DNA of 64,000 nt from Actinomycetota bacterium (GTDB lineage: Bacteria; Actinomycetota; Actinomycetes; Nanopelagicales; Nanopelagicaceae). This document shows, in pieces, positions 1 to 64,000 of this stretch (positions are counted from its first letter, which is position 1; every line of letters starts with the position of its first letter). Below the pieces are notes generated by a model that was given only the letters and a program-made list of their open reading frames with translations, did no database searches and was not told the DNA's origin. Location of the stretch: contig JACSDF010000001.1 in assembly GCA_015660815.1 (NCBI GenBank), positions 51,076 to 115,075 of the forward strand, given 5' to 3'. A program made the position numbers and the translations under genes.

Positions 1-447
1 GGACAAGCGAAAATTTGGCCTGATAGAGGTTTTAAAGGGAAATCAACTTTTCGCACCTCAGAGACCCAACGCCTTAAAGCCGTGGAGTTTGCAAAGAAAC
101 AAGTTTTAGCTCGCAAGCCTTATGTGTGGGGTGATGAGGGACCAAATTCTTTTGACTGCTCAGGTCTTGTTTATGCCGCGTATAGATTCGCTGGGCTTGG
201 CTGGCCAAATTGGGATCGACTTAACTCGGCGCTTTATTCGGGTTATACGATGCATGTTTCACTCAATGCTCTAGTGCCTGGGGATCTATTGTTTTATTCG
301 TACAAGGGCACAATTTCAACTATTCACCACATTACGATCTATGCCGGTAACGGAATGATGTGGGAGGCAAATTCAAAAAATGCAGGCTTGTTGTACTCAA
401 ATATTTATAGTGTCAAGGGCCTTATGCCTTTTGGTGGTCGGGTCTAG
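1..447 (+). CDS. NlpC/P60-family cell-wall hydrolase, C-terminal part (5' end outside window)
   Basis: Frame is open from base 1 to the listed start at 82 (GQAKIWPDRGFKGKSTFRTSETQRLKA|VEFAKKQ). NlpC/P60 catalytic Cys motif DCSGLVYAAYRFAG and His motif IHHITIYAGNGMMWEA. Confidence 0.88.
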   Translation, partial: GQAKIWPDRGFKGKSTFRTSETQRLKAVEFAKKQVLARKPYVWGDEGPNSFDCSGLVYAAYRFAGLGWPNWDRLNSALYSGYTMHVSLNALVPGDLLFYSYKGTISTIHHITIYAGNGMMWEANSKNAGLLYSNIYSVKGLMPFGGRV

Positions 448-456
448 TCTTAACAT

Positions 457-1413
457 ATGGAATCAAGTACACCGGCAATTAGGAGTGCAGTTAGAAGCAT
501 TCTCGAAACATTTGAAGCCGGTGATTTAATAATTGTCGCGGTTTCAGGTGGGGCTGATTCTTTAGCTCTTGCATACGCTCTCTCGCTGGAAGTACCAAAG
601 TTTGCTATCCAACTTCACGCGGTAACCATTGATCACCAACTTCAATCTGAATCTGGGGTTCAGGCTTTCAAAGTTGCTGAACAAATGAAATCCCTCGGTG
701 TTGAAACCACAATTGAAAAGATTTCAGTCGAAATCACTGATGGGTTAGAAGCATCTGCGCGCAGAGCAAGATATGCGGCATTGGATTCGGTAGGTACCGC
801 ATTGAATGCAGCGGCAATCTTTTTGGGACATACACGCGATGATCAGGCCGAAAGCGTTTTGCTAGGTCTGGCACGTGGCTCAGGTACTCGCTCACTTTCA
901 GGTATGGCGGCAAGGAATGGAAAATATATTCGACCACTACTTTCTATTACACGCGAACAAACCGTGAGCATGTGTCAAGAGGCTGGTTTATTGGCATGGA
1001 CCGATCCCCATAATTCAGATTTAAACTTTGCGCGAGTTCGTGTCCGAATGCAAGCGATCCCTATCCTTGAAAAGACGATCGGGCCTGGAATTTCTGATGC
1101 GCTTGCTCGGAGCGCCGAGCTTTTGCGCCACGATGCAGATGCCCTTGATGCTTGGGCGGAGCGAGAAATCAAGCAGATGGATTTGAGTGATTTAGCATGT
1201 GATTACTTAGCTAATCTGCCTCGGGCTATCCGAAGTCGGATCATTCGGGCGGCAATTTATGCTGCAGGAGCTCCATCGGGCTCGATTTCCGCTGACCATG
1301 TGGGCTCAATTGAGGCGTTAATCACTGCCTGGAGCGGGCAAGGGGCCGCTCACCTGCCCGGTGGTGTGAAGGTTGAGCGTTTTTCGGGCAGACTTTCGCT
1401 CTTACGTATCTGA
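457..1413 (+). CDS. tilS: tRNA(Ile)-lysidine synthase
   Basis: N-terminal PP-loop VAVSGGADSLALAYAL, GHTRDDQAE; directly upstream of hpt-ftsH as in other Actinobacteria. Confidence 0.93.
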   Translation: MESSTPAIRSAVRSILETFEAGDLIIVAVSGGADSLALAYALSLEVPKFAIQLHAVTIDHQLQSESGVQAFKVAEQMKSLGVETTIEKISVEITDGLEASARRARYAALDSVGTALNAAAIFLGHTRDDQAESVLLGLARGSGTRSLSGMAARNGKYIRPLLSITREQTVSMCQEAGLLAWTDPHNSDLNFARVRVRMQAIPILEKTIGPGISDALARSAELLRHDADALDAWAEREIKQMDLSDLACDYLANLPRAIRSRIIRAAIYAAGAPSGSISADHVGSIEALITAWSGQGAAHLPGGVKVERFSGRLSLLRI

Positions 1414-1429
1414 CCCAAAGGGAGCCCTC

Positions 1430-1981
1430 GTGGATTTAGCTGGAGTTGCACATGAGATCGAGCGCGTTGTCGTCACTGAAGAAGAGTTGCAAGCAAAGAT
1501 AAAAGAGCTTGCCGCGCGCGTTGATAAAGATTACGAAGGAAGAGATCTTTTATTGATTGGTGTTCTCAAAGGTGCCGTAATGGCAGTGGCCGATATTTCA
1601 CGTGCAATGCAACGCCACGTCGAAATGGATTGGATGGCCGTTTCATCATATGGATCTGGAACAAAATCTAGTGGAGTAGTCCGAATTCTAAAAGATTTAG
1701 ATCGTGACATAACAGGAAGAAATGTTTTAATCATTGAAGACATTGTTGATTCGGGATTAACTCTCTCTTGGCTCAAGGCAAACCTTGAATCGCGAGGAGT
1801 TGGAAGTGTTGAAATTCTTTCAATTTTACGTAAGCCTGAAGCGGCAAAAGTTGATGTGAATGTTAAATATGTCGGATTTGAAATTCCAACAGATTTTGTT
1901 GTTGGGTATGGTCTCGATTTTGATGAAAAATATCGCAACCTTCCATTCATAGGTGTGCTTGCTAAGCACATGTATTCATAG
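1430..1981 (+). CDS. hpt: hypoxanthine phosphoribosyltransferase
   Basis: PRTase motif VLIIEDIVDSGLTLSWL, VGYGLDFDEKYRNLPFIGVL. GTG at 1430 preceded by GGAG fits family N-termini better than the ORF-track start 1373. Confidence 0.92.
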   Translation: MDLAGVAHEIERVVVTEEELQAKIKELAARVDKDYEGRDLLLIGVLKGAVMAVADISRAMQRHVEMDWMAVSSYGSGTKSSGVVRILKDLDRDITGRNVLIIEDIVDSGLTLSWLKANLESRGVGSVEILSILRKPEAAKVDVNVKYVGFEIPTDFVVGYGLDFDEKYRNLPFIGVLAKHMYS

Positions 1982-2009
1982 ATCCTTCAAGAAACGAGAA
2001 ATCCATACT

Positions 2010-4079
2010 ATGTCAGCGACTAAGCCTCCCGTAAAAAAGAAAGAAAAAATTAGCCCACTGAAAAAAAGTTTTACAGGAGGCTCATCTTCCAAGAAACCTA
2101 CTACCCGCACAAGTCAAATATTTCGGGGACCACTTTTTTGGATTCTGGTCGCTATCTTTGCAGTCACCATCTTCGGTCAAATTACATCTGCGGGAAATCG
2201 TTACGCTCAAATTGAAACATCTCAAGCGTTAGATGCAATTTCTCAGTCAAATGTGGAGTCTGCCGAAGTTGTTGATAAAGATCAAAAGCTTCGCTTAATC
2301 TTAAAGCCCGGCTCAACAATTGATGGTGAGAGCAAAGTAGAAGCTTCGTATGTTGCTAACCAAGAGCCAACAATTATTGATGCACTTACCTCTAATCCAC
2401 CCTCAAAAGGCTGGAATGTACGCGTCCCATCCCAATCACTCCTTGTTTCATTTCTCTTTTCAATCATTCCATTTTTATTAATTGGTTTTCTCTTTTTTTG
2501 GATGATGAGCCGTGCGCAGGGGGGTGGCAATAAAGTCTTCCAATTTGGTAAATCTCGCGCAAAGCTTCAGAGTAATGATGTACCACAAACCACCTTCAAA
2601 GATGTTGCAGGTGCAGAAGAAGCAATTGCTGAACTCCAGGAGATCAAGGATTTTCTAGCAAATCCCGATAAATACGGAGCACTTGGTGCGAAAATTCCAA
2701 AGGGCGTGTTGCTATTTGGCCCTCCAGGAACTGGAAAGACTCTACTTGCACGTGCCGTTGCAGGAGAAGCGGGAGTACCTTTTTACTCAATTTCAGGATC
2801 TGACTTTGTAGAAATGTTTGTTGGTGTCGGTGCTGCGCGCGTACGCGACTTATTTACGCAGGCAAAATCAAATGCTCCAGCAATAGTTTTTGTTGACGAG
2901 ATCGATGCAGTTGGACGCCAGCGCGGTGCCGGTATGGGTGGCGGACATGATGAGCGCGAACAGACGCTCAACCAACTCTTAGTTGAGATGGATGGCTTTG
3001 AAGAAAATACCCAGGTAATTTTGATTGCTGCAACCAATAGGCCAGATGTTTTAGATCCTGCACTGCTTCGTCCTGGGCGTTTTGATCGTCAAATTGCCGT
3101 GGATCGACCGGATTTAAAGGGGAGAGAAGCAATCTTGGCCGTTCACGCGAAAAATAAGCCGTTGAGTAGTGATGTCAAACTTATTGATTATGCACGTCGA
3201 ACTCCAGGTTTTACTGGTGCCGATCTCGCAAATGTACTCAACGAGGCGGCGCTCTTAACTGCTCGAGAGGAAAAGAAATTAATTTCAAATACCGAGCTTG
3301 ACGAAGCCATTGATCGAGTGATGGCCGGGCCGCAACGCAAGTCACGCATTATGAGTGATGATGAACGTCGAGTGACGGCGTATCACGAAGGCGGACATGC
3401 ATTAGTTGCGCATGCTCTTCCGCACACAGATCCGGTTCATAAAATTACTATTATGCCGCGTGGTCGAGCACTTGGTTACACAATGATTCTCCCCGATGAG
3501 GATCGATACTCAACCACGCGAAATCAACTTCTAGATCAGTTGGCCTATTCTCTTGGCGGTCGTGCAGCCGAGGAATTGATTTTTCATGATCCATCAACAG
3601 GTGCTTCAAACGACATCGAAAAAGCAACGGCATTGGCACGCGCAATGGTCACCCAATATGGAATGACTGAAGCAATTGGTGCTATTAAGTTAGGTGCAAA
3701 TAGTGATGCACCATTTATGGGTCGTGATTATGGACATCAGCGTGATTATTCGGAGAGTCTTGCCGGTTTAGTCGATAGTGAGATCCGCAAACTCATTGAG
3801 AATGCACATCAAGAGGCCTTTGATATTTTGGTGGCAAATCGCGAAATTTTGGATGAAATGGTCCTAGTACTACTTGAAAAAGAGACAATCAATAAGGATG
3901 AAATTGCAGAGATATTTAAGAAAGTTAAATCAGTTACTGCTCGTCCAGCTTGGACTGGTTCGATTACTCGTCTTCCATCGGATCAACCACCAGTGGAGGT
4001 TCCAGTGCGAGTAGATGAACCTGTTGAAGAAGTGAAGAAGACTACACGTCGTAAGAAGGCTACAAGTGTCGATAAGTAA
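2010..4079 (+). CDS. ftsH: ATP-dependent zinc metalloprotease FtsH
   Basis: Walker [12 protein letters not shown] region, HEGGH zinc motif; in-frame ATG at 2010 ([11 protein letters not shown]) preferred over 1953, which overlaps hpt. Confidence 0.95.
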
Positions 4080-4668
4080 AGTCTCTATTAATGATGGACG
4101 CGCATCTGGACCTTATGATCAGGAACGAGCTGAGCGTGCAGTGCGCGAACTCTTATTAGCTTTAGGTGAAGATCCAGATAGAGAGGGTTTAGTAGATACT
4201 CCGGCACGTGTTGCTCGTGCGATGAAGGAAAATTTTGGCGGCCTCTGGCAAGCCCCTGAAGATGTGCTGACAACAACTTTTGATATCGGTCATGAAGAGT
4301 TAGTGATAGTTAGAGATATAGAAGTTTTTTCACATTGCGAACATCACCTGACTCCATTTCATGGCGTTGCACATATTGGATATATTCCTCGCGGTAAAAT
4401 CACCGGTCTTTCAAAGTTAGCCCGGCTCGTCGATGTTTATGCAAAACGTCCTCAAGTGCAAGAGCGTTTAACTACTCAAATCGCCGATGCTCTTGTTGAA
4501 ATTCTCGACCCACTGGGAGTTATTGTCATTATTGATTGTGAGCATTTGTGTATGTCGATGCGCGGAGTCAAAAAGTCACAGGCTAGAACAACCACTAGCG
4601 CGGTTCGTGGCGCGTTATTAAATGCTGCTACACGTGCAGAGGCAATTAGTCTTATTACAAATCGGTAA
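4066..4668 (+). CDS. folE: GTP cyclohydrolase I
   Basis: [44 protein letters not shown]; 14-bp overlap with ftsH. Confidence 0.95.
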
Positions 4669-4673
4669 ACACG

Positions 4674-5429
4674 ATGTTAGTTATGGGAATTCTCAATATA
4701 ACCCCTGACTCATTTGCCGATGGTGGACGCTATGACTCTTTTAACAAGGCAGTGGAGCGCGCACGCGAAATGATTCTTGAGGGCGTTGACATCATCGATA
4801 TCGGAGGCGAATCAACACGTCCTGGCGCTGATCGCGTGAGTGAGGCAGAAGAGTTAGCGCGTGTAATTCCCGTTATAACTGAACTCGCTAAGGATGGAGT
4901 ACAACTTAGTATCGACACTATGCGCGCAAGCACAGCAAGAGCTGCGATAGCCGCCGGGGCGCACATTATTAATGATGTGAGTGGGGGATTATCAGATCCA
5001 GAGATGCTCGCGACTGCGGCAGAGCTAAAAACTCCCTACATTGCAATGCACTGGCGAGGACAATCTAAAGAGATGAACGCAATGGCCATTTACCACGATG
5101 TTGTTCGCGAAGTTATCGCTGAACTTCAGGGGAGAATTACTGCCGCGTTGGATGCAGGAATCAGTCATGACAAATTAATAATTGATCCGGGTATTGGGTT
5201 TGCTAAAGATGCACACCACAACTGGGAGATTATTGATCACATTGAAGAGTTTGTAGAGCTTGGATATCCAGTATTAGTCGGTGCTTCACGTAAACGCTTC
5301 TTGGGAGGGGATACGCCCGATGAACGCGAAGCGGCAAGTATCGCCCTAACAAAGCGCCTCTCTACAACAGGCATTTGGGGAGTTAGAGTTCACTCTGTGA
5401 AGCCCCATAAAGATGTGATATCGATATGA
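4674..5429 (+). CDS. folP: dihydropteroate synthase
   Basis: MGILNITPDSFADGG, DIGGESTRPGA, IIDPGIGFAKD, VGASRKRFLG. Confidence 0.95.
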   Translation: MLVMGILNITPDSFADGGRYDSFNKAVERAREMILEGVDIIDIGGESTRPGADRVSEAEELARVIPVITELAKDGVQLSIDTMRASTARAAIAAGAHIINDVSGGLSDPEMLATAAELKTPYIAMHWRGQSKEMNAMAIYHDVVREVIAELQGRITAALDAGISHDKLIIDPGIGFAKDAHHNWEIIDHIEEFVELGYPVLVGASRKRFLGGDTPDEREAASIALTKRLSTTGIWGVRVHSVKPHKDVISI

Positions 5430-5788
5430 GCGATCAAATTCTACTTACTGGAGTCTATGGCTTTGGATACCACGGCCTCTTCGAGCATGAGCGCACGAAT
5501 GGTCAAGATTTCTTTGTAGATGTAGTTTTAAATGTTGATCTTCAAGCGGTGTCGCAAAGTGATTCTATTGATGACACAGTTAATTACGCCGAGATCACCG
5601 ATTTGGTAGTCACTGAAATTACAACTAATCCAGTATCTCTTATTGAAAAACTTGCTGGCCGCATTGCTGAGCGAATTTTAAATTCATATTCAAGAGTTGA
5701 TTCTGTCTCAGTTACAGTCCACAAACCTCAGGCACCAGTATCTGCCTCGCTAAAAGATATTGCGGTGCAGATTACTCGAACTCGATGA
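5426..5788 (+). CDS. folB: dihydroneopterin aldolase
   Basis: GVYGFGYHGLFEHERTNGQDFFVDV; between folP and folK with 4-bp overlaps. Confidence 0.93.
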   Translation: MSDQILLTGVYGFGYHGLFEHERTNGQDFFVDVVLNVDLQAVSQSDSIDDTVNYAEITDLVVTEITTNPVSLIEKLAGRIAERILNSYSRVDSVSVTVHKPQAPVSASLKDIAVQITRTR

Positions 5789-6240
5789 AAGCGGTTATTG
5801 CTTTAGGTGCCAATATTGGCAATCCATTGGAGAATTTAGAAATAGCTTTATCACTTTTGCGAGAGTCCACCAAAGTTATTAGTGTTTCTTCGTTCTACAA
5901 AACTGCACCAGTTGGTGGGCCTGCACAACCCGATTATCTAAATGCAGTATGCATTATTGAGAGCGAACTCCCCGCTTTGGATTTACTCTCCCTTTTGCAG
6001 GGCATCGAAAAAAGCCTAGGTCGTGAGCGAAGTGAACATTGGGGACCACGAACAATCGATTTAGATCTCATCCAATTTGGGGGACTTTTGAGTAAGAGTA
6101 CTGAGTTAGAGCTCCCGCACCCCCGTGCGCACGAGCGCAGATTTGTATTGGAGCCCTGGCTTGAAATTGATTCCGATGCAGTTTTACTTTCTCATGGCCG
6201 CGTCGATCAACTTTTGGCGCAATTGCCGCTTAACCCTTAA
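5785..6240 (+). CDS. folK: 2-amino-4-hydroxy-6-hydroxymethyldihydropteridine pyrophosphokinase
   Basis: ALGANIGNPLENL, GPRTIDLDLIQFG, PHPRAHERRFVLEP. Confidence 0.95.
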   Translation: MKAVIALGANIGNPLENLEIALSLLRESTKVISVSSFYKTAPVGGPAQPDYLNAVCIIESELPALDLLSLLQGIEKSLGRERSEHWGPRTIDLDLIQFGGLLSKSTELELPHPRAHERRFVLEPWLEIDSDAVLLSHGRVDQLLAQLPLNP

Positions 6241-6282
6241 ACTTTTATTACTTCGCCCGGTACCTGAAAGGACTGGAGCCAC

Positions 6283-7032
6283 ATGAGCGTATTAGTGCCA
6301 ACGATGGGCGCCCTGCATAAGGGTCACCAAGCGTTAATTAAACGCGCACGAAGTATGAGCCAAGATGTTGTAGTTAGCATTTTTGTTAATCCCCTGCAGT
6401 TTGAAAGCGCCGATGATGTTGCCGCATATCCTCGTAGCCCCGAACGAGATATTCAATTAGCAACACTGGCTGGTGCGACTGAGGTTTGGATGCCAGATTA
6501 CGAAGAAATTTATCCAAGCCAGATTAATCCGTTAAAAGCAAGTGCAATTGGCGAACTCTATGAAGGAAAATCTCGGCCAGGTCATTTTGACGGCGTAGTA
6601 ACCGTTGTAAGCCGTCTATTTGAAATCGTAAAACCAGAGGCAGCGGTCTTTGGTGAGAAAGATTTCCAGCAGCTTCAGATTATTAGAGCGATGGATAGTG
6701 GAGTTGAAATCATCGGTGTTCCAACAGTGCGCGAGTTTGATGGTTTAGCACTTTCTTCTCGAAATGTACGTTTGAGTGAAACCGGTCGAGTAAGTGCAAA
6801 TGTGATTTATCGAGCCATGGCTGCAGCTCGATTAGCACCTACCATTGCAATCGCGCAAGAGATTATCGATACAACAATTTCTACAGATACCGGATTCAGA
6901 TGTGATTATGCAGCAATTATCGATGAGGAGAATTTCTCTCTTGCATCAGATTTAACAAAACACAAGCGTGCAATTATCGCCGGTTGGATCGATGGTGTGC
7001 GTTTAATAGATAATATGCGAATGGGTGCCTAA
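6283..7032 (+). CDS. panC: pantoate-beta-alanine ligase, N-terminally short
   Basis: VPTMGALHKGHQALI, VSIFVNPLQF, GEKDFQQL, SSRNVRLS. In-frame TGA at 6265-6267 prevents a longer N-terminus. Confidence 0.9.
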   Translation: MSVLVPTMGALHKGHQALIKRARSMSQDVVVSIFVNPLQFESADDVAAYPRSPERDIQLATLAGATEVWMPDYEEIYPSQINPLKASAIGELYEGKSRPGHFDGVVTVVSRLFEIVKPEAAVFGEKDFQQLQIIRAMDSGVEIIGVPTVREFDGLALSSRNVRLSETGRVSANVIYRAMAAARLAPTIAIAQEIIDTTISTDTGFRCDYAAIIDEENFSLASDLTKHKRAIIAGWIDGVRLIDNMRMGA

Positions 7033-7796
7033 TGCTACTGACAATCGATGTGGGAAATACAAATACTGTTCTTGGAATTTTTGAAGAGGAAAATCTAATT
7101 CGTTCGTGGCGGGTAAAGACAGATCCGCGAAGTACTGCCGATGAGCTTTGGCTGCAGTATCGCTCTTTAGTTGAGGATTTTACCGTTACAGGCCTGTCTA
7201 TCTGTTCAACTGTTCCAGCAACGCTTCGCGAACTTCGAAGCATGATTGATGATTATTTTTCCGATGTTCGAACAACAATTGTTGAGCCAGGCATAAAAAC
7301 CGGAGTCCCATTACTAGTAGATAATCCAAAGGAGATTGGTGCAGATCGAATCGTAAATACGCTAGCAGCTCACACAATTTTTGGAGGTCCGGCTATCGTT
7401 GTGGATTTTGGAACATCAACAAATCTCGATGTTGTATCACCCAAAGGAGAGTTCTTGGGTGGCGCTCTGGCACCCGGGATAGAGATTTCAGTAGATGCAT
7501 TAGCCGCTCGCGCTGCACAGTTACGTAAAGTCGAGTTAGTTCGACCTAAAAATGTAATCGGTAAAAATACTGTCGAAGCTTTACAATCGGGCACTATTTT
7601 CGGCTTTGCAGGCCAAGTTGATGGCCTAGTTGACCGAATATGCGCTGAGTTAGCCCAGTCATATTCCGGTACGCCAAAAGTTATTGCAACGGGCGGATTA
7701 GCACCATTAATTATTGGGGTTTCAGAAACTATTACCGATCACGAACCAGATTTAACACTCATTGGTCTTCGTTTAATTCACGAACGAAATGCATGA
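7032..7796 (+). CDS. coaX: type III pantothenate kinase
   Basis: MLLTIDVGNTNTVLGIF, VDFGTSTNLDVV, GGALAPGIEIS; 1-base overlap with the panC stop. Confidence 0.93.
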   Translation: MLLTIDVGNTNTVLGIFEEENLIRSWRVKTDPRSTADELWLQYRSLVEDFTVTGLSICSTVPATLRELRSMIDDYFSDVRTTIVEPGIKTGVPLLVDNPKEIGADRIVNTLAAHTIFGGPAIVVDFGTSTNLDVVSPKGEFLGGALAPGIEISVDALAARAAQLRKVELVRPKNVIGKNTVEALQSGTIFGFAGQVDGLVDRICAELAQSYSGTPKVIATGGLAPLIIGVSETITDHEPDLTLIGLRLIHERNA

Positions 7797-7817
7797 GCCG
7801 TTAGACTTCATCCCATT

Positions 7818-9323
7818 ATGAGCGATGAAAATCTAACCCCTGAAGAGGATTTGCCTGAGCAGTTGCGTATTCGTCGCGAAAAAAGGGCGGCGCTCATTGA
7901 AAGCGGCACTGAGCCATACCCCGTTTCTGTGCCAAGGACAAAATCTTTATTAGAAGTTCGAGAATTGCATGCGGGGCTAGAGATTGATTCTACAACGGGT
8001 ATCACTGAAAGTCTCACAGGACGAATAATATTTAAGCGCGATACAGGAAAGCTTTGTTTTGCAACTCTTCGTGAGGGTGATGGCACCGAACTTCAAGCGA
8101 TGTTTTCCCTGGATAAAGTAGGACAAGAATCGATTGATTCTTGGAAATCTGATATTGATTTAGGCGACATAGTTTCCGTTACTGGCGAGATAATTACTTC
8201 TAAACGTGGCGAACTTTCAATCCTTGCTAATTCATGGAAATTGGCATCCAAATCTTTACGGCCCCTACCGAATGATCACAAACCAATGTCAGAAGAAACG
8301 CGCGTTCGTATGCGGTATGTGGATTTAATAGTTCGTCCTGAGGCGCGCGCGAATGCCCGTTTAAGACCGGCAGTTATGACTTCTCTGCGGGATACATTTG
8401 CGAAGGCGAATTTCATCGAAGTCGAAACGCCAATGCTTCAAGTAATGCATGGTGGCGCTACCGCTCGGCCTTTTAAATCATTTTCGAATGCGTACGACAT
8501 GGATCTCTATTTACGTATTGCCCCCGAACTATTTCTAAAACGCTGTGTCGTAGGTGGGATTGAACGCGTATTTGAAATCAATCGTAATTTCCGTAATGAA
8601 GGCGCGGATTCATCACATTCGCCAGAATTTGCCATGATCGAGAGTTATCAGGCCTATGGTGACTGGAAATCAATTGCCGATTTAACACGAACCCTTGTTC
8701 AGAACGCAGCAATGGCAGTTTCTGGTTCTCACATCGTCACACATCACGATGGCCGTCAGGCCGATCTGGGCGGGAAGTGGCGTGAAATCTCGCTGTATGA
8801 AGCCATCTCTGAAGCTGTTGGACAAAACGTTACAGCCCTTACTCCACTGCCGGAGCTAAAAACTATTGCAACACAGCTCGGCATAAAAATTGACCCTAAA
8901 TGGATTACAGGCAAGTTAGCGGAAGAGATTTTCGAGCATGTAGCAAAGGACCAGTTAATTGCACCTACTTTCGTTATGGGTTTCCCTGTCGACACCTCGC
9001 CACTTGTACGTGCACATCGCGATCTTCCAGGTGTTGCCGAAAAATGGGATTTATATGTCGATGGTTTTGAATTAGCTACTGGGTATTCCGAACTAATTGA
9101 TCCAGTAATTCAACGTGAACGTTTAGTCGAGCAATCATCTTTAGGTGCCAAGGGTGATCTTGAAGCGATGCAAGTGGATGAGGATTTTCTACGTGCAATG
9201 GAGTTTGGAATGCCTCCCATGGGTGGAATGGGAATGGGAGTAGATCGTTTACTTATGGCACTCACCGGACTTGGAATTCGTGAAACCATTTTGTTCCCGT
9301 TAGTAAAACCAGAAAGCGATTAA
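7818..9323 (+). CDS. lysS: lysyl-tRNA synthetase (class II)
   Basis: Class II motifs: FRNEGADSSHSPEFAMIESYQAYGD, GMGVDRLLMALTG. Confidence 0.95.
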   Translation: MSDENLTPEEDLPEQLRIRREKRAALIESGTEPYPVSVPRTKSLLEVRELHAGLEIDSTTGITESLTGRIIFKRDTGKLCFATLREGDGTELQAMFSLDKVGQESIDSWKSDIDLGDIVSVTGEIITSKRGELSILANSWKLASKSLRPLPNDHKPMSEETRVRMRYVDLIVRPEARANARLRPAVMTSLRDTFAKANFIEVETPMLQVMHGGATARPFKSFSNAYDMDLYLRIAPELFLKRCVVGGIERVFEINRNFRNEGADSSHSPEFAMIESYQAYGDWKSIADLTRTLVQNAAMAVSGSHIVTHHDGRQADLGGKWREISLYEAISEAVGQNVTALTPLPELKTIATQLGIKIDPKWITGKLAEEIFEHVAKDQLIAPTFVMGFPVDTSPLVRAHRDLPGVAEKWDLYVDGFELATGYSELIDPVIQRERLVEQSSLGAKGDLEAMQVDEDFLRAMEFGMPPMGGMGMGVDRLLMALTGLGIRETILFPLVKPESD

Positions 9324-9325
9324 AA

Positions 9326-9823
9326 ATGCTCGTTATTCGCCCTGCAAAAACCAAAGATGTGAAAGCAATCCGCAAACTTGTCGATACATATGCCGCTCCT
9401 GGTCAAATGCTCTCTAAAGAGACCGTCACGCTTTATGAAAGCGTTCAAGAGTTTATTGTCGCCGAGCGAGATGATGTTTTAGTCGGGTGCGGGGCGTTGC
9501 ATATTCTTTGGGAGGATTTAGCTGAAGTCCGAACCGTTGCAGTTCAGGAGGGCCTACACAATCAGGGGATCGGTCATCAAATTTTGGAGTCAATTATTGA
9601 ACGCGCTCGCGAAGTTGGAGTTGAAAAAATCTTCTGTCTTACATTTCAAACAGAGTTTTTTGGCCGCCACGGTTTCGAAGTAATTGAGGGCACACCAGTT
9701 GCCCCTGATGTCTATGCCGAGCTTTTACGCTCCTATGATGCCGGAGTGGCCGAATTTTTAGATCTTGAATCGGCTAAGCCAAACACGCTTGGAAATACGA
9801 GAATGTTGAAGATTCTGGCCTAG
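9326..9823 (+). CDS. argA: short GNAT-type amino-acid N-acetyltransferase (N-acetylglutamate synthase-like)
   Basis: GNAT fold AEVRTVAVQEGLHNQGIGHQIL; resembles the actinobacterial short NAGS (Rv2747-like): FCLTFQTEFFGRHGFEVIEGTPV. Confidence 0.75.
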   Translation: MLVIRPAKTKDVKAIRKLVDTYAAPGQMLSKETVTLYESVQEFIVAERDDVLVGCGALHILWEDLAEVRTVAVQEGLHNQGIGHQILESIIERAREVGVEKIFCLTFQTEFFGRHGFEVIEGTPVAPDVYAELLRSYDAGVAEFLDLESAKPNTLGNTRMLKILA

Positions 9824-9947
9824 ATATAGGGCTAATGTGGGCATAAAAGCCCCACCACTGGGGTTATAACTATCAAAGCCATTCCGCCTCGCGGCTAAGC
9901 GCCATCAGGTATTAGGCTTAATGAATCGAATAAGAAGGAGTACGCCA

Positions 9948-12452
9948 ATGTTTGAGCGCTTTACAGATAGAGCTCGCCGAGTAGTTGTGCTGGCCCAAGA
10001 AGAGGCTCGCATGCTCAACCATAACTACATCGGTACCGAGCACATTCTGCTTGGGCTCATCCACGAGGGCGAAGGCGTTGCCGCTAAGGCACTTGAATCT
10101 TTAGGCATCTCACTTGAAGACGTTCGCGCACAGGTCCAAGAGATTATCGGACAGGGACAACAGGCACCTAGTGGACATATCCCCTTTACTCCTCGCGCCA
10201 AGAAAGTCCTAGAACTTTCTCTGCGTGAAGCGCTACAACTTGGCCACAACTACATCGGCACTGAACACATTTTGTTAGGACTCATCCGCGAAGGTGAAGG
10301 CGTCGCCGCACAAGTTCTTGTAAAGCTTGGCGCTGATTTAAATCGCGTACGTCAACAGGTAATTCAACTGCTTTCCGGCTACCAAGGAAAAGAAGCGGTC
10401 ACGCAAGGCGGACCCGCAGAAGGAACTCCATCGACTTCATTGGTCCTAGATCAATTTGGCCGAAATCTCACACAGGCTGCTCGTGAGGGAAAGTTAGATC
10501 CAGTAATCGGACGCGAAAATGAGATTGAGCGAGTCATGCAGGTTTTGTCTCGCCGTACTAAAAATAATCCAGTATTAATCGGCGAGCCAGGTGTTGGTAA
10601 GACTGCCGTCGTCGAAGGTCTTGCGCAAGCTATTTACAAGAATGATGTTCCAGAGACTTTGAAAGATAAGCAGTTGTACTCACTTGATTTAGGTGCACTT
10701 GTTGCCGGTAGTCGATACCGCGGAGATTTCGAAGAGCGTCTAAAGAAAGTTCTTAAAGAGATTAAAACTCGTGGCGACATCATTCTCTTTATCGACGAGA
10801 TTCATACACTCGTTGGCGCTGGTGCTGCAGAAGGTGCAATCGATGCGGCCAGTATTCTCAAGCCAATGCTTGCACGAGGAGAGTTACAGACAATCGGTGC
10901 GACCACACTTGATGAATACCGAAAGCATGTTGAAAAAGATGCTGCTCTTGAGCGTCGTTTCCAACCAATTCAAGTTAAAGAGCCATCAGTTGCGCATACT
11001 ATTGAAATTTTAAAGGGGCTTCGCGATCGCTATGAGACTCACCACCGCGTATCTATTACCGACGGTGCACTTGCAGCAGCGGCAAATCTTGCCGACCGAT
11101 ATGTTTCCGATCGTTTCTTGCCAGATAAGGCGATTGATCTGATTGATGAGGCTGGTTCACGTCTTCGCATTAAACGTATGACCGCCCCGGCTGAACTACG
11201 TGCATTCGATGACAAAATCGCTGATGCTCGCAAAGAAAAAGAGTCGGCAATCGATGGTCAGGATTTTGAAAAGGCCGCGGCACTTCGCGACAAAGAAAAA
11301 GCGCTAATCATTGAAAAGCATGAAGCAGAAAAGAATTGGAAAGCAACTGATTTAGATAAAGTTACTGAAGTTGATGAAGAGCTCATCGCGCAGGTCCTTT
11401 CGATTTCGACCGGCATTCCAGTATTCAAGTTGACTGAAGAAGAAACTGCACGCTTATTGCACATGGAGGACGAACTTCATAACCGTGTAATCGGTCAGGA
11501 GCAGGCAATCAAAGCGCTCTCACAAGCGATCCGTCGCACGCGTGCCGGGCTTAAAGATCCACGCCGCCCAGGTGGCTCATTTATCTTCGCCGGTCCATCA
11601 GGTGTTGGTAAAACTGAACTCTCACGCACCCTTGCAGCTTTCTTATTCGGAGATCAAGATGCGTTGATTCAACTCGATATGTCTGAATACTCAGAGCGCC
11701 ATACAGCGTCTCGCTTATTCGGTGCACCTCCAGGATATGTTGGTTATGACGAAGGTGGACAGCTCACTGAAAAGGTGCGCCGTCGTCCCTTCTCAGTTGT
11801 TCTCTTCGATGAGATTGAAAAAGCACACCCAGATATCTTTAACTCACTTCTTCAAGTTCTAGAAGATGGACGTCTAACAGATTCACAGGGACGCACCGTT
11901 GACTTTAAGAACACTGTCATCATCATGACCACAAACCTCGGTACTCGCGATATTTCAAAGAGCCTTGGTCTTGGTTTTGCCAATAGCGATGACGAGCAGA
12001 CTAATTACGAGCGAATGAAGGGCAAAGTAAATGATGAACTCAAAACTCACTTCCGCCCAGAGTTCCTGAACCGTATCGATGATGTAATCGTGTTCCACCA
12101 GTTGACTAAGGATCAGATTATTCAAATCGTTGACCTAATGATTAAGAATCTTGATGATCGCTTACAGGCAAAGGATATGGGAATCGAATTAACTCCAACG
12201 GCTAAGGATCTTCTGGCCGCTCGTGGTTACGATCCACTTCTTGGTGCCCGCCCACTTCGACGCACAATTCAACGTGAAATCGAAGATGCACTTTCTGAGC
12301 GAATTTTGTTCGGTGAACTTAAAGCCGGCGAAATTATCGTTGTAGATGTTGAGGGTGAAGGCGCTGAAGCTATCTTTACTTTTAAAGGTGCTCCAAAAGT
12401 TGAAACTCCTGACACACCTGGAGATTTAACCGAAGAGGCTCCTACCGCTTAA
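9948..12452 (+). CDS. clpC: ATP-dependent Clp protease ATP-binding subunit ClpC
   Basis: Clp_N repeats ([12 protein letters not shown] twice), two AAA+ Walker A motifs ([16 protein letters not shown]), UVR-like region. ATG 9948 with upstream AAGGAG preferred over 9921. Confidence 0.95.
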
Positions 12453-12484
12453 ACCCTCCAGTACAGTGAGGCAACAAAGTTAGG

Positions 12485-13363
12485 TTGCCTGTGACAAAAA
12501 CTAAAAAGAACTTCCTGCTAAAGGCTAAACGTGGCGGAGCGGTTCCATCTGCAATCTTCTTCACAATCTTTTTTACCCTGCTTTCGATCGTAGGAAGTAT
12601 CTACCTTTCAATCGGCGTTGGAAACCCGGCTAACAAGGTAATTGATGCATTGCTTTCAAGCACCTCGTTCAAAGAAAATGCTGGCGACTACTTCGTTTCC
12701 AAAACACTTGAGTCGGCAGAAGGAGATGCGCGCAAACTCCTTATTGAAAAAGCTCCACAAATCTCAACTGCGGTGACAGTCATCTTAAATAACCCGGTCT
12801 TCAAAAAGGAAATTGAGTCGATATCCGATATCGCCTACAACTTTTACATAAATGCTGCAAAGGAACGACAAAGTATTGATGTGAAACCTATTGTTAAACT
12901 GGCCTTGCCCATATTTGAATCGGTTAATCCACAATTTTCCAAGCTGAGCAAAGAACTCGACAAAATAAAACCAATTAAATTAAAGCCCCAAACTGGCGAC
13001 TTGAGTGCTTCGAAAATTAAGTCCTATTTCACTCTTGGACTCTGGCTACTTCTCAGCCTTTCAATAATTACTCTTTTTCTATATCTGCGCTTTGCAAATT
13101 CTCTACGTTCAGCGCTTCGAGTGCCCGGAATTATTGTGCTAAGTGTTGGACTATTTCTTGTCATCCTAAATACTGTGGCAACGGTGATTGTGAAGAATCA
13201 GGCGGCTACAGCGGTTGAGACTTTAGCTCGCGAGGCAATTCCTATTGCAGCGACCACCCTGATTACTCCGCTCATGACCATTGGCGTTGTTGAACTACTA
13301 CTTGGTTTGGTGTTGCTCGCGCTCAGTTTCTTAAAGGGCGTCGTACCCCGAACCGGTAATTAA
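12485..13363 (+). CDS. integral membrane protein of unknown function
   Basis: N-terminal TM, ~150-aa likely extracytoplasmic segment, three C-terminal TM segments. GTG at 12491 is an alternative start. Confidence 0.6.
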   Translation: MPVTKTKKNFLLKAKRGGAVPSAIFFTIFFTLLSIVGSIYLSIGVGNPANKVIDALLSSTSFKENAGDYFVSKTLESAEGDARKLLIEKAPQISTAVTVILNNPVFKKEIESISDIAYNFYINAAKERQSIDVKPIVKLALPIFESVNPQFSKLSKELDKIKPIKLKPQTGDLSASKIKSYFTLGLWLLLSLSIITLFLYLRFANSLRSALRVPGIIVLSVGLFLVILNTVATVIVKNQAATAVETLAREAIPIAATTLITPLMTIGVVELLLGLVLLALSFLKGVVPRTGN

Positions 13364-13420
13364 GAACCATTTTCTCTACTAACTGAATTACGCCTGAATC
13401 AATCAGGTTAAAATAGAACC

Positions 13421-14053
13421 ATGGGTAAAGCCAGGATTTTCCTAAAAGAACTGCACTCCTTACTCCCTCCGAAAATCGCCACCATCTTGGATTTTGAACT
13501 TGGAAACTATCGTTCATTTTGGCGGATTTTCAGCGACAAGAAGAATTTGAGCCAGAAAATCAAAAGTGGATTGGCATTCAATTACGGTGAAATGCAAAAT
13601 GGCATGCTGTGGATGGTGCAGTTTCTCTCTGTCAGTGAAATTGTGGCAATAGAGTTATTGGTCTCAAATGAAAAACTGAGAATTTTCCTCTTGATCTTGG
13701 GAATTTTGACAATTTTACTAATTCTGGGTTTCTGGGCCTCTTTTAAGACAAATCCTCACGATATAGATGACGAGTATTTGAATATTCGACAGGGAAGTTT
13801 GTATCAAATCAAGATCCCAAAATTCCAAATTTCAGAGATTAACGGTGTCGTTTCTAGAGAGCACTCTAAGTGCCAATTGATAGATGGGATACTCCATCTT
13901 CCAGTTATGAATGAAACCAATGCACAAGTGAAACTTTTATCACCCATTTATCAATCACTTCCTTGGGGGATTAAAGGGGCGATCAAGGAAATTAATTTCT
14001 ATATAAATGATGCAAAATCTTCTGTACCCAAATTAATTCAGGTTACTAGATAA
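13421..14053 (+). CDS. membrane protein of unknown function
   Basis: 210-aa ORF with central hydrophobic segments (LLILGILTILLILGFWASF) and a polar C-terminal domain; no family recognised. Confidence 0.55.
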   Translation: MGKARIFLKELHSLLPPKIATILDFELGNYRSFWRIFSDKKNLSQKIKSGLAFNYGEMQNGMLWMVQFLSVSEIVAIELLVSNEKLRIFLLILGILTILLILGFWASFKTNPHDIDDEYLNIRQGSLYQIKIPKFQISEINGVVSREHSKCQLIDGILHLPVMNETNAQVKLLSPIYQSLPWGIKGAIKEINFYINDAKSSVPKLIQVTR

Positions 14054-14509
14054 TTTTTTTAGCGCATCTCCACTAACTCGGAATACGGTCCAGTCATCCA
14101 TGGGAACAGCACCAAGGGATTTGTAGAACTCAATCGCGGGCGCGTTCCAATCCAGGACCCACCACTGCAGCCGCTCGTAATTGCGCTCGACACATATCTT
14201 TGCGAGCTCTTTTAAAAGTGCGAGACCAAAGCCTTTTCCGCGGTAGACGGGATCTATATACAGATCTTCAAGATAAATCCCTGGTTTACCAAGCCACGTT
14301 GAATAATTTAGAAACCAGATTGAAATTCCAACAACAACTCCATCAACTTCGACAACATGGCAAAAGGCCTGCGGATTAGGTGAAAAGAGTGAGGCTTCTA
14401 TTTGTTCGAGTGTAGCTTTAGCTTCTAATGGAGCTTTTTCATACACTGCAAGATCTTTAATAAGGGCAAGAATGCGCGGGGAATCCTCTTTACGAGCATA
14501 TCGAATCAC
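14033..14509 (-). CDS. GNAT family N-acetyltransferase (diamine acetyltransferase-like)
   Basis: MIRYARKEDSPRILALIKDLAVYEK, LEDLYIDPVYRGKGFGLALLKELA, GNAT acetyl-CoA loop. Confidence 0.8.
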   Translation of the reverse strand: MIRYARKEDSPRILALIKDLAVYEKAPLEAKATLEQIEASLFSPNPQAFCHVVEVDGVVVGISIWFLNYSTWLGKPGIYLEDLYIDPVYRGKGFGLALLKELAKICVERNYERLQWWVLDWNAPAIEFYKSLGAVPMDDWTVFRVSGDALKKLSSNLN

Positions 14510-15357
14510 TGCGGAAGTCTATACCGGCTACGGGAAATTGACTGAATTAATTGGTCTTCAAGAAGAGTAACTAATGCCTTTTCAACTTGTGATTCATCGG
14601 GCCAGAGTTTCTTGATCGCGTTTTCAGTCATTGAGTTATTTTCTCGAAGCGCCTGCACAATTGTGCCGCGACATTTGCGGTCGGTGCCATGCCAACTTTG
14701 AGATTTACGAATCAGATCAGTTTTTGGATACCTAAGTATCCGCCAACTACATATATCCATAATTGGACATAGTTCACACTTCGGATTCTTGGAAGTGCAG
14801 ACTACCGCGCCGAGTTCCATAGTCGCCGCTGCCCAAAGATGTGCATCTTTGACTGGAACTAGAGCCTGGCGCTCGTTCTTTTCCTTCGAAGTAGGTGCTG
14901 GTGTCGGATGTTCATTGCCATCTATAACGCGCGTCAACAATCGGCGAATATTTACATCCATAACAAGTGTGCGTTTCTGAAAAGCAAAGGCAGAAATTGC
15001 CGCCGCAGTGTATTCACCAATTCCCGGTAGTTGGCGAAGAGTTAATTCATCCTCGGGTACTTCATTGTTGAAATCTTTGGCAATAACTTGTGCAGCTGAA
15101 TGTAAACGCAGAGCACGTCGCGGATAACCAAGTCGACCCCAAGCGGTAATTAGTTCTGCTGGAGTCGCCGCTGCTAAATCCTTTGGTGTAGGCCAGCGAT
15201 CCATCCACTCAATCCATTTAGGTAATACTCGGTTGACTGGAGTTTGCTGCAACATATATTCACTCACCAAGACGCCCCATGGCGAAGTATCACGCCAAGG
15301 CAAATCACGCTTGTTTTTCTTAAACCAATTAACTATCGGCCTTTCAAGCGGATTCAT
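14506..15357 (-). CDS. mutY: A/G-specific adenine glycosylase
   Basis: DLPWRDTSPWGVLVSEYMLQQTPVNRV, HhH LPGIGEYTAAAI, Fe-S Cys cluster CTSKNPKCELCPIMDIC. Confidence 0.93.
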   Translation of the reverse strand: MNPLERPIVNWFKKNKRDLPWRDTSPWGVLVSEYMLQQTPVNRVLPKWIEWMDRWPTPKDLAAATPAELITAWGRLGYPRRALRLHSAAQVIAKDFNNEVPEDELTLRQLPGIGEYTAAAISAFAFQKRTLVMDVNIRRLLTRVIDGNEHPTPAPTSKEKNERQALVPVKDAHLWAAATMELGAVVCTSKNPKCELCPIMDICSWRILRYPKTDLIRKSQSWHGTDRKCRGTIVQALRENNSMTENAIKKLWPDESQVEKALVTLLEDQLIQSISRSRYRLPQ

Positions 15358-16721
15358 TCGCCAGTAATTTTTACCCGTGAGAGGGCTTGATCAAGGCGTG
15401 ATACTTCAACTATCTCCATGCCATCGATCTTTGTCTCTGATCCAACCGGTACCAATGCGCGTTTAAAACCTAAGCGAAAAGCCTCTTGCAATCGGCGATT
15501 TACTCCGCTGACTTTTCGAATCTCGCCGGCTAAGCCAACTTCACCTATCGCAACTAAATCAGATGGTAGAGCCAGGCCCTTAGCGGCAGAAGCGACAGCC
15601 AGGGCTAGCGCTAAATCGGCGGCGGGCTCGGACATCTTCATCCCGCCAACGGTTGCGGCATATACATCACGTCCACCAATTCGCACACCGGCACGAAGTT
15701 CGAGCACCGCTAGCGTCATTGATGTACGGGCAGAATCAAGACCGGATACTACTCGGCGAGCGTTTCCGAAATCATTTTCACGTCCCAGGCTAACAAGGGC
15801 TTGAATTTCGGCAAGTAAAGGACGCCGACCCTCAAGTGTCACAGTTACGCAGGTGCCAGGAACAGGTTCGGCGTGCCGGGAAGTAAATAAACCTGTCGGA
15901 TCTAACACGGATTCGATGCCGGCATCGCTTAAATCAAAACAACCAACTTCATCGGATGCACCAAAACGATTTTTGATGGCACGAATTAAACGCAGCCGCG
16001 AATGGCGCTCGCCTTCGAACTGCAGGACAACATCAACTATGTGTTCGAGCAAGCGAGGGCCTGCGATTGATCCGTCTTTAGTGACATGACCAACTAATAA
16101 TAAAGTTATGTCGCGATCTTTACAGATTCGAATCAACGCCCCAGCAACTTCGCGCACTTGTGTTACACCGCCAGGTGAACCATCGGCAGTTGCGCTACCA
16201 ATGGTTTGTATTGAATCAATTATGACGAGTTGTGGTTTAACGGCATCGATATGTGCGATGACTGCGCCTAAATCGGTCTCAGATGCTAAATACAAAAGAG
16301 GGTCGATAGCTTTGATTCGTTCGGCACGCAAACGAACTTGTGAAGCCGACTCTTCACCACTTATATAGAGGGCAGACAAACCTTTAGATGCAGTTTGCGC
16401 TGCAACAGATAGAAGTAGAGTGGATTTACCAACGCCCGGTTCACCTGCCAATAAAATTGCCGCGCCTGGAACTAAGCCGCCACCTAAAACTCGATCAAGT
16501 TCAGATACTCCAGTGGGGCGCGCGTGAGCGGCAGAAAGATCGACGTCTCCAATTGGCGTTGCCGTATGTGTAACACGGCCTGGCACAAGTGAGAGTTTCT
16601 TAGGTGCGGCAATCTCTTCGACACAGCCCCATGCTTGGCACTCTCCACAGCGCCCGACCCATTTTTGTGAACCCCAACCGCACTCAGTACAGCGAAATGG
16701 ATCCTTTTCGACTTTAGCCAT
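15354..16721 (-). CDS. radA: DNA repair protein RadA
   Basis: N-terminal zinc finger CTECGWGSQKWVGRCGEC, Walker A GEPGVGKST, KNRFG motif, Lon-like C-terminus. Confidence 0.95.
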   Translation of the reverse strand: MAKVEKDPFRCTECGWGSQKWVGRCGECQAWGCVEEIAAPKKLSLVPGRVTHTATPIGDVDLSAAHARPTGVSELDRVLGGGLVPGAAILLAGEPGVGKSTLLLSVAAQTASKGLSALYISGEESASQVRLRAERIKAIDPLLYLASETDLGAVIAHIDAVKPQLVIIDSIQTIGSATADGSPGGVTQVREVAGALIRICKDRDITLLLVGHVTKDGSIAGPRLLEHIVDVVLQFEGERHSRLRLIRAIKNRFGASDEVGCFDLSDAGIESVLDPTGLFTSRHAEPVPGTCVTVTLEGRRPLLAEIQALVSLGRENDFGNARRVVSGLDSARTSMTLAVLELRAGVRIGGRDVYAATVGGMKMSEPAADLALALAVASAAKGLALPSDLVAIGEVGLAGEIRKVSGVNRRLQEAFRLGFKRALVPVGSETKIDGMEIVEVSRLDQALSRVKITGE

Positions 16722-16747
16722 GAGTAGAGCCTAGAACTAAGGGCTGA

Positions 16748-17560
16748 CTATTTCTTGGCTGCGGCCAGCGTTGCTGGATGTTGAATTACAAAGAGTGGGA
16801 GCGAGCGTGACTGGGCCTCGCGGATTCCAGCCATACGTATACCGCACAGGCGTGCAAGTTCGGCGTAAGGAACTTCACCCATTAGTTTTTGAAGTTCATA
16901 TTTATTTGAAATGTATACGGGCTCGGTACCTACATGGGCATCCGTATTACTGGTGCAGTACCAATCAAAATCATCTCCACCGTCGCCCCATGCAAGACGC
17001 TCGTACTCACCAATTACGGTGATTGAGTATTCGCGCTCGCCAACTTCTCGAGTTTCAAAACTACGACGAAGTGGTAACTGCCAACAAACATCAGGCTTTG
17101 TATCCACAAAGTGCTTCTTCTCTTTAATAGCTAAGTGGTGAAGTACGCAGCCGAATGATCCTGTGTAACCTTCAGCCTCATATCCTTTTCGATTTAAAAA
17201 TATGCAGCCATCTTCTACTCGGCGAGTTTTACGATCGCCATCCTCATCTTTTTCGGAGATGCGAAGCTTGGCACCTAATTTCTTAGGGCGGGCCTCTGAA
17301 TAAAATTGCCACATTTCTGGAGTTAAATATGCGGCGGCTTTATCAGTGCGTGCCTCATCATCTTCATCGGTGTACATGGCACCTTCGGTACAACAACCTG
17401 CATTTGGTTGGCTCTTAAAAACACCTTGGCAACCATCGCCATAAATACAGGTCCAATAAGAGGTTAACCAAGTAAGGTCGCACTTAAAAATTTCCTCAGG
17501 GTCGGATGGATCTGAGAACTCAACCCAATCGCGCGCAAAACCTGGCTTCACTTCGGACAT
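16748..17560 (-). CDS. conserved cysteine-rich protein of unknown function
   Basis: 270-aa ORF with many Cys (CDLTWLTSYWTCIYGDGC, GCC, GCIFL, GCVLHH, VCWQLP, WYCTS), suggestive of metal binding. Confidence 0.7.
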   Translation of the reverse strand: MSEVKPGFARDWVEFSDPSDPEEIFKCDLTWLTSYWTCIYGDGCQGVFKSQPNAGCCTEGAMYTDEDDEARTDKAAAYLTPEMWQFYSEARPKKLGAKLRISEKDEDGDRKTRRVEDGCIFLNRKGYEAEGYTGSFGCVLHHLAIKEKKHFVDTKPDVCWQLPLRRSFETREVGEREYSITVIGEYERLAWGDGGDDFDWYCTSNTDAHVGTEPVYISNKYELQKLMGEVPYAELARLCGIRMAGIREAQSRSLPLFVIQHPATLAAAKK

Positions 17561-17599
17561 AGACGCAGAGCCTACACGCTTAACAGGTAGGCTTGCACA

Positions 17600-18406
17600 A
17601 TGACGAAGTCGATACCAGTTGGTGTAATCGGCGCTGGAGTAATGGGCGAAGCGATTATTGCTGCGCTAATTTCATATGGGGTATCTCCGAAGGTTATAAC
17701 TATCTCTGAAAAGCGAAAAGATCGAAGCGATGAACTCAGTAATAGATACGGGATCAATGTCGCCGAGATTGACGACAACGTTTCAACTGCGCAAGTGCTG
17801 CTTCTTGTTGTAAAACCTCAAGATATAACTGGAGTATTAGAAGAGATAAAAGCAGATTTTCTCCCAGGGTGCCTCGTTGTCTCCTTCGTTGCTGGAAAGA
17901 AGATTAGTTATATCGCTGATCTCATCGGCACCGGCGCTAACCCAGTCATTCGCGTTATGCCAAATACCCCGACTTTGGTCGGAGTCGGTATGTCAGCGAT
18001 TTCATGTTGCGATCTTGTCACTACAGAACAACGTGAATTTGTTCTTGGCTTTTTAGGGGCAGTCGGTAAAGTAATCGAAGTTGATGAAGAACTACAAGAT
18101 GCCGTTACCGCTACTAGCGGATCTGGGCCGGCCTATTTTTTTAGATTCGTCGAAGCCATGGTGGATGGCGCTAAAGAGCTCGGACTATCGCATGAAATCG
18201 CAACAATGTTGACTGTACAGACCATGCTCGGTGCCGCCAAATTATTGGAAAATTCTGGAAAATCAGCCTCTACTTTGCGCGAAAATGTCACAAGCCCTAA
18301 CGGTACAACTGCGGCGGCTTTAGCATCATTTGAGACTGATCAGATATCAACAATGGTTGCCACAGCTATGAAGGCCGCGCGCAACCGCTCGCAGGAACTA
18401 GCGTGA
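17600..18406 (+). CDS. proC: pyrroline-5-carboxylate reductase
   Basis: GVIGAGVMGEAIIAAL, RVMPNTPTLVGVGM, ATSGSGPAYFFRFVEAM, NVTSPNGTTAAAL. Confidence 0.95.
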   Translation: MTKSIPVGVIGAGVMGEAIIAALISYGVSPKVITISEKRKDRSDELSNRYGINVAEIDDNVSTAQVLLLVVKPQDITGVLEEIKADFLPGCLVVSFVAGKKISYIADLIGTGANPVIRVMPNTPTLVGVGMSAISCCDLVTTEQREFVLGFLGAVGKVIEVDEELQDAVTATSGSGPAYFFRFVEAMVDGAKELGLSHEIATMLTVQTMLGAAKLLENSGKSASTLRENVTSPNGTTAAALASFETDQISTMVATAMKAARNRSQELA

Positions 18407-19590
18407 AGCGTTTTTTATCTTTTGTATTAATCTCAACGTTTTTAGTAATTTCGCCGGCACATTCGGCTCCGATTAAAGTCGCCGTTAAACCTTTGAAGTT
18501 ACTCACATCTATAAGTGATATCGAAGGTACCGCGGGATTCTTGGTAGCTGGCACGTCGATAATTCTGTATGGGACATCAGGTGAAAATTCTTTCGCTCGT
18601 GCCATCGATGTTAACGGTCAAACAGTGTGGAATATCGCACTAGATCCGAATTCACCATCAATTGCAACATCAGGAGTTATTGACGGTGAAGGAAACATTT
18701 GGATTGCAGGTGCTACTTCGCTTCTTCGCCCAACGCCTGCACCATCTCCCTCTCCTGCACTCAATCCAGATGGTGTCACCCCGGTTCCAGAGGTATTTCA
18801 CAGTGATTTAAGCGCTTTAGCTCTATGGAAAATTCCAGTTGGTGCAACAGAGCCAATTCTTTTCACATCCCAACAAAGTTCGCCTGTACTCATTAGAGCA
18901 ATCGCGGTAGACAAGAATGGGATTTCCCTAGTTGGCATCGCTCGAGCATCAAAGGGCAGCGTGGGCTTTGTAACCTCAGTAAGTTTGTTAGGAGAGTTCG
19001 GACTACCGGTCTTTATCGGTAAAACATCAACAACTCTTGATTCCGTAGTACGAAATGTCGATGGAAGTACGACTGTTACAGGTGCCAGTGCTGAAACTAT
19101 CGGCGGTAAAAAACTAGCTGGAATAATCGATGGCATAATCGTTAAGTTGTCTAAAACAAATACGATTCTCACCGTGATTCGCAGCTCTGCCAGTAAGGCT
19201 AAGCGAAACTGGAATAGCGCTACACCCACTTTTCTACTTGGCGGCGAAGTTGTTACTGGAAAGAAAATTGAGAGTGCAGTGACTAAGTTTACAAAGAGTT
19301 ATGTTCCCTCTTGGACATATAGATTTCTCTCTAACGGTCCAGTATTTACCCAGGGCTCGACTTACGCGTTATTTGCATCATCTGGAGCCATTGCACAGTT
19401 AAATAGGTGGGCACCGAAAACGCCTCAACCGATTCTTTTAAAATTCAATTCTAAAGGCTCAATTATTGAGGCATCATACGCACCCACTGATCAGAACGAA
19501 ATTATTGCAATAACGAACTCTAAGGCTTTTGGGATTTTATGTCTGACACAGAGTGCTCAGACAATCTCTATTTATAGCGTTAGTAATTAG
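18403..19590 (+). CDS. secreted protein of unknown function, probable beta-propeller
   Basis: Signal peptide FLSFVLISTFLVISPAHSA followed by repeated short beta-rich segments; 4-bp overlap with proC. Confidence 0.6.
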   Translation: MKRFLSFVLISTFLVISPAHSAPIKVAVKPLKLLTSISDIEGTAGFLVAGTSIILYGTSGENSFARAIDVNGQTVWNIALDPNSPSIATSGVIDGEGNIWIAGATSLLRPTPAPSPSPALNPDGVTPVPEVFHSDLSALALWKIPVGATEPILFTSQQSSPVLIRAIAVDKNGISLVGIARASKGSVGFVTSVSLLGEFGLPVFIGKTSTTLDSVVRNVDGSTTVTGASAETIGGKKLAGIIDGIIVKLSKTNTILTVIRSSASKAKRNWNSATPTFLLGGEVVTGKKIESAVTKFTKSYVPSWTYRFLSNGPVFTQGSTYALFASSGAIAQLNRWAPKTPQPILLKFNSKGSIIEASYAPTDQNEIIAITNSKAFGILCLTQSAQTISIYSVSN

Positions 19591-21965
19591 GGTTTTAGTA
19601 AGGCTAATTTATTACTAACTGTGGCAAGTAAATATTTAACTTTATTAACATTGACCCAGGCGGTTTGTGTTGGCTCAGCACCTTGTTTGCTGCGAACTAA
19701 ACGAATTGCAGATTGGCCAGCGGCTTTCTTACTTGTATCCAGTGCGCAGAGTCGATCCTGACAGTTAAAGACGATGGTCTTTGCATCAATAGACAAGTAA
19801 GCACCTGGTGCGCCAAAGTCTTCAGTGGTCATCTTCGAAATTGTTAGGGGCGTACTAAGCATGGCCCAACGAATTTGATCGGGTTTTGGAAAAGAGGCAG
19901 CAGATGTTGCAAGCCAAGCCGCCATGACGTCACCATTTACTTTGGCTAAAGCTACGTCATAGCCAAAAACAGATGCTTCATCTGTGGATACATCAAGAGT
20001 TTGATAACTCCATGCCGTGGCATCACTTCCAAACCGAGTTGCGAACCGGACCGCGCCTGCTGAGATCTCATTCTTTTGGTTAACACTCACCACTGAGTCG
20101 TAGAGAAGAAAAACTTTGGCATCAGCAAAGGTGGCTTGTAAATGAAAGCCCACATCGCCGGTGGATCGTCCATCAGTTTTACGATCGCCATCTACCAACT
20201 CGTAAATCCAAGGCGAGTTCTTGTCCTTTACCGCCCCCAAAAGAATTCCTTGGCTCTCGTCGCGATAAAAGACCTGGACACCGCTGGCAGTTGCTACGCA
20301 AGCATTTGTGACGCTTACATCACTTGACGTGCGAACACGAACTGGATCTTCATAGTCATTAACCTGTGGACCATCACCGTCGACTACTTCGAAAGTAAAG
20401 CTCTTGCCATTAAATACTGCATAGCGAAGATCTTTATCAGTTGAATCACTGTAAAAAATATGAAGAGTTTGCTTGGTTCCACTGCCATTGACGCACAGCG
20501 AAACCCCGCTGTTTATTGGGTTTGATGTGCGACCAGCTGTGCCACCTGCGCCATCGACGGTTGTCTTTTTCCAAATCCTGCCATCAAAGGTTGCAATTTT
20601 TAAATCGCCGCTCTTTGAATCGGTATAAGCAATTGCCGGTTTACCGTTGAAAGTTGTGCTGGCAACGGACTTCCCATCGGCTGCACTATCTAAAACTGTG
20701 CTCTTCCAGCCAGTTTGCGGGATCACAGCTTTCGTGATTGCCGGCTCTGAAAGCCCTAAAACATTTTTTGCTACAACGCTAAATGTGTAAGAAGTTCCGT
20801 TCTTTAATCCAGATACGACGACAGGACTTGAAACTGCCCTCTTTTCCACACCTGTCTTTATGTTCTTAACTATGTACTCACTTACTTGCGCAGTTCGCAG
20901 ATTTACTGGTGGGTCAAATGATACGAGCGCTGCGGCATCGGCGGTAAAGGCTTGAACATTGCGGGGTGATTGTGGCAAAGCGGTGGCGATGCCCGCTGGT
21001 GGCTTAGTTCGCATATCTTCAAACATCGCAAGAAGCAGTGGACCTGGACCCTTAAAAATCTCTCCAGGTTCTAAATTTGGAGTCATTACTGAGTCCAGTC
21101 CAGAATTAGTAAATGTCGCTTCATCTAAATGGCTTGTAGAAGATCCAAATTCATATTGGGATGGGGTGTACAACTTTGGCTTAACTCCACCATTTGCTCT
21201 TATAGCATTTTCACCTGACCACACTAATGAGGAAGTGAGTGCAAGCGCTAGCTCTCGTGATGGTGTTGGTAAATCCGCTAAACGAAGACCTTCGGTTGTT
21301 TGAGCATATGCATCAAATGGAGTTGGTTGATCAAGGCTTGCAACTCCGAAGTTAGCATCGTAGGCGTCATTAGATAGAAAGCCGAGACCATGCGCAATTT
21401 CATGCAAGAAAACCGATACTAAATCGTACTCCCGCGTAGTTGGCAATCCATCTCCGCGTGTATTCCAACCAGCACTTGAATTAACTTGAATAACAAGATC
21501 GGGGCTAGCTTTATCTAAATCTTTACCTGAAAGTGCATTAGCTAAAGCTGACGCGTACCAAAGTGAAGGATCTGGTGCTCCAGCAAAAGATGAAAAGAAA
21601 TTTACCGGACGTGCACTTCCGAGAATTCCCCACGAACTAGAACGCCCCCATGAGGCATCCACGCTAATTGGAACGGACGAAGTGAAATTCGCCGACCAGA
21701 TATCGACAGCGCCTTGAACTTCTTTTTTAGCCCACTCCGGAAAATTGTTGTATGTAACGTTGAAAGTTGATGTAGCCGTACCAACGGCGAATTTTGTGCG
21801 GGGAGTAGTGGTAGAAACCGAGCTAGTTCCTGCATAAATATGGCCCCATTGAACCCCGGGAGTTTTTAAGAAGAGGGCTTCGGCCGTGGGGGCGTTCAGA
21901 AGTGATCCAGCGAGTGCAGTAATTACGACCGCCGCCCGTATCTTCCTAAAGTTGAAAGCCCGCAT
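19587..21965 (-). CDS. secreted zinc metalloprotease-like protein with fibronectin III-like domain and C-terminal beta-propeller-like repeats
   Basis: Signal peptide; HEIAHGLGFLS zinc motif; FN3-like SEYIVKNIKTGVEKRAVSSPVVVSGLKNGTSYTFSVVAKN; repeats such as GKPAIAYTDSKSGDLKIATFDG. ATG 21965 preferred over TTG 21983. Confidence 0.75.
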   Translation of the reverse strand: MRAFNFRKIRAAVVITALAGSLLNAPTAEALFLKTPGVQWGHIYAGTSSVSTTTPRTKFAVGTATSTFNVTYNNFPEWAKKEVQGAVDIWSANFTSSVPISVDASWGRSSSWGILGSARPVNFFSSFAGAPDPSLWYASALANALSGKDLDKASPDLVIQVNSSAGWNTRGDGLPTTREYDLVSVFLHEIAHGLGFLSNDAYDANFGVASLDQPTPFDAYAQTTEGLRLADLPTPSRELALALTSSLVWSGENAIRANGGVKPKLYTPSQYEFGSSTSHLDEATFTNSGLDSVMTPNLEPGEIFKGPGPLLLAMFEDMRTKPPAGIATALPQSPRNVQAFTADAAALVSFDPPVNLRTAQVSEYIVKNIKTGVEKRAVSSPVVVSGLKNGTSYTFSVVAKNVLGLSEPAITKAVIPQTGWKSTVLDSAADGKSVASTTFNGKPAIAYTDSKSGDLKIATFDGRIWKKTTVDGAGGTAGRTSNPINSGVSLCVNGSGTKQTLHIFYSDSTDKDLRYAVFNGKSFTFEVVDGDGPQVNDYEDPVRVRTSSDVSVTNACVATASGVQVFYRDESQGILLGAVKDKNSPWIYELVDGDRKTDGRSTGDVGFHLQATFADAKVFLLYDSVVSVNQKNEISAGAVRFATRFGSDATAWSYQTLDVSTDEASVFGYDVALAKVNGDVMAAWLATSAASFPKPDQIRWAMLSTPLTISKMTTEDFGAPGAYLSIDAKTIVFNCQDRLCALDTSKKAAGQSAIRLVRSKQGAEPTQTAWVNVNKVKYLLATVSNKLALLKP

Positions 21966-22000
21966 AAGCGCAAACACTATCAAGATGAGATGATTTCACC

Positions 22001-22303
22001 ATGGTCAATAACGGCGGTACTGAATTCTCTAAGCAAATTGACAAGGTTGATGCTTGCAGAATCACTGTGTATACCCGCCATGGCTGTCATTTGTGCCATG
22101 TCGCTCTAGATCTTTTGGAATCAATGCGCTCCGAATTGGATTTTACTGTTGAGAAGATTTACATAGACGGAGATGAAAAGCTAGAGAGCCTTTATGGAGA
22201 GCAGGTTCCAGTAATTCATATCAATGGGGAGCACCATGATTTTTTCAGAGTCGATCCAGAACGCTTCAGATCTTCCCTTGAAAAACATCGTCGGCATCAA
22301 TAA
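22001..22303 (+). CDS. glutaredoxin-like protein (thioredoxin fold, CHLC)
   Basis: ITVYTRHGCHLCHVALDLLESM ... GEQVPVIHINGEHH (cis-Pro motif). Confidence 0.8.
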   Translation: MVNNGGTEFSKQIDKVDACRITVYTRHGCHLCHVALDLLESMRSELDFTVEKIYIDGDEKLESLYGEQVPVIHINGEHHDFFRVDPERFRSSLEKHRRHQ

Positions 22304-23915
22304 TTTTGTAGGAATATCCTTGTTCGGCTAAGAAGCGCTGACGGTTTTGTGCGAAGTCTTGATCAATTGTGTCTCGAGATATTACCGAGTAAAACTTAGC
22401 GCTTCGGCCATCGGACTTTGGCCTAAGAATTCGTCCTAAACGCTGCGCCTCTTCTTGTCGGCTACCAAATGCACCTGATACTTGAATCGCAATCGTCGCA
22501 TCAGGCAGGTCAATTGAAAAGTTAGCAACTTTAGATACAACTAAACATGTAATTTCGCCAGATCGAAACTTATTAAATAGAATTTCACGCTCTTTAATTG
22601 GGGTGTCACCCTTAATGAGTGGAACGCCAAGGACTTCAGAGAGCTCATCCAATTGATCGATGTACTGTCCGATTACCAAGATCTGTTCACCTGCATGTTT
22701 TTCAACTAAAGCTTCAACGACGTTTCTTTTTGTCCGGGTAGTTGCACAAGTGCGATATCGATTCTCGGGTTCGGCCGTTGCGTACAAGAGCCTTTCTGCT
22801 TCCGTTAAGTTGACACGGACTTCTATGCACTCAGCCGGAGCAATGTAACCCTGCGATTCAATCTCTTTCCAAGGAACGTCATATCGCTTAGGACCAATGA
22901 GGGAGAAAACCTCACCCTCCATGCCATCTTCGCGCACAAGTGTTGCGGTTAAACCTAAGCGACGACGAGATTGGATATCGGCCGTGAATCGAAAGATGGG
23001 TGCAGGCAATAAATGAACTTCATCGTAAATAATCAGACCCCAGTCATGAGTATCAAAGAGATCTAAGTGTGCGTACACACCATTCTTCTTTTTAGTCATA
23101 ACTTGGTACGTTGCAATAGTTACTGGACGTATCTCTTTCTTTGCTCCTGAGTACTCACCAATTTCATCTTCATTAAGCGTTGTCCGATGTAAAAGTTCCT
23201 CTCGCCACTGACGAGCAGCAATTGTATTTGTGACTAAAATTAAAGTCGTTGCTTTTGCGTGGGCCATTGCCGCAGCACCAACTATTGTTTTTCCGGCGCC
23301 ACAGGGGAGAACTACGACTCCTGAGCCTCCATGCCAAAACCCTTCCGCGGCTAGCTCTTGATACGGACGTATCTTCCAATCTTTTTGAACTAACTCAATT
23401 GGATGCGCCTGTCCATCTACATATCCCGCAAAATCTTCAGCGGGCCACCCCAAGCGAAGTAACGATTGCTTAATCGCTCCACGTTGACTGGGCAGGACAG
23501 CGATAGTTTCAGCATCAATTCGTGCACCAAGAAGTGGAGCAATCTTTCGTGCGCGGATAACTTCTTCCAGAACGGCGGTATCGGTCGTGACGAGAATTAA
23601 TCCATGAACAGGATCGGCCTCTAATCGCAAACGACCATAGCGAGACATTGTTTCTGCGACATCAATTAAAATTGAATGAGGCACGGCATAACGTGAGTAT
23701 TTAATTAGTGTGTCGATAACTTGCTCAGCGTCATGGCCTGCCGCACGCGCATTCCATAATCCAAGTGGCGTTAAGCGATAAGTATGAATGTGTTCAGGAG
23801 ATCTTTCGAGTTCAGCAAATGGCGCAATTGCTCGCCGGCACTCAGTTGAAAGAGGATGATCGATATCAAGAAGTAAAGTCTTATCACTTTGAACAATTAG
23901 CGGGCCATCAGTCAT
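22266..23915 (-). CDS. XPB/ERCC3-family DNA repair helicase
   Basis: VVLPCGAGKTIVGAAAM, DEVH box (IIYDEVHLLPAP), LTATLVREDGMEGEVF (RED motif), EEAQRLGRILRPK. Similar to mycobacterial ErcC3 (Rv0861c). Confidence 0.92.
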   Translation of the reverse strand: MTDGPLIVQSDKTLLLDIDHPLSTECRRAIAPFAELERSPEHIHTYRLTPLGLWNARAAGHDAEQVIDTLIKYSRYAVPHSILIDVAETMSRYGRLRLEADPVHGLILVTTDTAVLEEVIRARKIAPLLGARIDAETIAVLPSQRGAIKQSLLRLGWPAEDFAGYVDGQAHPIELVQKDWKIRPYQELAAEGFWHGGSGVVVLPCGAGKTIVGAAAMAHAKATTLILVTNTIAARQWREELLHRTTLNEDEIGEYSGAKKEIRPVTIATYQVMTKKKNGVYAHLDLFDTHDWGLIIYDEVHLLPAPIFRFTADIQSRRRLGLTATLVREDGMEGEVFSLIGPKRYDVPWKEIESQGYIAPAECIEVRVNLTEAERLLYATAEPENRYRTCATTRTKRNVVEALVEKHAGEQILVIGQYIDQLDELSEVLGVPLIKGDTPIKEREILFNKFRSGEITCLVVSKVANFSIDLPDATIAIQVSGAFGSRQEEAQRLGRILRPKSDGRSAKFYSVISRDTIDQDFAQNRQRFLAEQGYSYKIIDADDVFQGKI

Positions 23916-24969
23916 TGAGAATATCCTCTATTAGGGCATGCAAAAATGCGCTCCGACTTTCAAGGGTTGTTATGTCGATCCATTCATGTGCAGCGTGTGC
24001 ACCATCTCCAACTGCACCCAGACCATCTAATACTTGAACACCAGTAGCTGCGGCAAAATTACCGTCACTTGCACCTCCAACGGATGCGTGTCCTAGTGGC
24101 GACATTCCTAATGTTTTGGCAACTTTCTCTGCCCGTTCGTATAAGGCCATTGTCGATGTTGTTTCAAGAGGTGGACGATTGAAACCACCGGTAATTTCAT
24201 ATCGAGTTAACGGGTTTACTGAAACTAAACTCCGAATCTGCTCGTCTACTCGATTTAATTCGGAGATCGAAAAAGATCGGACATCAATATCAAGAGTCGC
24301 TAAATCTGGGACGGTATTTGTTGTGTTGCCGGCCCGCAACATCGTTGGAACCACTGTTGTGCCGAGATCAATATTTTCTAAGCTCGAAACTTTAAGAATT
24401 GCATGAGCCATTTCAACGGTCGCATTAATACCTTTTTCAGGCTCAAGTCCAGCATGAGATGCCTTGCCATGAATTGAAATTTGATACATGGCAGTGCCTT
24501 TGCGGCCAGTTTTAACCTTTCCATTTAATGAAGCCTCGAGAATTAGAACCGCTTTAGCACGAGAAGAAATCTCCTTTATAAAATCCTTACTGGTAGCACT
24601 TCCGGTTTCTTCATCACTTGTTGCTACAAGAGCCACCGCACCTTGAATGCCTACCATCGCATATAAGGCTTGGATAAATCCAGCTTTCATATCGAAGATT
24701 CCAGGTCCTGTCGCGGTTTCACCTGTAACGTTCCATAAAGGTTGAAATGATCCTTTAGGCCAGACCGTGTCCAAATGTGCAAGAACAATTACGTCGGGAG
24801 TGTGTGAACCCCACCAAAAAACAGGGCGGCCATTAATCTCCTGAATCTGTGCTGGTGTACCAAGAAGCTCATGTGCAATCTGGCTAGCGCAGTCCATAAC
24901 TTCACGGCATGCTGCTAAATCCTCAGTTGGGGATTCAATACGAACAAGTTTTTCAAGCGCGGTCAGCAT
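23908..24969 (-). CDS. M20 family metallopeptidase (glutamate carboxypeptidase-like)
   Basis: VIVLAHLDTVWPKGSF, GPGIFDMKAGFIQALYAM, TSDEETGS, GVGGASDGNFAA-like C-terminus. Confidence 0.88.
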   Translation of the reverse strand: MLTALEKLVRIESPTEDLAACREVMDCASQIAHELLGTPAQIQEINGRPVFWWGSHTPDVIVLAHLDTVWPKGSFQPLWNVTGETATGPGIFDMKAGFIQALYAMVGIQGAVALVATSDEETGSATSKDFIKEISSRAKAVLILEASLNGKVKTGRKGTAMYQISIHGKASHAGLEPEKGINATVEMAHAILKVSSLENIDLGTTVVPTMLRAGNTTNTVPDLATLDIDVRSFSISELNRVDEQIRSLVSVNPLTRYEITGGFNRPPLETTSTMALYERAEKVAKTLGMSPLGHASVGGASDGNFAAATGVQVLDGLGAVGDGAHAAHEWIDITTLESRSAFLHALIEDILND

Positions 24970-24978
24970 AAGGTAATC

Positions 24979-27174
24979 CTATATCGGTGCTACGCCGGTG
25001 ATGCGTGGAATTCGAAAGGATTGAACTTCACCAGTTGCATGGTCACGGGCGATTAATGATCCAGCGCTGACCCGAATCGGATCAATTATTCGATGAGTTA
25101 CCGAACCGTTGTTATCGGCATATCCGATGGAGAGTGACTTCTCTTCAATAATAAATCTATTCACCAAATCCATAGTTTCATTTGCAGTGCTTCGAGGAAG
25201 TGCGCCTAAAGCCTCATTGGCAACTTGACGCAAACGCGTTTGCTTGTGGGTGGATTTTTCACCAGTGCGTATCGCTCGTATAGCAGCGCTCAATGATTCC
25301 TCACTCGGAATCTCGATTTCACCAATCACACGAGGCGGTCGCGGCTTAGTCAATGCTCGATTTGCTCGAGTACCCATCAACATCAAACCATTGGAAGATT
25401 CGGCTGCAGGTAGATAACCGGATTCCCGTAAAATGCGCATGAGTTCATTAGCATCATGATCGCAGACAACAACTTCAGGTGCGATCCGGCGAAGCGAGAG
25501 TATCTCTAATTTTTTGTCGAGCATTATTTGTGCAATAAGTGAAGTATCTTCACAGCGAATAAAAGATGATGTATTCCCAACTCGCAACTTGCCGTGCTTC
25601 TTGGCAACATCGGAGATTAAGTATTCAAGTGGTTGCGGCATAGGTGTTTTGGAGGTCTTGATCAAAAAAGCTCTGATCTCATCGCCTGTTTTTCCATGAT
25701 CTAACGCGCGACGAATAGTTGCTTCGCTAAAGCGATAGACCGTTGCACCACCACGGCTTTCAATTTCGGCCATAATCGCTAATTGTTGTGATATTTCATG
25801 TTCTAGCGGCCCCGGTGCAATCGCCGTATTGTCACTTTGAATCAGGATGTGATCCACAGTTTTAGGTAGATCTCTATTTATTAAATCCAAATCATCTCCG
25901 TTTAGGAAATGTACTCCGTACTTTGAAATTGCACCTTGGCCCGTGATTCCTAACCATTCAGCTTCACGCAGAGTCCAAGAGGTTAGCTCTTCCTGCAGTG
26001 AGGAGTTTCTTCGTACTGGCGCGCGCCAAGAAAGTAGCTCATGGAAACTCTTACTGTCAGGTGCAAGAGATTCATTCTGAGTCAGAATTGAGAGCGTTAA
26101 TGCACGCACACGTGAAGCGTTTACACGATCTAGCTCGGGACCTAAAGCGGCAACATTCTTCGCTTCGGCCCGCCCTACTAAACCACTAACACGCGAAGTA
26201 ATTAACCATGCAGAAGCGATCGCTTGCCAACGATCTGATGGTGTTTGCATCAACCAAATGTCGAATTTATTGCTTGGCATTATCCGATTGGTTGCGTCAA
26301 TACTTATTAAGGAGGCCAAGTACGCTAACTCAACAATGAATGCCGTGCATGATTCGTCGAGTCCGAGATGAGTTGCGATAATCTTTAAATCACGAACGCC
26401 CAATCCTCCCGCTCGAAGCGCATCTGCAGGCTCTTCGGCCCAGAAATTAAGTAGTTCTTCAACCCACCGCAAAACCGTTGAAATATTCGCAATTGCTGCA
26501 AGATTGACTTGGCGCACATCTCGCTTAACTCCAGAAAGCGTAGGTGCGGTAATGAACATTTCCTTGTGCGTTTTCCCACCGCGCAGGTATAAACCTACTT
26601 CGCGCGGCAAAATTACAGTGCGTTGATCTAAAGGAACTAAGAATTTGCGCTCCAATAACCATGCAACTCCAGCTCCGGGGTTTTTAATGTCTCCGACGCT
26701 GCCACGGGGTGGACCCCAAATAAGACGCTCCAATACTTTTTTCGCGTCGGTCGGCGCACTCTCTAAATCCGCTAACTTAAGTTTTGCCATTGATGTCGGC
26801 CCAAGTCCTGCCGGCTCATTACCAAGTACATCCCGAAGTTGAGATGGAAGACGCATTCCATCATTAGATGGATATACAAGTCCGATAGCAATTAAATGCT
26901 CGAGAGCACTTGTGGCCGTTTTATGGGTTAGCGCAACTAATGATTTGATTGAAAAGGGTTCGTTGAGCGCGCCAGCAGCTTCTAAAACTTGAAACTGCCA
27001 TTGGTTGAGGGAGTCAATCGCCCGCGCCAAACTAGGCGCGGAACAAGCTCGGACGGAGAGAGATGTGATATCTGGAGGTACTGGAGTAACTAAATCAGGT
27101 CTGGCAGTAAATAACTCCAAAAAGGCAGCGTCATCGATACTACGTAAGTAGTCGGAGAAAGAGCGCATTTCCAT
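24979..27174 (-). CDS. helicase-associated domain protein (Rv0862c-like) with WYL-like C-terminal segment
   Basis: XPB-like N-terminal/Helicase_C_3-type region (ILIQSDNTAIAPGPLEHEISQQLAIMAEIESRGGATVYRFSEATIRRALD) and WYL-like end (LSIGYADNNGSVTHRIIDPIRVSAGSLIARDHATGEVQSFRIPRI). Confidence 0.8.
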   Translation of the reverse strand: MEMRSFSDYLRSIDDAAFLELFTARPDLVTPVPPDITSLSVRACSAPSLARAIDSLNQWQFQVLEAAGALNEPFSIKSLVALTHKTATSALEHLIAIGLVYPSNDGMRLPSQLRDVLGNEPAGLGPTSMAKLKLADLESAPTDAKKVLERLIWGPPRGSVGDIKNPGAGVAWLLERKFLVPLDQRTVILPREVGLYLRGGKTHKEMFITAPTLSGVKRDVRQVNLAAIANISTVLRWVEELLNFWAEEPADALRAGGLGVRDLKIIATHLGLDESCTAFIVELAYLASLISIDATNRIMPSNKFDIWLMQTPSDRWQAIASAWLITSRVSGLVGRAEAKNVAALGPELDRVNASRVRALTLSILTQNESLAPDSKSFHELLSWRAPVRRNSSLQEELTSWTLREAEWLGITGQGAISKYGVHFLNGDDLDLINRDLPKTVDHILIQSDNTAIAPGPLEHEISQQLAIMAEIESRGGATVYRFSEATIRRALDHGKTGDEIRAFLIKTSKTPMPQPLEYLISDVAKKHGKLRVGNTSSFIRCEDTSLIAQIMLDKKLEILSLRRIAPEVVVCDHDANELMRILRESGYLPAAESSNGLMLMGTRANRALTKPRPPRVIGEIEIPSEESLSAAIRAIRTGEKSTHKQTRLRQVANEALGALPRSTANETMDLVNRFIIEEKSLSIGYADNNGSVTHRIIDPIRVSAGSLIARDHATGEVQSFRIPRITGVAPI

Positions 27175-27214
27175 AACTTGCTAACATTACTGGGCTTTAG
27201 TACTTATTGCGTAA

Positions 27215-27982
27215 TTACTTGCGCTTTCTACGGGGAGTCAACCAAGTCACCAACGCTGCCAAGCGCACGACCATTGGGGAGATTGCCCGCCCAATGAAAC
27301 GAGCTCTGCGGAAATCATAAATTGGCCACCCTTCGGCCATAGCTCGAAGTCCGAGAATTGCATCAGGATTAATCGCAGATGGATGACCAACGCATTGCAG
27401 CAATGGAAGATCATTGTGGCTATCTGAATAGGCATAACACTCGGCAAGATCTAAACCTGTCCGCTGTGCTAAATCTTGAACTGCAATTACCTTCTCCTTT
27501 CCATGTAAAAGTGCACCTAACATCGCGCCAGTGTATGCACCATCTTTAATTTCAGCTTTGCTTCCGAGAGCCCCCGTAAGTCCCAATCGCTTTGCAATCA
27601 ATACGGCCATATCTTCCGGAGCAGCGGTGACTAACCAGACTTCCTCATTGCTTGAAAGATGCTTTTGTGCGATCTCTATTGTGCCTTGCCAAATCGCAGG
27701 AGATACATATTCATCATAAATCTCCTGGCCAATTGCCTCTATATCTTTTACAGAGTGACCGCCGATAAAATCCGTAGCTGATTTTTGGAATCGTGCAATC
27801 TCCTCTTTATTTTCTTTTCCCGTTAAGCGAAATCTCAGATTTGCCAGAACAAATCGAGAGATATCTTTCTTTGTAAAATAGCCCCGCTGATACATTCCGC
27901 GACCAAGGAAGTAGATAGTTGAACCACGGATAAGCGTGTTATCGACATCAAAAAAGGCTGCTCGCTTCACTGTGAGTGCCAT
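27215..27982 (-). CDS. HAD-superfamily IB hydrolase (SerB-like phosphatase)
   Basis: FFDVDNTLIRGST (DxDxT), VTAAPEDM, YAYSDSHNDLPLL. Confidence 0.88.
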   Translation of the reverse strand: MALTVKRAAFFDVDNTLIRGSTIYFLGRGMYQRGYFTKKDISRFVLANLRFRLTGKENKEEIARFQKSATDFIGGHSVKDIEAIGQEIYDEYVSPAIWQGTIEIAQKHLSSNEEVWLVTAAPEDMAVLIAKRLGLTGALGSKAEIKDGAYTGAMLGALLHGKEKVIAVQDLAQRTGLDLAECYAYSDSHNDLPLLQCVGHPSAINPDAILGLRAMAEGWPIYDFRRARFIGRAISPMVVRLAALVTWLTPRRKRK

Positions 27983-28032
27983 GTCACTACCTTAACTAAC
28001 TTGGCCCACAAGAGAGGCTTTATGCTTGCCCA

Positions 28033-28653
28033 ATGAGTTCAACGGTCCATGTTATTCGTCACGGTGAGGTAGAAAACCCAGCCAAAATTCTCTATGGTCG
28101 ACAGCCAGGTTGGACGCTCTCGCAACGAGGCCAAGAGATGGCAATGGTTTTAGGAGATTGGTCAAAATCAATTGATCTCGGGGCTTTACATGTTTCACCT
28201 TTACAACGTGCCCAAGAAACCGCAGCCCCAATTGCTGCAGCACATAATGTGGCAGTCACAACCGATGAAAGGTTAATTGAAGCGGCAAACATTTTTGAGG
28301 GCAAAGCTTTTGGAGTTGGCGACGGAGTTTTACGCCACCCAGCAGCTTGGCGACACTTATGGAATCCTTGGAAACCTTCTTGGGGAGAGCCATATGAGGA
28401 GCAAATAACACGCATGCTTGCTGCAATCTTTGCCGCTCGCGATGGAGCACAAGGCAAAGATGCAATTTGTGTTTCGCACCAACTTCCCATTTGGATACTG
28501 CGCAGTGCAATTGAGAACCGTCGATTACTGCACGATCCTCGCAAACGCGAATGCTCATTAGCATCTGTCACGAGTATTCATTTTGACAATGAGGGCTTAA
28601 TTTCTGGCTTAACTTACTCCGAACCTGCGCGTCACCTCCTACCAAAGAAATAA
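28033..28653 (+). CDS. histidine phosphatase family protein (phosphoglycerate mutase-like)
   Basis: HVIRHGEVENP (RHG), SPLQRAQETAAPI, CVSHQLPIW. Confidence 0.88.
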   Translation: MSSTVHVIRHGEVENPAKILYGRQPGWTLSQRGQEMAMVLGDWSKSIDLGALHVSPLQRAQETAAPIAAAHNVAVTTDERLIEAANIFEGKAFGVGDGVLRHPAAWRHLWNPWKPSWGEPYEEQITRMLAAIFAARDGAQGKDAICVSHQLPIWILRSAIENRRLLHDPRKRECSLASVTSIHFDNEGLISGLTYSEPARHLLPKK

Positions 28654-28655
28654 CT

Positions 28656-29201
28656 ATGAGATATTTTTACAGATATTTTGGTTCCATATTATTGGCAGTT
28701 GTATTGGCCGGTTGTAGTGGAGGTGGAACTTCTAGTTCTCAAGAGAGTTTTGTTTCTGGCAATGGTTCTGTTGTATTTATGAACCCCGAGAAACGTATAC
28801 AAGCACCGGCGATGTCGGGTCGGACCCTATCTGGGGAAAACTATAAATATTCAGTCGGTGCAGTAACGGTTGTGAATGTGTGGGCATCATGGTGCTCACC
28901 GTGCCGCGCAGAGGCTCCAACTTTGGTAGCGCTAGCTAAGAAATATAGCGAGGTCACCTTTATTGGAATTCTTACTCGAGATAATCTCGCCTCTGCTAAA
29001 GCTTTTGAGCGCAGATTTGCAATTACATACCCGACGCTTACTGATGACTCCATATTGATTGGTTTTAAAGGTTCGTTATCCGCAAATGCAATTCCCACAA
29101 CCGTTGTAATCGATAGAAATGGAATGGTTGCAGCTCGAATCTCTGGCCAAGTTACCGTTGCCGCACTAACTAAATTAATTGAACAAGTGAGCGCTGAATG
29201 A
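28656..29201 (+). CDS. TlpA/ResA-like thioredoxin lipoprotein, cytochrome c biogenesis
   Basis: Lipobox VLAGC; WASWCSPCRAEAPTLVAL; IPTTVVIDRNG. Confidence 0.9.
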   Translation: MRYFYRYFGSILLAVVLAGCSGGGTSSSQESFVSGNGSVVFMNPEKRIQAPAMSGRTLSGENYKYSVGAVTVVNVWASWCSPCRAEAPTLVALAKKYSEVTFIGILTRDNLASAKAFERRFAITYPTLTDDSILIGFKGSLSANAIPTTVVIDRNGMVAARISGQVTVAALTKLIEQVSAE

Positions 29202-29923
29202 GAGATTTTTTTATCGAGCAGATTCTTAATGGCTACCTGGTCGCTGCTTTTCCAATCGCATTTGTAGTTGGATTTATCTCCTTTCTCTCTCCATGTGTTT
29301 TACCATTAGTGCCCGGCTATCTTTCTTTTGCTGCAGGATTTTCGTCAAATAGAGGTAAAGTCTTTTTGGGTTCGCTCTTGTTTGTTTTAGGCTTCTCAGT
29401 AGTTTTCATCTCCTACGGAGCCATCTTTGGAGGTTTAGGGAATCAACTAGCGGCCAACGAAGAGCTTATTTCTAAAATTCTGGGTGTTCTAACTATTTTC
29501 ATGGGACTTATCTTCCTTGGAAAATTTCCAATGTCACCGACGCTTCGCCCCCGAATGAAAACGACCGGCGGATTAGTCGGTGCGCCACTGCTTGGGTTTC
29601 TCTTTGGTGTTGGCTGGACTCCTTGTATTGGACCAGGGCTTGCGGCGATGCAAACTTTGGCATTTCAGGAGTCAAGTGCAATGCGAGGTGCAGTTCTTTC
29701 TCTTGGGTATTGTTTAGGACTTGGTTTACCATTTATCGCATCAGGTTTATTCCTTGATCGCTCTGAAAAACTACGTAAATTTTTTGTCCACCGTGGGGAT
29801 TTAATTTCAAAAATCGGTGGCGTCTTTCTGATTGTGATTGGCCTTTTGCAAGTCACAGGTATTTGGGGTCAGACCATGAACTCACTTCGCTCACTTATTT
29901 CAGGTTTTATTCCGGTGATTTAA
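29198..29923 (+). CDS. ccdA: cytochrome c biogenesis protein CcdA
   Basis: FLSPCVLPLVPGYLSF and GWTPCIGPGLAAM Cys motifs, six TM segments. Confidence 0.93.
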   Translation: MRDFFIEQILNGYLVAAFPIAFVVGFISFLSPCVLPLVPGYLSFAAGFSSNRGKVFLGSLLFVLGFSVVFISYGAIFGGLGNQLAANEELISKILGVLTIFMGLIFLGKFPMSPTLRPRMKTTGGLVGAPLLGFLFGVGWTPCIGPGLAAMQTLAFQESSAMRGAVLSLGYCLGLGLPFIASGLFLDRSEKLRKFFVHRGDLISKIGGVFLIVIGLLQVTGIWGQTMNSLRSLISGFIPVI

Positions 29924-31393
29924 ATGAGCCAAGAGATTCAACTCCCAGAGCTAGGAAGTGTTGGCTTACTTCGTTATGGATGGCGGCAGCTAACAAGCAT
30001 GCGTACTGCGCTAATTCTCTTAATGCTCCTAGGTATTGCCTCAGTACCAGGCTCGCTTATCCCTCAAAGGACTCAGAATCCAATTGCTGTAGGGGCATAT
30101 TTCAAGGATTCTCCAGAACTCTCAAAATGGATGGATCGCTTCTTTCTCTTTGATGTCTATGGTTCGCCTTGGTTTAGCGCTATCTATATCCTGCTTTTTA
30201 TCTCTCTGATTGGTTGCGTGCTCCCGCGCACGATTGAACATTTTCATGCCATGCGTGCACTTCCACCACCTACACCAAAAAATCTTAACCGAATGGAAAA
30301 CTACTCAAAATGGGATGCCACTGGAGGAGAATTAGTAACTGCTCGAAGTTGGTTTAAGGCAAATCGATTTAGAATCCTTGAACAAGAGGGAACTATCTCT
30401 GCCGAAAAGGGTTTTATGCGTGAAACAGGCAATCTCTTTTTCCACTTGGCACTCATTCTAATTTTGTTAGGAATCTCTTTTTCCTCGCTCTTTGGAATGC
30501 GAGGTGAAGCAATTTTGAATGTTGGTGAACGTTTTGTTAACACACCAACAAGTTATGACTCATTAACTTACGGAAAACTCTTCAAAGATGGAAAGCTCGC
30601 GAATTTCATTGTGACTGTTGATAATTTTGATGCTAAGTATAATGTTTTAACAAATGCACCTGAAGATTACACACTCAATATCACGCTTCAACAAGGAGAT
30701 CTCTCAATTCGTGAAAAGCGAGTAATAAAGGTGAATTCGCCGTTGACGATTGGAAGTACAAGGATTTACCTTCAGGCAAATGGATATTCCCCTGTTGTGA
30801 CAGTTCGAGATTCAGAGGGCTCTATAGCCTTGCAAGGCCCAATTCCATTTCTACCGCAAGATGGAAATCTTCGGTCGATAGGTGCGATTAAAGCTCCAGA
30901 TGCAAATCCACAAGTAGGATTTCTTGGATCCTTTGTACCAACGTATGCACGTAGTAATGGCAATGGAGCAATAAGCGTTTTTCCACAAGCACTAGACCCG
31001 CGTTTACTACTATCTGTCTGGAGTGGTGATTTAGGCTTAGATAGCGGTATTCCACAATCGTTTTATCGCATTGATACTTCTTCAATGCAGCAAATTGGTT
31101 TGAAATCCTTGAAGCCAGGTGAGGTTTTCGAATATAGCGGTGGTTCAATAACCTTTGAAGGCTATCTGAAGTGGGTGAACTTGTCGTTTGTCGACGATCC
31201 TGGCAAGAACTATGCCCTTCTCGGCGCTATTGTTGCCATCCTTGGACTACTTGCATCTTTGTTTACTCGTAGACGACGAATTTGGATTCGATGTGGAAGT
31301 GAAATAGAAGTTGCAGGTTTAGCAAAGAATGCAGCGCCAGGCTTAGAGCAAGAGTTACATAAGTTAATAAGGGTATTAAAGGGAGAGATTTAA
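29924..31393 (+). CDS. resB: cytochrome c biogenesis protein ResB
   Basis: LTSMRTALILLMLLGIASVPGSLIPQR, ResB-like TM topology, next to ccsB. Confidence 0.93.
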   Translation: MSQEIQLPELGSVGLLRYGWRQLTSMRTALILLMLLGIASVPGSLIPQRTQNPIAVGAYFKDSPELSKWMDRFFLFDVYGSPWFSAIYILLFISLIGCVLPRTIEHFHAMRALPPPTPKNLNRMENYSKWDATGGELVTARSWFKANRFRILEQEGTISAEKGFMRETGNLFFHLALILILLGISFSSLFGMRGEAILNVGERFVNTPTSYDSLTYGKLFKDGKLANFIVTVDNFDAKYNVLTNAPEDYTLNITLQQGDLSIREKRVIKVNSPLTIGSTRIYLQANGYSPVVTVRDSEGSIALQGPIPFLPQDGNLRSIGAIKAPDANPQVGFLGSFVPTYARSNGNGAISVFPQALDPRLLLSVWSGDLGLDSGIPQSFYRIDTSSMQQIGLKSLKPGEVFEYSGGSITFEGYLKWVNLSFVDDPGKNYALLGAIVAILGLLASLFTRRRRIWIRCGSEIEVAGLAKNAAPGLEQELHKLIRVLKGEI

Positions 31394-32287
31394 ATGTCAC
31401 GTAATTGGGCCTACCTTTCTAACTACTTGGTCTATTCTTCAATGGCGGTTTACACCATCTCCTTTATCGCTCATGCTATTGAGACGGCCTGGGCAATAAA
31501 AATTCCAAATGCCTCAAGCAGTCAAACTTTCGACTTTAAGCGGACAGAAAAAGTTGCGCGAATCGCAACGGCAATGATGGTCCTTGGATTTTTACTTCTT
31601 TTCGCCGGCGTCATTGCTCGAGGAATTTCTGCAGGACGCGTCCCTTGGGGCAATATGTATGAGTTTTCAATTACTGGAGCCTTGGCATTTTCAGGTGCCT
31701 ATCTGGCCGCGCTTCGCAAATATGATGTGCGCTGGTTGGGCCTACTTATTTCAATTGCAGTTTTATTAACTCTTGGAACAGCCGTGACGGTTCTTTATGT
31801 TCCAAGTGCCCCATTAGTCCCGGCACTTAAATCAACATGGCTGGTTATCCATGTTTCGGCAGCGATTATTTCGGGCGGAGTGTTCTTACTTGCAAATGCA
31901 GTTGCCGCGGCCTACTTGTATTTAGATTCAATGGAGTCAAAAGGCGAACGAACTCCATGGGCCAAGCGATTACCAACTCTTGAATACCTCGATCAATTGT
32001 CATACCGCCTAGTCGCATTTGTTTTTCCATTGTGGACTTTCGCCGTTATTGCCGGAGCTATTTGGGCCGAGAGTGCGTGGGGTCGATATTGGGGCTGGGA
32101 TCCAAAAGAGACATGGGCCTTTATTACCTGGGTTGCATATGCGGCATATTTACATGCTCGTGTAACGATTGGTTGGCGAGGCCGCCGTGCGGCGTGGCTG
32201 TGTTTATTCGCCGGCTCAACATTTTTATTTAACTACGTATATGTCAATGTATGGGGAACCGGTAAACACACGTACTCAGGACTATAA
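31394..32287 (+). CDS. ccsB: cytochrome c biogenesis protein CcsB/ResC
   Basis: WWD-type motif WGRYWGWDPKETWAFITWVAYAAYLHAR. Confidence 0.94.
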   Translation: MSRNWAYLSNYLVYSSMAVYTISFIAHAIETAWAIKIPNASSSQTFDFKRTEKVARIATAMMVLGFLLLFAGVIARGISAGRVPWGNMYEFSITGALAFSGAYLAALRKYDVRWLGLLISIAVLLTLGTAVTVLYVPSAPLVPALKSTWLVIHVSAAIISGGVFLLANAVAAAYLYLDSMESKGERTPWAKRLPTLEYLDQLSYRLVAFVFPLWTFAVIAGAIWAESAWGRYWGWDPKETWAFITWVAYAAYLHARVTIGWRGRRAAWLCLFAGSTFLFNYVYVNVWGTGKHTYSGL

Positions 32288-32291
32288 GTGT

Positions 32292-32555
32292 TTATAGTCG
32301 CCTTAAGAAATCAGGGTCATCATCTGGGGGCAATATTCGTCGCTGTGGTCGCTTGAAACCCTTAGGTTTATTTCTTCCGGCAATTAAATATGCGATTGGT
32401 CCAATCGCAACGGCCTGTGGCCCCAGAAGGATTATTAAAAGTAACCAACCCCATTTAGGGAGATTTTTAATCTGTGATTCATCGGCACGGGCGCAATCAA
32501 TTAGGGCATAAATAGTTACACCAGAGATGAGAACTAATAGAACGACGCGCAACAT
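32292..32555 (-). CDS. PLDc_N-domain small membrane protein
   Basis: YALIDCARADESQIKNLPKWGWLLLIILLGPQAVAIGPIAYLIAGR; internal ATG (MLRVVLL) at 32555 preferred. Confidence 0.75.
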   Translation of the reverse strand: MLRVVLLVLISGVTIYALIDCARADESQIKNLPKWGWLLLIILLGPQAVAIGPIAYLIAGRNKPKGFKRPQRRILPPDDDPDFLRRL

Positions 32556-32559
32556 GGGA

Positions 32560-33426
32560 TTATTGTATCGCCAACGCCACTGCAAATATTGCCGAAAAGA
32601 TAAGCTGGAGTTTTCCAGTCTTACCTAAAAGTGGAATCAATGCGGCGCCACTTGTACCTCCCATAACTTGGCGAGCTAATGAGAAAGTAAGTGGCGCCAC
32701 AAGTAAAGTTAAAAGAGCGGCTGGTTTTAAGGTAGCGAGCGCCGAGATATGGGTCACAACCAGTAAGGCGACAAATGCGCGCCGAGCTGCGGCATCCCCC
32801 ATTCGCACCGCAAGAGTACGCTTTCCAGCAATTGCATCTTGGTTCAAATCTCGTAGGTTATTGATTGCCAGGATGGCACACGAGAGTGCACCCACTGGAA
32901 TCGCCACTATGAAACTCATTAATGTAATTCTCTGAGTTTGGACATAGAAACTTCCAACCGTTGCCACCAGTCCAAAGAAGACAAAGACAGAAATTTCACC
33001 AAATCCACTGTAACCGTATGGCCTTCGTCCCCCGGTATAACTCCAGGCTGCTGCAATACATAAAATACCGACCGCAATAAGTAGGGGTGAAGTTAAAATA
33101 GCTAACCATAGGCCGCAGATCGATGCGATCCCAAAGGAGATAAAAGCTGCAAACTTTACGCTCTGTGCAGTAGCCAGGCCACTTCCAACAAGGCGGGTGG
33201 GTCCGATGCGATTGGTGTCAGTTCCCTTTATTCCATCTGAGTAATCATTAGCGAAATTCACACCGATTTGTAGCCATAAAGAGACCTTCAGTGCCAGCGC
33301 GGCGCGAAACCAATTGAAATCGCTTCCGGCAAGCGCCGATGCCACTATCACCGGCCCAATCGCAGCCGGCAAAGTACGAGGGCGCGCTCCAAGAATCCAT
33401 TTATTCATCTCTAACCATCCTTGCAA
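32560..33426 (-). CDS. menA: 1,4-dihydroxy-2-naphthoate polyprenyltransferase
   Basis: ARPRTLPAAIGPVIVASAL, NFANDYSDGIKGTD, NNLRDLNQDAIAGKRTLAVRMG. Confidence 0.94.
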   Translation of the reverse strand: MQGWLEMNKWILGARPRTLPAAIGPVIVASALAGSDFNWFRAALALKVSLWLQIGVNFANDYSDGIKGTDTNRIGPTRLVGSGLATAQSVKFAAFISFGIASICGLWLAILTSPLLIAVGILCIAAAWSYTGGRRPYGYSGFGEISVFVFFGLVATVGSFYVQTQRITLMSFIVAIPVGALSCAILAINNLRDLNQDAIAGKRTLAVRMGDAAARRAFVALLVVTHISALATLKPAALLTLLVAPLTFSLARQVMGGTSGAALIPLLGKTGKLQLIFSAIFAVALAIQ

Positions 33427-34477
33427 GAGTTAAGCGATCTACTTTTCCAATACCGAGCAATGGTAGTGATTCAATTGAATGAATGCCTTTTGGCTTTGCT
33501 ATCTGGCCGAGAGCGCCCTCCAAATAAAGCGAAATTTCATTCTCATTGACTGTACCAACGATTGCAATATGAAGAGCTTGTCCCCATTGAGGATCTTTGA
33601 CTCCAAACGCTGCACACTCCAAATCTGGAAATCTTACTGAGAGCACTGCTTCGATCGCCATGAGAGATAGATTTTCTCCTCCAGAAATAATTACATCATC
33701 AGAGCGGCCAAGTACGATCAGTTTGCCATCAATTATTTCACCAAGGTCATTTGTAGTAAACCAACCATCGCGGAGTTCAAAGTGATTTGACGAGTTCAGG
33801 TAATCACTAGCCATCACAGCGCCACGAATCTTAATTACACCTTGATCATTAATTGCAACTTCAACACCATTTAAAGCTTTACCATCATAAACGCATCCAC
33901 CACAAGTTTCGGTCATTCCATAGGTTTCAACAATATTTATACCCTCGGCTTGCGCCTCTTCTCGAAGGCTTTGTGCAAGAGATGCACCTCCAACTAAAAC
34001 AGTTTTTGCGCTCTGTAAATGTCGAAGTAAGCGAGCATCTGATTTAAGTGCTCTAAATAGTTGAGTTGGAACGATGGAAGTAAAATCAATATCTGGATAC
34101 TCTCCTTCGAAATTGCGAAGGTCAAGTGGAAGGGTGCCAAGTTCCATCGAACGGAGAATTACATTCACACCGGCTATGTGATTGATAGGAAGTAGAAGTG
34201 ACCACCGGGATCCGGGAGTTGCGCCAATAAATGAGTTAGATGCTTGCGCCGATGAAACGAGGGCGGCCCGAGTGAAGGCGACCTCTTTTATCAAACCTGT
34301 ACTGCCGCTTGTGCCAACTACCAAGGCGAGCTCTTTGGATAGGCGCTTACTGCGGACCTCACCAAAGCTCAGGGCAGGGCCGTTTCCATCGAGGGCGGCC
34401 GTGATTTCCGCGGCTAACTGCGGAATTGACCACGCAGGGTTGGCTCGAATTATTTCTCGTTGAGACGACATGTCCAT
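33401..34477 (-). CDS. menE: o-succinylbenzoate-CoA ligase
   Basis: AMP-binding motifs VVGTSGSTGLIKEVAFT, ETYGMTETCGGCVYDG, GRSDDVIISGGENLSLMAIE, within the men cluster. Confidence 0.9.
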   Translation of the reverse strand: MDMSSQREIIRANPAWSIPQLAAEITAALDGNGPALSFGEVRSKRLSKELALVVGTSGSTGLIKEVAFTRAALVSSAQASNSFIGATPGSRWSLLLPINHIAGVNVILRSMELGTLPLDLRNFEGEYPDIDFTSIVPTQLFRALKSDARLLRHLQSAKTVLVGGASLAQSLREEAQAEGINIVETYGMTETCGGCVYDGKALNGVEVAINDQGVIKIRGAVMASDYLNSSNHFELRDGWFTTNDLGEIIDGKLIVLGRSDDVIISGGENLSLMAIEAVLSVRFPDLECAAFGVKDPQWGQALHIAIVGTVNENEISLYLEGALGQIAKPKGIHSIESLPLLGIGKVDRLTLARMVRDE

Positions 34478-34485
34478 TGCAGCCG

Positions 34486-34492
34486 TAGGCTA
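34486..34492. promoter_or_regulatory. candidate bidirectional menE/menB -10 element
   Basis: TAGGCTA: plus-strand TAGGCT (34486-34491), minus-strand TAGCCT (34492-34487), inside the 41-bp menE/menB intergenic gap. Confidence 0.4.
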
Positions 34493-34518
34493 TCGCTAGC
34501 GACGATAATGGAGGAAAT

Positions 34519-35397
34519 GTGAGCAAGCCGATTAATCGTGAATTTGGTAGCCGTGTGATTCCCGCCTGGGTAATAGCGCCGGGCGGCGAGGATTTTATTG
34601 ACATTAAATATCAAATAGGTGATGGCATGGCAAAAATCACCATCAACCGTCCTGAAATTCACAATGCCTTTCGACCTCAAACAATAATCGAGTTAATTCA
34701 GGCTTTCTCATTAGCTCGTGATAATGAAGAGGTCGGGGTAATTATATTAACTGGTGCAGGCACTGAAGCTTTTTGTTCAGGTGGAGATATTGGCGTTCGC
34801 GGTGATGATGGCTACCTTGGCGATGATCCGTTAGCTAAAAAAGGTATCGGACGGCTCAATGTTCTAGATCTTCAAGTGCAGATCCGTCGAACACCTAAGC
34901 CAGTTGTTGCGATGGTCGCGGGTTGGGCCATTGGTGGAGGACATGTTTTGCACGTAGTTTGTGATTTAACAATTGCCGCCGACAATGCAAAATTTGGCCA
35001 GACAGGTCCGAAGGTTGGTTCATTTGATGGCGGATACGGAGCAGGTCTACTTGCGGCTCACGTAGGTCAGAAAAAAGCGCGCGAGATTTGGTTTATGACC
35101 CGACAATATGATGCGCAAGAGGCGCTTGATATGGGATTGGTAAATGCCGTAGTAGCAATAGAAGATTTGGAGAGTGAAACAGTTTCATGGTGTCGCGAAA
35201 TGCTTCGCAATTCACCATTGGCGCTCCGTTTATTGAAATCAAGTCTAAACGCTGCCGATGATGGTTTAGCAGGCGTTCAGCAACTTGCTGGCGATGCAAC
35301 ACTTCTTTTTTACATGAGTGAAGAGGGTCAAGAGGGCCGTGACGCTTATAAAGAAAGACGTGCACCAAACTTTGAGAAATTTCCAAAGCGTCCTTAA
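34519..35397 (+). CDS. menB: 1,4-dihydroxy-2-naphthoyl-CoA synthase
   Basis: Crotonase fold; [59 protein letters not shown] start with GGAGG SD. Confidence 0.95.
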
Positions 35398-35400
35398 TCA

Positions 35401-36372
35401 ATGCTTGATTCAATATTAGGCTCGCTCAAAGTCGTTGCACTCGCAACTAAAACAGACTTTCGTTCAGTAACTTCACGAGAAGTCGCACTCTTTGAGGGAC
35501 CAAAGGGATGGGGCGAATTTTCTCCCTTCCTTGAATATAGTTATGAAGAGTCAGTGCCATGGCTATTAAGCGGTATCGAAGCCGCTTTTGTTCAAACGCC
35601 ACCAGCCGTGCGACAGAGAATTGAAGTTAATGCCACGTTACCGGCTATAGATGATCCAGAAGAAATTGAAAAACTCCTGAATGCATTTGAGGGGAGTAAA
35701 GTTGTAAAAATTAAAGTTGGCGGAGAGCCTGAAGTTGATTTAGCTCGAATTGCTTGTGTGCGAGAGCTGCGCCCAGATGCAAAAATTCGAATAGATGTGA
35801 ATGGATTGTGGAGCGTTGACCAGGCCTATGCATTCTTACGTCAAGCAGGCGAGATTGAGTATGTCGAACAACCTTGTTCAACAATCGGAGAGCTGCGCGA
35901 GTTAAAACATCGGACAGGTGTAAAGATTGCTGGAGATGAAATCATTAGAAAGGCCAAGGATCCATTAAATCTAGATCTCTCAGGAGCCATAGATATAGTG
36001 ATGCTTAAAGTGGCACCCCTCGGTGGCATCACCAAGGCCTTAGAAATTGCGCGTCACTATTCACTTCCAGTTGCAGTATCAAGTGCTCTAGAGAGCGCGG
36101 TCGGAATTTCGCACGGATTAAAACTTGCCGCTGCGATTTCGCAACTGGATTATGCATGTGGATTAGGAACTGGGGCATTACTTGCAGTTGATGTTGGTGA
36201 ACTTCCCATTATCGACGGCGCAATTGAGGTTACAGATGTAACACCAGATGCATTGGCGTTAAATAAGTTTGCAGTGTCGAACGAGCGCCTAAACTGGTGG
36301 AAGAATCGAATTCGCATGACGTGGATTGCTGGAGCAGAACAAAGTATTGAGGATTGTGGGTGGAGTGAGTGA
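35401..36372 (+). CDS. menC: o-succinylbenzoate synthase
   Basis: Enolase superfamily: VKIKVGG, RIDVNGLWSVDQA, YVEQPC, AGDEIIR, LKVAPLGGI. Confidence 0.92.
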   Translation: MLDSILGSLKVVALATKTDFRSVTSREVALFEGPKGWGEFSPFLEYSYEESVPWLLSGIEAAFVQTPPAVRQRIEVNATLPAIDDPEEIEKLLNAFEGSKVVKIKVGGEPEVDLARIACVRELRPDAKIRIDVNGLWSVDQAYAFLRQAGEIEYVEQPCSTIGELRELKHRTGVKIAGDEIIRKAKDPLNLDLSGAIDIVMLKVAPLGGITKALEIARHYSLPVAVSSALESAVGISHGLKLAAAISQLDYACGLGTGALLAVDVGELPIIDGAIEVTDVTPDALALNKFAVSNERLNWWKNRIRMTWIAGAEQSIEDCGWSE

Positions 36373-37943
36373 ATACTTCGACGGCGTTAGCTCGGTCAGT
36401 AGTTCGTCAGATTATTGAAGCCGGTATCACAGATGTTGTGGTTTCACCTGGCTCGCGAAATGCTCCTCTATCGCTGGCATTCAACGCTGCTGCCACTCGC
36501 GGACTCATTAAAATTCATATCCGAATCGACGAGCGAACTGCAGCTTTTTTTGCACTTGGTCTTATTAAATCTACTCACAGACCTGTGCCTATTGTGTGCA
36601 CAAGCGGCACGGCCGTTGCGAATTTTCATCCAGCGGTCTTAGAGGCTAACCACACGAACACTGCATTGCTAGTTTTAACCGCTGATCGTCCTGCAATGCT
36701 TCGACGCACGGGTGCAAATCAAACTACAGAGCAGGCACGAATCTTCGGAAAAGCTGTTCGATATTTTGCCGATATTGACGGACCAGTTTTTCCAATGGAA
36801 CTACCTCTAGATAGCTTACGGTTCGGTCCTGTACATTTGAATCTCCAGTTTGATGAACCCCTTTTGCCTGATGATTCAACTACGTGGTTGGATGAAATTA
36901 AAGTAGCAACGCCTTCTTATAAATCTCGCAAGAGCGCAGTAAAACTAAAAGTGCAGGCAAGTCGTGGTGTTTTAGTGATTGGCCATGATCGCGGCGGATT
37001 AAGCGTAAAAGAAGTAAGTGCATTTGCCAAGAAACTCAATTGGCCAATAATTGCGGAAGATCCACTTTCGTTTCCCGACGCTATCGCTCATGCCTCGATT
37101 TTCTTAACGTCGGCCCAAGTCAGAAGTGTTTTAGTTCCGCAGGCCGCCATTGTTATTGGGCGTACAACACTCTCACGATCGATCAACGCCCTCGTTGGAT
37201 TGGCACCACTGATATATGTTATTGATCCACGAATCGCAACCGTTGATAGCGATCGATCTGCTGAAAAGCGCTTCACTGAAATTCCCCTGCTAGATAATGT
37301 GATGGCATCCGATGATTGGATTGTGCAATGGCGCAAATACTCTGTGCGTTGTACCAAATTAATTAGCGAAATCGATGGATGGAACGAAGCTTCAATTGCA
37401 AGGCAGATAGGCGAAGCGATTCCGGATGGTTCGGCTCTATTTATCTCCTCTTCACGACCAATTCGAGACATTGAGGGCTTTGCAACACCCCGGAATGGTG
37501 TAACTACTTACGCCAACCGAGGTTTAGCTGGGATTGATGGGAATATCTCTTCAGCTCTTGGCATAGCCTCTGGACATCTTCAAACTTTTGCAGTGCTCGG
37601 AGATTTAGCTTTTCTTCATGACATTACCGGATTAATTGAGCGCGAAGATATTAACTGCAAGTTTATTGTGATTAATAATGATGGCGGTGGAATTTTTTCA
37701 ACACTTTCACAAAGAGGGATTGAAGGCTTTGAAAAAGTATTCGGAACGCCACATGGTTTAGATCCGGCAGCTATAGCACAGTCATTTGGAGTGGCTTCAA
37801 AAACGATTACATCGATTACAGAACTTAAGAATGAATTGGCGGCACCGATTAAAGGTGTCTCTGTTGTGGTCGCTAAAGTTCAATCACGGGAAGCTAATGC
37901 GGAAAATTTGAAATCGATTTATGAAAAAATGGATTCTATTTAA
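36369..37943 (+). CDS. menD: SEPHCHC synthase (2-succinyl-5-enolpyruvyl-6-hydroxy-3-cyclohexene-1-carboxylate synthase)
   Basis: VVSPGSRNAPLSLAF, IRIDERTAAFFALGL, VCTSGTAVANFHPAVLEA, NNDGGGIFSTL. Confidence 0.95.
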   Translation: MNTSTALARSVVRQIIEAGITDVVVSPGSRNAPLSLAFNAAATRGLIKIHIRIDERTAAFFALGLIKSTHRPVPIVCTSGTAVANFHPAVLEANHTNTALLVLTADRPAMLRRTGANQTTEQARIFGKAVRYFADIDGPVFPMELPLDSLRFGPVHLNLQFDEPLLPDDSTTWLDEIKVATPSYKSRKSAVKLKVQASRGVLVIGHDRGGLSVKEVSAFAKKLNWPIIAEDPLSFPDAIAHASIFLTSAQVRSVLVPQAAIVIGRTTLSRSINALVGLAPLIYVIDPRIATVDSDRSAEKRFTEIPLLDNVMASDDWIVQWRKYSVRCTKLISEIDGWNEASIARQIGEAIPDGSALFISSSRPIRDIEGFATPRNGVTTYANRGLAGIDGNISSALGIASGHLQTFAVLGDLAFLHDITGLIEREDINCKFIVINNDGGGIFSTLSQRGIEGFEKVFGTPHGLDPAAIAQSFGVASKTITSITELKNELAAPIKGVSVVVAKVQSREANAENLKSIYEKMDSI

Positions 37944-39159
37944 GTAATGCACTTCGCATTGGTATGAGTTTGGCTTCACTCTCTGCAAGCTCTTTTTCGG
38001 GATCAGAGCCGGCAACTATTCCGCAACCAGCAAAGATTCGAATTGAACGTCCCTGAATCTGACCGCATCGAAGTGCAATCCCAAGTTCTCCATCACCGGC
38101 CGCATCTATCCAACCAACTGGACCGGCGTATCGGCCTCGTGACATTCCTTCGATTTCGGCTATTAATGAAGCAGCTTGTTCGCGCGGTGTACCACACACT
38201 GCCGCTGAAGGATGAAGTTGTTCAAGGATTGTAAAGGCATCAACGTGAGCCAATTTTTCAGCTAGAGCACCAGTCACATCGGTAGCTAAGTGCATAACAT
38301 TGGCTAAGTGCAGCACATATGGCGACTCAGGAACATTTGTTGATGTACACAAAGGTTCAAGAGCATCGGCGACAGATCGCACTGCATAGACATGTTCCTC
38401 TAAATCTTTCGAAGAACGAGCAAGAGATGCCGCAAGCGCTAAATCGCGCTCGTCATCACCTGTTTTACTAATCGTCCCAGCTAAAACTCGTGAAGTAACC
38501 ATTTTGCGGCTCAATCGCAGCAATAACTCAGGTGTAGCACCGACTAATCCGGATACGGCAAAACTCCACGTTGAAGGATATTCCGCAGCTAACTTTTTTA
38601 AGATCGTTCTCGGCTCAATTTCTTTGTCAGCTTTTCCAGTGAAATCCCGGGCAAGTACAACTTTATCGAGAGCACCGCTTTGGATTCGATTGACGGCAGT
38701 AGTAACCCGAGCTTTCCACGCGCTATCTGCATTGTTGTTAGCGTCCCAAGTAATCGAATTTGGAACTAATAGTGGAGCGACAGATTTCAAATCTGGTTGG
38801 TGGGATGACCCAATCCAAGTGATCCAAGATTTTTCGGCTTTCTTTCCGACGATTACTTGCGGAATAATTAAGACAGATTCGTCTTCTGCCGAAAAAGAAA
38901 AGGATGCAAATAGAACGGGACCTGTTCCGTTTCCATGTACAGAATTTGTTACGGCAAAGCTTTCAAGTTGTTTTAACCACCAATTGCGTGCATCGGCGAA
39001 GCGGTTCGGACCTCTTACGGTAGTTGTTGCAAAGACACCCCAACCAACTAAACCTTCGCCACCGCGAACCCAAGCAACAGGATTGGAATCCGGTAATAGA
39101 TCTAGAAGAGATAGGTGGCCACCAAGATGCGTCGTCGTTACTGAGATTAGCAAGGGCAC
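37936..39159 (-). CDS. menF: isochorismate synthase
   Basis: Chorismate-binding motifs KVVLARDF, LAGTISKTGDDERD, EHVYAVRSVADAL, LHPSAAVCGTPRE, GRYAGPVGW. Confidence 0.92.
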   Translation of the reverse strand: MPLLISVTTTHLGGHLSLLDLLPDSNPVAWVRGGEGLVGWGVFATTTVRGPNRFADARNWWLKQLESFAVTNSVHGNGTGPVLFASFSFSAEDESVLIIPQVIVGKKAEKSWITWIGSSHQPDLKSVAPLLVPNSITWDANNNADSAWKARVTTAVNRIQSGALDKVVLARDFTGKADKEIEPRTILKKLAAEYPSTWSFAVSGLVGATPELLLRLSRKMVTSRVLAGTISKTGDDERDLALAASLARSSKDLEEHVYAVRSVADALEPLCTSTNVPESPYVLHLANVMHLATDVTGALAEKLAHVDAFTILEQLHPSAAVCGTPREQAASLIAEIEGMSRGRYAGPVGWIDAAGDGELGIALRCGQIQGRSIRIFAGCGIVAGSDPEKELAESEAKLIPMRSALLK

Positions 39160-39237
39160 GGAATCGGCAAAACCATGAGGGAAATCTCCTTGGGCGGTGA
39201 GGTTGTGGATGAGCCTACTTCAAGGGAGAATGTATGC

Positions 39238-39930
39238 ATGTCTCGCGCTAATCTCGGAAAAGATCCCAAAGAGGTCGCGGCCATGTTCGATGGTGTGGCC
39301 AAACGCTATGACATCGTTAACGATCTTTTGTCTCTTGGCCAGACTAAGGCCTGGCGCCGAGCGGCAACGAAAATAATCGCACCAGCCCCAGGCATGACAA
39401 TTCTCGATATTGCCGCCGGACCGGGCTCCTCTTCAGAGCCCTTGCATAAGGCCGGCGCGACCGTCTTTTCAACTGATTTTTCTGAGGGAATGCTCGCTCA
39501 GGGTCGGAAATCCCGCCCGTATCTGAACTTTTCCAAGGCCGATGCCTTAAATCTTCCCTTTGATGATGATTACTTCGATGTAGCGACGATCTCTTTTGGC
39601 CTGCGAAACACAGTGGATTACCACAAGGCGCTCGCCGAAGCGCTCCGTGTGGTTAAAAAAGGGGGGCGAATGGTCGTTGTTGAGTTCTCCCACCCCACAT
39701 GGCGCCCCTTTCGAACCCTATATATGGGGTATTTGATGCGCGCTTTGCCCGCGATTGCTAAAAAAACGGCGTCAAACCCCGATGCCTATGTGTATTTGGC
39801 GCAATCAATCAGGGCTTGGCCAGATCAAGTGGGTCTGGCGAAGGCGATGGAGCTCGCTGGCTGGAGCTCAGTTACCTGGAAAAACCTGACTTTTGGGGTT
39901 GTTACAGTTCACATCGGGATAAAGGGCTAG
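39238..39930 (+). CDS. menG: demethylmenaquinone methyltransferase (UbiE/MenG)
   Basis: VAAMFDGVAKRYDIVNDLLSLGQTKAWRR, ISFGLRNTVDY, VVEFSHPTWRPFRTLY. ATG 39238 behind AAGGGAG preferred over 39175. Confidence 0.94.
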   Translation: MSRANLGKDPKEVAAMFDGVAKRYDIVNDLLSLGQTKAWRRAATKIIAPAPGMTILDIAAGPGSSSEPLHKAGATVFSTDFSEGMLAQGRKSRPYLNFSKADALNLPFDDDYFDVATISFGLRNTVDYHKALAEALRVVKKGGRMVVVEFSHPTWRPFRTLYMGYLMRALPAIAKKTASNPDAYVYLAQSIRAWPDQVGLAKAMELAGWSSVTWKNLTFGVVTVHIGIKG

Positions 39931-39936
39931 CGGTCA

Positions 39937-39963
39937 TTGGCATAGGCCATACGACTCTAAGAT
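39937..39963 (+). promoter_or_regulatory. candidate leaderless promoter of the nuo operon
   Basis: TTGGCA (39937-39942), 15-nt spacer, TAAGAT (39958-39963), then 7 nt to the nuoA GTG at 39971. Confidence 0.4.
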
Positions 39964-39970
39964 TTCGTAC

Positions 39971-40342
39971 GTGACATCCACATTTAATCCATATGTGCCG
40001 ATTCTCGTTCTAGGGGCAATCGGCTTTGCCTTTGCTTTAATCTCAGTGGTAGCAGGTGCGCTCACAGGACCGGCTCGCTATAACCGCGCGAAGTTAGATG
40101 CTTATGAATGTGGAATCGAACCATCTCCACAAGCTGCAGAAGGTGGACGTTTTCCAGTTAAATACTTTTTAACGGCGATGCTATTTATTATTTTTGATAT
40201 TGAAATCGTTTTTCTTTATCCATGGGCAGTCACCTTTGATCAATTAGGTCTCTTTGGACTTGTTGAAATGGCAATCTTTATTGGCACCATCTTTATTGCT
40301 TATGCCTACGTCTGGCGCCGCGGCGGATTGGAATGGGATTAA
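39971..40342 (+). CDS. nuoA: NADH-quinone oxidoreductase subunit A
   Basis: YECGIEPSPQAAEGGRFPVKYFLTAMLFIIFDIEIVFLYPWA; GTG start. Confidence 0.95.
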   Translation: MTSTFNPYVPILVLGAIGFAFALISVVAGALTGPARYNRAKLDAYECGIEPSPQAAEGGRFPVKYFLTAMLFIIFDIEIVFLYPWAVTFDQLGLFGLVEMAIFIGTIFIAYAYVWRRGGLEWD

Positions 40343-40345
40343 GAA

Positions 40346-40903
40346 ATGGGTCTTGAAGAAAAAATTCCAAGTGGGTTCTTATTAACCTCGGTTGAAAAAC
40401 TTGCTGGATACATGCGCAAGAATTCATTGTGGCCAGCAACTTTTGGCCTTGCTTGTTGCGCAATTGAAATGATGGCCGTTGGATCGGCTGCGAAGTATGA
40501 CATTTCGCGTTTTGGCATGGAAGTCTTTCGCGCATCCCCACGTCAGGCAGATTTAATGATTGTTGCTGGACGAGTGTCGAATAAAATGGCTCCGGTATTG
40601 CGCCAAATATATGATCAAATGTCGGCACCTAAATGGGTTATTGCGATGGGCGCTTGCGCTTCTTCAGGCGGAATGTTTAATAATTATGCAATTGTCCAAG
40701 GTGTAGATCACGTAGTGCCAGTTGATATTTACCTACCTGGCTGTCCTCCTCGCCCAGAAATGTTAATGGATGCAATTTTAAAGCTCCATGAAAAAATCTA
40801 TGATGAAAAACTTGGTGCTAATCGTGCGCAAATTATTAAGGAAGTTGAACTCGCTGCGATGAATGCGAAACCAACTCACCAGATGAAGGGTTTGCTCGCG
40901 TAA
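40346..40903 (+). CDS. nuoB: NADH-quinone oxidoreductase subunit B
   Basis: [49 protein letters not shown]. Confidence 0.97.
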
Positions 40904-41533
40904 ATGACTGAAACTGGAATGTTTGGGGCACATGGGACAGGCGATACCTCCGGTTATGGCGGTCTAGTTAAAAGTGCGGCATCGACAGGCTCATCTGAGC
41001 GTCCTTATGGTGGATATTTCGATGGTTTAGTTGATGATTTAGAACGCGCCTACCCTGAGTTTTCTGCCTCTATCGAGCGTGTAGTTGTTGATCGCGGTGA
41101 ACTAACCCTTCATGTGAAGCGCGAAAAATTAGTTGAAATCTCTTTGGTTTTACGCGATGCATTGAAGTTTGAAATGTGCATGGGAGTTTCTGGTATTCAT
41201 TACCCAGACAACATCGGTCGCGAACTAGTGGCTGTCTATCCACTTCTCTCCATGACAAATAACCGTCGCATTCGTCTCGAGGTTTCAGTTTCAGATGCCG
41301 ATGCGCACATTCCTTCATTAGTCGAGGTGTGGGCAGGCAATAACTGGCATGAGCGCGAGACCTTCGACATGTTTGGAATAATCTTTGATGGTCACCCTGG
41401 ACTTACTCGGATCTTGATGCCCGATGATTGGCAAGGTCATCCACAACGCAAAGATTACGCATTAGGTGGAATTGCAGTTGAATATAAAGGCGCAACAATT
41501 CCTGCGCCGAGTGAACGTAGGAGCTACTCGTGA
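40904..41533 (+). CDS. nuoC: NADH-quinone oxidoreductase subunit C
   Basis: [43 protein letters not shown]. Confidence 0.96.
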
Positions 41534-42867
41534 CTACCTTTGATCCATACGCACCTTCTCGTGAAACCACTGAAGGAACAGTTTTTTCAGTAACTGGTGG
41601 AGATTGGGATTCACTCGTTCAGGAAATTGGTTCGACTAAAGAAGAACGCGTCGTCGTAAATATGGGTCCGCAGCACCCATCTACTCACGGTGTTCTACGT
41701 TTAATTCTCGAACTTGAAGGTGAGACTGTCACCGAAGTCCGTTGCGGTATCGGATATTTGCATACAGGAATTGAAAAAAACATGGAGTACCGCAATTGGA
41801 CGCAGGGAACGACTTTTGTTACACGTATGGATTATTTAGGGCCAATCTTTAATGAGACTGCATACTGCTTAGCGATTGAAAAACTTCTTGGCATTACTAA
41901 TGACGTTCCAGAGCGTGCAAGTGTTATCCGCGTGATGATGATGGAGCTCAACCGCATCTCATCACATATGGTCGCCCTCGGTACCGGTGCTCTCGAGCTC
42001 GGCGCAATTACGCCAATGTTTTTCGCTTTTCGCGAACGTGAAATAGTCCTAGATATCTTTGAGATGATCTCGGGTTTACGCATGAATATGGCTTATATCC
42101 GTCCAGGTGGCGTTCAACAAGATCTTCCTGAAGGTGCAATTCCAAAGATTCGTGATGCAGTAAAACTGATGCGAAAAAACTTTAAGGACAACACGAACCT
42201 TCTTGTCGGAAACTCAATTTGGTTAAAACGAACACAGGGGATTGGTTATCTTGATTTAGCTGGAGCGACAACGCTTGGCATCACAGGTCCAGTACTTCGC
42301 TCGACCGGCCTTCCGTGGGACTTACGTAAAATGCAGCCATATTGTGGATACGAAAACTATGAGTTTGATGTAGTCACTGCCGATACCTGCGATGTTTATG
42401 GTCGTTTCTTGATTCGCATGAACGAACTAGAACAATCACTTCGCATAATCGAACAGGCACTTGATAAGTTAGAAAAACTAGATGGCGCACCTGTCATGGT
42501 TGCCGATAAGAAAATTGCTTGGCCTGCACAGTTAGCTCTTGGCAGTGATGGACTTGGAAATTCGCTGAACCACATCCGAGAAATTATGGGAACTTCAATG
42601 GAGTCTCTCATTCACCATTTCAAATTAGTTACTGAAGGCTTTCATGTTCCTGCCGGTCAGGTCTATCAAGCAGTTGAATCTCCAAAGGGTGAGCTCGGTG
42701 CTCACGTTGTATCCGATGGTGGTACACGTCCATACCGAATGCACTTCCGGGAGCCATCTTTTAACAACTTGCAAGCGACATCAGCTATGAGTGAAGGCGG
42801 AATGATTGCCGACATAATCGCCGCAGTCGCATCAATCGATCCAGTTATGGGAGGCGTTGACCGCTAA
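41530..42867 (+). CDS. nuoD: NADH-quinone oxidoreductase subunit D
   Basis: [40 protein letters not shown], ending DPVMGGVDR. Confidence 0.97.
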
Positions 42868-43493
42868 TGGCTTACTCAAGCGAAGATCTCGCGATAATGG
42901 ATTCAATTGTTAAGCGCTATCCACGTCCACGTTCGGCAATCATGCCGCTTTTGCATTTTGTTCAATCACGCGTGGGTTTTGTAGATGGCGAAGGCATTGA
43001 GCTCATTGCCAAGATTCTAACTTTAGAGATGGCAGAAGTTTCAGCAGTGTCTACGTTTTATACTCAGTACAAGCGTCAGCCGGTTGGTGAATATCACGTA
43101 GGTGTGTGCACCAATACTTTATGCGCAGTAATGGGTGGGGATGCAATTTTTGCTGGTCTTAAAGAGCACCTTGGGGTGGAGAACGACGGTGTTACTGAAG
43201 ACGGAAAAGTCTCTCTCGAACACATTGAATGTAATGCTGCCTGCGATTATGCACCAGTTGTAATGGCTAATTGGGAGTTTTATGACAACCAAACTGTGCA
43301 GTCATCAAAGGATTTAGTTGACTCTATGCGCGAAGGAAATCCATTCCCACCAACACGTGGTCCAGATTCTTTAGTAACGTGGAAAGAGGCATCGGCGGTT
43401 CTCGCGGGTATCAATGATGGAAGAGCACATGAAGGTGTTCAAGCTGGCGCTCCAACTCTTCTAGGTTTAAAGATTTCGAAAGAGGGCAAATAA
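42867..43493 (+). CDS. nuoE: NADH-quinone oxidoreductase subunit E
   Basis: Thioredoxin-like [2Fe-2S] motif CTNTLC ... ECNAACDYAP. Confidence 0.96.
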   Translation: MAYSSEDLAIMDSIVKRYPRPRSAIMPLLHFVQSRVGFVDGEGIELIAKILTLEMAEVSAVSTFYTQYKRQPVGEYHVGVCTNTLCAVMGGDAIFAGLKEHLGVENDGVTEDGKVSLEHIECNAACDYAPVVMANWEFYDNQTVQSSKDLVDSMREGNPFPPTRGPDSLVTWKEASAVLAGINDGRAHEGVQAGAPTLLGLKISKEGK

Positions 43494-44773
43494 TGAGTGC
43501 GCTAACGCCGGTACTTTCAGCGCATTGGGATGAAAAAGATTCATTCACGATTGAGGCATATACGCGCCACGGTGGTTACACAGCTTCACAAAAAGCTCTG
43601 GCTATGGATCCCGATGCAGTTATTCAATTAGTTAAAGATTCAGGCCTTCGTGGTCGCGGTGGAGCAGGATTCCCAACTGGAATGAAGTGGGGCTTTATTC
43701 CGCAGGGCGATAATAAAGATCACTACTTAGTTGTAAATGCCGATGAGTCTGAGCCGGGTACTTGCAAAGATATGCCATTACTCATGGCCAACCCACACGT
43801 CTTAGTCGAAGGTTGCATTATTGCCGCGCATGCAATCCGTGCAAAACATGCCTTTATTTACATCCGTGGAGAAGTCACACATATTATCCGCCGACTTAAT
43901 CAAGCCATAGAAGATGCTTACAAAGCTGGGCATCTTGGCAATGGAGTGGATTTAGTTCTTCACGTCGGAGCCGGTGCATATATCTGCGGCGAAGAGACTG
44001 CACTCTTGGATTCACTTGAAGGTTTTCGCGGGCAGCCACGTCTGCGTCCACCATTCCCAGCTATCGCGGGTCTATATGCACGTCCAACCGTTGTGAATAA
44101 CGTCGAATCCATCGCATCAGTTCCGGCGATTATAAATAATGGTGCTGAGTGGTACCAATCCATGGGAACTGAAAAAAGCAAGGGTGCAACGCTGTATTCA
44201 CTGTCGGGCCACGTTAATAATCCAGGGCAATTTGAAGCACCACTTGGAATAACTTTGCGACAAATTCTTGAACTCTCCGGTGGAATTCGTACTGGGCACT
44301 CCTTAAAATTCTGGACACCAGGTGGATCCTCGACTCCTATTTTTACAGATGAGCATTTAGATACTCCGCTTGATTATGAAGGCGTAGCCGCTGCTGGATC
44401 GATGTTAGGAACGAAAGCGCTACAGATATTTGATGAGACTACGTGTGTTGTACGCGCGGTACTTCGCTGGACCGAGTTTTATAAACATGAATCATGTGGA
44501 AAGTGCACGCCATGTCGAGAAGGCACATGGTGGTTAGTTCAACTTCTGCGCGATTTGGAAGCCGGAAAAGGTACCGAAGAAGATCTTGCAAAACTTTTAG
44601 ATCTCTGCGACAACATTTTAGGTCGTTCATTTTGCGCACTTGGCGATGGCGCAACAAGCCCAATTACTTCTTCAATTAAGTATTTCCGTGAAGAGTACAT
44701 TGCACACATCACCAACAAGGGGTGTCCATTTGATCCTGTTGCTTCAACACTCTTTGTTGGGGCAGGTGTGTAA
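43493..44773 (+). CDS. nuoF: NADH-quinone oxidoreductase subunit F
   Basis: GLRGRGGAGFPTGMKWGF, GAYICGEETALLDSLEG, ESCGKCTPCREG. Confidence 0.97.
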   Translation: MSALTPVLSAHWDEKDSFTIEAYTRHGGYTASQKALAMDPDAVIQLVKDSGLRGRGGAGFPTGMKWGFIPQGDNKDHYLVVNADESEPGTCKDMPLLMANPHVLVEGCIIAAHAIRAKHAFIYIRGEVTHIIRRLNQAIEDAYKAGHLGNGVDLVLHVGAGAYICGEETALLDSLEGFRGQPRLRPPFPAIAGLYARPTVVNNVESIASVPAIINNGAEWYQSMGTEKSKGATLYSLSGHVNNPGQFEAPLGITLRQILELSGGIRTGHSLKFWTPGGSSTPIFTDEHLDTPLDYEGVAAAGSMLGTKALQIFDETTCVVRAVLRWTEFYKHESCGKCTPCREGTWWLVQLLRDLEAGKGTEEDLAKLLDLCDNILGRSFCALGDGATSPITSSIKYFREEYIAHITNKGCPFDPVASTLFVGAGV

Positions 44774-47125
44774 ATGGAAACTACGGAGATTGTGGACTTG
44801 ATCACTGTCGTGATTGATGGTTTTGAAGTTAGTGTTCCGAAAGGGACTTTAGTAATCCGCGCAGCCGAGCAGCTTGGAATCCAAATTCCTCGCTTCTGTG
44901 ATCACCCTCTGTTGGATCCAGTCGGCGCCTGTCGGCAGTGTTTAGTTGATATTGAGATTAACGGCCGAGCATTTCCAAAACCACAGGCATCATGCACAAT
45001 TCCCGTTGAGCCAGGAATGATTGTTAAAACACAGCTCACCTCAACTGTTGCCGATAAAGCGCAAAAGGGTGTTATGGAGCTTCTGCTTATTAACCACCCT
45101 CTGGACTGCCCGGTCTGCGATAAAGGTGGCGAGTGTCCACTTCAAAACCAAGCGATGAGCACTGGTCGCTCTGAAACTCGCTTTGAAGGCGTGAAGCGCA
45201 CATTTGAAAAGCCAATAAACATTTCATCACAGGTCTTACTCGATCGTGAACGGTGCGTATTATGCGCGCGTTGTACTCGTTTTTCAGAACAAATTGCCAA
45301 CGATCCTTTTATTACTCTTAATGAACGGGGCGCACTGCAACAAGTTGGTATTTATGAGAAGCAGCCCTTCAAGTCATATTTCTCTGGAAATACAGTTCAA
45401 ATTTGTCCAGTCGGCGCTTTAACTGGCGCGTCATATCGATTCCGTGCTCGTCCTTTTGATTTAGTGTCAACGCCATCGGCATGCGAGCATTGTGCATCGG
45501 GCTGCGATATGCGCACTGATGTTCGTCGTGGAAAGACACTTCGTCGCCTAGCCGGTGATGATGCATCAGTTAACGAAGAGTGGAACTGCGATAAGGGACG
45601 TTGGGCATTTAAATACGTAACTGCAGTTGATCGCTTAACTCATCCACTTGTGCGCAATGAAGCTGGAGTGCTCGTTCAGGCATCTTGGCCAGAAGCAATT
45701 GCAGCCGCAGCCAAAGGTTTGAAATCAAATACTTCGGCAGTCCTAGTTGGAGGACGTGCTACACACGAGGATGCATATGGATATAGCAAGTTTGCACGTA
45801 TTGCTCTTGGTACAAATGATATTGATTTCCGTTCAAGGCTTTCCTCAGATGAAGAGCGAGAGTTCTTAGCTGCCCGTGTAGTTAGTTCAACGACAACATA
45901 TCGCGATATCGATCGCGCAGATCACGTTGTATTAGTTGGCTTTGAACCTGAAGAAGAGTCACCAATTGTTTTCTTGCGTTTAAATAAGCAGGTACGCAAA
46001 CGCGCATTGAAAGTTACGGCGATTGCTAGCAAACTCTCAATTGGAGTTGAAAAACTCAAAGCTGAGTTTGTAAAGGTTGCACCTGGTCAAGAAGCAGCTG
46101 CACTCTCTTCACAGGCATTGACTGCTCAATCAATTATTCTCGTTGGAGAACGTGCTTGCGAGAGCGCAGGTGTATTAACTGCAGTTGCCGCCTTGGCAGA
46201 TTCAACTGGCGCGAAGATCGGTTGGATTCCACGTCGTGCGGGCGAGCGTGGTGCGTTAGAAGCCGGAGCAATAGGAAACTTATTGCCAGGTGGACGTCCA
46301 GTCACAGATGCGCCGGCCCGTGTAGATATTGCAGCGTTTTGGGGCGTGCCAACTCTTCCAGCAGCTGTTGGTAGAAGCAGCGATGAAATCTACGCCGCAG
46401 TTAACTCAGGCTCAATTGGGGCACTCATTATTGGTGGGGTCGACCCACTCGATTCTATTAACAGCGCCGCAGCCCTTGATGCCCTTGATAAGGCATTTGT
46501 TGTCAGCCTTGAAATCGCTCCAAGTGAAGTGAGCGCGCGAGCAAATGTAGTTCTGCCAGTTGCTGCAATCACCGAAAAGAGCGGATCATTTTTGAATTGG
46601 GAAGGACGGGCTCGTTCATTTGATGCCGCGGTTCATGACTCACTCAATCGCAGCGATCTTCGAATTCTCTCAATGATTGCCGAGGAAATGGGTGCTGAAC
46701 TAAACCTCGGAACCGTAACCGCTGCAGCCAAAGAGATTGCATCTCTCGGTGCATGGGATGGTGCACGAGCATCGATGAAGCCGGTGAACCCAACGGTTGC
46801 CTCAACATTAAGTGGAAATCAATTCATTCTTAACTCGTGGCGCCGATTGCTAGACCTTGGCACATTGCAGAAAGGTGAGGAAAATTTAGCTGGTACAGCA
46901 CGCCAAACCGTTGCCGTTATTTCGCCACATCGCGCACAAGCAATGGGCGTGGCCGATGGAGATCTCTTAAAGCTTTCAACGACACACGGTTCGGTAACCT
47001 TAGCTGCGCTAGTTGAAGATATTCATGACGATGCAATTTGGGCGCCACGTAATTCACGAGGCTCTCAATTACTTGTAAACCTAGGCGCAGGACATGGCGC
47101 AGTAGTTACGGTGGTGAAGCTATGA
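44774..47125 (+). CDS. nuoG: NADH-quinone oxidoreductase subunit G
   Basis: [2Fe-2S] [39 protein letters not shown]7-type CEHCASGC-x27-C. Confidence 0.96.
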
Positions 47126-48369
47126 CAACAGCTGAATTAATCGGAGCAGATCCAGGTTGGTTAATCACCGTAAAAGCTTTACTCGTCTTTGTTTTTTGTG
47201 TTGTGCTCACTCTGCTTTCTGTCTGGGGAGAGCGTCGCTTAGTTGGTCGCATGCAACAACGCCCCGGACCTAACCGAGTTGGTCCATTTGGTTTAGTCCA
47301 AGCTCTAGCCGATGGTGTAAAACTTGCACTCAAAGAAGACATCATTCCCGCCGCGGCAGATAAAGTTGTCTTTGTATTAGCCCCAATTATCAGTGCTACT
47401 ACCTGCTTTATGTCTTTTGCCGTAATTCCAATTACCGGCCCGGTAACTCTTTTTGGGCAGAAAACTGCAATGCAGTTGACCGATCTCCCCATCGGAGTTC
47501 TCTACGTCTTAGCTATCGCCTCCGTTGGTGTTTATGGAATTATTTTGGCCGGTTGGTCATCGGGCTCTACGTATCCACTTCTCGGAGGGCTCCGTTCAAG
47601 TGCACAGGTAATTTCTTATGAAATAGCGATGGGTCTTTCACTTGTTGCTGTTTTCATCTATGCAGGTTCGATGTCAACATCTGACATCGTGGCCGCTCAA
47701 TCCACCACGTGGTATGCAGTCGTCTTGTTCCCATCATTTGTAATCTATGCAATATCTATGGTCGGTGAAACTAATCGCGCGCCATTTGATTTAGCAGAAG
47801 CAGAAGGCGAACTTGTTGGCGGTTTTCATACTGAGTACTCATCACTCAAATTTGCACTCTTTTTCTTAGCTGAATATGTCAACATCATCGCGGTATCAGC
47901 CCTTGCGACAACTCTCTTTCTCGGTGGATATCACGCACCACCATTCCTTGGCTTTACCGAAAACTGGCTAGGTGGTTGGTTTACCGCATTCTGGTTCTTC
48001 TCAAAAGTATTAGTTTTCTTCTTTGTATTCGTTTGGCTGCGTGGAACACTGCCACGTCTTCGATATGACCAGTTTATGCAGTTTGGTTGGAAAGTCTTGA
48101 TTCCAGTCTCAATCGTTTGGATCTTAGTAGTTGCAACGCTTCGATTGATGTCCTTACAAGGGGCTTCGCGATTGACGGTTGTAGCCTTTGCCAGCTTTGT
48201 AGTCCTTCTCGTCCTTGTGGTCAACGTTGCCTTCGATAATGCAAAGAAGAAGAAAGAATCCATAGTGTTCAATGATCCAACAGCACCCAGCTTTGCAATA
48301 CCAGAGCTGCCAATGAATATTTCTTCAGTCAATGTTTCTGAACACAAAAATGGAGGCGACCGTGGCTGA
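47122..48369 (+). CDS. nuoH: NADH-quinone oxidoreductase subunit H
   Basis: [61 protein letters not shown]. Confidence 0.97.
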
Positions 48370-48973
48370 GATTGAACCTTTAAAAAGCAGCGATGCAGAT
48401 TTGAAGAAAGTAGAGTTCACACAAGTTGATCAACCCGGCTCAGTTGGGTTAATTGGTCACATGAAGGGATTCTGGATCACTTTTTCTACAATCTTTAAGA
48501 AGCCTGAAACTGTTGAATACCCTGAAGTGAAAGCACCAACACAAGAACGCTTCCATGGCCGTCACCAATTAAACCGCCACCCTGATGGTCTAGAAAAATG
48601 TATCGGCTGCGAACTATGCGCTTGGGCCTGTCCGGCCGATGCAATCTATGTTGAAGGTGCTGATAACACCGAGGAACATCGCATGTCACCTGGTGAGCGT
48701 TACGGCAAGGTGTATCAAATTAACTATCTTCGCTGCGTTTTTTGTGGATTATGTATCGAAGCTTGTCCAACGCGCGCCTTGACCATGACTAACGAGTACG
48801 AACTTGCCGATGATTCACGCGAAAAACTCATCTTTGAAAAAGATGACTTACTTGGACCATTACGTGCAGGAATGTTGATGCCGCCGCATCCAATGTACCC
48901 AGATATGGATGATTCAAACTATTACAAAGGCGATGTGCTTGGTGCTCATCCATCGCAGGAAGTAAACAAATGA
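48362..48973 (+). CDS. nuoI: NADH-quinone oxidoreductase subunit I
   Basis: Two 4Fe-4S motifs [16 protein letters not shown] and [19 protein letters not shown] 48362 behind GGAGG preferred over 48332. Confidence 0.96.
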
Positions 48974-49761
48974 GCGATCTAGCATTACAAGTTGGCCAGA
49001 CTGCAGCACCAGAAGCAACGCTCTTTTGGATTCTCGCCCCGCTAACTTTTATTGCTGCCCTTGGTATGTTGCTCGTTAAAAAAGCGGTTCACTCAGCAAT
49101 TTTAATGGCATTTGTAATGGTCGCCCTTGCTATTTTCTATATCGCACAAGGTGCACCATTTCTTGGAATTGTGCAGATAGTTGTTTACACCGGCGCAGTA
49201 ATGATGCTCTTCCTCTTTATTCTTATGTTGGTCGGTGTTGATTCATCGGACTCGTTAACAGAAACAATCCGCGGATTGCGACCTATTGCAATCACGGCCG
49301 CCCTTGGTTTTGGTGGACTAATGGTTTCTTTGCTGGCACGTGCAACTCTCGGTCGTACAGCGGTCGGGGTCGAGGCTGCAAATGCCAACGGAAATGTTGA
49401 AGGAATTGCACAACTCTTGTTCTCCACTTTTGTTTGGCCATTTGAAGTTGTTTCCGCGCTCTTGATTACGGCCGCCCTTGGCGCAATGGTTTTAGCTCAC
49501 CATCATCGAATCCAAGAACGTCCAACACAGCGTCAACTTTCAATAGAGAGGTTTCGCGGGGAGTCACTTGCTAGTGCCGCCGGACTTCCAGCACCAGGTG
49601 TTTTTGCACGTCACAACGCCGTTGATGTTCCTGCACTCTTGCCAGATGGCACAGCATCGGCTGCCTCGGTTAATGCCAGCTTGAAAGCTCGCGGAGATGT
49701 CTTAGATCCGTCGCAATTTGAACTTGGCACTATCGATACACGTGTTGAGGAGGAGAAGTAA
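48970..49761 (+). CDS. nuoJ: NADH-quinone oxidoreductase subunit J
   Basis: [23 protein letters not shown]. Confidence 0.96.
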
Positions 49762-50061
49762 ATGAATGCCGCTAACTACCTCTACCTTTCAGCACTTCTT
49801 TTCACAATTGGCGCAGTTGGCGTTGTTGTTCGCCGCAATGCAATTGTTGTATTTATGTGCGTTGAATTAATGCTCAATGCTGCAAATCTCTCTTTCGTAA
49901 CATTTTCCCGCATTAATGGGGATCTCAATGGTCAAGTAATTGCCTTCTTTACGATGGTGGTAGCGGCTTGTGAGGTCGTAGTTGGTCTGGCAATTATCGT
50001 GACGATTTATCGCTCACGACGATCAGCATCCGTTGATGATGCTAGTTTGTTGAAGCGATAA
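49762..50061 (+). CDS. nuoK: NADH-quinone oxidoreductase subunit K
   Basis: [38 protein letters not shown]. Confidence 0.97.
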
Positions 50062-50063
50062 AT

Positions 50064-51953
50064 ATGATGACTTCAAATAGCCTTGTGTATTTAATCGCAC
50101 TTCCACTTGCCGGCTCTGTGATACTTCTACTATCAGGACGCCGAAGCGATAAGTGGGGACATCTGCTTGCAACTGCACTTTCTGCTTCATCGTTCTTCGT
50201 AGGACTTTATCAACTCTCCTTGATGTTGGACCGTTCAAATGAGCAACGCCCAATTTCCCAAAAACTCTTTGAGTGGATTTCGGTAGGAACGTTTAAGATT
50301 GACGCTGGCTTACTTCTTGATCAGCTATCTATCTGTTTCGTACTTTTAATTACAGGCGTAGGTACGTTGATTCATATTTATTCAATTTCTTACATGGCTC
50401 ATGACCCAGATCGTCGACGTTTTTTTGCCTTCCTTAATCTCTTTATCGCATCGATGTTGCTACTCGTTTTGGGCGATAGTTACCTCAATCTATATGTAGG
50501 TTGGGAAGGCGTAGGTCTTGCTTCATACCTATTAATTGGATTCTGGAACCAGAAACCAGCCTATGCAACTGCGTCTAAGAAGGCCTTTGTTATGAATCGA
50601 ATTGGCGACATGGGGCTCTCCTTTGCCATCATGATCGCCTTTGCCACGATGGGTACAGTTTCCTTTACTGGAGTAAAAGCTGCAGCCGAGCACACATCAA
50701 CCGCGGCACTAACTGGTATTGGCATTATGTTGCTCGTTGCAGCTACAGGAAAATCAGCTCAATTCCCGCTGCAGGCATGGCTTGGCGATGCAATGGCTGG
50801 TCCAACTCCGGTTTCAGCCCTTATTCACGCCGCCACAATGGTAACTGCGGGCGTATATCTCATTACTCGCTCAAACTTCATCTTTGATGCAGCTCCTACC
50901 GCACAACTATTAGTTGTAATCGTTGGTGCGATTACTTTGATGTTTGGTGCGTTAATCGGCACGGCAAAAGATGACATTAAAAAGGCACTTGCCGCTTCGA
51001 CGATGTCGCAAATTGGTTACATGATTTTGGGCGCTGGTCTTGGCCCAGTTGGATATGCATTTGCAATCATGCACTTACTCACCCATGGCTTCTTTAAGGC
51101 CGGGATGTTCCTTGGTGCAGGATCTGTAATGCATGGAATGAACGACGAAGTAAATATGCGCAAATACGGTGCGCTTCGAAAGTTCATGCCAATTACATTT
51201 GTGACTTTTGGTTTGGGGTATTTAGCAATCTTAGGAGTTCCTCCATTTGCTGGCTTTTATTCAAAAGATATGATTATTGAGACGGCATTTAACGCTGGCG
51301 GCATAAAGGGAATCATTCTTGGTTCCGTCACACTGCTGGGCGCTGGGATAACCGCATTTTATATGACTCGCGTAATGGTTCTGACTTTTGCAGGCACATC
51401 ACGATGGGATGAAGAAGCACATCCTCATGAATCTCCATGGCTGATGTGGCTACCGATGGCGATTCTTGCGCTAGGTTCAGTTACATCAGGGTATTTATTG
51501 AGTAATGGTGACGCTCTAGTTAACTGGCTATCACCGCTGTTTGAAGATCATGGCGAGCATGAAGAACTCTTGTCACCGATGTTAGTTTCGGCCATGGCTT
51601 TAACGATGGTGGCAATCGGTGTTGCATTCGCCTTAATAAAGTATTTATTAAACGAAGTTGATACAGAAGCGCCTTCAAAGGTTTCTATCTTTACCAAAAT
51701 TGCACGCCAAGATCTGATGCAAGACCGCTTCAATGAAGCAGTCTTTATGCGCCCAAGCCAAGCGCTTACCGAGGTTTTAGTTAAGACCGATGAAGCAGTC
51801 ATTGATGGTGCGGTTCGTGGAGTCGGGCGAGCGGCGCTAGGGTCAGGTGCATCTCTGCGTAGGATTCAGTCCGGCTTTGTCCGTAGCTATGCGATGTTAA
51901 TTTTGATTGGTGCAGTTGCACTGGTCGCAGCGATTTGGGTGGTGACTCAATAA
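50064..51953 (+). CDS. nuoL: NADH-quinone oxidoreductase subunit L
   Basis: YVGWEGVGLASYLLIGFW, GKSAQFPLQAWLGDAMAGPTPVSALIHAATMVTAGVYL. Confidence 0.97.
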   Translation: MMTSNSLVYLIALPLAGSVILLLSGRRSDKWGHLLATALSASSFFVGLYQLSLMLDRSNEQRPISQKLFEWISVGTFKIDAGLLLDQLSICFVLLITGVGTLIHIYSISYMAHDPDRRRFFAFLNLFIASMLLLVLGDSYLNLYVGWEGVGLASYLLIGFWNQKPAYATASKKAFVMNRIGDMGLSFAIMIAFATMGTVSFTGVKAAAEHTSTAALTGIGIMLLVAATGKSAQFPLQAWLGDAMAGPTPVSALIHAATMVTAGVYLITRSNFIFDAAPTAQLLVVIVGAITLMFGALIGTAKDDIKKALAASTMSQIGYMILGAGLGPVGYAFAIMHLLTHGFFKAGMFLGAGSVMHGMNDEVNMRKYGALRKFMPITFVTFGLGYLAILGVPPFAGFYSKDMIIETAFNAGGIKGIILGSVTLLGAGITAFYMTRVMVLTFAGTSRWDEEAHPHESPWLMWLPMAILALGSVTSGYLLSNGDALVNWLSPLFEDHGEHEELLSPMLVSAMALTMVAIGVAFALIKYLLNEVDTEAPSKVSIFTKIARQDLMQDRFNEAVFMRPSQALTEVLVKTDEAVIDGAVRGVGRAALGSGASLRRIQSGFVRSYAMLILIGAVALVAAIWVVTQ

Positions 51954-53467
51954 TGATGTGGTTAACACTCTTGATGGTCTTGCCTCTCGTAGGTTCGGTT
52001 GTTGTAGCGGGTCTTCCTAAGGCTAATGAGAAATTAACTAAGCAAGTAGCTTTAGCTACAACTTTGGTTGTCTTGGGCACGACTATCGCGATGGCAGTTG
52101 GTTTTGAACGAGATAATGTAGAACTTCAATTTGTCGAAAAGTATGCATGGATACCTTCCTTTGGTATTAATTACGCGCTAGGGATAGATGGTTTAGCACT
52201 TGTTTTGATATTAATGTCCACGATTCTGGCACCAGTTGTTGTTCTGGCTGGTTGGAATGAATCTCATGGCGGACGTTGGAGTGTTAAAACTTTCTATATC
52301 CTGATTCTCGTTCTTGAAACCATGATGATTGGCGTCTTTGCTGCAACCGATCTCTTTCTCTTTTACGTAATTTTTGAAGCGATGTTGATCCCGGTCTATT
52401 TCCTTATTGGGGGATATGGCACAGGGGAGCGATCGGCCGCAGCAGTTAAGTTTTTAATTTATAGCCTCTTCGGTGGTCTGTTGATGTTGGCCTCCATCAT
52501 TGCGCTCTATGTGATGTCTGGTGCTCAAGGTGGACACACATTTGATCTGGCTGCACTTTCAAATCTTGAAATGAGTTCAACTACTCAGAACTTCCTATTC
52601 TTGGGATTCTTTATAGCTTTTGCAATTAAAGCGCCGCTGTGGCCACTCCATACGTGGCTTCCCGATGCCGCTCAATCAGCAACACCAGGAACTTCTGTAT
52701 TGCTTTTGGGTGTACTCGATAAAGTCGGAACTTTTGGAATGATTCGTTACTGCCTCTCGCTATTTCCTGAAGCGAGCAAAACCTTCACGCCTGCAATTCT
52801 TGTTTTGGCGGTAATCTCAATTATCTACGGTGCAATCCTGGCTATAGGTCAACGTGATTTAATGCGTCTGATTGCCTTCACGTCGATTTCCCACTTCGGC
52901 TTCATCACAATGGGAATCTTCGCAATGACCTCTCAAAGCCAAAGCGGGGCTACGTTATACATGTTTAATCATGGTTTTTCGACGGCAGCGCTCTTCCTTG
53001 TCGGCGGCTGGATGATTTCGCGTCGCGGCTCTTCAACAATCGCAGACTTTGGCGGATTGCAACGGGTGACACCAGTAATGGCTTGGATGTTCTTCCTTGC
53101 CGGAATGTCTTCTCTCGCCCTTCCAGGACTTTCAAGCTTCGTGAGTGAGTTCCTAGTATTAGTTGGAACATTCACTCGCTATCCAGTGCATGCAATTATC
53201 GCAACATTTGGAATTGTATTAGCTGCGCTTTACATATTGATTCCAGTACAAAAAGCATTACATGGTCCAACCACACCAGGCAATGAAAATCTAAATGATT
53301 TAAATCTTCGAGAGAAGATCGCCATCGCTCCAGTTATTGCAATAATTGTTGTACTTGGCTTCTATCCATCACCACTGCTTAATGTCATCAATCCGGCGGC
53401 ATCTCATGTCATCGCTCAATTTGGCTTCAGCGATCCGGTACCAAATTTAGATAGTGGGGATAAGTAA
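51953..53467 (+). CDS. nuoM: NADH-quinone oxidoreductase subunit M
   Basis: GIDGLALVLILMSTIL, FEAMLIPVYFLIGGYG, HTWLPDAAQSATPGTSVLLLGVLDKVGTFGM. ATG 51953/51956 preferred over 51935. Confidence 0.96.
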   Translation: MMWLTLLMVLPLVGSVVVAGLPKANEKLTKQVALATTLVVLGTTIAMAVGFERDNVELQFVEKYAWIPSFGINYALGIDGLALVLILMSTILAPVVVLAGWNESHGGRWSVKTFYILILVLETMMIGVFAATDLFLFYVIFEAMLIPVYFLIGGYGTGERSAAAVKFLIYSLFGGLLMLASIIALYVMSGAQGGHTFDLAALSNLEMSSTTQNFLFLGFFIAFAIKAPLWPLHTWLPDAAQSATPGTSVLLLGVLDKVGTFGMIRYCLSLFPEASKTFTPAILVLAVISIIYGAILAIGQRDLMRLIAFTSISHFGFITMGIFAMTSQSQSGATLYMFNHGFSTAALFLVGGWMISRRGSSTIADFGGLQRVTPVMAWMFFLAGMSSLALPGLSSFVSEFLVLVGTFTRYPVHAIIATFGIVLAALYILIPVQKALHGPTTPGNENLNDLNLREKIAIAPVIAIIVVLGFYPSPLLNVINPAASHVIAQFGFSDPVPNLDSGDK

Positions 53468-54984
53468 TGACATTTACAGCACCAGTTCTTAACTACACAC
53501 TACTTTCACCAATGTTGATTCTCCTTGGTGGCGCACTAATTGGCGTGCTTGTCGAAGCTTTCGTATCAAAAGCGCTTCGACCAATAGTCCAGTTGATTCT
53601 TACTGTCGGCACTCTAGTTTTATCGCTTGTGCAAGTGTGGAGAATTCGGGATGAAGAATCCACAACAGCTGCAATGGGATCGGTTGTAATAGATGGACCA
53701 GCGATTTTGTTGCAGGCCTCAATACTTATCATTTCAATTATTTCTGTCTTTCTTATTGCAGATACTGATCAATTCACCGCTCTCGCTGCCGCCCTTCCGG
53801 GCTCTGATGAAGAGCGCCACGCAGTGCAGACAGGCAATCAAGTAACCGAAGTTTATCCGCTAACCCTTTTTGCAATCTCTGGGATGATGTTGTTTCCTGT
53901 TTCAACCGATTTAATTACCCTCTTTGTAGCACTTGAAATGCTCTCCTTGCCGCTCTATTTGCTAGCCGGACTTTCACGCCGTCGCCGATTAGCGTCACAA
54001 GAAGCAGCGTTGAAGTACTTTTTGTTAGGCGCGTTTTCATCGGCATTTTTCCTCTTCGGAATGGCTTATTTATACGGCTATTCGGGCTCTGTGACTTTTG
54101 CTGGAATTCGAGAATCTGTAGTTGGTGGTAGTGGTAACGATGTATTACTTCTAATCGGTATCGCCTTTGTTTCAATTGGCCTGCTTTTTAAAGTCGGAGC
54201 AGTACCGTTTCATGCTTGGTCACCCGATGTCTATCAAGGTGCACCAACTCCAGTAACTGGTTTCATGGCCGCGGCTACAAAGGTTGCAGCCTTTGGCGCA
54301 ATGCTGCGTATTTACTACACGGTTTTCGCTAATGCGGAATGGTCCTGGTCTCCGCTGCTCTCTGCAATTGCAATCATTACAATGTTATTTGGTTCATTGG
54401 TGGCAATAGCCCAGCGCGATGTTAAACGTATGTTGGCGTACTCATCAATAGCACATGCTGGTTTCCTTCTTGCAGGTGTTATTGCTCTGAATAAAGCTGG
54501 TCTTGAAGCTTCAATCTTCTACTTGTTTGCATACGGAGTTGCAACTGTTGGTGCATTTGCAGTTGTCACTTTGGTGCGAGATTCAGGGGGAGAAGTAACT
54601 GATTTGAACCGTTGGAAAGGTTTAGGTAAACGTTCACCGTGGGTAGCTGCAACCTTTGCTGGTTTCCTATTGGCATTTGCTGGAATTCCTCTGACAAGTG
54701 GATTCATAGGAAAGTTTTCTATCTTTTCAGCGGCCTACGAAAATGGAGCTAAAGGCGTTGTAATCGCTGGTGTTCTTTCAAGTGCAGTGGCCGCTTTCTT
54801 CTACATTCGTGTAATTGTCTTGATGTTCTTTACTGATCCAATACAAGATGGTACGAGTATAGAAATTCCATCCATATTGACTCGTACGGCAATCAGTTCT
54901 TCAATAGTTCTCACTATTTTGCTCGGTGTTTACCCAGCGCCACTTCTGACAATGATCACAAACTTCTCAACCTTTATTCGCTGA
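53467..54984 (+). CDS. nuoN: NADH-quinone oxidoreductase subunit N
   Basis: LEMLSLPLYLLAGLSR, GAVPFHAWSPDVYQGAPTPVTGFMAAATKVAAF. Confidence 0.96.
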   Translation: MTFTAPVLNYTLLSPMLILLGGALIGVLVEAFVSKALRPIVQLILTVGTLVLSLVQVWRIRDEESTTAAMGSVVIDGPAILLQASILIISIISVFLIADTDQFTALAAALPGSDEERHAVQTGNQVTEVYPLTLFAISGMMLFPVSTDLITLFVALEMLSLPLYLLAGLSRRRRLASQEAALKYFLLGAFSSAFFLFGMAYLYGYSGSVTFAGIRESVVGGSGNDVLLLIGIAFVSIGLLFKVGAVPFHAWSPDVYQGAPTPVTGFMAAATKVAAFGAMLRIYYTVFANAEWSWSPLLSAIAIITMLFGSLVAIAQRDVKRMLAYSSIAHAGFLLAGVIALNKAGLEASIFYLFAYGVATVGAFAVVTLVRDSGGEVTDLNRWKGLGKRSPWVAATFAGFLLAFAGIPLTSGFIGKFSIFSAAYENGAKGVVIAGVLSSAVAAFFYIRVIVLMFFTDPIQDGTSIEIPSILTRTAISSSIVLTILLGVYPAPLLTMITNFSTFIR

Positions 54985-55973
54985 TGTCGCCATTTGGCAT
55001 TCCAAACCTCGCTCCAGAACTTGAAGCGACACTGGTCACGCAAATGGCTCAAGTTGAAAGCCTGCTCTTAAGCCACACAAAGAGCCAATACCCATTTGTT
55101 GATGAGACTGCCCACCACTTACTTGCCGCTGGGGGTAAGCGCCTTCGGCCTTTGTTAACCCTATTAACGGCTCAATTTGGCGATCCAACGAGACAAGGAG
55201 TAATTGCCGCCGCGGTTGCCTGCGAAATTACCCATCTAGCAACGCTGTATCACGATGATGTCATGGATGAAGCGCCACTGCGTCGAGGTGTAGAGAGTGC
55301 AAATATGCGTTGGGGAAACACCATTGCAATCTTGACTGGTGATTTTCTTTTTGCAAAATCATCTGACTTACTGGCCGATCTTGGGCCAGAAGCGGTTCGT
55401 TTACAAGCTCGAACTTTCGAACGACTTGTCGTTGGTCAGATTATGGAGGCTCAAGGTCCTGCGACAGGCGAGGACCCCTTAGAGCATTACTTAAAAGTCG
55501 TCGCCGACAAAACCGGTTCATTAATTGCAGCAAGTGCGCGCTATGGTGGAATGATTTCGGGTGCACCTTCAGAAATCACTGATACCGTCACTGTCTTTGG
55601 CGAAAAAATCGGAGTTGCTTTTCAGTTAGCCGATGATGTTATCGATATTGCAAGTGAGTCGAATCAATCAGGTAAAACACCGGGCACTGATTTGCGTGAA
55701 GGAGTTCCGACCCTTGTGACTTTAAATGTCATGAAATCTACTGATCCTGCCGACCGAGAACTACAACGATTACTCGCTACACCTATTGAGGATGAAGCAA
55801 CTGTTGCGCAAGTGTTAGTCGCTCTGCGCAATCACAAAGCTTTAGATGAATCACGTGATCAGTTACATCAAGTAGCACGCGCGGCCAGACTTGCACTAGG
55901 TCCACTTCCGGTCAGTGATGCAACTGGTGCGTTGATGTCGTTATGCGATGCTGTTATTGACCGCTCGGCCTGA
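54984..55973 (+). CDS. polyprenyl diphosphate synthase (probably menaquinone side chain)
   Basis: Aspartate-rich motifs LYHDDVMDEAPLRRG and LADDVIDI; coupled to nuoN. Confidence 0.92.
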   Translation: MSPFGIPNLAPELEATLVTQMAQVESLLLSHTKSQYPFVDETAHHLLAAGGKRLRPLLTLLTAQFGDPTRQGVIAAAVACEITHLATLYHDDVMDEAPLRRGVESANMRWGNTIAILTGDFLFAKSSDLLADLGPEAVRLQARTFERLVVGQIMEAQGPATGEDPLEHYLKVVADKTGSLIAASARYGGMISGAPSEITDTVTVFGEKIGVAFQLADDVIDIASESNQSGKTPGTDLREGVPTLVTLNVMKSTDPADRELQRLLATPIEDEATVAQVLVALRNHKALDESRDQLHQVARAARLALGPLPVSDATGALMSLCDAVIDRSA

Positions 55974-56831
55974 TTTAACTAAATCAAGAGCCAGTGTTAT
56001 AAGCGCCATCCAGATAATCAGAAATCCAACCCAGCGCGTCGCCGGCATGTCTTCGTGTCGAACCCATACTCCAATTGAAAACTGAATGGTTGGCGTTATA
56101 TATTGCAATAGGCCAATAACGGTGAGTGGTAAACGGGTTGTAGAACCATTAAAGAGTAGAAGTGGAATTGCTGTTATTGCACCGGCGCTAATAAGAAGAA
56201 TTGTTAAGCCAATACCATGGCCAAACTGCCCAGTGCCCTTATTTCCAATATAAATCAGATATAACAGGTATGGCAGGCTCGCAATTAGCGTTTCTATCGC
56301 TAATCCCTCGAGTGCTCCTAGACCAAGTTGCTTCTTAATAAAGCCGTAACTACCCCACGAAATTGCCAACGTCAGGGCGATCCACGGTAATCGCCCATAA
56401 TCAACTGTGAGCACTAAAACTCCAAAAGTAGCAATGCCAACAGCGCTCCACTGAAGCGCGCGCATCTTTTCCTTCAATATTATGATGCCAAAGCCAATCA
56501 TGACTAATGGATTTATGTAGTAACCCAAGGAGGCTTCAACAACATGACCATTGTTAGTCGCCCAAATATAGACCAACCAGTTTATAGATATTAAAATTGA
56601 AGTTAGAAATAACTTTGCTACAACTTTTGGCCGCTTCATTGTTTCACGCGTCGCTCTCAGCGATTTCGTAATTGCTAAAATAATAATGCAAAAAACCATC
56701 GTCCAAACAGCACGATGCGAAACTATTTCAAGTGCTGAAGCAGGTTCGAGTAGCGGCCAATAGAGTGGGAAAGCACCCCAGAGCACGTAGGCACTTACCC
56801 CATAGAGTAAGCCCGTTTTGTGGCGATTCAA
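55941..56831 (-). CDS. rarD: RarD-type EamA/DMT-family transporter
   Basis: GLLYGVSAYVLWGAFPLYWPLLEPASALEIVSHRAVWT; ~10 TM; TTG start directly after the yajQ stop. Confidence 0.85.
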   Translation of the reverse strand: MNRHKTGLLYGVSAYVLWGAFPLYWPLLEPASALEIVSHRAVWTMVFCIIILAITKSLRATRETMKRPKVVAKLFLTSILISINWLVYIWATNNGHVVEASLGYYINPLVMIGFGIIILKEKMRALQWSAVGIATFGVLVLTVDYGRLPWIALTLAISWGSYGFIKKQLGLGALEGLAIETLIASLPYLLYLIYIGNKGTGQFGHGIGLTILLISAGAITAIPLLLFNGSTTRLPLTVIGLLQYITPTIQFSIGVWVRHEDMPATRWVGFLIIWMALITLALDLVKSGRAVNNSIA

Positions 56832-57323
56832 TTATCTAAAGTTCGTAAATTGAACAGCAAAATCCCAGCCGCCGTCTTTAATCATCGCCATAGATTCTTG
56901 CAAGTCATCGCGACTCTTTGACGTTACTCTTAGTTCATCACCTTGAATTTGAGTTTTAATAGATTTAGGTCCTTCATCGCGTAAAAATTTTGCAATCTTC
57001 TTAGCATTCTCCGTTGAGATACCCTCTTTCAACGGTGCGGCAATCTTATAAATCTTTCCGGATAGAAAAGGTGTACCTGCATCTAAATGTTTAAGTGAAA
57101 CTCCACGTTTAATCATCTTATCTTTGACCACATCAAGGGCGGCCTTAGCTCGCTCCTCTGTATCTGCCTCAATCAAAATCTTTTCACCTTCTAACTCAAT
57201 TTTTGAGCCCGTATTTTTAAAATCAAAGCGGGTATCAATCTCTCTGATCGCCTGATTAATGGCGTTATCGAGCTCCATACGGTCGATTTTGGAGGTTACA
57301 TCGAAACTGCTATCTGCTGCCAC
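56832..57323 (-). CDS. YajQ family (UPF0234) nucleotide-binding protein
   Basis: SSFDVTSKIDRMELDNAINQAIREIDTRFDFKNT, GWDFAVQFTNFR C-terminus; GTG start with GGAG. Confidence 0.93.
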   Translation of the reverse strand: MAADSSFDVTSKIDRMELDNAINQAIREIDTRFDFKNTGSKIELEGEKILIEADTEERAKAALDVVKDKMIKRGVSLKHLDAGTPFLSGKIYKIAAPLKEGISTENAKKIAKFLRDEGPKSIKTQIQGDELRVTSKSRDDLQESMAMIKDGGWDFAVQFTNFR

Positions 57324-57363
57324 TGTGGGGCTCCATTCACTCGATAAAGGGCGGCCAAATAAA

Positions 57364-57392
57364 TTGGGTTAGCGCGCCTACGTGCCTAAGGT
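57364..57392 (+). promoter_or_regulatory. candidate sigma70-like promoter for tRNA-Tyr
   Basis: TTGGGT (57364-57369), 17-nt spacer, TAAGGT (57387-57392), ~50 nt before the tRNA. Confidence 0.35.
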
Positions 57393-57442
57393 ATCCTTAC
57401 CCTTCGCACTATCCATAATTGCCGCACTACTTGTTCGACCTT

Positions 57443-57527
57443 GGCGGGTTGCCCGAGCGGCCAATGGGAGGGGACTGTAAATCCCCCGGCTCTGCCTTCG
57501 AAGGTTCAAATCCTTCACCCGCCACCA
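57443..57527 (+). tRNA. tRNA-Tyr (GTA anticodon), class II, CCA encoded
   Basis: Acceptor GGCGGGT pairs with ACCCGCC, discriminator A, encoded CCA; anticodon loop CTGTAAA; T-arm GGTTCAAATCC; long variable arm. Confidence 0.96.
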
Positions 57528-57559
57528 GTTTTAACGAATCATCATTTATATTGGTGAGG

Positions 57560-59338
57560 TTAACCACCCAAAAGCTTATCTGCGATGTTATTTCCTAGTG
57601 CAATTTCGACGATAAAAAAGAATATAACTACACCACCGAATCGATAAATAAAGCGCCCAGAGCCTTCTTGTTTCCAATTTATTGGAGCGCTTCGGTCGGC
57701 GAAGAAGTTGGCAAACTGCAGAATTAAACCTGGAATTCCCAATATGACAAAGCCCCATCGCAGGAATTCAGTTGGATCTTGGAAAAAGGACTGCACCCAT
57801 CTTCCAAATAGTGTTCCTACGAAAACCATAATTACAATTTTCAACGCACCTTTTGGTAATGCTTTATGAATCATTCTACTTTTCGGCAATTTTCCAGAGA
57901 CTGTGAGGGCGATAATCTTAGGGAGCAGAAAGAGCAAGGTTCCCAACCACAGTTGAATTGAATTTCCAATAAAAGGTTCCGCTAAGAATGCAAAAACAAA
58001 TGTCTTGAATATCATAGCGATTACTATTTGTACCTTGCTGGGCATGGTTAACTCAGGTTGAAGCGTAGCTAGCCTGACAGGAAAAAAGTAAGTTGCACAA
58101 TCTTCACCAGCGAGCCGAACTGCAACGGCAACAGCTGTTATAACGCCAATTGTGAATGAAAAAGTAGTTATAGGAAGTTGAACTCCCGAAAGTCCTGAAA
58201 GAGAGCCAACCATTTTTGAAATCGACCACCCTGTGAGCACTGCCGCCAAAAGATAGTCAGTCAATCTCTCCCATGCATCGGCAGGAGTTTTAATTTCGCG
58301 TCGAAGCGGGCGAAATGCGCTTGCAATAAGAGCAGGTGCAAAAAATACCGCAACAATCCCGACAACAGTCAGCAACTCATTTCGCGAAGTAATATTTCCG
58401 TTAATTAATACTCCAATAAAGAAAATACCTGCGGCCAAGAATCCCCCAAAGGCATCAAAGACACCAACTACCATTATTGCGGCGAAGAGAAGCCAAGTAG
58501 GAGGAAGAGCCTGTGCGTCAACGCTTTGAACAGCGAGAACTCCTAAAATAACTCCTAGGGGGTGTAAGAGCGCTGCCAATGAACCAAGCATTGCTCGAAG
58601 GTAATTTCCATCATAGAAAACCCTCGACAACATTGGTGAAATTCGCGAAGTTCGATGTGCGCCTGCAATAAAGACTGAATCCAATTTTCCACTCATGGGC
58701 AACATCCATAAGCCGCGGATGTCCCCACGTTTCTCTTTTCTCTCCAGTTTCCTTAAGTGTTCAGATTCAATTGCCTCTAACTCTTGGCGTTCTCGCTTTT
58801 GCTCTTCAGATTCTGTAGATGAATATGAATCATTGTCTAACTCTTCGCGCCTGGCATATGTTCGAAAGCGCGTATCAGAATATGGGTCGAAATTTGAAGT
58901 ACCAAGAGTTCCAAATGCTCCAGTCGCACCTCCAGCGGCTAAAACAGTGAGCGCGGCGAAGGCGGCAACCTGAACTTCTAAATTCTTTTTAGGTTGTGAA
59001 ACTGGATCAAATGCCGGTAAATCTTCGCGATCTTTGACTTTTTCTAAAACACTCTGAGGGGCAAGGGGGGTGATAACACCACAGGAACCCTCCCAATGAA
59101 TAGAACCCTCTAAATCCTTGCAGAAGGTTAAATACTCTATAGATATTTCACCAGTTGTTGGATCCGTTGATTCCACTGCAACCGAATGGTAGCCCGGCTC
59201 TAGGTCTTCTGGAATCTCAACCCCAATTCTCTGGTCACTCGCTGAAATAGTCGTAGTTGAAATATCACTATCTGCTGATGCCGCTAGCAGGGAAAAGTTG
59301 AGTACAACAACAATAAGCAGAATCAGTCGTCTAATCAC
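57560..59338 (-). CDS. multi-spanning membrane protein of unknown function with N-terminal extracytoplasmic domain
   Basis: Signal peptide, ~90-aa beta-rich ectodomain, TM, charged cytoplasmic linker, many C-terminal TM segments; GTGA overlap with the upstream gene. Confidence 0.75.
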   Translation of the reverse strand: MIRRLILLIVVVLNFSLLAASADSDISTTTISASDQRIGVEIPEDLEPGYHSVAVESTDPTTGEISIEYLTFCKDLEGSIHWEGSCGVITPLAPQSVLEKVKDREDLPAFDPVSQPKKNLEVQVAAFAALTVLAAGGATGAFGTLGTSNFDPYSDTRFRTYARREELDNDSYSSTESEEQKRERQELEAIESEHLRKLERKEKRGDIRGLWMLPMSGKLDSVFIAGAHRTSRISPMLSRVFYDGNYLRAMLGSLAALLHPLGVILGVLAVQSVDAQALPPTWLLFAAIMVVGVFDAFGGFLAAGIFFIGVLINGNITSRNELLTVVGIVAVFFAPALIASAFRPLRREIKTPADAWERLTDYLLAAVLTGWSISKMVGSLSGLSGVQLPITTFSFTIGVITAVAVAVRLAGEDCATYFFPVRLATLQPELTMPSKVQIVIAMIFKTFVFAFLAEPFIGNSIQLWLGTLLFLLPKIIALTVSGKLPKSRMIHKALPKGALKIVIMVFVGTLFGRWVQSFFQDPTEFLRWGFVILGIPGLILQFANFFADRSAPINWKQEGSGRFIYRFGGVVIFFFIVEIALGNNIADKLLGG

Positions 59339-60108
59339 TTTGTTGGACCCTTAGAAGTAATCGTGATTTTTATTACCGAACCAATTTTTTGTCCTGAAAC
59401 AATTAGTGTGGCTTTATTGCCATTGCTCTTTTCAACGCGAACAAAACTCTTTGGTAAACCTTCCGTTGTACTAGATGGAGCTGGATCGTCAGAGGTAACA
59501 ACCGTTGAACTACTTTTAGATGCCTCTGGTGAAGCTGTTGGTGAGGAGCTCTCAACCTTTTCTGCTTTCTTTTCGTCTCCTAAACCTTTATCGCTTTTTA
59601 CACTCTCGTTTTTATCGGAGTTTGAATTTGAATTCTTAACTTTAGGGTCCGACTTTGTATCAGATTTTCCATTGACCTTAACATCGGACTTCACATTCTT
59701 CTTTTCATTAGCGGTATTTTCTGGCTTCTTTACTTGTGAATCAGGCTTCGCCTCTTTACTTGGCTTCGCCTCTTTACTTGGCTTCGCTTCATCAGTCGGC
59801 TTCGCCTCTTTACTTGGCTTCGCTTCATCAGTCGGCTTCGCTTCATTACTTGGCTTAGCTTCATTACTTGGCTTAGCTTCATTACTTGGCTTAGCGTCAG
59901 GTGACCTGCTCTCTATCGGCTTGGCTGATGGAACAGGTTTAACCTCCGCAGGCGTCGTATTGGTTGGTTCATCTTTTTTCGGCTTCTCACTACTTGTAGG
60001 AGTGGTTGGTTTATGTGAGGCACCCGAAGCAAAACTTGGTGTTAGTAAGCCAAGGGATAGGCAGATTAGGAGCGCTACGACTCTAAAAGTAAGCCTCTCG
60101 ACCCTCAA
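59335..60108 (-). CDS. secreted low-complexity Pro/Lys/Glu/Ser repeat protein
   Basis: Signal peptide LTFRVVALLICLSLGLLTPSFASGA, tandem PS(N/K)EAK / PTDEAK hexapeptides, folded C-terminus KATLIVSGQKIGSVIKITITSKG. TTG start with AAGGAG SD. Confidence 0.75.
   Translation of the reverse strand: MRVERLTFRVVALLICLSLGLLTPSFASGASHKPTTPTSSEKPKKDEPTNTTPAEVKPVPSAKPIESRSPDAKPSNEAKPSNEAKPSNEAKPTDEAKPSKEAKPTDEAKPSKEAKPSKEAKPDSQVKKPENTANEKKNVKSDVKVNGKSDTKSDPKVKNSNSNSDKNESVKSDKGLGDEKKAEKVESSSPTASPEASKSSSTVVTSDDPAPSSTTEGLPKSFVRVEKSNGNKATLIVSGQKIGSVIKITITSKGPTK
59744..59905. repeat. 18-bp tandem repeat, nine units (last degenerate)
   Basis: Consecutive units read by eye: GGCTTCGCCTCTTTACTT x2, GGCTTCGCTTCATCAGTC, GGCTTCGCCTCTTTACTT, GGCTTCGCTTCATCAGTC, GGCTTCGCTTCATTACTT, GGCTTAGCTTCATTACTT x2, GGCTTAGCGTCAGGTGAC. 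Confidence 0.95.
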
Positions 60109-60220
60109 CTCAGACTCCTTAGATCAAAGCATGCGGAAATCAGCATTGCATGGAAGTCGTACTCTACAAATAATCGCCTGAATAATCATCACATTCTGGG
60201 CAGAAATTTTTTAGAATATT

Positions 60221-60982
60221 TCAGGCCAGATTTTTGAGCTGGGCTAGAATAATTTTAAAGGGCGATTTTCGATAATCAATAAGCTCAAAATGTCCGAGTT
60301 TCTCAATCTCAAACAATGTGCAATCAATGCCGGCTCGGCTATATAAATTGTTAAAGTTCCTGGACATATCTATTGGGACTCGCAGATCGTCACGTCCATG
60401 AATTATGACGATAGGTACACTCGCATTTAAAAGCACATGTGGGTCTAGGTCTGAACGATTGACGGCATAATCGCCTAAGAAATTTTTCACCGCCCCATTA
60501 TCTAAATTTCGTGTCTCGGCATCTGCTAAATCACTAACAGGTGCCAGAGCTATTACTCCTTTAATGAGGGAGGAAGTATCTTCATTAGATGCAAGCAGTG
60601 CTAAGTGCCCACCAGCTGAGTGGCCAATGAGGATGCCACCACCGCAATGGATGATAGCCGCGCGTACATCATCCATGTAATTATCTGGAATGCCCGGAGT
60701 CCTTCGGTACTCAATTAACTGAACTTTCCACCCAGCATCCGAGAGAGCGGCGGCAAGTGGACGAAGATGTGCCAGATCAAATTCTGGTCGCCAATACCCA
60801 CCATGAATGAGAACTATTTGGTCTATGTAATCTCCGCGGGCTTCAAATACTTCAATGAATTGATCCTCAAGAAGTCCATATTTTTCTATAGTGTCGCTTG
60901 CACGGCTAGTTAAATCAAATACCGAACGATCCTCTTTTTTGTTCCGAGATTTATCTGACCTATGTAGAAATTTAAAAGACAT
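60221..60982 (-). CDS. alpha/beta hydrolase (kynurenine formamidase-like, HGGYW motif)
   Basis: LIHGGYWRPEFDLAHLRPLAAALSDAGW, ILIGHSAGGHLALL, HGRDDLRVP, LGHFELID. Confidence 0.85.
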   Translation of the reverse strand: MSFKFLHRSDKSRNKKEDRSVFDLTSRASDTIEKYGLLEDQFIEVFEARGDYIDQIVLIHGGYWRPEFDLAHLRPLAAALSDAGWKVQLIEYRRTPGIPDNYMDDVRAAIIHCGGGILIGHSAGGHLALLASNEDTSSLIKGVIALAPVSDLADAETRNLDNGAVKNFLGDYAVNRSDLDPHVLLNASVPIVIIHGRDDLRVPIDMSRNFNNLYSRAGIDCTLFEIEKLGHFELIDYRKSPFKIILAQLKNLA

Positions 60983-60984
60983 AT

Positions 60985-61992
60985 TTAAGGTTTGAGAATA
61001 ATTCGAATCGGATTATCAATTTTAAGCTCTAACTGTCGTAAGGCAACTTCGGCCTCTTCTAGCGAATAAACACCAGTTATTGATGCAGATAGGTCCAACT
61101 TTCCCGCCTTAATTAGTGACACGAGTTCTTGGGTGTGTTGTGGCTCAGAACCGTAGTGTCCAAGAATTTGATTTCGCTTGTAAACGAAGGCCATATCGCT
61201 TGGAATCGAAATAGGTTCGCCTGCAATCCCTATTACTACCAAACGCCCACCTTCAGCCAATAACGGTAACGCCTGAGTTCGGGCTGCAACCACACCCGCA
61301 AAATCAAACGCAACATTGATTCCTCGACCATTAGTTGCGGTACGGATTTTCTTGGCGAATTCTCCATCACTTGGATCTAAAGCAAGATCGGCACCGACAA
61401 GTAATGCGCGCTCACGTGCAAGTGGAAGAGGATCAACGGCAATTATTGGCGATGAGCCAATTATCTTTAGCAGTTGAATTGCGTGAATCCCAAGTCCGCC
61501 TAGTCCAAAGACCATGCTTGATTCACCGGACTCGACTTTAGCCGTTTGCGAAATTGCAGCCCACGGTGTTGATACTGCATCAGGAATGATGCACGCCTGT
61601 TCAAAACTTAACTCACCATGAATAGCAACTAACGTACTTACATCAGCGATCATGAATTCAGCAAAACCACCATCAAAATCAAAGCCTTGAGTACGAACCC
61701 TGCCCTTCTCATCTCTGATGCCGGCACAAATAATGACACGATCTCCTATTTTCCAATCTGAAACACCTGCACCTAAATATTCAATTACGCCGGCAACTTC
61801 ATGTCCCATGGTTACCTCATCGCCCTCTAAGTAACCTGGCGAAAGCGTGGAATCAATTAAGTGAACATCGGAGAGGCACACCCCAGCAGCTTTTACTTGT
61901 ACGCGAACTTGACCGGGACCTGGATGTGGAATCGGAAAGTCAACAACTTTAAACTCTCTGGTACTTACTTTTATTCGTCCAGCACGCATCAA
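60985..61992 (-). CDS. MDR-family (zinc-type) alcohol dehydrogenase
   Basis: GVCLSDVHLID, GHEVAGVIEYLG, VFGLGGLGIHAIQLLKIIG (Rossmann). Confidence 0.88.
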   Translation of the reverse strand: MMRAGRIKVSTREFKVVDFPIPHPGPGQVRVQVKAAGVCLSDVHLIDSTLSPGYLEGDEVTMGHEVAGVIEYLGAGVSDWKIGDRVIICAGIRDEKGRVRTQGFDFDGGFAEFMIADVSTLVAIHGELSFEQACIIPDAVSTPWAAISQTAKVESGESSMVFGLGGLGIHAIQLLKIIGSSPIIAVDPLPLARERALLVGADLALDPSDGEFAKKIRTATNGRGINVAFDFAGVVAARTQALPLLAEGGRLVVIGIAGEPISIPSDMAFVYKRNQILGHYGSEPQHTQELVSLIKAGKLDLSASITGVYSLEEAEVALRQLELKIDNPIRIILKP

Positions 61993-63026
61993 ATCATCCT
62001 CATCGCTCGATTAATCATAATATTCACTGCATCACCAAAACCAGCGAAGGCCGGATTAGATGTTTGTCCTGCAAAATAGCGCGCCCAGATTTGCTGCAAA
62101 ATCACAGTTAATCTGAAAACCCCAAAGATTTCGTAAAAAGTAAAGTCATCACATTCCCATTCTGATTTTTCAAGGTATCTGGCGATGAACTCTTCACGCG
62201 TTGGCATTCCGGGCAGATGAGTTGGCTGTCGGCGCAGTGCTGCAAAAGCAGGCTCATCATTTCGATCGATCCAGTAAGCCATCGACGAACCTAAATCCAT
62301 CAATGGATCACCAACAGTTGCCAACTCCCAATCGAGGGCGCCAACTAGACGTGGCGTATTTTCTAGATTTAGAACTAAATTATCTAATCTCCAATCGCCA
62401 TGAATAACACATGATGCAACGTCGTCGGGTTGATGTTGGTCCAGCCAGCTCATGAGAGCTTCGGCATCTGCGACATCAGGAGTACGAGCCGCCCTGTATC
62501 TCCTAGACCAGCCCTCCACTTGGCGTCTTACATAACCAGGACCTTTACTGAATTGTGCAAGCGGGGCAGAATCAACATGGTGAAGTGAAACTAAACCATC
62601 TATAACTAAATCTCCGATAAGTGTTATATCTTCAAGAGTTAGAGATAAATCTTTCGGCATATCTCGCCTCAGGATTACTCCTTCAATCTTTTTCATTACA
62701 TAAAAATCGGATCCGATAACTGAAAGATCTTGACAAAGGGCGACAACTTTTGGAACTAGTGGAAAATCAGGAAGCAAGACCTTTTGAATTATGAACTCAC
62801 GTTTCATATCATGGGCCGAAGCCGCCTTAGTTCCTACAGGGGGACGCCTCAGAATAAGTTCTTGATCCTTATATGTCAGAAGATAAGTTAAGTTGGAGGC
62901 ACCTGAACCAAATTGTTGAACACGTGGAATCTCTGCTGGCACGTCAGCATTTTCGCGTAACCATTCATGAACTGCATTAACATCAAAGGAGTCTTCGGTG
63001 CGCACTTCTCCAAGTTCAGAGCTCAT
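61989..63026 (-). CDS. APH-family phosphotransferase, ACAD10/11 kinase-domain-like
   Basis: [28 protein letters not shown], catalytic loop [37 protein letters not shown]. Confidence 0.88.
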
Positions 63027-64000
63027 TTTCTTGAGCTGGGCTGGCTTTTCAGTTCAATTCGCGCAATGTCACGAAGGTGTACTTCATCCGGTCCATCGAC
63101 AATACGAAGCGTACGAATTCCTGCAAACATTGCAGCTAACGGCGTATCTTGGCTAACGCCTGCGGCTCCATGAGTTTGAATCGCATGATCGATGATTCGT
63201 TCAGCCATTCTTGGTACAACAACCTTGATAGCGGCAATTTCTTTTCGCGCCGCTTTTGCTCCGACAGTATCGATTAGCCATGCTGTCTTTAGTACAAGTA
63301 GTCGCGCCTGTTCAATATCGACTCGAGCATTAGCAATCCACTCCAGAATAACGCCTTGCTGATTTAATCCTTTTCCAAAAGCCGTTCTCTCGCCTGAACG
63401 GCTAACCATGAGAGATAAGGCCCTTTCAGCCATTCCGATGGCACGCATGCAGTGGTGTACGCGGCCCGGCCCTAAACGAGCCTGTGCGATTTCAAAGCCA
63501 GAACCCTGCTCACCTATTAAATTAGCAACTGGAACTCTTACATCCTCAAAGAGAATCTCAGCATGACCATGTTGATCCTCATAACCAAAGACCGTTAGAT
63601 TTCTTACGATACTTAATCCGGGTGTATCCATCGGCACTAAGACCATTGATTGACGTCTATAGCTTTCGGCATCTGGATCAGTCAGACCCATAACTATTAA
63701 TATTTGGCAGCGAGGATCCATTGCACCTGTTGTCCACCATTTGCGACCGTTGATCACGAACTCGTCACCAATGCGATTGATTGAGGTAGAAATATTGCTG
63801 GCATCACTTGAAGCAACATCGGGCTCGGTCATCGCAAAACCAGAGCGGATTTCGCCACGCAATAGCGGCTCGAGCCACTGATGTTTTTGTGCTTCGCTAC
63901 CAAAAAGATGTAAGACTTCCATATTTCCAGTATCAGGGGCGGCGCAGTTAAGAGATTCAGGAGCAATGTCCGGAGACCAGCCAGTGATTTCGGCTAGCGC
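63023..64000 (-). CDS. acyl-CoA dehydrogenase, ACAD10/11-like (5' end beyond right edge)
   Basis: [82 protein letters not shown]. The frame stays open through the edge ([34 protein letters not shown]). Confidence 0.92.

Follow-up and report, generated by a model that had tools for sequence, protein, structure and literature searches.

The right end of the window (the whole stretch of 64,000 nucleotides of DNA that was analysed) carries four genes on the minus strand, whose proteins were identified by Pfam, NCBIfam, and PDB searches, with unambiguous Pfam assignments. These genes encode an acyl-CoA dehydrogenase (ACAD) of the ACAD10/11-LvaC type (positions 63023-64000; 325 aa, open at the edge; Acyl-CoA_dh_1, 1.5e-36), an APH-family kinase (61989-63026; 345 aa; PF01636 (APH), 1.3e-46), a Zn-dependent MDR dehydrogenase of the secondary-alcohol type (60985-61992; 335 aa; ADH_zinc_N, 1.8e-23) and an alpha/beta hydrolase (60221-60982; 253 aa; BD-FAE/Abhydrolase, 2.6e-11). 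The ACAD and kinase genes overlap by 4 bp (63023-63026), as do those for the kinase and the MDR (61989-61992), and the MDR and hydrolase genes are separated by 2 nt. The coordinates of these frames agree with the arrangement of four minus-strand genes with 4-bp overlaps and a 2-nt gap that was described in the initial annotation of this DNA, and all of the kinase and ACAD sequence motifs quoted in it are present in the frames. The kinase is found as a single copy in this genome.

The right edge of the window (64000) is the end of the contig itself, and because the contig stops at this point the ACAD gene is truncated at its 5' end, where about 90 codons are missing in comparison with the 417-aa orthologue of the closest relative (G037). 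In this relative, whose kinase is 91% identical, an SDR gene and the divergently transcribed ACAD, kinase, and MDR genes are present on a single contig, in an arrangement that does not include the hydrolase. A search with the SDR of the relative identified a protein that is 96% identical to it near the end of another contig (C22) of the window genome. This second contig terminates within an ACAD gene, which overlaps the window ACAD over 338 bp with 95% identity. Based upon this overlap and the gene order in the closest relative, the simplest reading is that the two contigs represent one locus that was split by strain variation in the assembly, and that the full gene order would be an SDR gene followed, in the opposite orientation, by those for the ACAD, kinase, MDR, and hydrolase. 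The gene adjacent to the ACAD would thus be the SDR, and not the CoA ligase or LvaB-like gene that had been suggested to lie past the right edge.

Residues and relationships of the ACAD and the kinase

Among the proteins of solved structure, the best relative of the window ACAD is ACAD11 (8v3u; bit score 403), followed by 4hr3 (373), whereas the best conventional ACAD scores only 140, so that the margin of ACAD11 over the conventional enzymes exceeds 260 bits. In ACAD11, Arg626, His634, and Arg637 bind the 4-phosphate and Asp753 acts as the base, and these four residues are reported to be unique to ACAD10/11 and LvaC and needed for the elimination reaction (PMC12440821). Their equivalents are present in the window ACAD, where the Asp lies within IVDGPDEVH, and in all 31 of the 31 orthologues from the host bacterial family. 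However, the conventional ACADs of the same family (n = 4, one of them a paralogue from the window genome) lack the Arg/His/Arg and have Glu in place of the Asp. A very divergent ACAD that is found beside a kinase in Acinetobacter pittii also retains all four residues, which suggests that their presence is tied to the kinase rather than to close relatedness alone. For the 78 ACADs from named genomes, the Asp was within the search pattern and its presence is therefore not independent evidence, while the Arg and His were outside the pattern.

In a phylogenetic tree of the ACADs (SH-aLRT), the window protein was part of a group holding ACAD11 and 4hr3, which was connected by a long branch to the conventional ACADs. 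The branch dividing the ACAD11 group from the conventional ACADs had 92% support, and one very divergent Acinetobacter sequence was placed outside. This phylogeny, which had been proposed as a check in the initial annotation, places the protein with ACAD11 and apart from the conventional enzymes; the sequences in this tree and in that of the kinase (below) do not include LvaC or LvaA. The assignment of the window ACAD to the ACAD10/11 type is thus firm at the sequence level, and the protein is predicted to be a 4-phosphoacyl-CoA eliminase.

The kinase matches 9o56, 3dxp, and ACAD11 in the PDB, and its matches in NCBIfam, to capreomycin and macrolide phosphotransferases, are weak. The key residues of the ACAD11 kinase domain are Asp220, Asn225, Arg86, and Arg176 (PMC12440821). 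The equivalents of the catalytic D220/N225 and of the CoA-contacting R86/R176 are kept in the window kinase and in 35 of 35 kinases from the host bacterial family. In the kinase tree, the window protein branched with the kinases of ACAD-SDR-kinase(-histidine phosphatase) operons, and then with 9o56 and sequences from Bacillus and Deinococcus, and the ACAD11 kinase domain, 3dxp, and Burkholderia formed a separate subclade. Due to this separation from the ACAD11/Burkholderia subclade, and an identity of 32% to the ACAD11 kinase domain, the substrate of the window kinase could differ. On the basis of its fold, residues, and linkage, the protein is predicted to be an ACAD10/11-type 4-hydroxyacyl-CoA kinase. 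The earlier suggestion that the kinase and the ACAD are the two domains of ACAD10/11, encoded separately, is consequently upheld by the grouping of the ACAD and by both sets of residues, but it does not extend to the kinase lineage, which differs from that of ACAD11.

Conservation of the cassette and its neighbours

When the kinase loci of the host bacterial family were read together with their flanking DNA, a conserved unit was observed in which the SDR gene is transcribed divergently from those for the ACAD, kinase, and MDR. The ACAD adjoins the kinase in all 35 of the 35 loci and the MDR does so in 29 of 35, while the SDR is present in 30 of 36; the MDR, which had been supposed to belong with the kinase/ACAD pair, is therefore a conserved third gene. 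Several of the absences of the MDR and SDR fall at contig ends, and genuine absences were seen at L166 and L176 (no MDR) and at L175 (neither MDR nor SDR). As each of these genes is absent from some loci, neither of them is essential to the core. The genes flanking the conserved unit vary among the loci of this family, and such varying surroundings around a constant unit are the pattern of a functional cassette. In the loci that were read, no further gene recurred, no CoA ligase was found in the cassette, and no transporter or hydratase was present within it.

A kinase above the threshold was detected in 38 of the 151 genomes of the host bacterial family, representing 8 of 17 genera, although four of these are weaker hits, at an identity of only about 35%. 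The MDR is present in 28 of the 151 genomes (5 of 17 genera), and the kinase and ACAD adjoin it in 20 of the 20 MDR loci listed. In 20 near-complete genomes of the host genus, an extra ACAD was found in all 7 that possess the kinase and in none of the 13 that lack it; these counts for the co-occurrence of the kinase, ACAD, and MDR are not phylogenetically independent. A second MDR-like fragment, detected on contig C42 of genome G176, is fused to an unrelated peroxidase-like stretch and is probably an assembly chimera.

The best solved match of the MDR by sequence is the ADH-A from Rhodococcus ruber (about 31% identity), and the fold of its predicted structure matches threonine dehydrogenase and ADH-A, with only the expected secondary-alcohol dehydrogenases being found (TM about 0.85). 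The catalytic zinc ligands Cys, His, Glu, and Asp correspond to C39, H64, E65, and D138, which together with D187 are invariant in 27 sequences. In an alignment with ADH-A, the four-Cys lobe for the structural zinc is shortened and its Cys ligands are missing. The protein carries the NAD-type Asp, and from this motif it is predicted to be NAD(H)-dependent. In the SDR, the catalytic Ser-Tyr-Lys and an NADPH-type Arg pair are present in 26 of 26 sequences, a motif that points to NADPH as its cofactor. Between this protein and the SDRs of related operons the identity is only 28-37%, and the placement of the protein within the SDR family is ambiguous.

These two enzymes probably interconvert 4-oxo and 4-hydroxy forms. 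The more specific idea that they form a stereo-inversion pair, in which the MDR would oxidise the wrong 4-hydroxy enantiomer to 4-oxoacyl-CoA and the SDR would reduce this to the one accepted by the kinase, we regard as unlikely; if true, it would let the four-gene cassette use racemic 4-hydroxy acids. Such a step could be useful because the ACAD10 kinase favours the R form (PMC11342911). No stereo-inversion step was found described in two papers on ACAD10/11.

Of the genomes examined, that of the window is the only one in which the hydrolase lies next to the cassette; no homologue of it was found beside the cassette in the others. Its homologues are present in 34 of the 151 genomes of the host bacterial family, mostly in those lacking the kinase and the cassette. 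The two closest of them (62-65%) immediately follow a gene for an acyl-CoA ligase and are opposite one for an acyl-CoA mutase, and the others adjoin unrelated genes. The best match of the protein is a carboxylesterase (86.8 bits), with kynurenine formamidase scoring only 31.6 bits. As the hydrolase neighbours the cassette in one genome only and its homologues occur largely without the kinase, we exclude it from the system. It is probably a recruited neighbour, accidental or strain-specific, rather than the part of the pathway for which it had earlier been taken.

Proposed pathway and comparison with known systems

Based upon these sequence characteristics, we consider it quite likely that the cassette is a split ACAD10/11-type system, which would let 4-hydroxy, and probably also 4-oxo, carboxylic acids enter beta-oxidation. 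The system would be self-contained, comprising the divergent SDR and the ACAD, kinase, and MDR genes as one apparent transcription unit. A general acyl-CoA ligase encoded elsewhere would form the CoA ester, the kinase would use ATP to phosphorylate the 4-hydroxyl of this acyl-CoA, as its homology and residues suggest, and the ACAD, with FAD and its Arg/His/Arg/Asp pocket, would eliminate the phosphate to give a 2-enoyl-CoA, a reaction that has been shown for ACAD10/11. The SDR, perhaps in the role of LvaD, and the MDR may interconvert 4-oxoacyl-CoA and 4-hydroxyacyl-CoA. Lastly, FadB/FadA-like enzymes encoded elsewhere could complete beta-oxidation. An extension past position 64000 had been proposed as a means of finding beta-oxidation and CoA ligase genes; these do exist, but elsewhere in the genome, where a FadB-like fusion protein, a FadA-like thiolase (above the curated cut-off) and a FadD-like ligase are encoded. 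However, the beta-oxidation genes are just as common in genomes without the cassette, and since they do not track it they provide evidence of availability only. The literature on beta-oxidation in related freshwater actinobacteria yielded nothing useful.

A narrower version of this proposal, according to which the cassette is a dedicated pathway for levulinate (4-oxovalerate) with the SDR, kinase, and ACAD serving as LvaD, LvaA, and LvaC and with the MDR being an addition to them, is possible but doubtful. The core gene content is as in the cluster of Pseudomonas citronellolis, which likewise lacks lvaB (PMC6692424), and the occurrence of the SDR in 30 of 36 loci also fits with it. On the other hand, the cassette has no levulinyl-CoA synthetase and the SDR shows only the low identity to those of related operons indicated above. 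Additionally, DUF6285, which we take to be the family of LvaB, was found in none of the 61 genomes of the host genus. It is also conceivable, though distinctly improbable, that the phosphorylate-then-eliminate chemistry acts upon a specialised hydroxyacyl-CoA, such as a ring-derived or branched one, instead of providing a general route for 4-hydroxy fatty acids. The separate subclade of the kinase and its 32% identity to the ACAD11 domain are consistent with such a specialisation, and a Rhodococcus relative of the MDR occurs together with a kinase/ACAD pair, a monooxygenase, a CoA ligase, and a CoA transferase in what looks like a compound-specific cluster. However, the CoA-contact and catalytic residues of the kinase are unchanged, and no substrate-specific oxygenase or ring-cleaving gene is found in the cassette of the host bacterial family.

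The initial annotation had proposed a lactone/ester route made up of the four window genes, with the hydrolase supplying the kinase by opening gamma-lactones. 4-Hydroxy acids commonly occur as lactones and, in the window, the hydrolase is on the same strand with a gap of only 2 nt. However, with the cassette lacking it in every other genome examined, and its homologues being mostly in kinase-negative genomes beside unrelated or ligase/mutase genes, we consider this very improbable. The chance that an ordinary acyl-CoA dehydrogenase and an antibiotic-type phosphotransferase have become neighbours by accident appears slimmer still. The annotations of these genes are generic only and the weak NCBIfam matches are to capreomycin/macrolide phosphotransferases, but the kinase and ACAD are strictly linked and the latter has the ACAD11-specific residues, including the catalytic Asp where the conventional ACADs of the family have Glu.

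The chemistry of ACAD10/11 was assigned only in 2024-2025, and work on the bacterial counterparts has centred on Pseudomonas and Burkholderia. For the split ACAD10/11-type system favoured here the chemistry is already known, and what is new is that, in actinobacterial genomes of small size, it is combined with a conserved MDR and a divergent SDR. In genomes of 1-2 Mb, a conserved cassette this minimal shows which genes stay with the kinase/ACAD pair, and it suggests that these actinobacteria feed on 4-hydroxy or 4-oxo acids. The SDR and MDR provide two testable partners for studying how such bacteria deal with both enantiomers and with the keto form. Should the proposal be right in its core only, the cassette would still be a clear new example of a known chemistry.

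The mammalian ACAD11 and ACAD10 (8v3u, 8v3v, 2wbi) have the same ACAD residues (R626, H634, R637, D753), and the equivalents of their kinase residues R86, R176, D220, and N225 are common to the window kinase. In contrast to them, the window system consists of two separate proteins with a kinase of another subclade, a linked SDR and MDR, and no HAD domain. A Burkholderia kinase/ACAD pair is able to replace the domains of ACAD10 (PMC11342911). The lva operon of P. putida (LvaABCDE), which is compared here by gene content, also has separate kinase and ACAD genes together with an SDR, whereas the cassette is without a histidine phosphatase or CoA ligase, no lvaB-like gene was found, its SDR is divergent and an MDR is added. 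As a linked CoA ligase was sought but not found, and the SDR is only a possible LvaD orthologue, we do not file the cassette as an lva operon.

The levulinate-induced cluster of P. citronellolis lacks lvaB (PMC6692424), and its gene content is matched by related ACAD-SDR-kinase operons. The ACAD, SDR, and kinase (39-55% identical) are found in one operon in Streptomyces, Azospirillum, Ideonella, Pseudoalteromonas, and Deinococcus plasmids, and in Azoarcus a CoA ligase and a thiolase are added. The operons of Streptomyces sp. NBC_01136, Azospirillum thermophilum, and Ideonella dechloratans contain the closest kinase clade (45-55% identical), and their ACADs are 53-57% identical to the full-length orthologue of the window ACAD. 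A histidine phosphatase is part of most of the ACAD-SDR-kinase operons, some of which also include a second SDR, but an MDR was seen in none of them. The Burkholderia and A. baumannii plasmid records were read by profile search. On plasmid pRhX5 of Rhodococcus erythropolis, a relative of the MDR (51% identical) occurs within about 10 kb of sequence with a kinase and an ACAD, together with a CoA ligase and a CoA transferase; however, this cluster is much larger and catabolic, and its kinase is of another subclade. The R. ruber ADH-A and the threonine/butanediol dehydrogenases share the fold and the catalytic zinc ligands of the MDR, but not its loss of the structural zinc lobe. From these comparisons we infer that the kinase/ACAD pair of the cassette works like ACAD10/11 and LvaA/LvaC.

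Linkage of the SDR and setting of the cassette

The association of the SDR with the predicted split ACAD10/11-type cassette (SDR, ACAD, kinase and MDR) reaches beyond the family Nanopelagicaceae, because in Mycobacterium sp. 852013-50091 a kinase, an SDR of the same subfamily as that of the cassette (340 bits) and an ACAD share a single operon (locus L057, 5122-8209). Within the family, the window genome (L035, 14445-16942; contig C22 of G000) and its close relatives (also at L018 and L019) have a three-gene polar amino acid ABC transporter flanking the cassette on its SDR side, and this arrangement is not family-wide. In the genus g17, the cassette invariably adjoins a pair of genes of ~1280 aa and ~1155 aa, located downstream of MDR (L168, L169, L170, L183, L184 and L185), which, judged from their size, are possibly rpoC and rpoB.

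A repeat protein in the window

A lysine/alanine/glutamate-rich repeat protein (KPSNEAKPSNEAKP...) and a long open antisense frame overlying it are found at 59335-60108 and 59363-60181 of the window; the repeats probably generate this antisense frame as a by-product.

A divergent ACAD and two mutase loci

The Acinetobacter pittii plasmid pApiHUM1c carries a very divergent ACAD (L224, 4793-5974), which may belong to a second, distantly related lineage of ACADs that eliminate phosphate. Despite its strong divergence, it retains the ACAD11-type Arg/His/Arg/Asp set, and its neighbours are a phosphotransferase-family kinase, an enoyl-CoA hydratase, a thiolase and an acyl-CoA synthetase.

A homologue of the window's alpha/beta hydrolase, together with two acyl-CoA ligases, accompanies a split B12-dependent acyl-CoA mutase set at two loci, L212 (G176, contig C42, 11018-17601) and L213 (G153, contig C46, 1016-7599). 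This set, comprised of a 497-aa large subunit, a 132-aa subunit and a GTPase chaperone-like gene, resembles the 2-hydroxyisobutyryl- or isobutyryl-CoA mutase systems.
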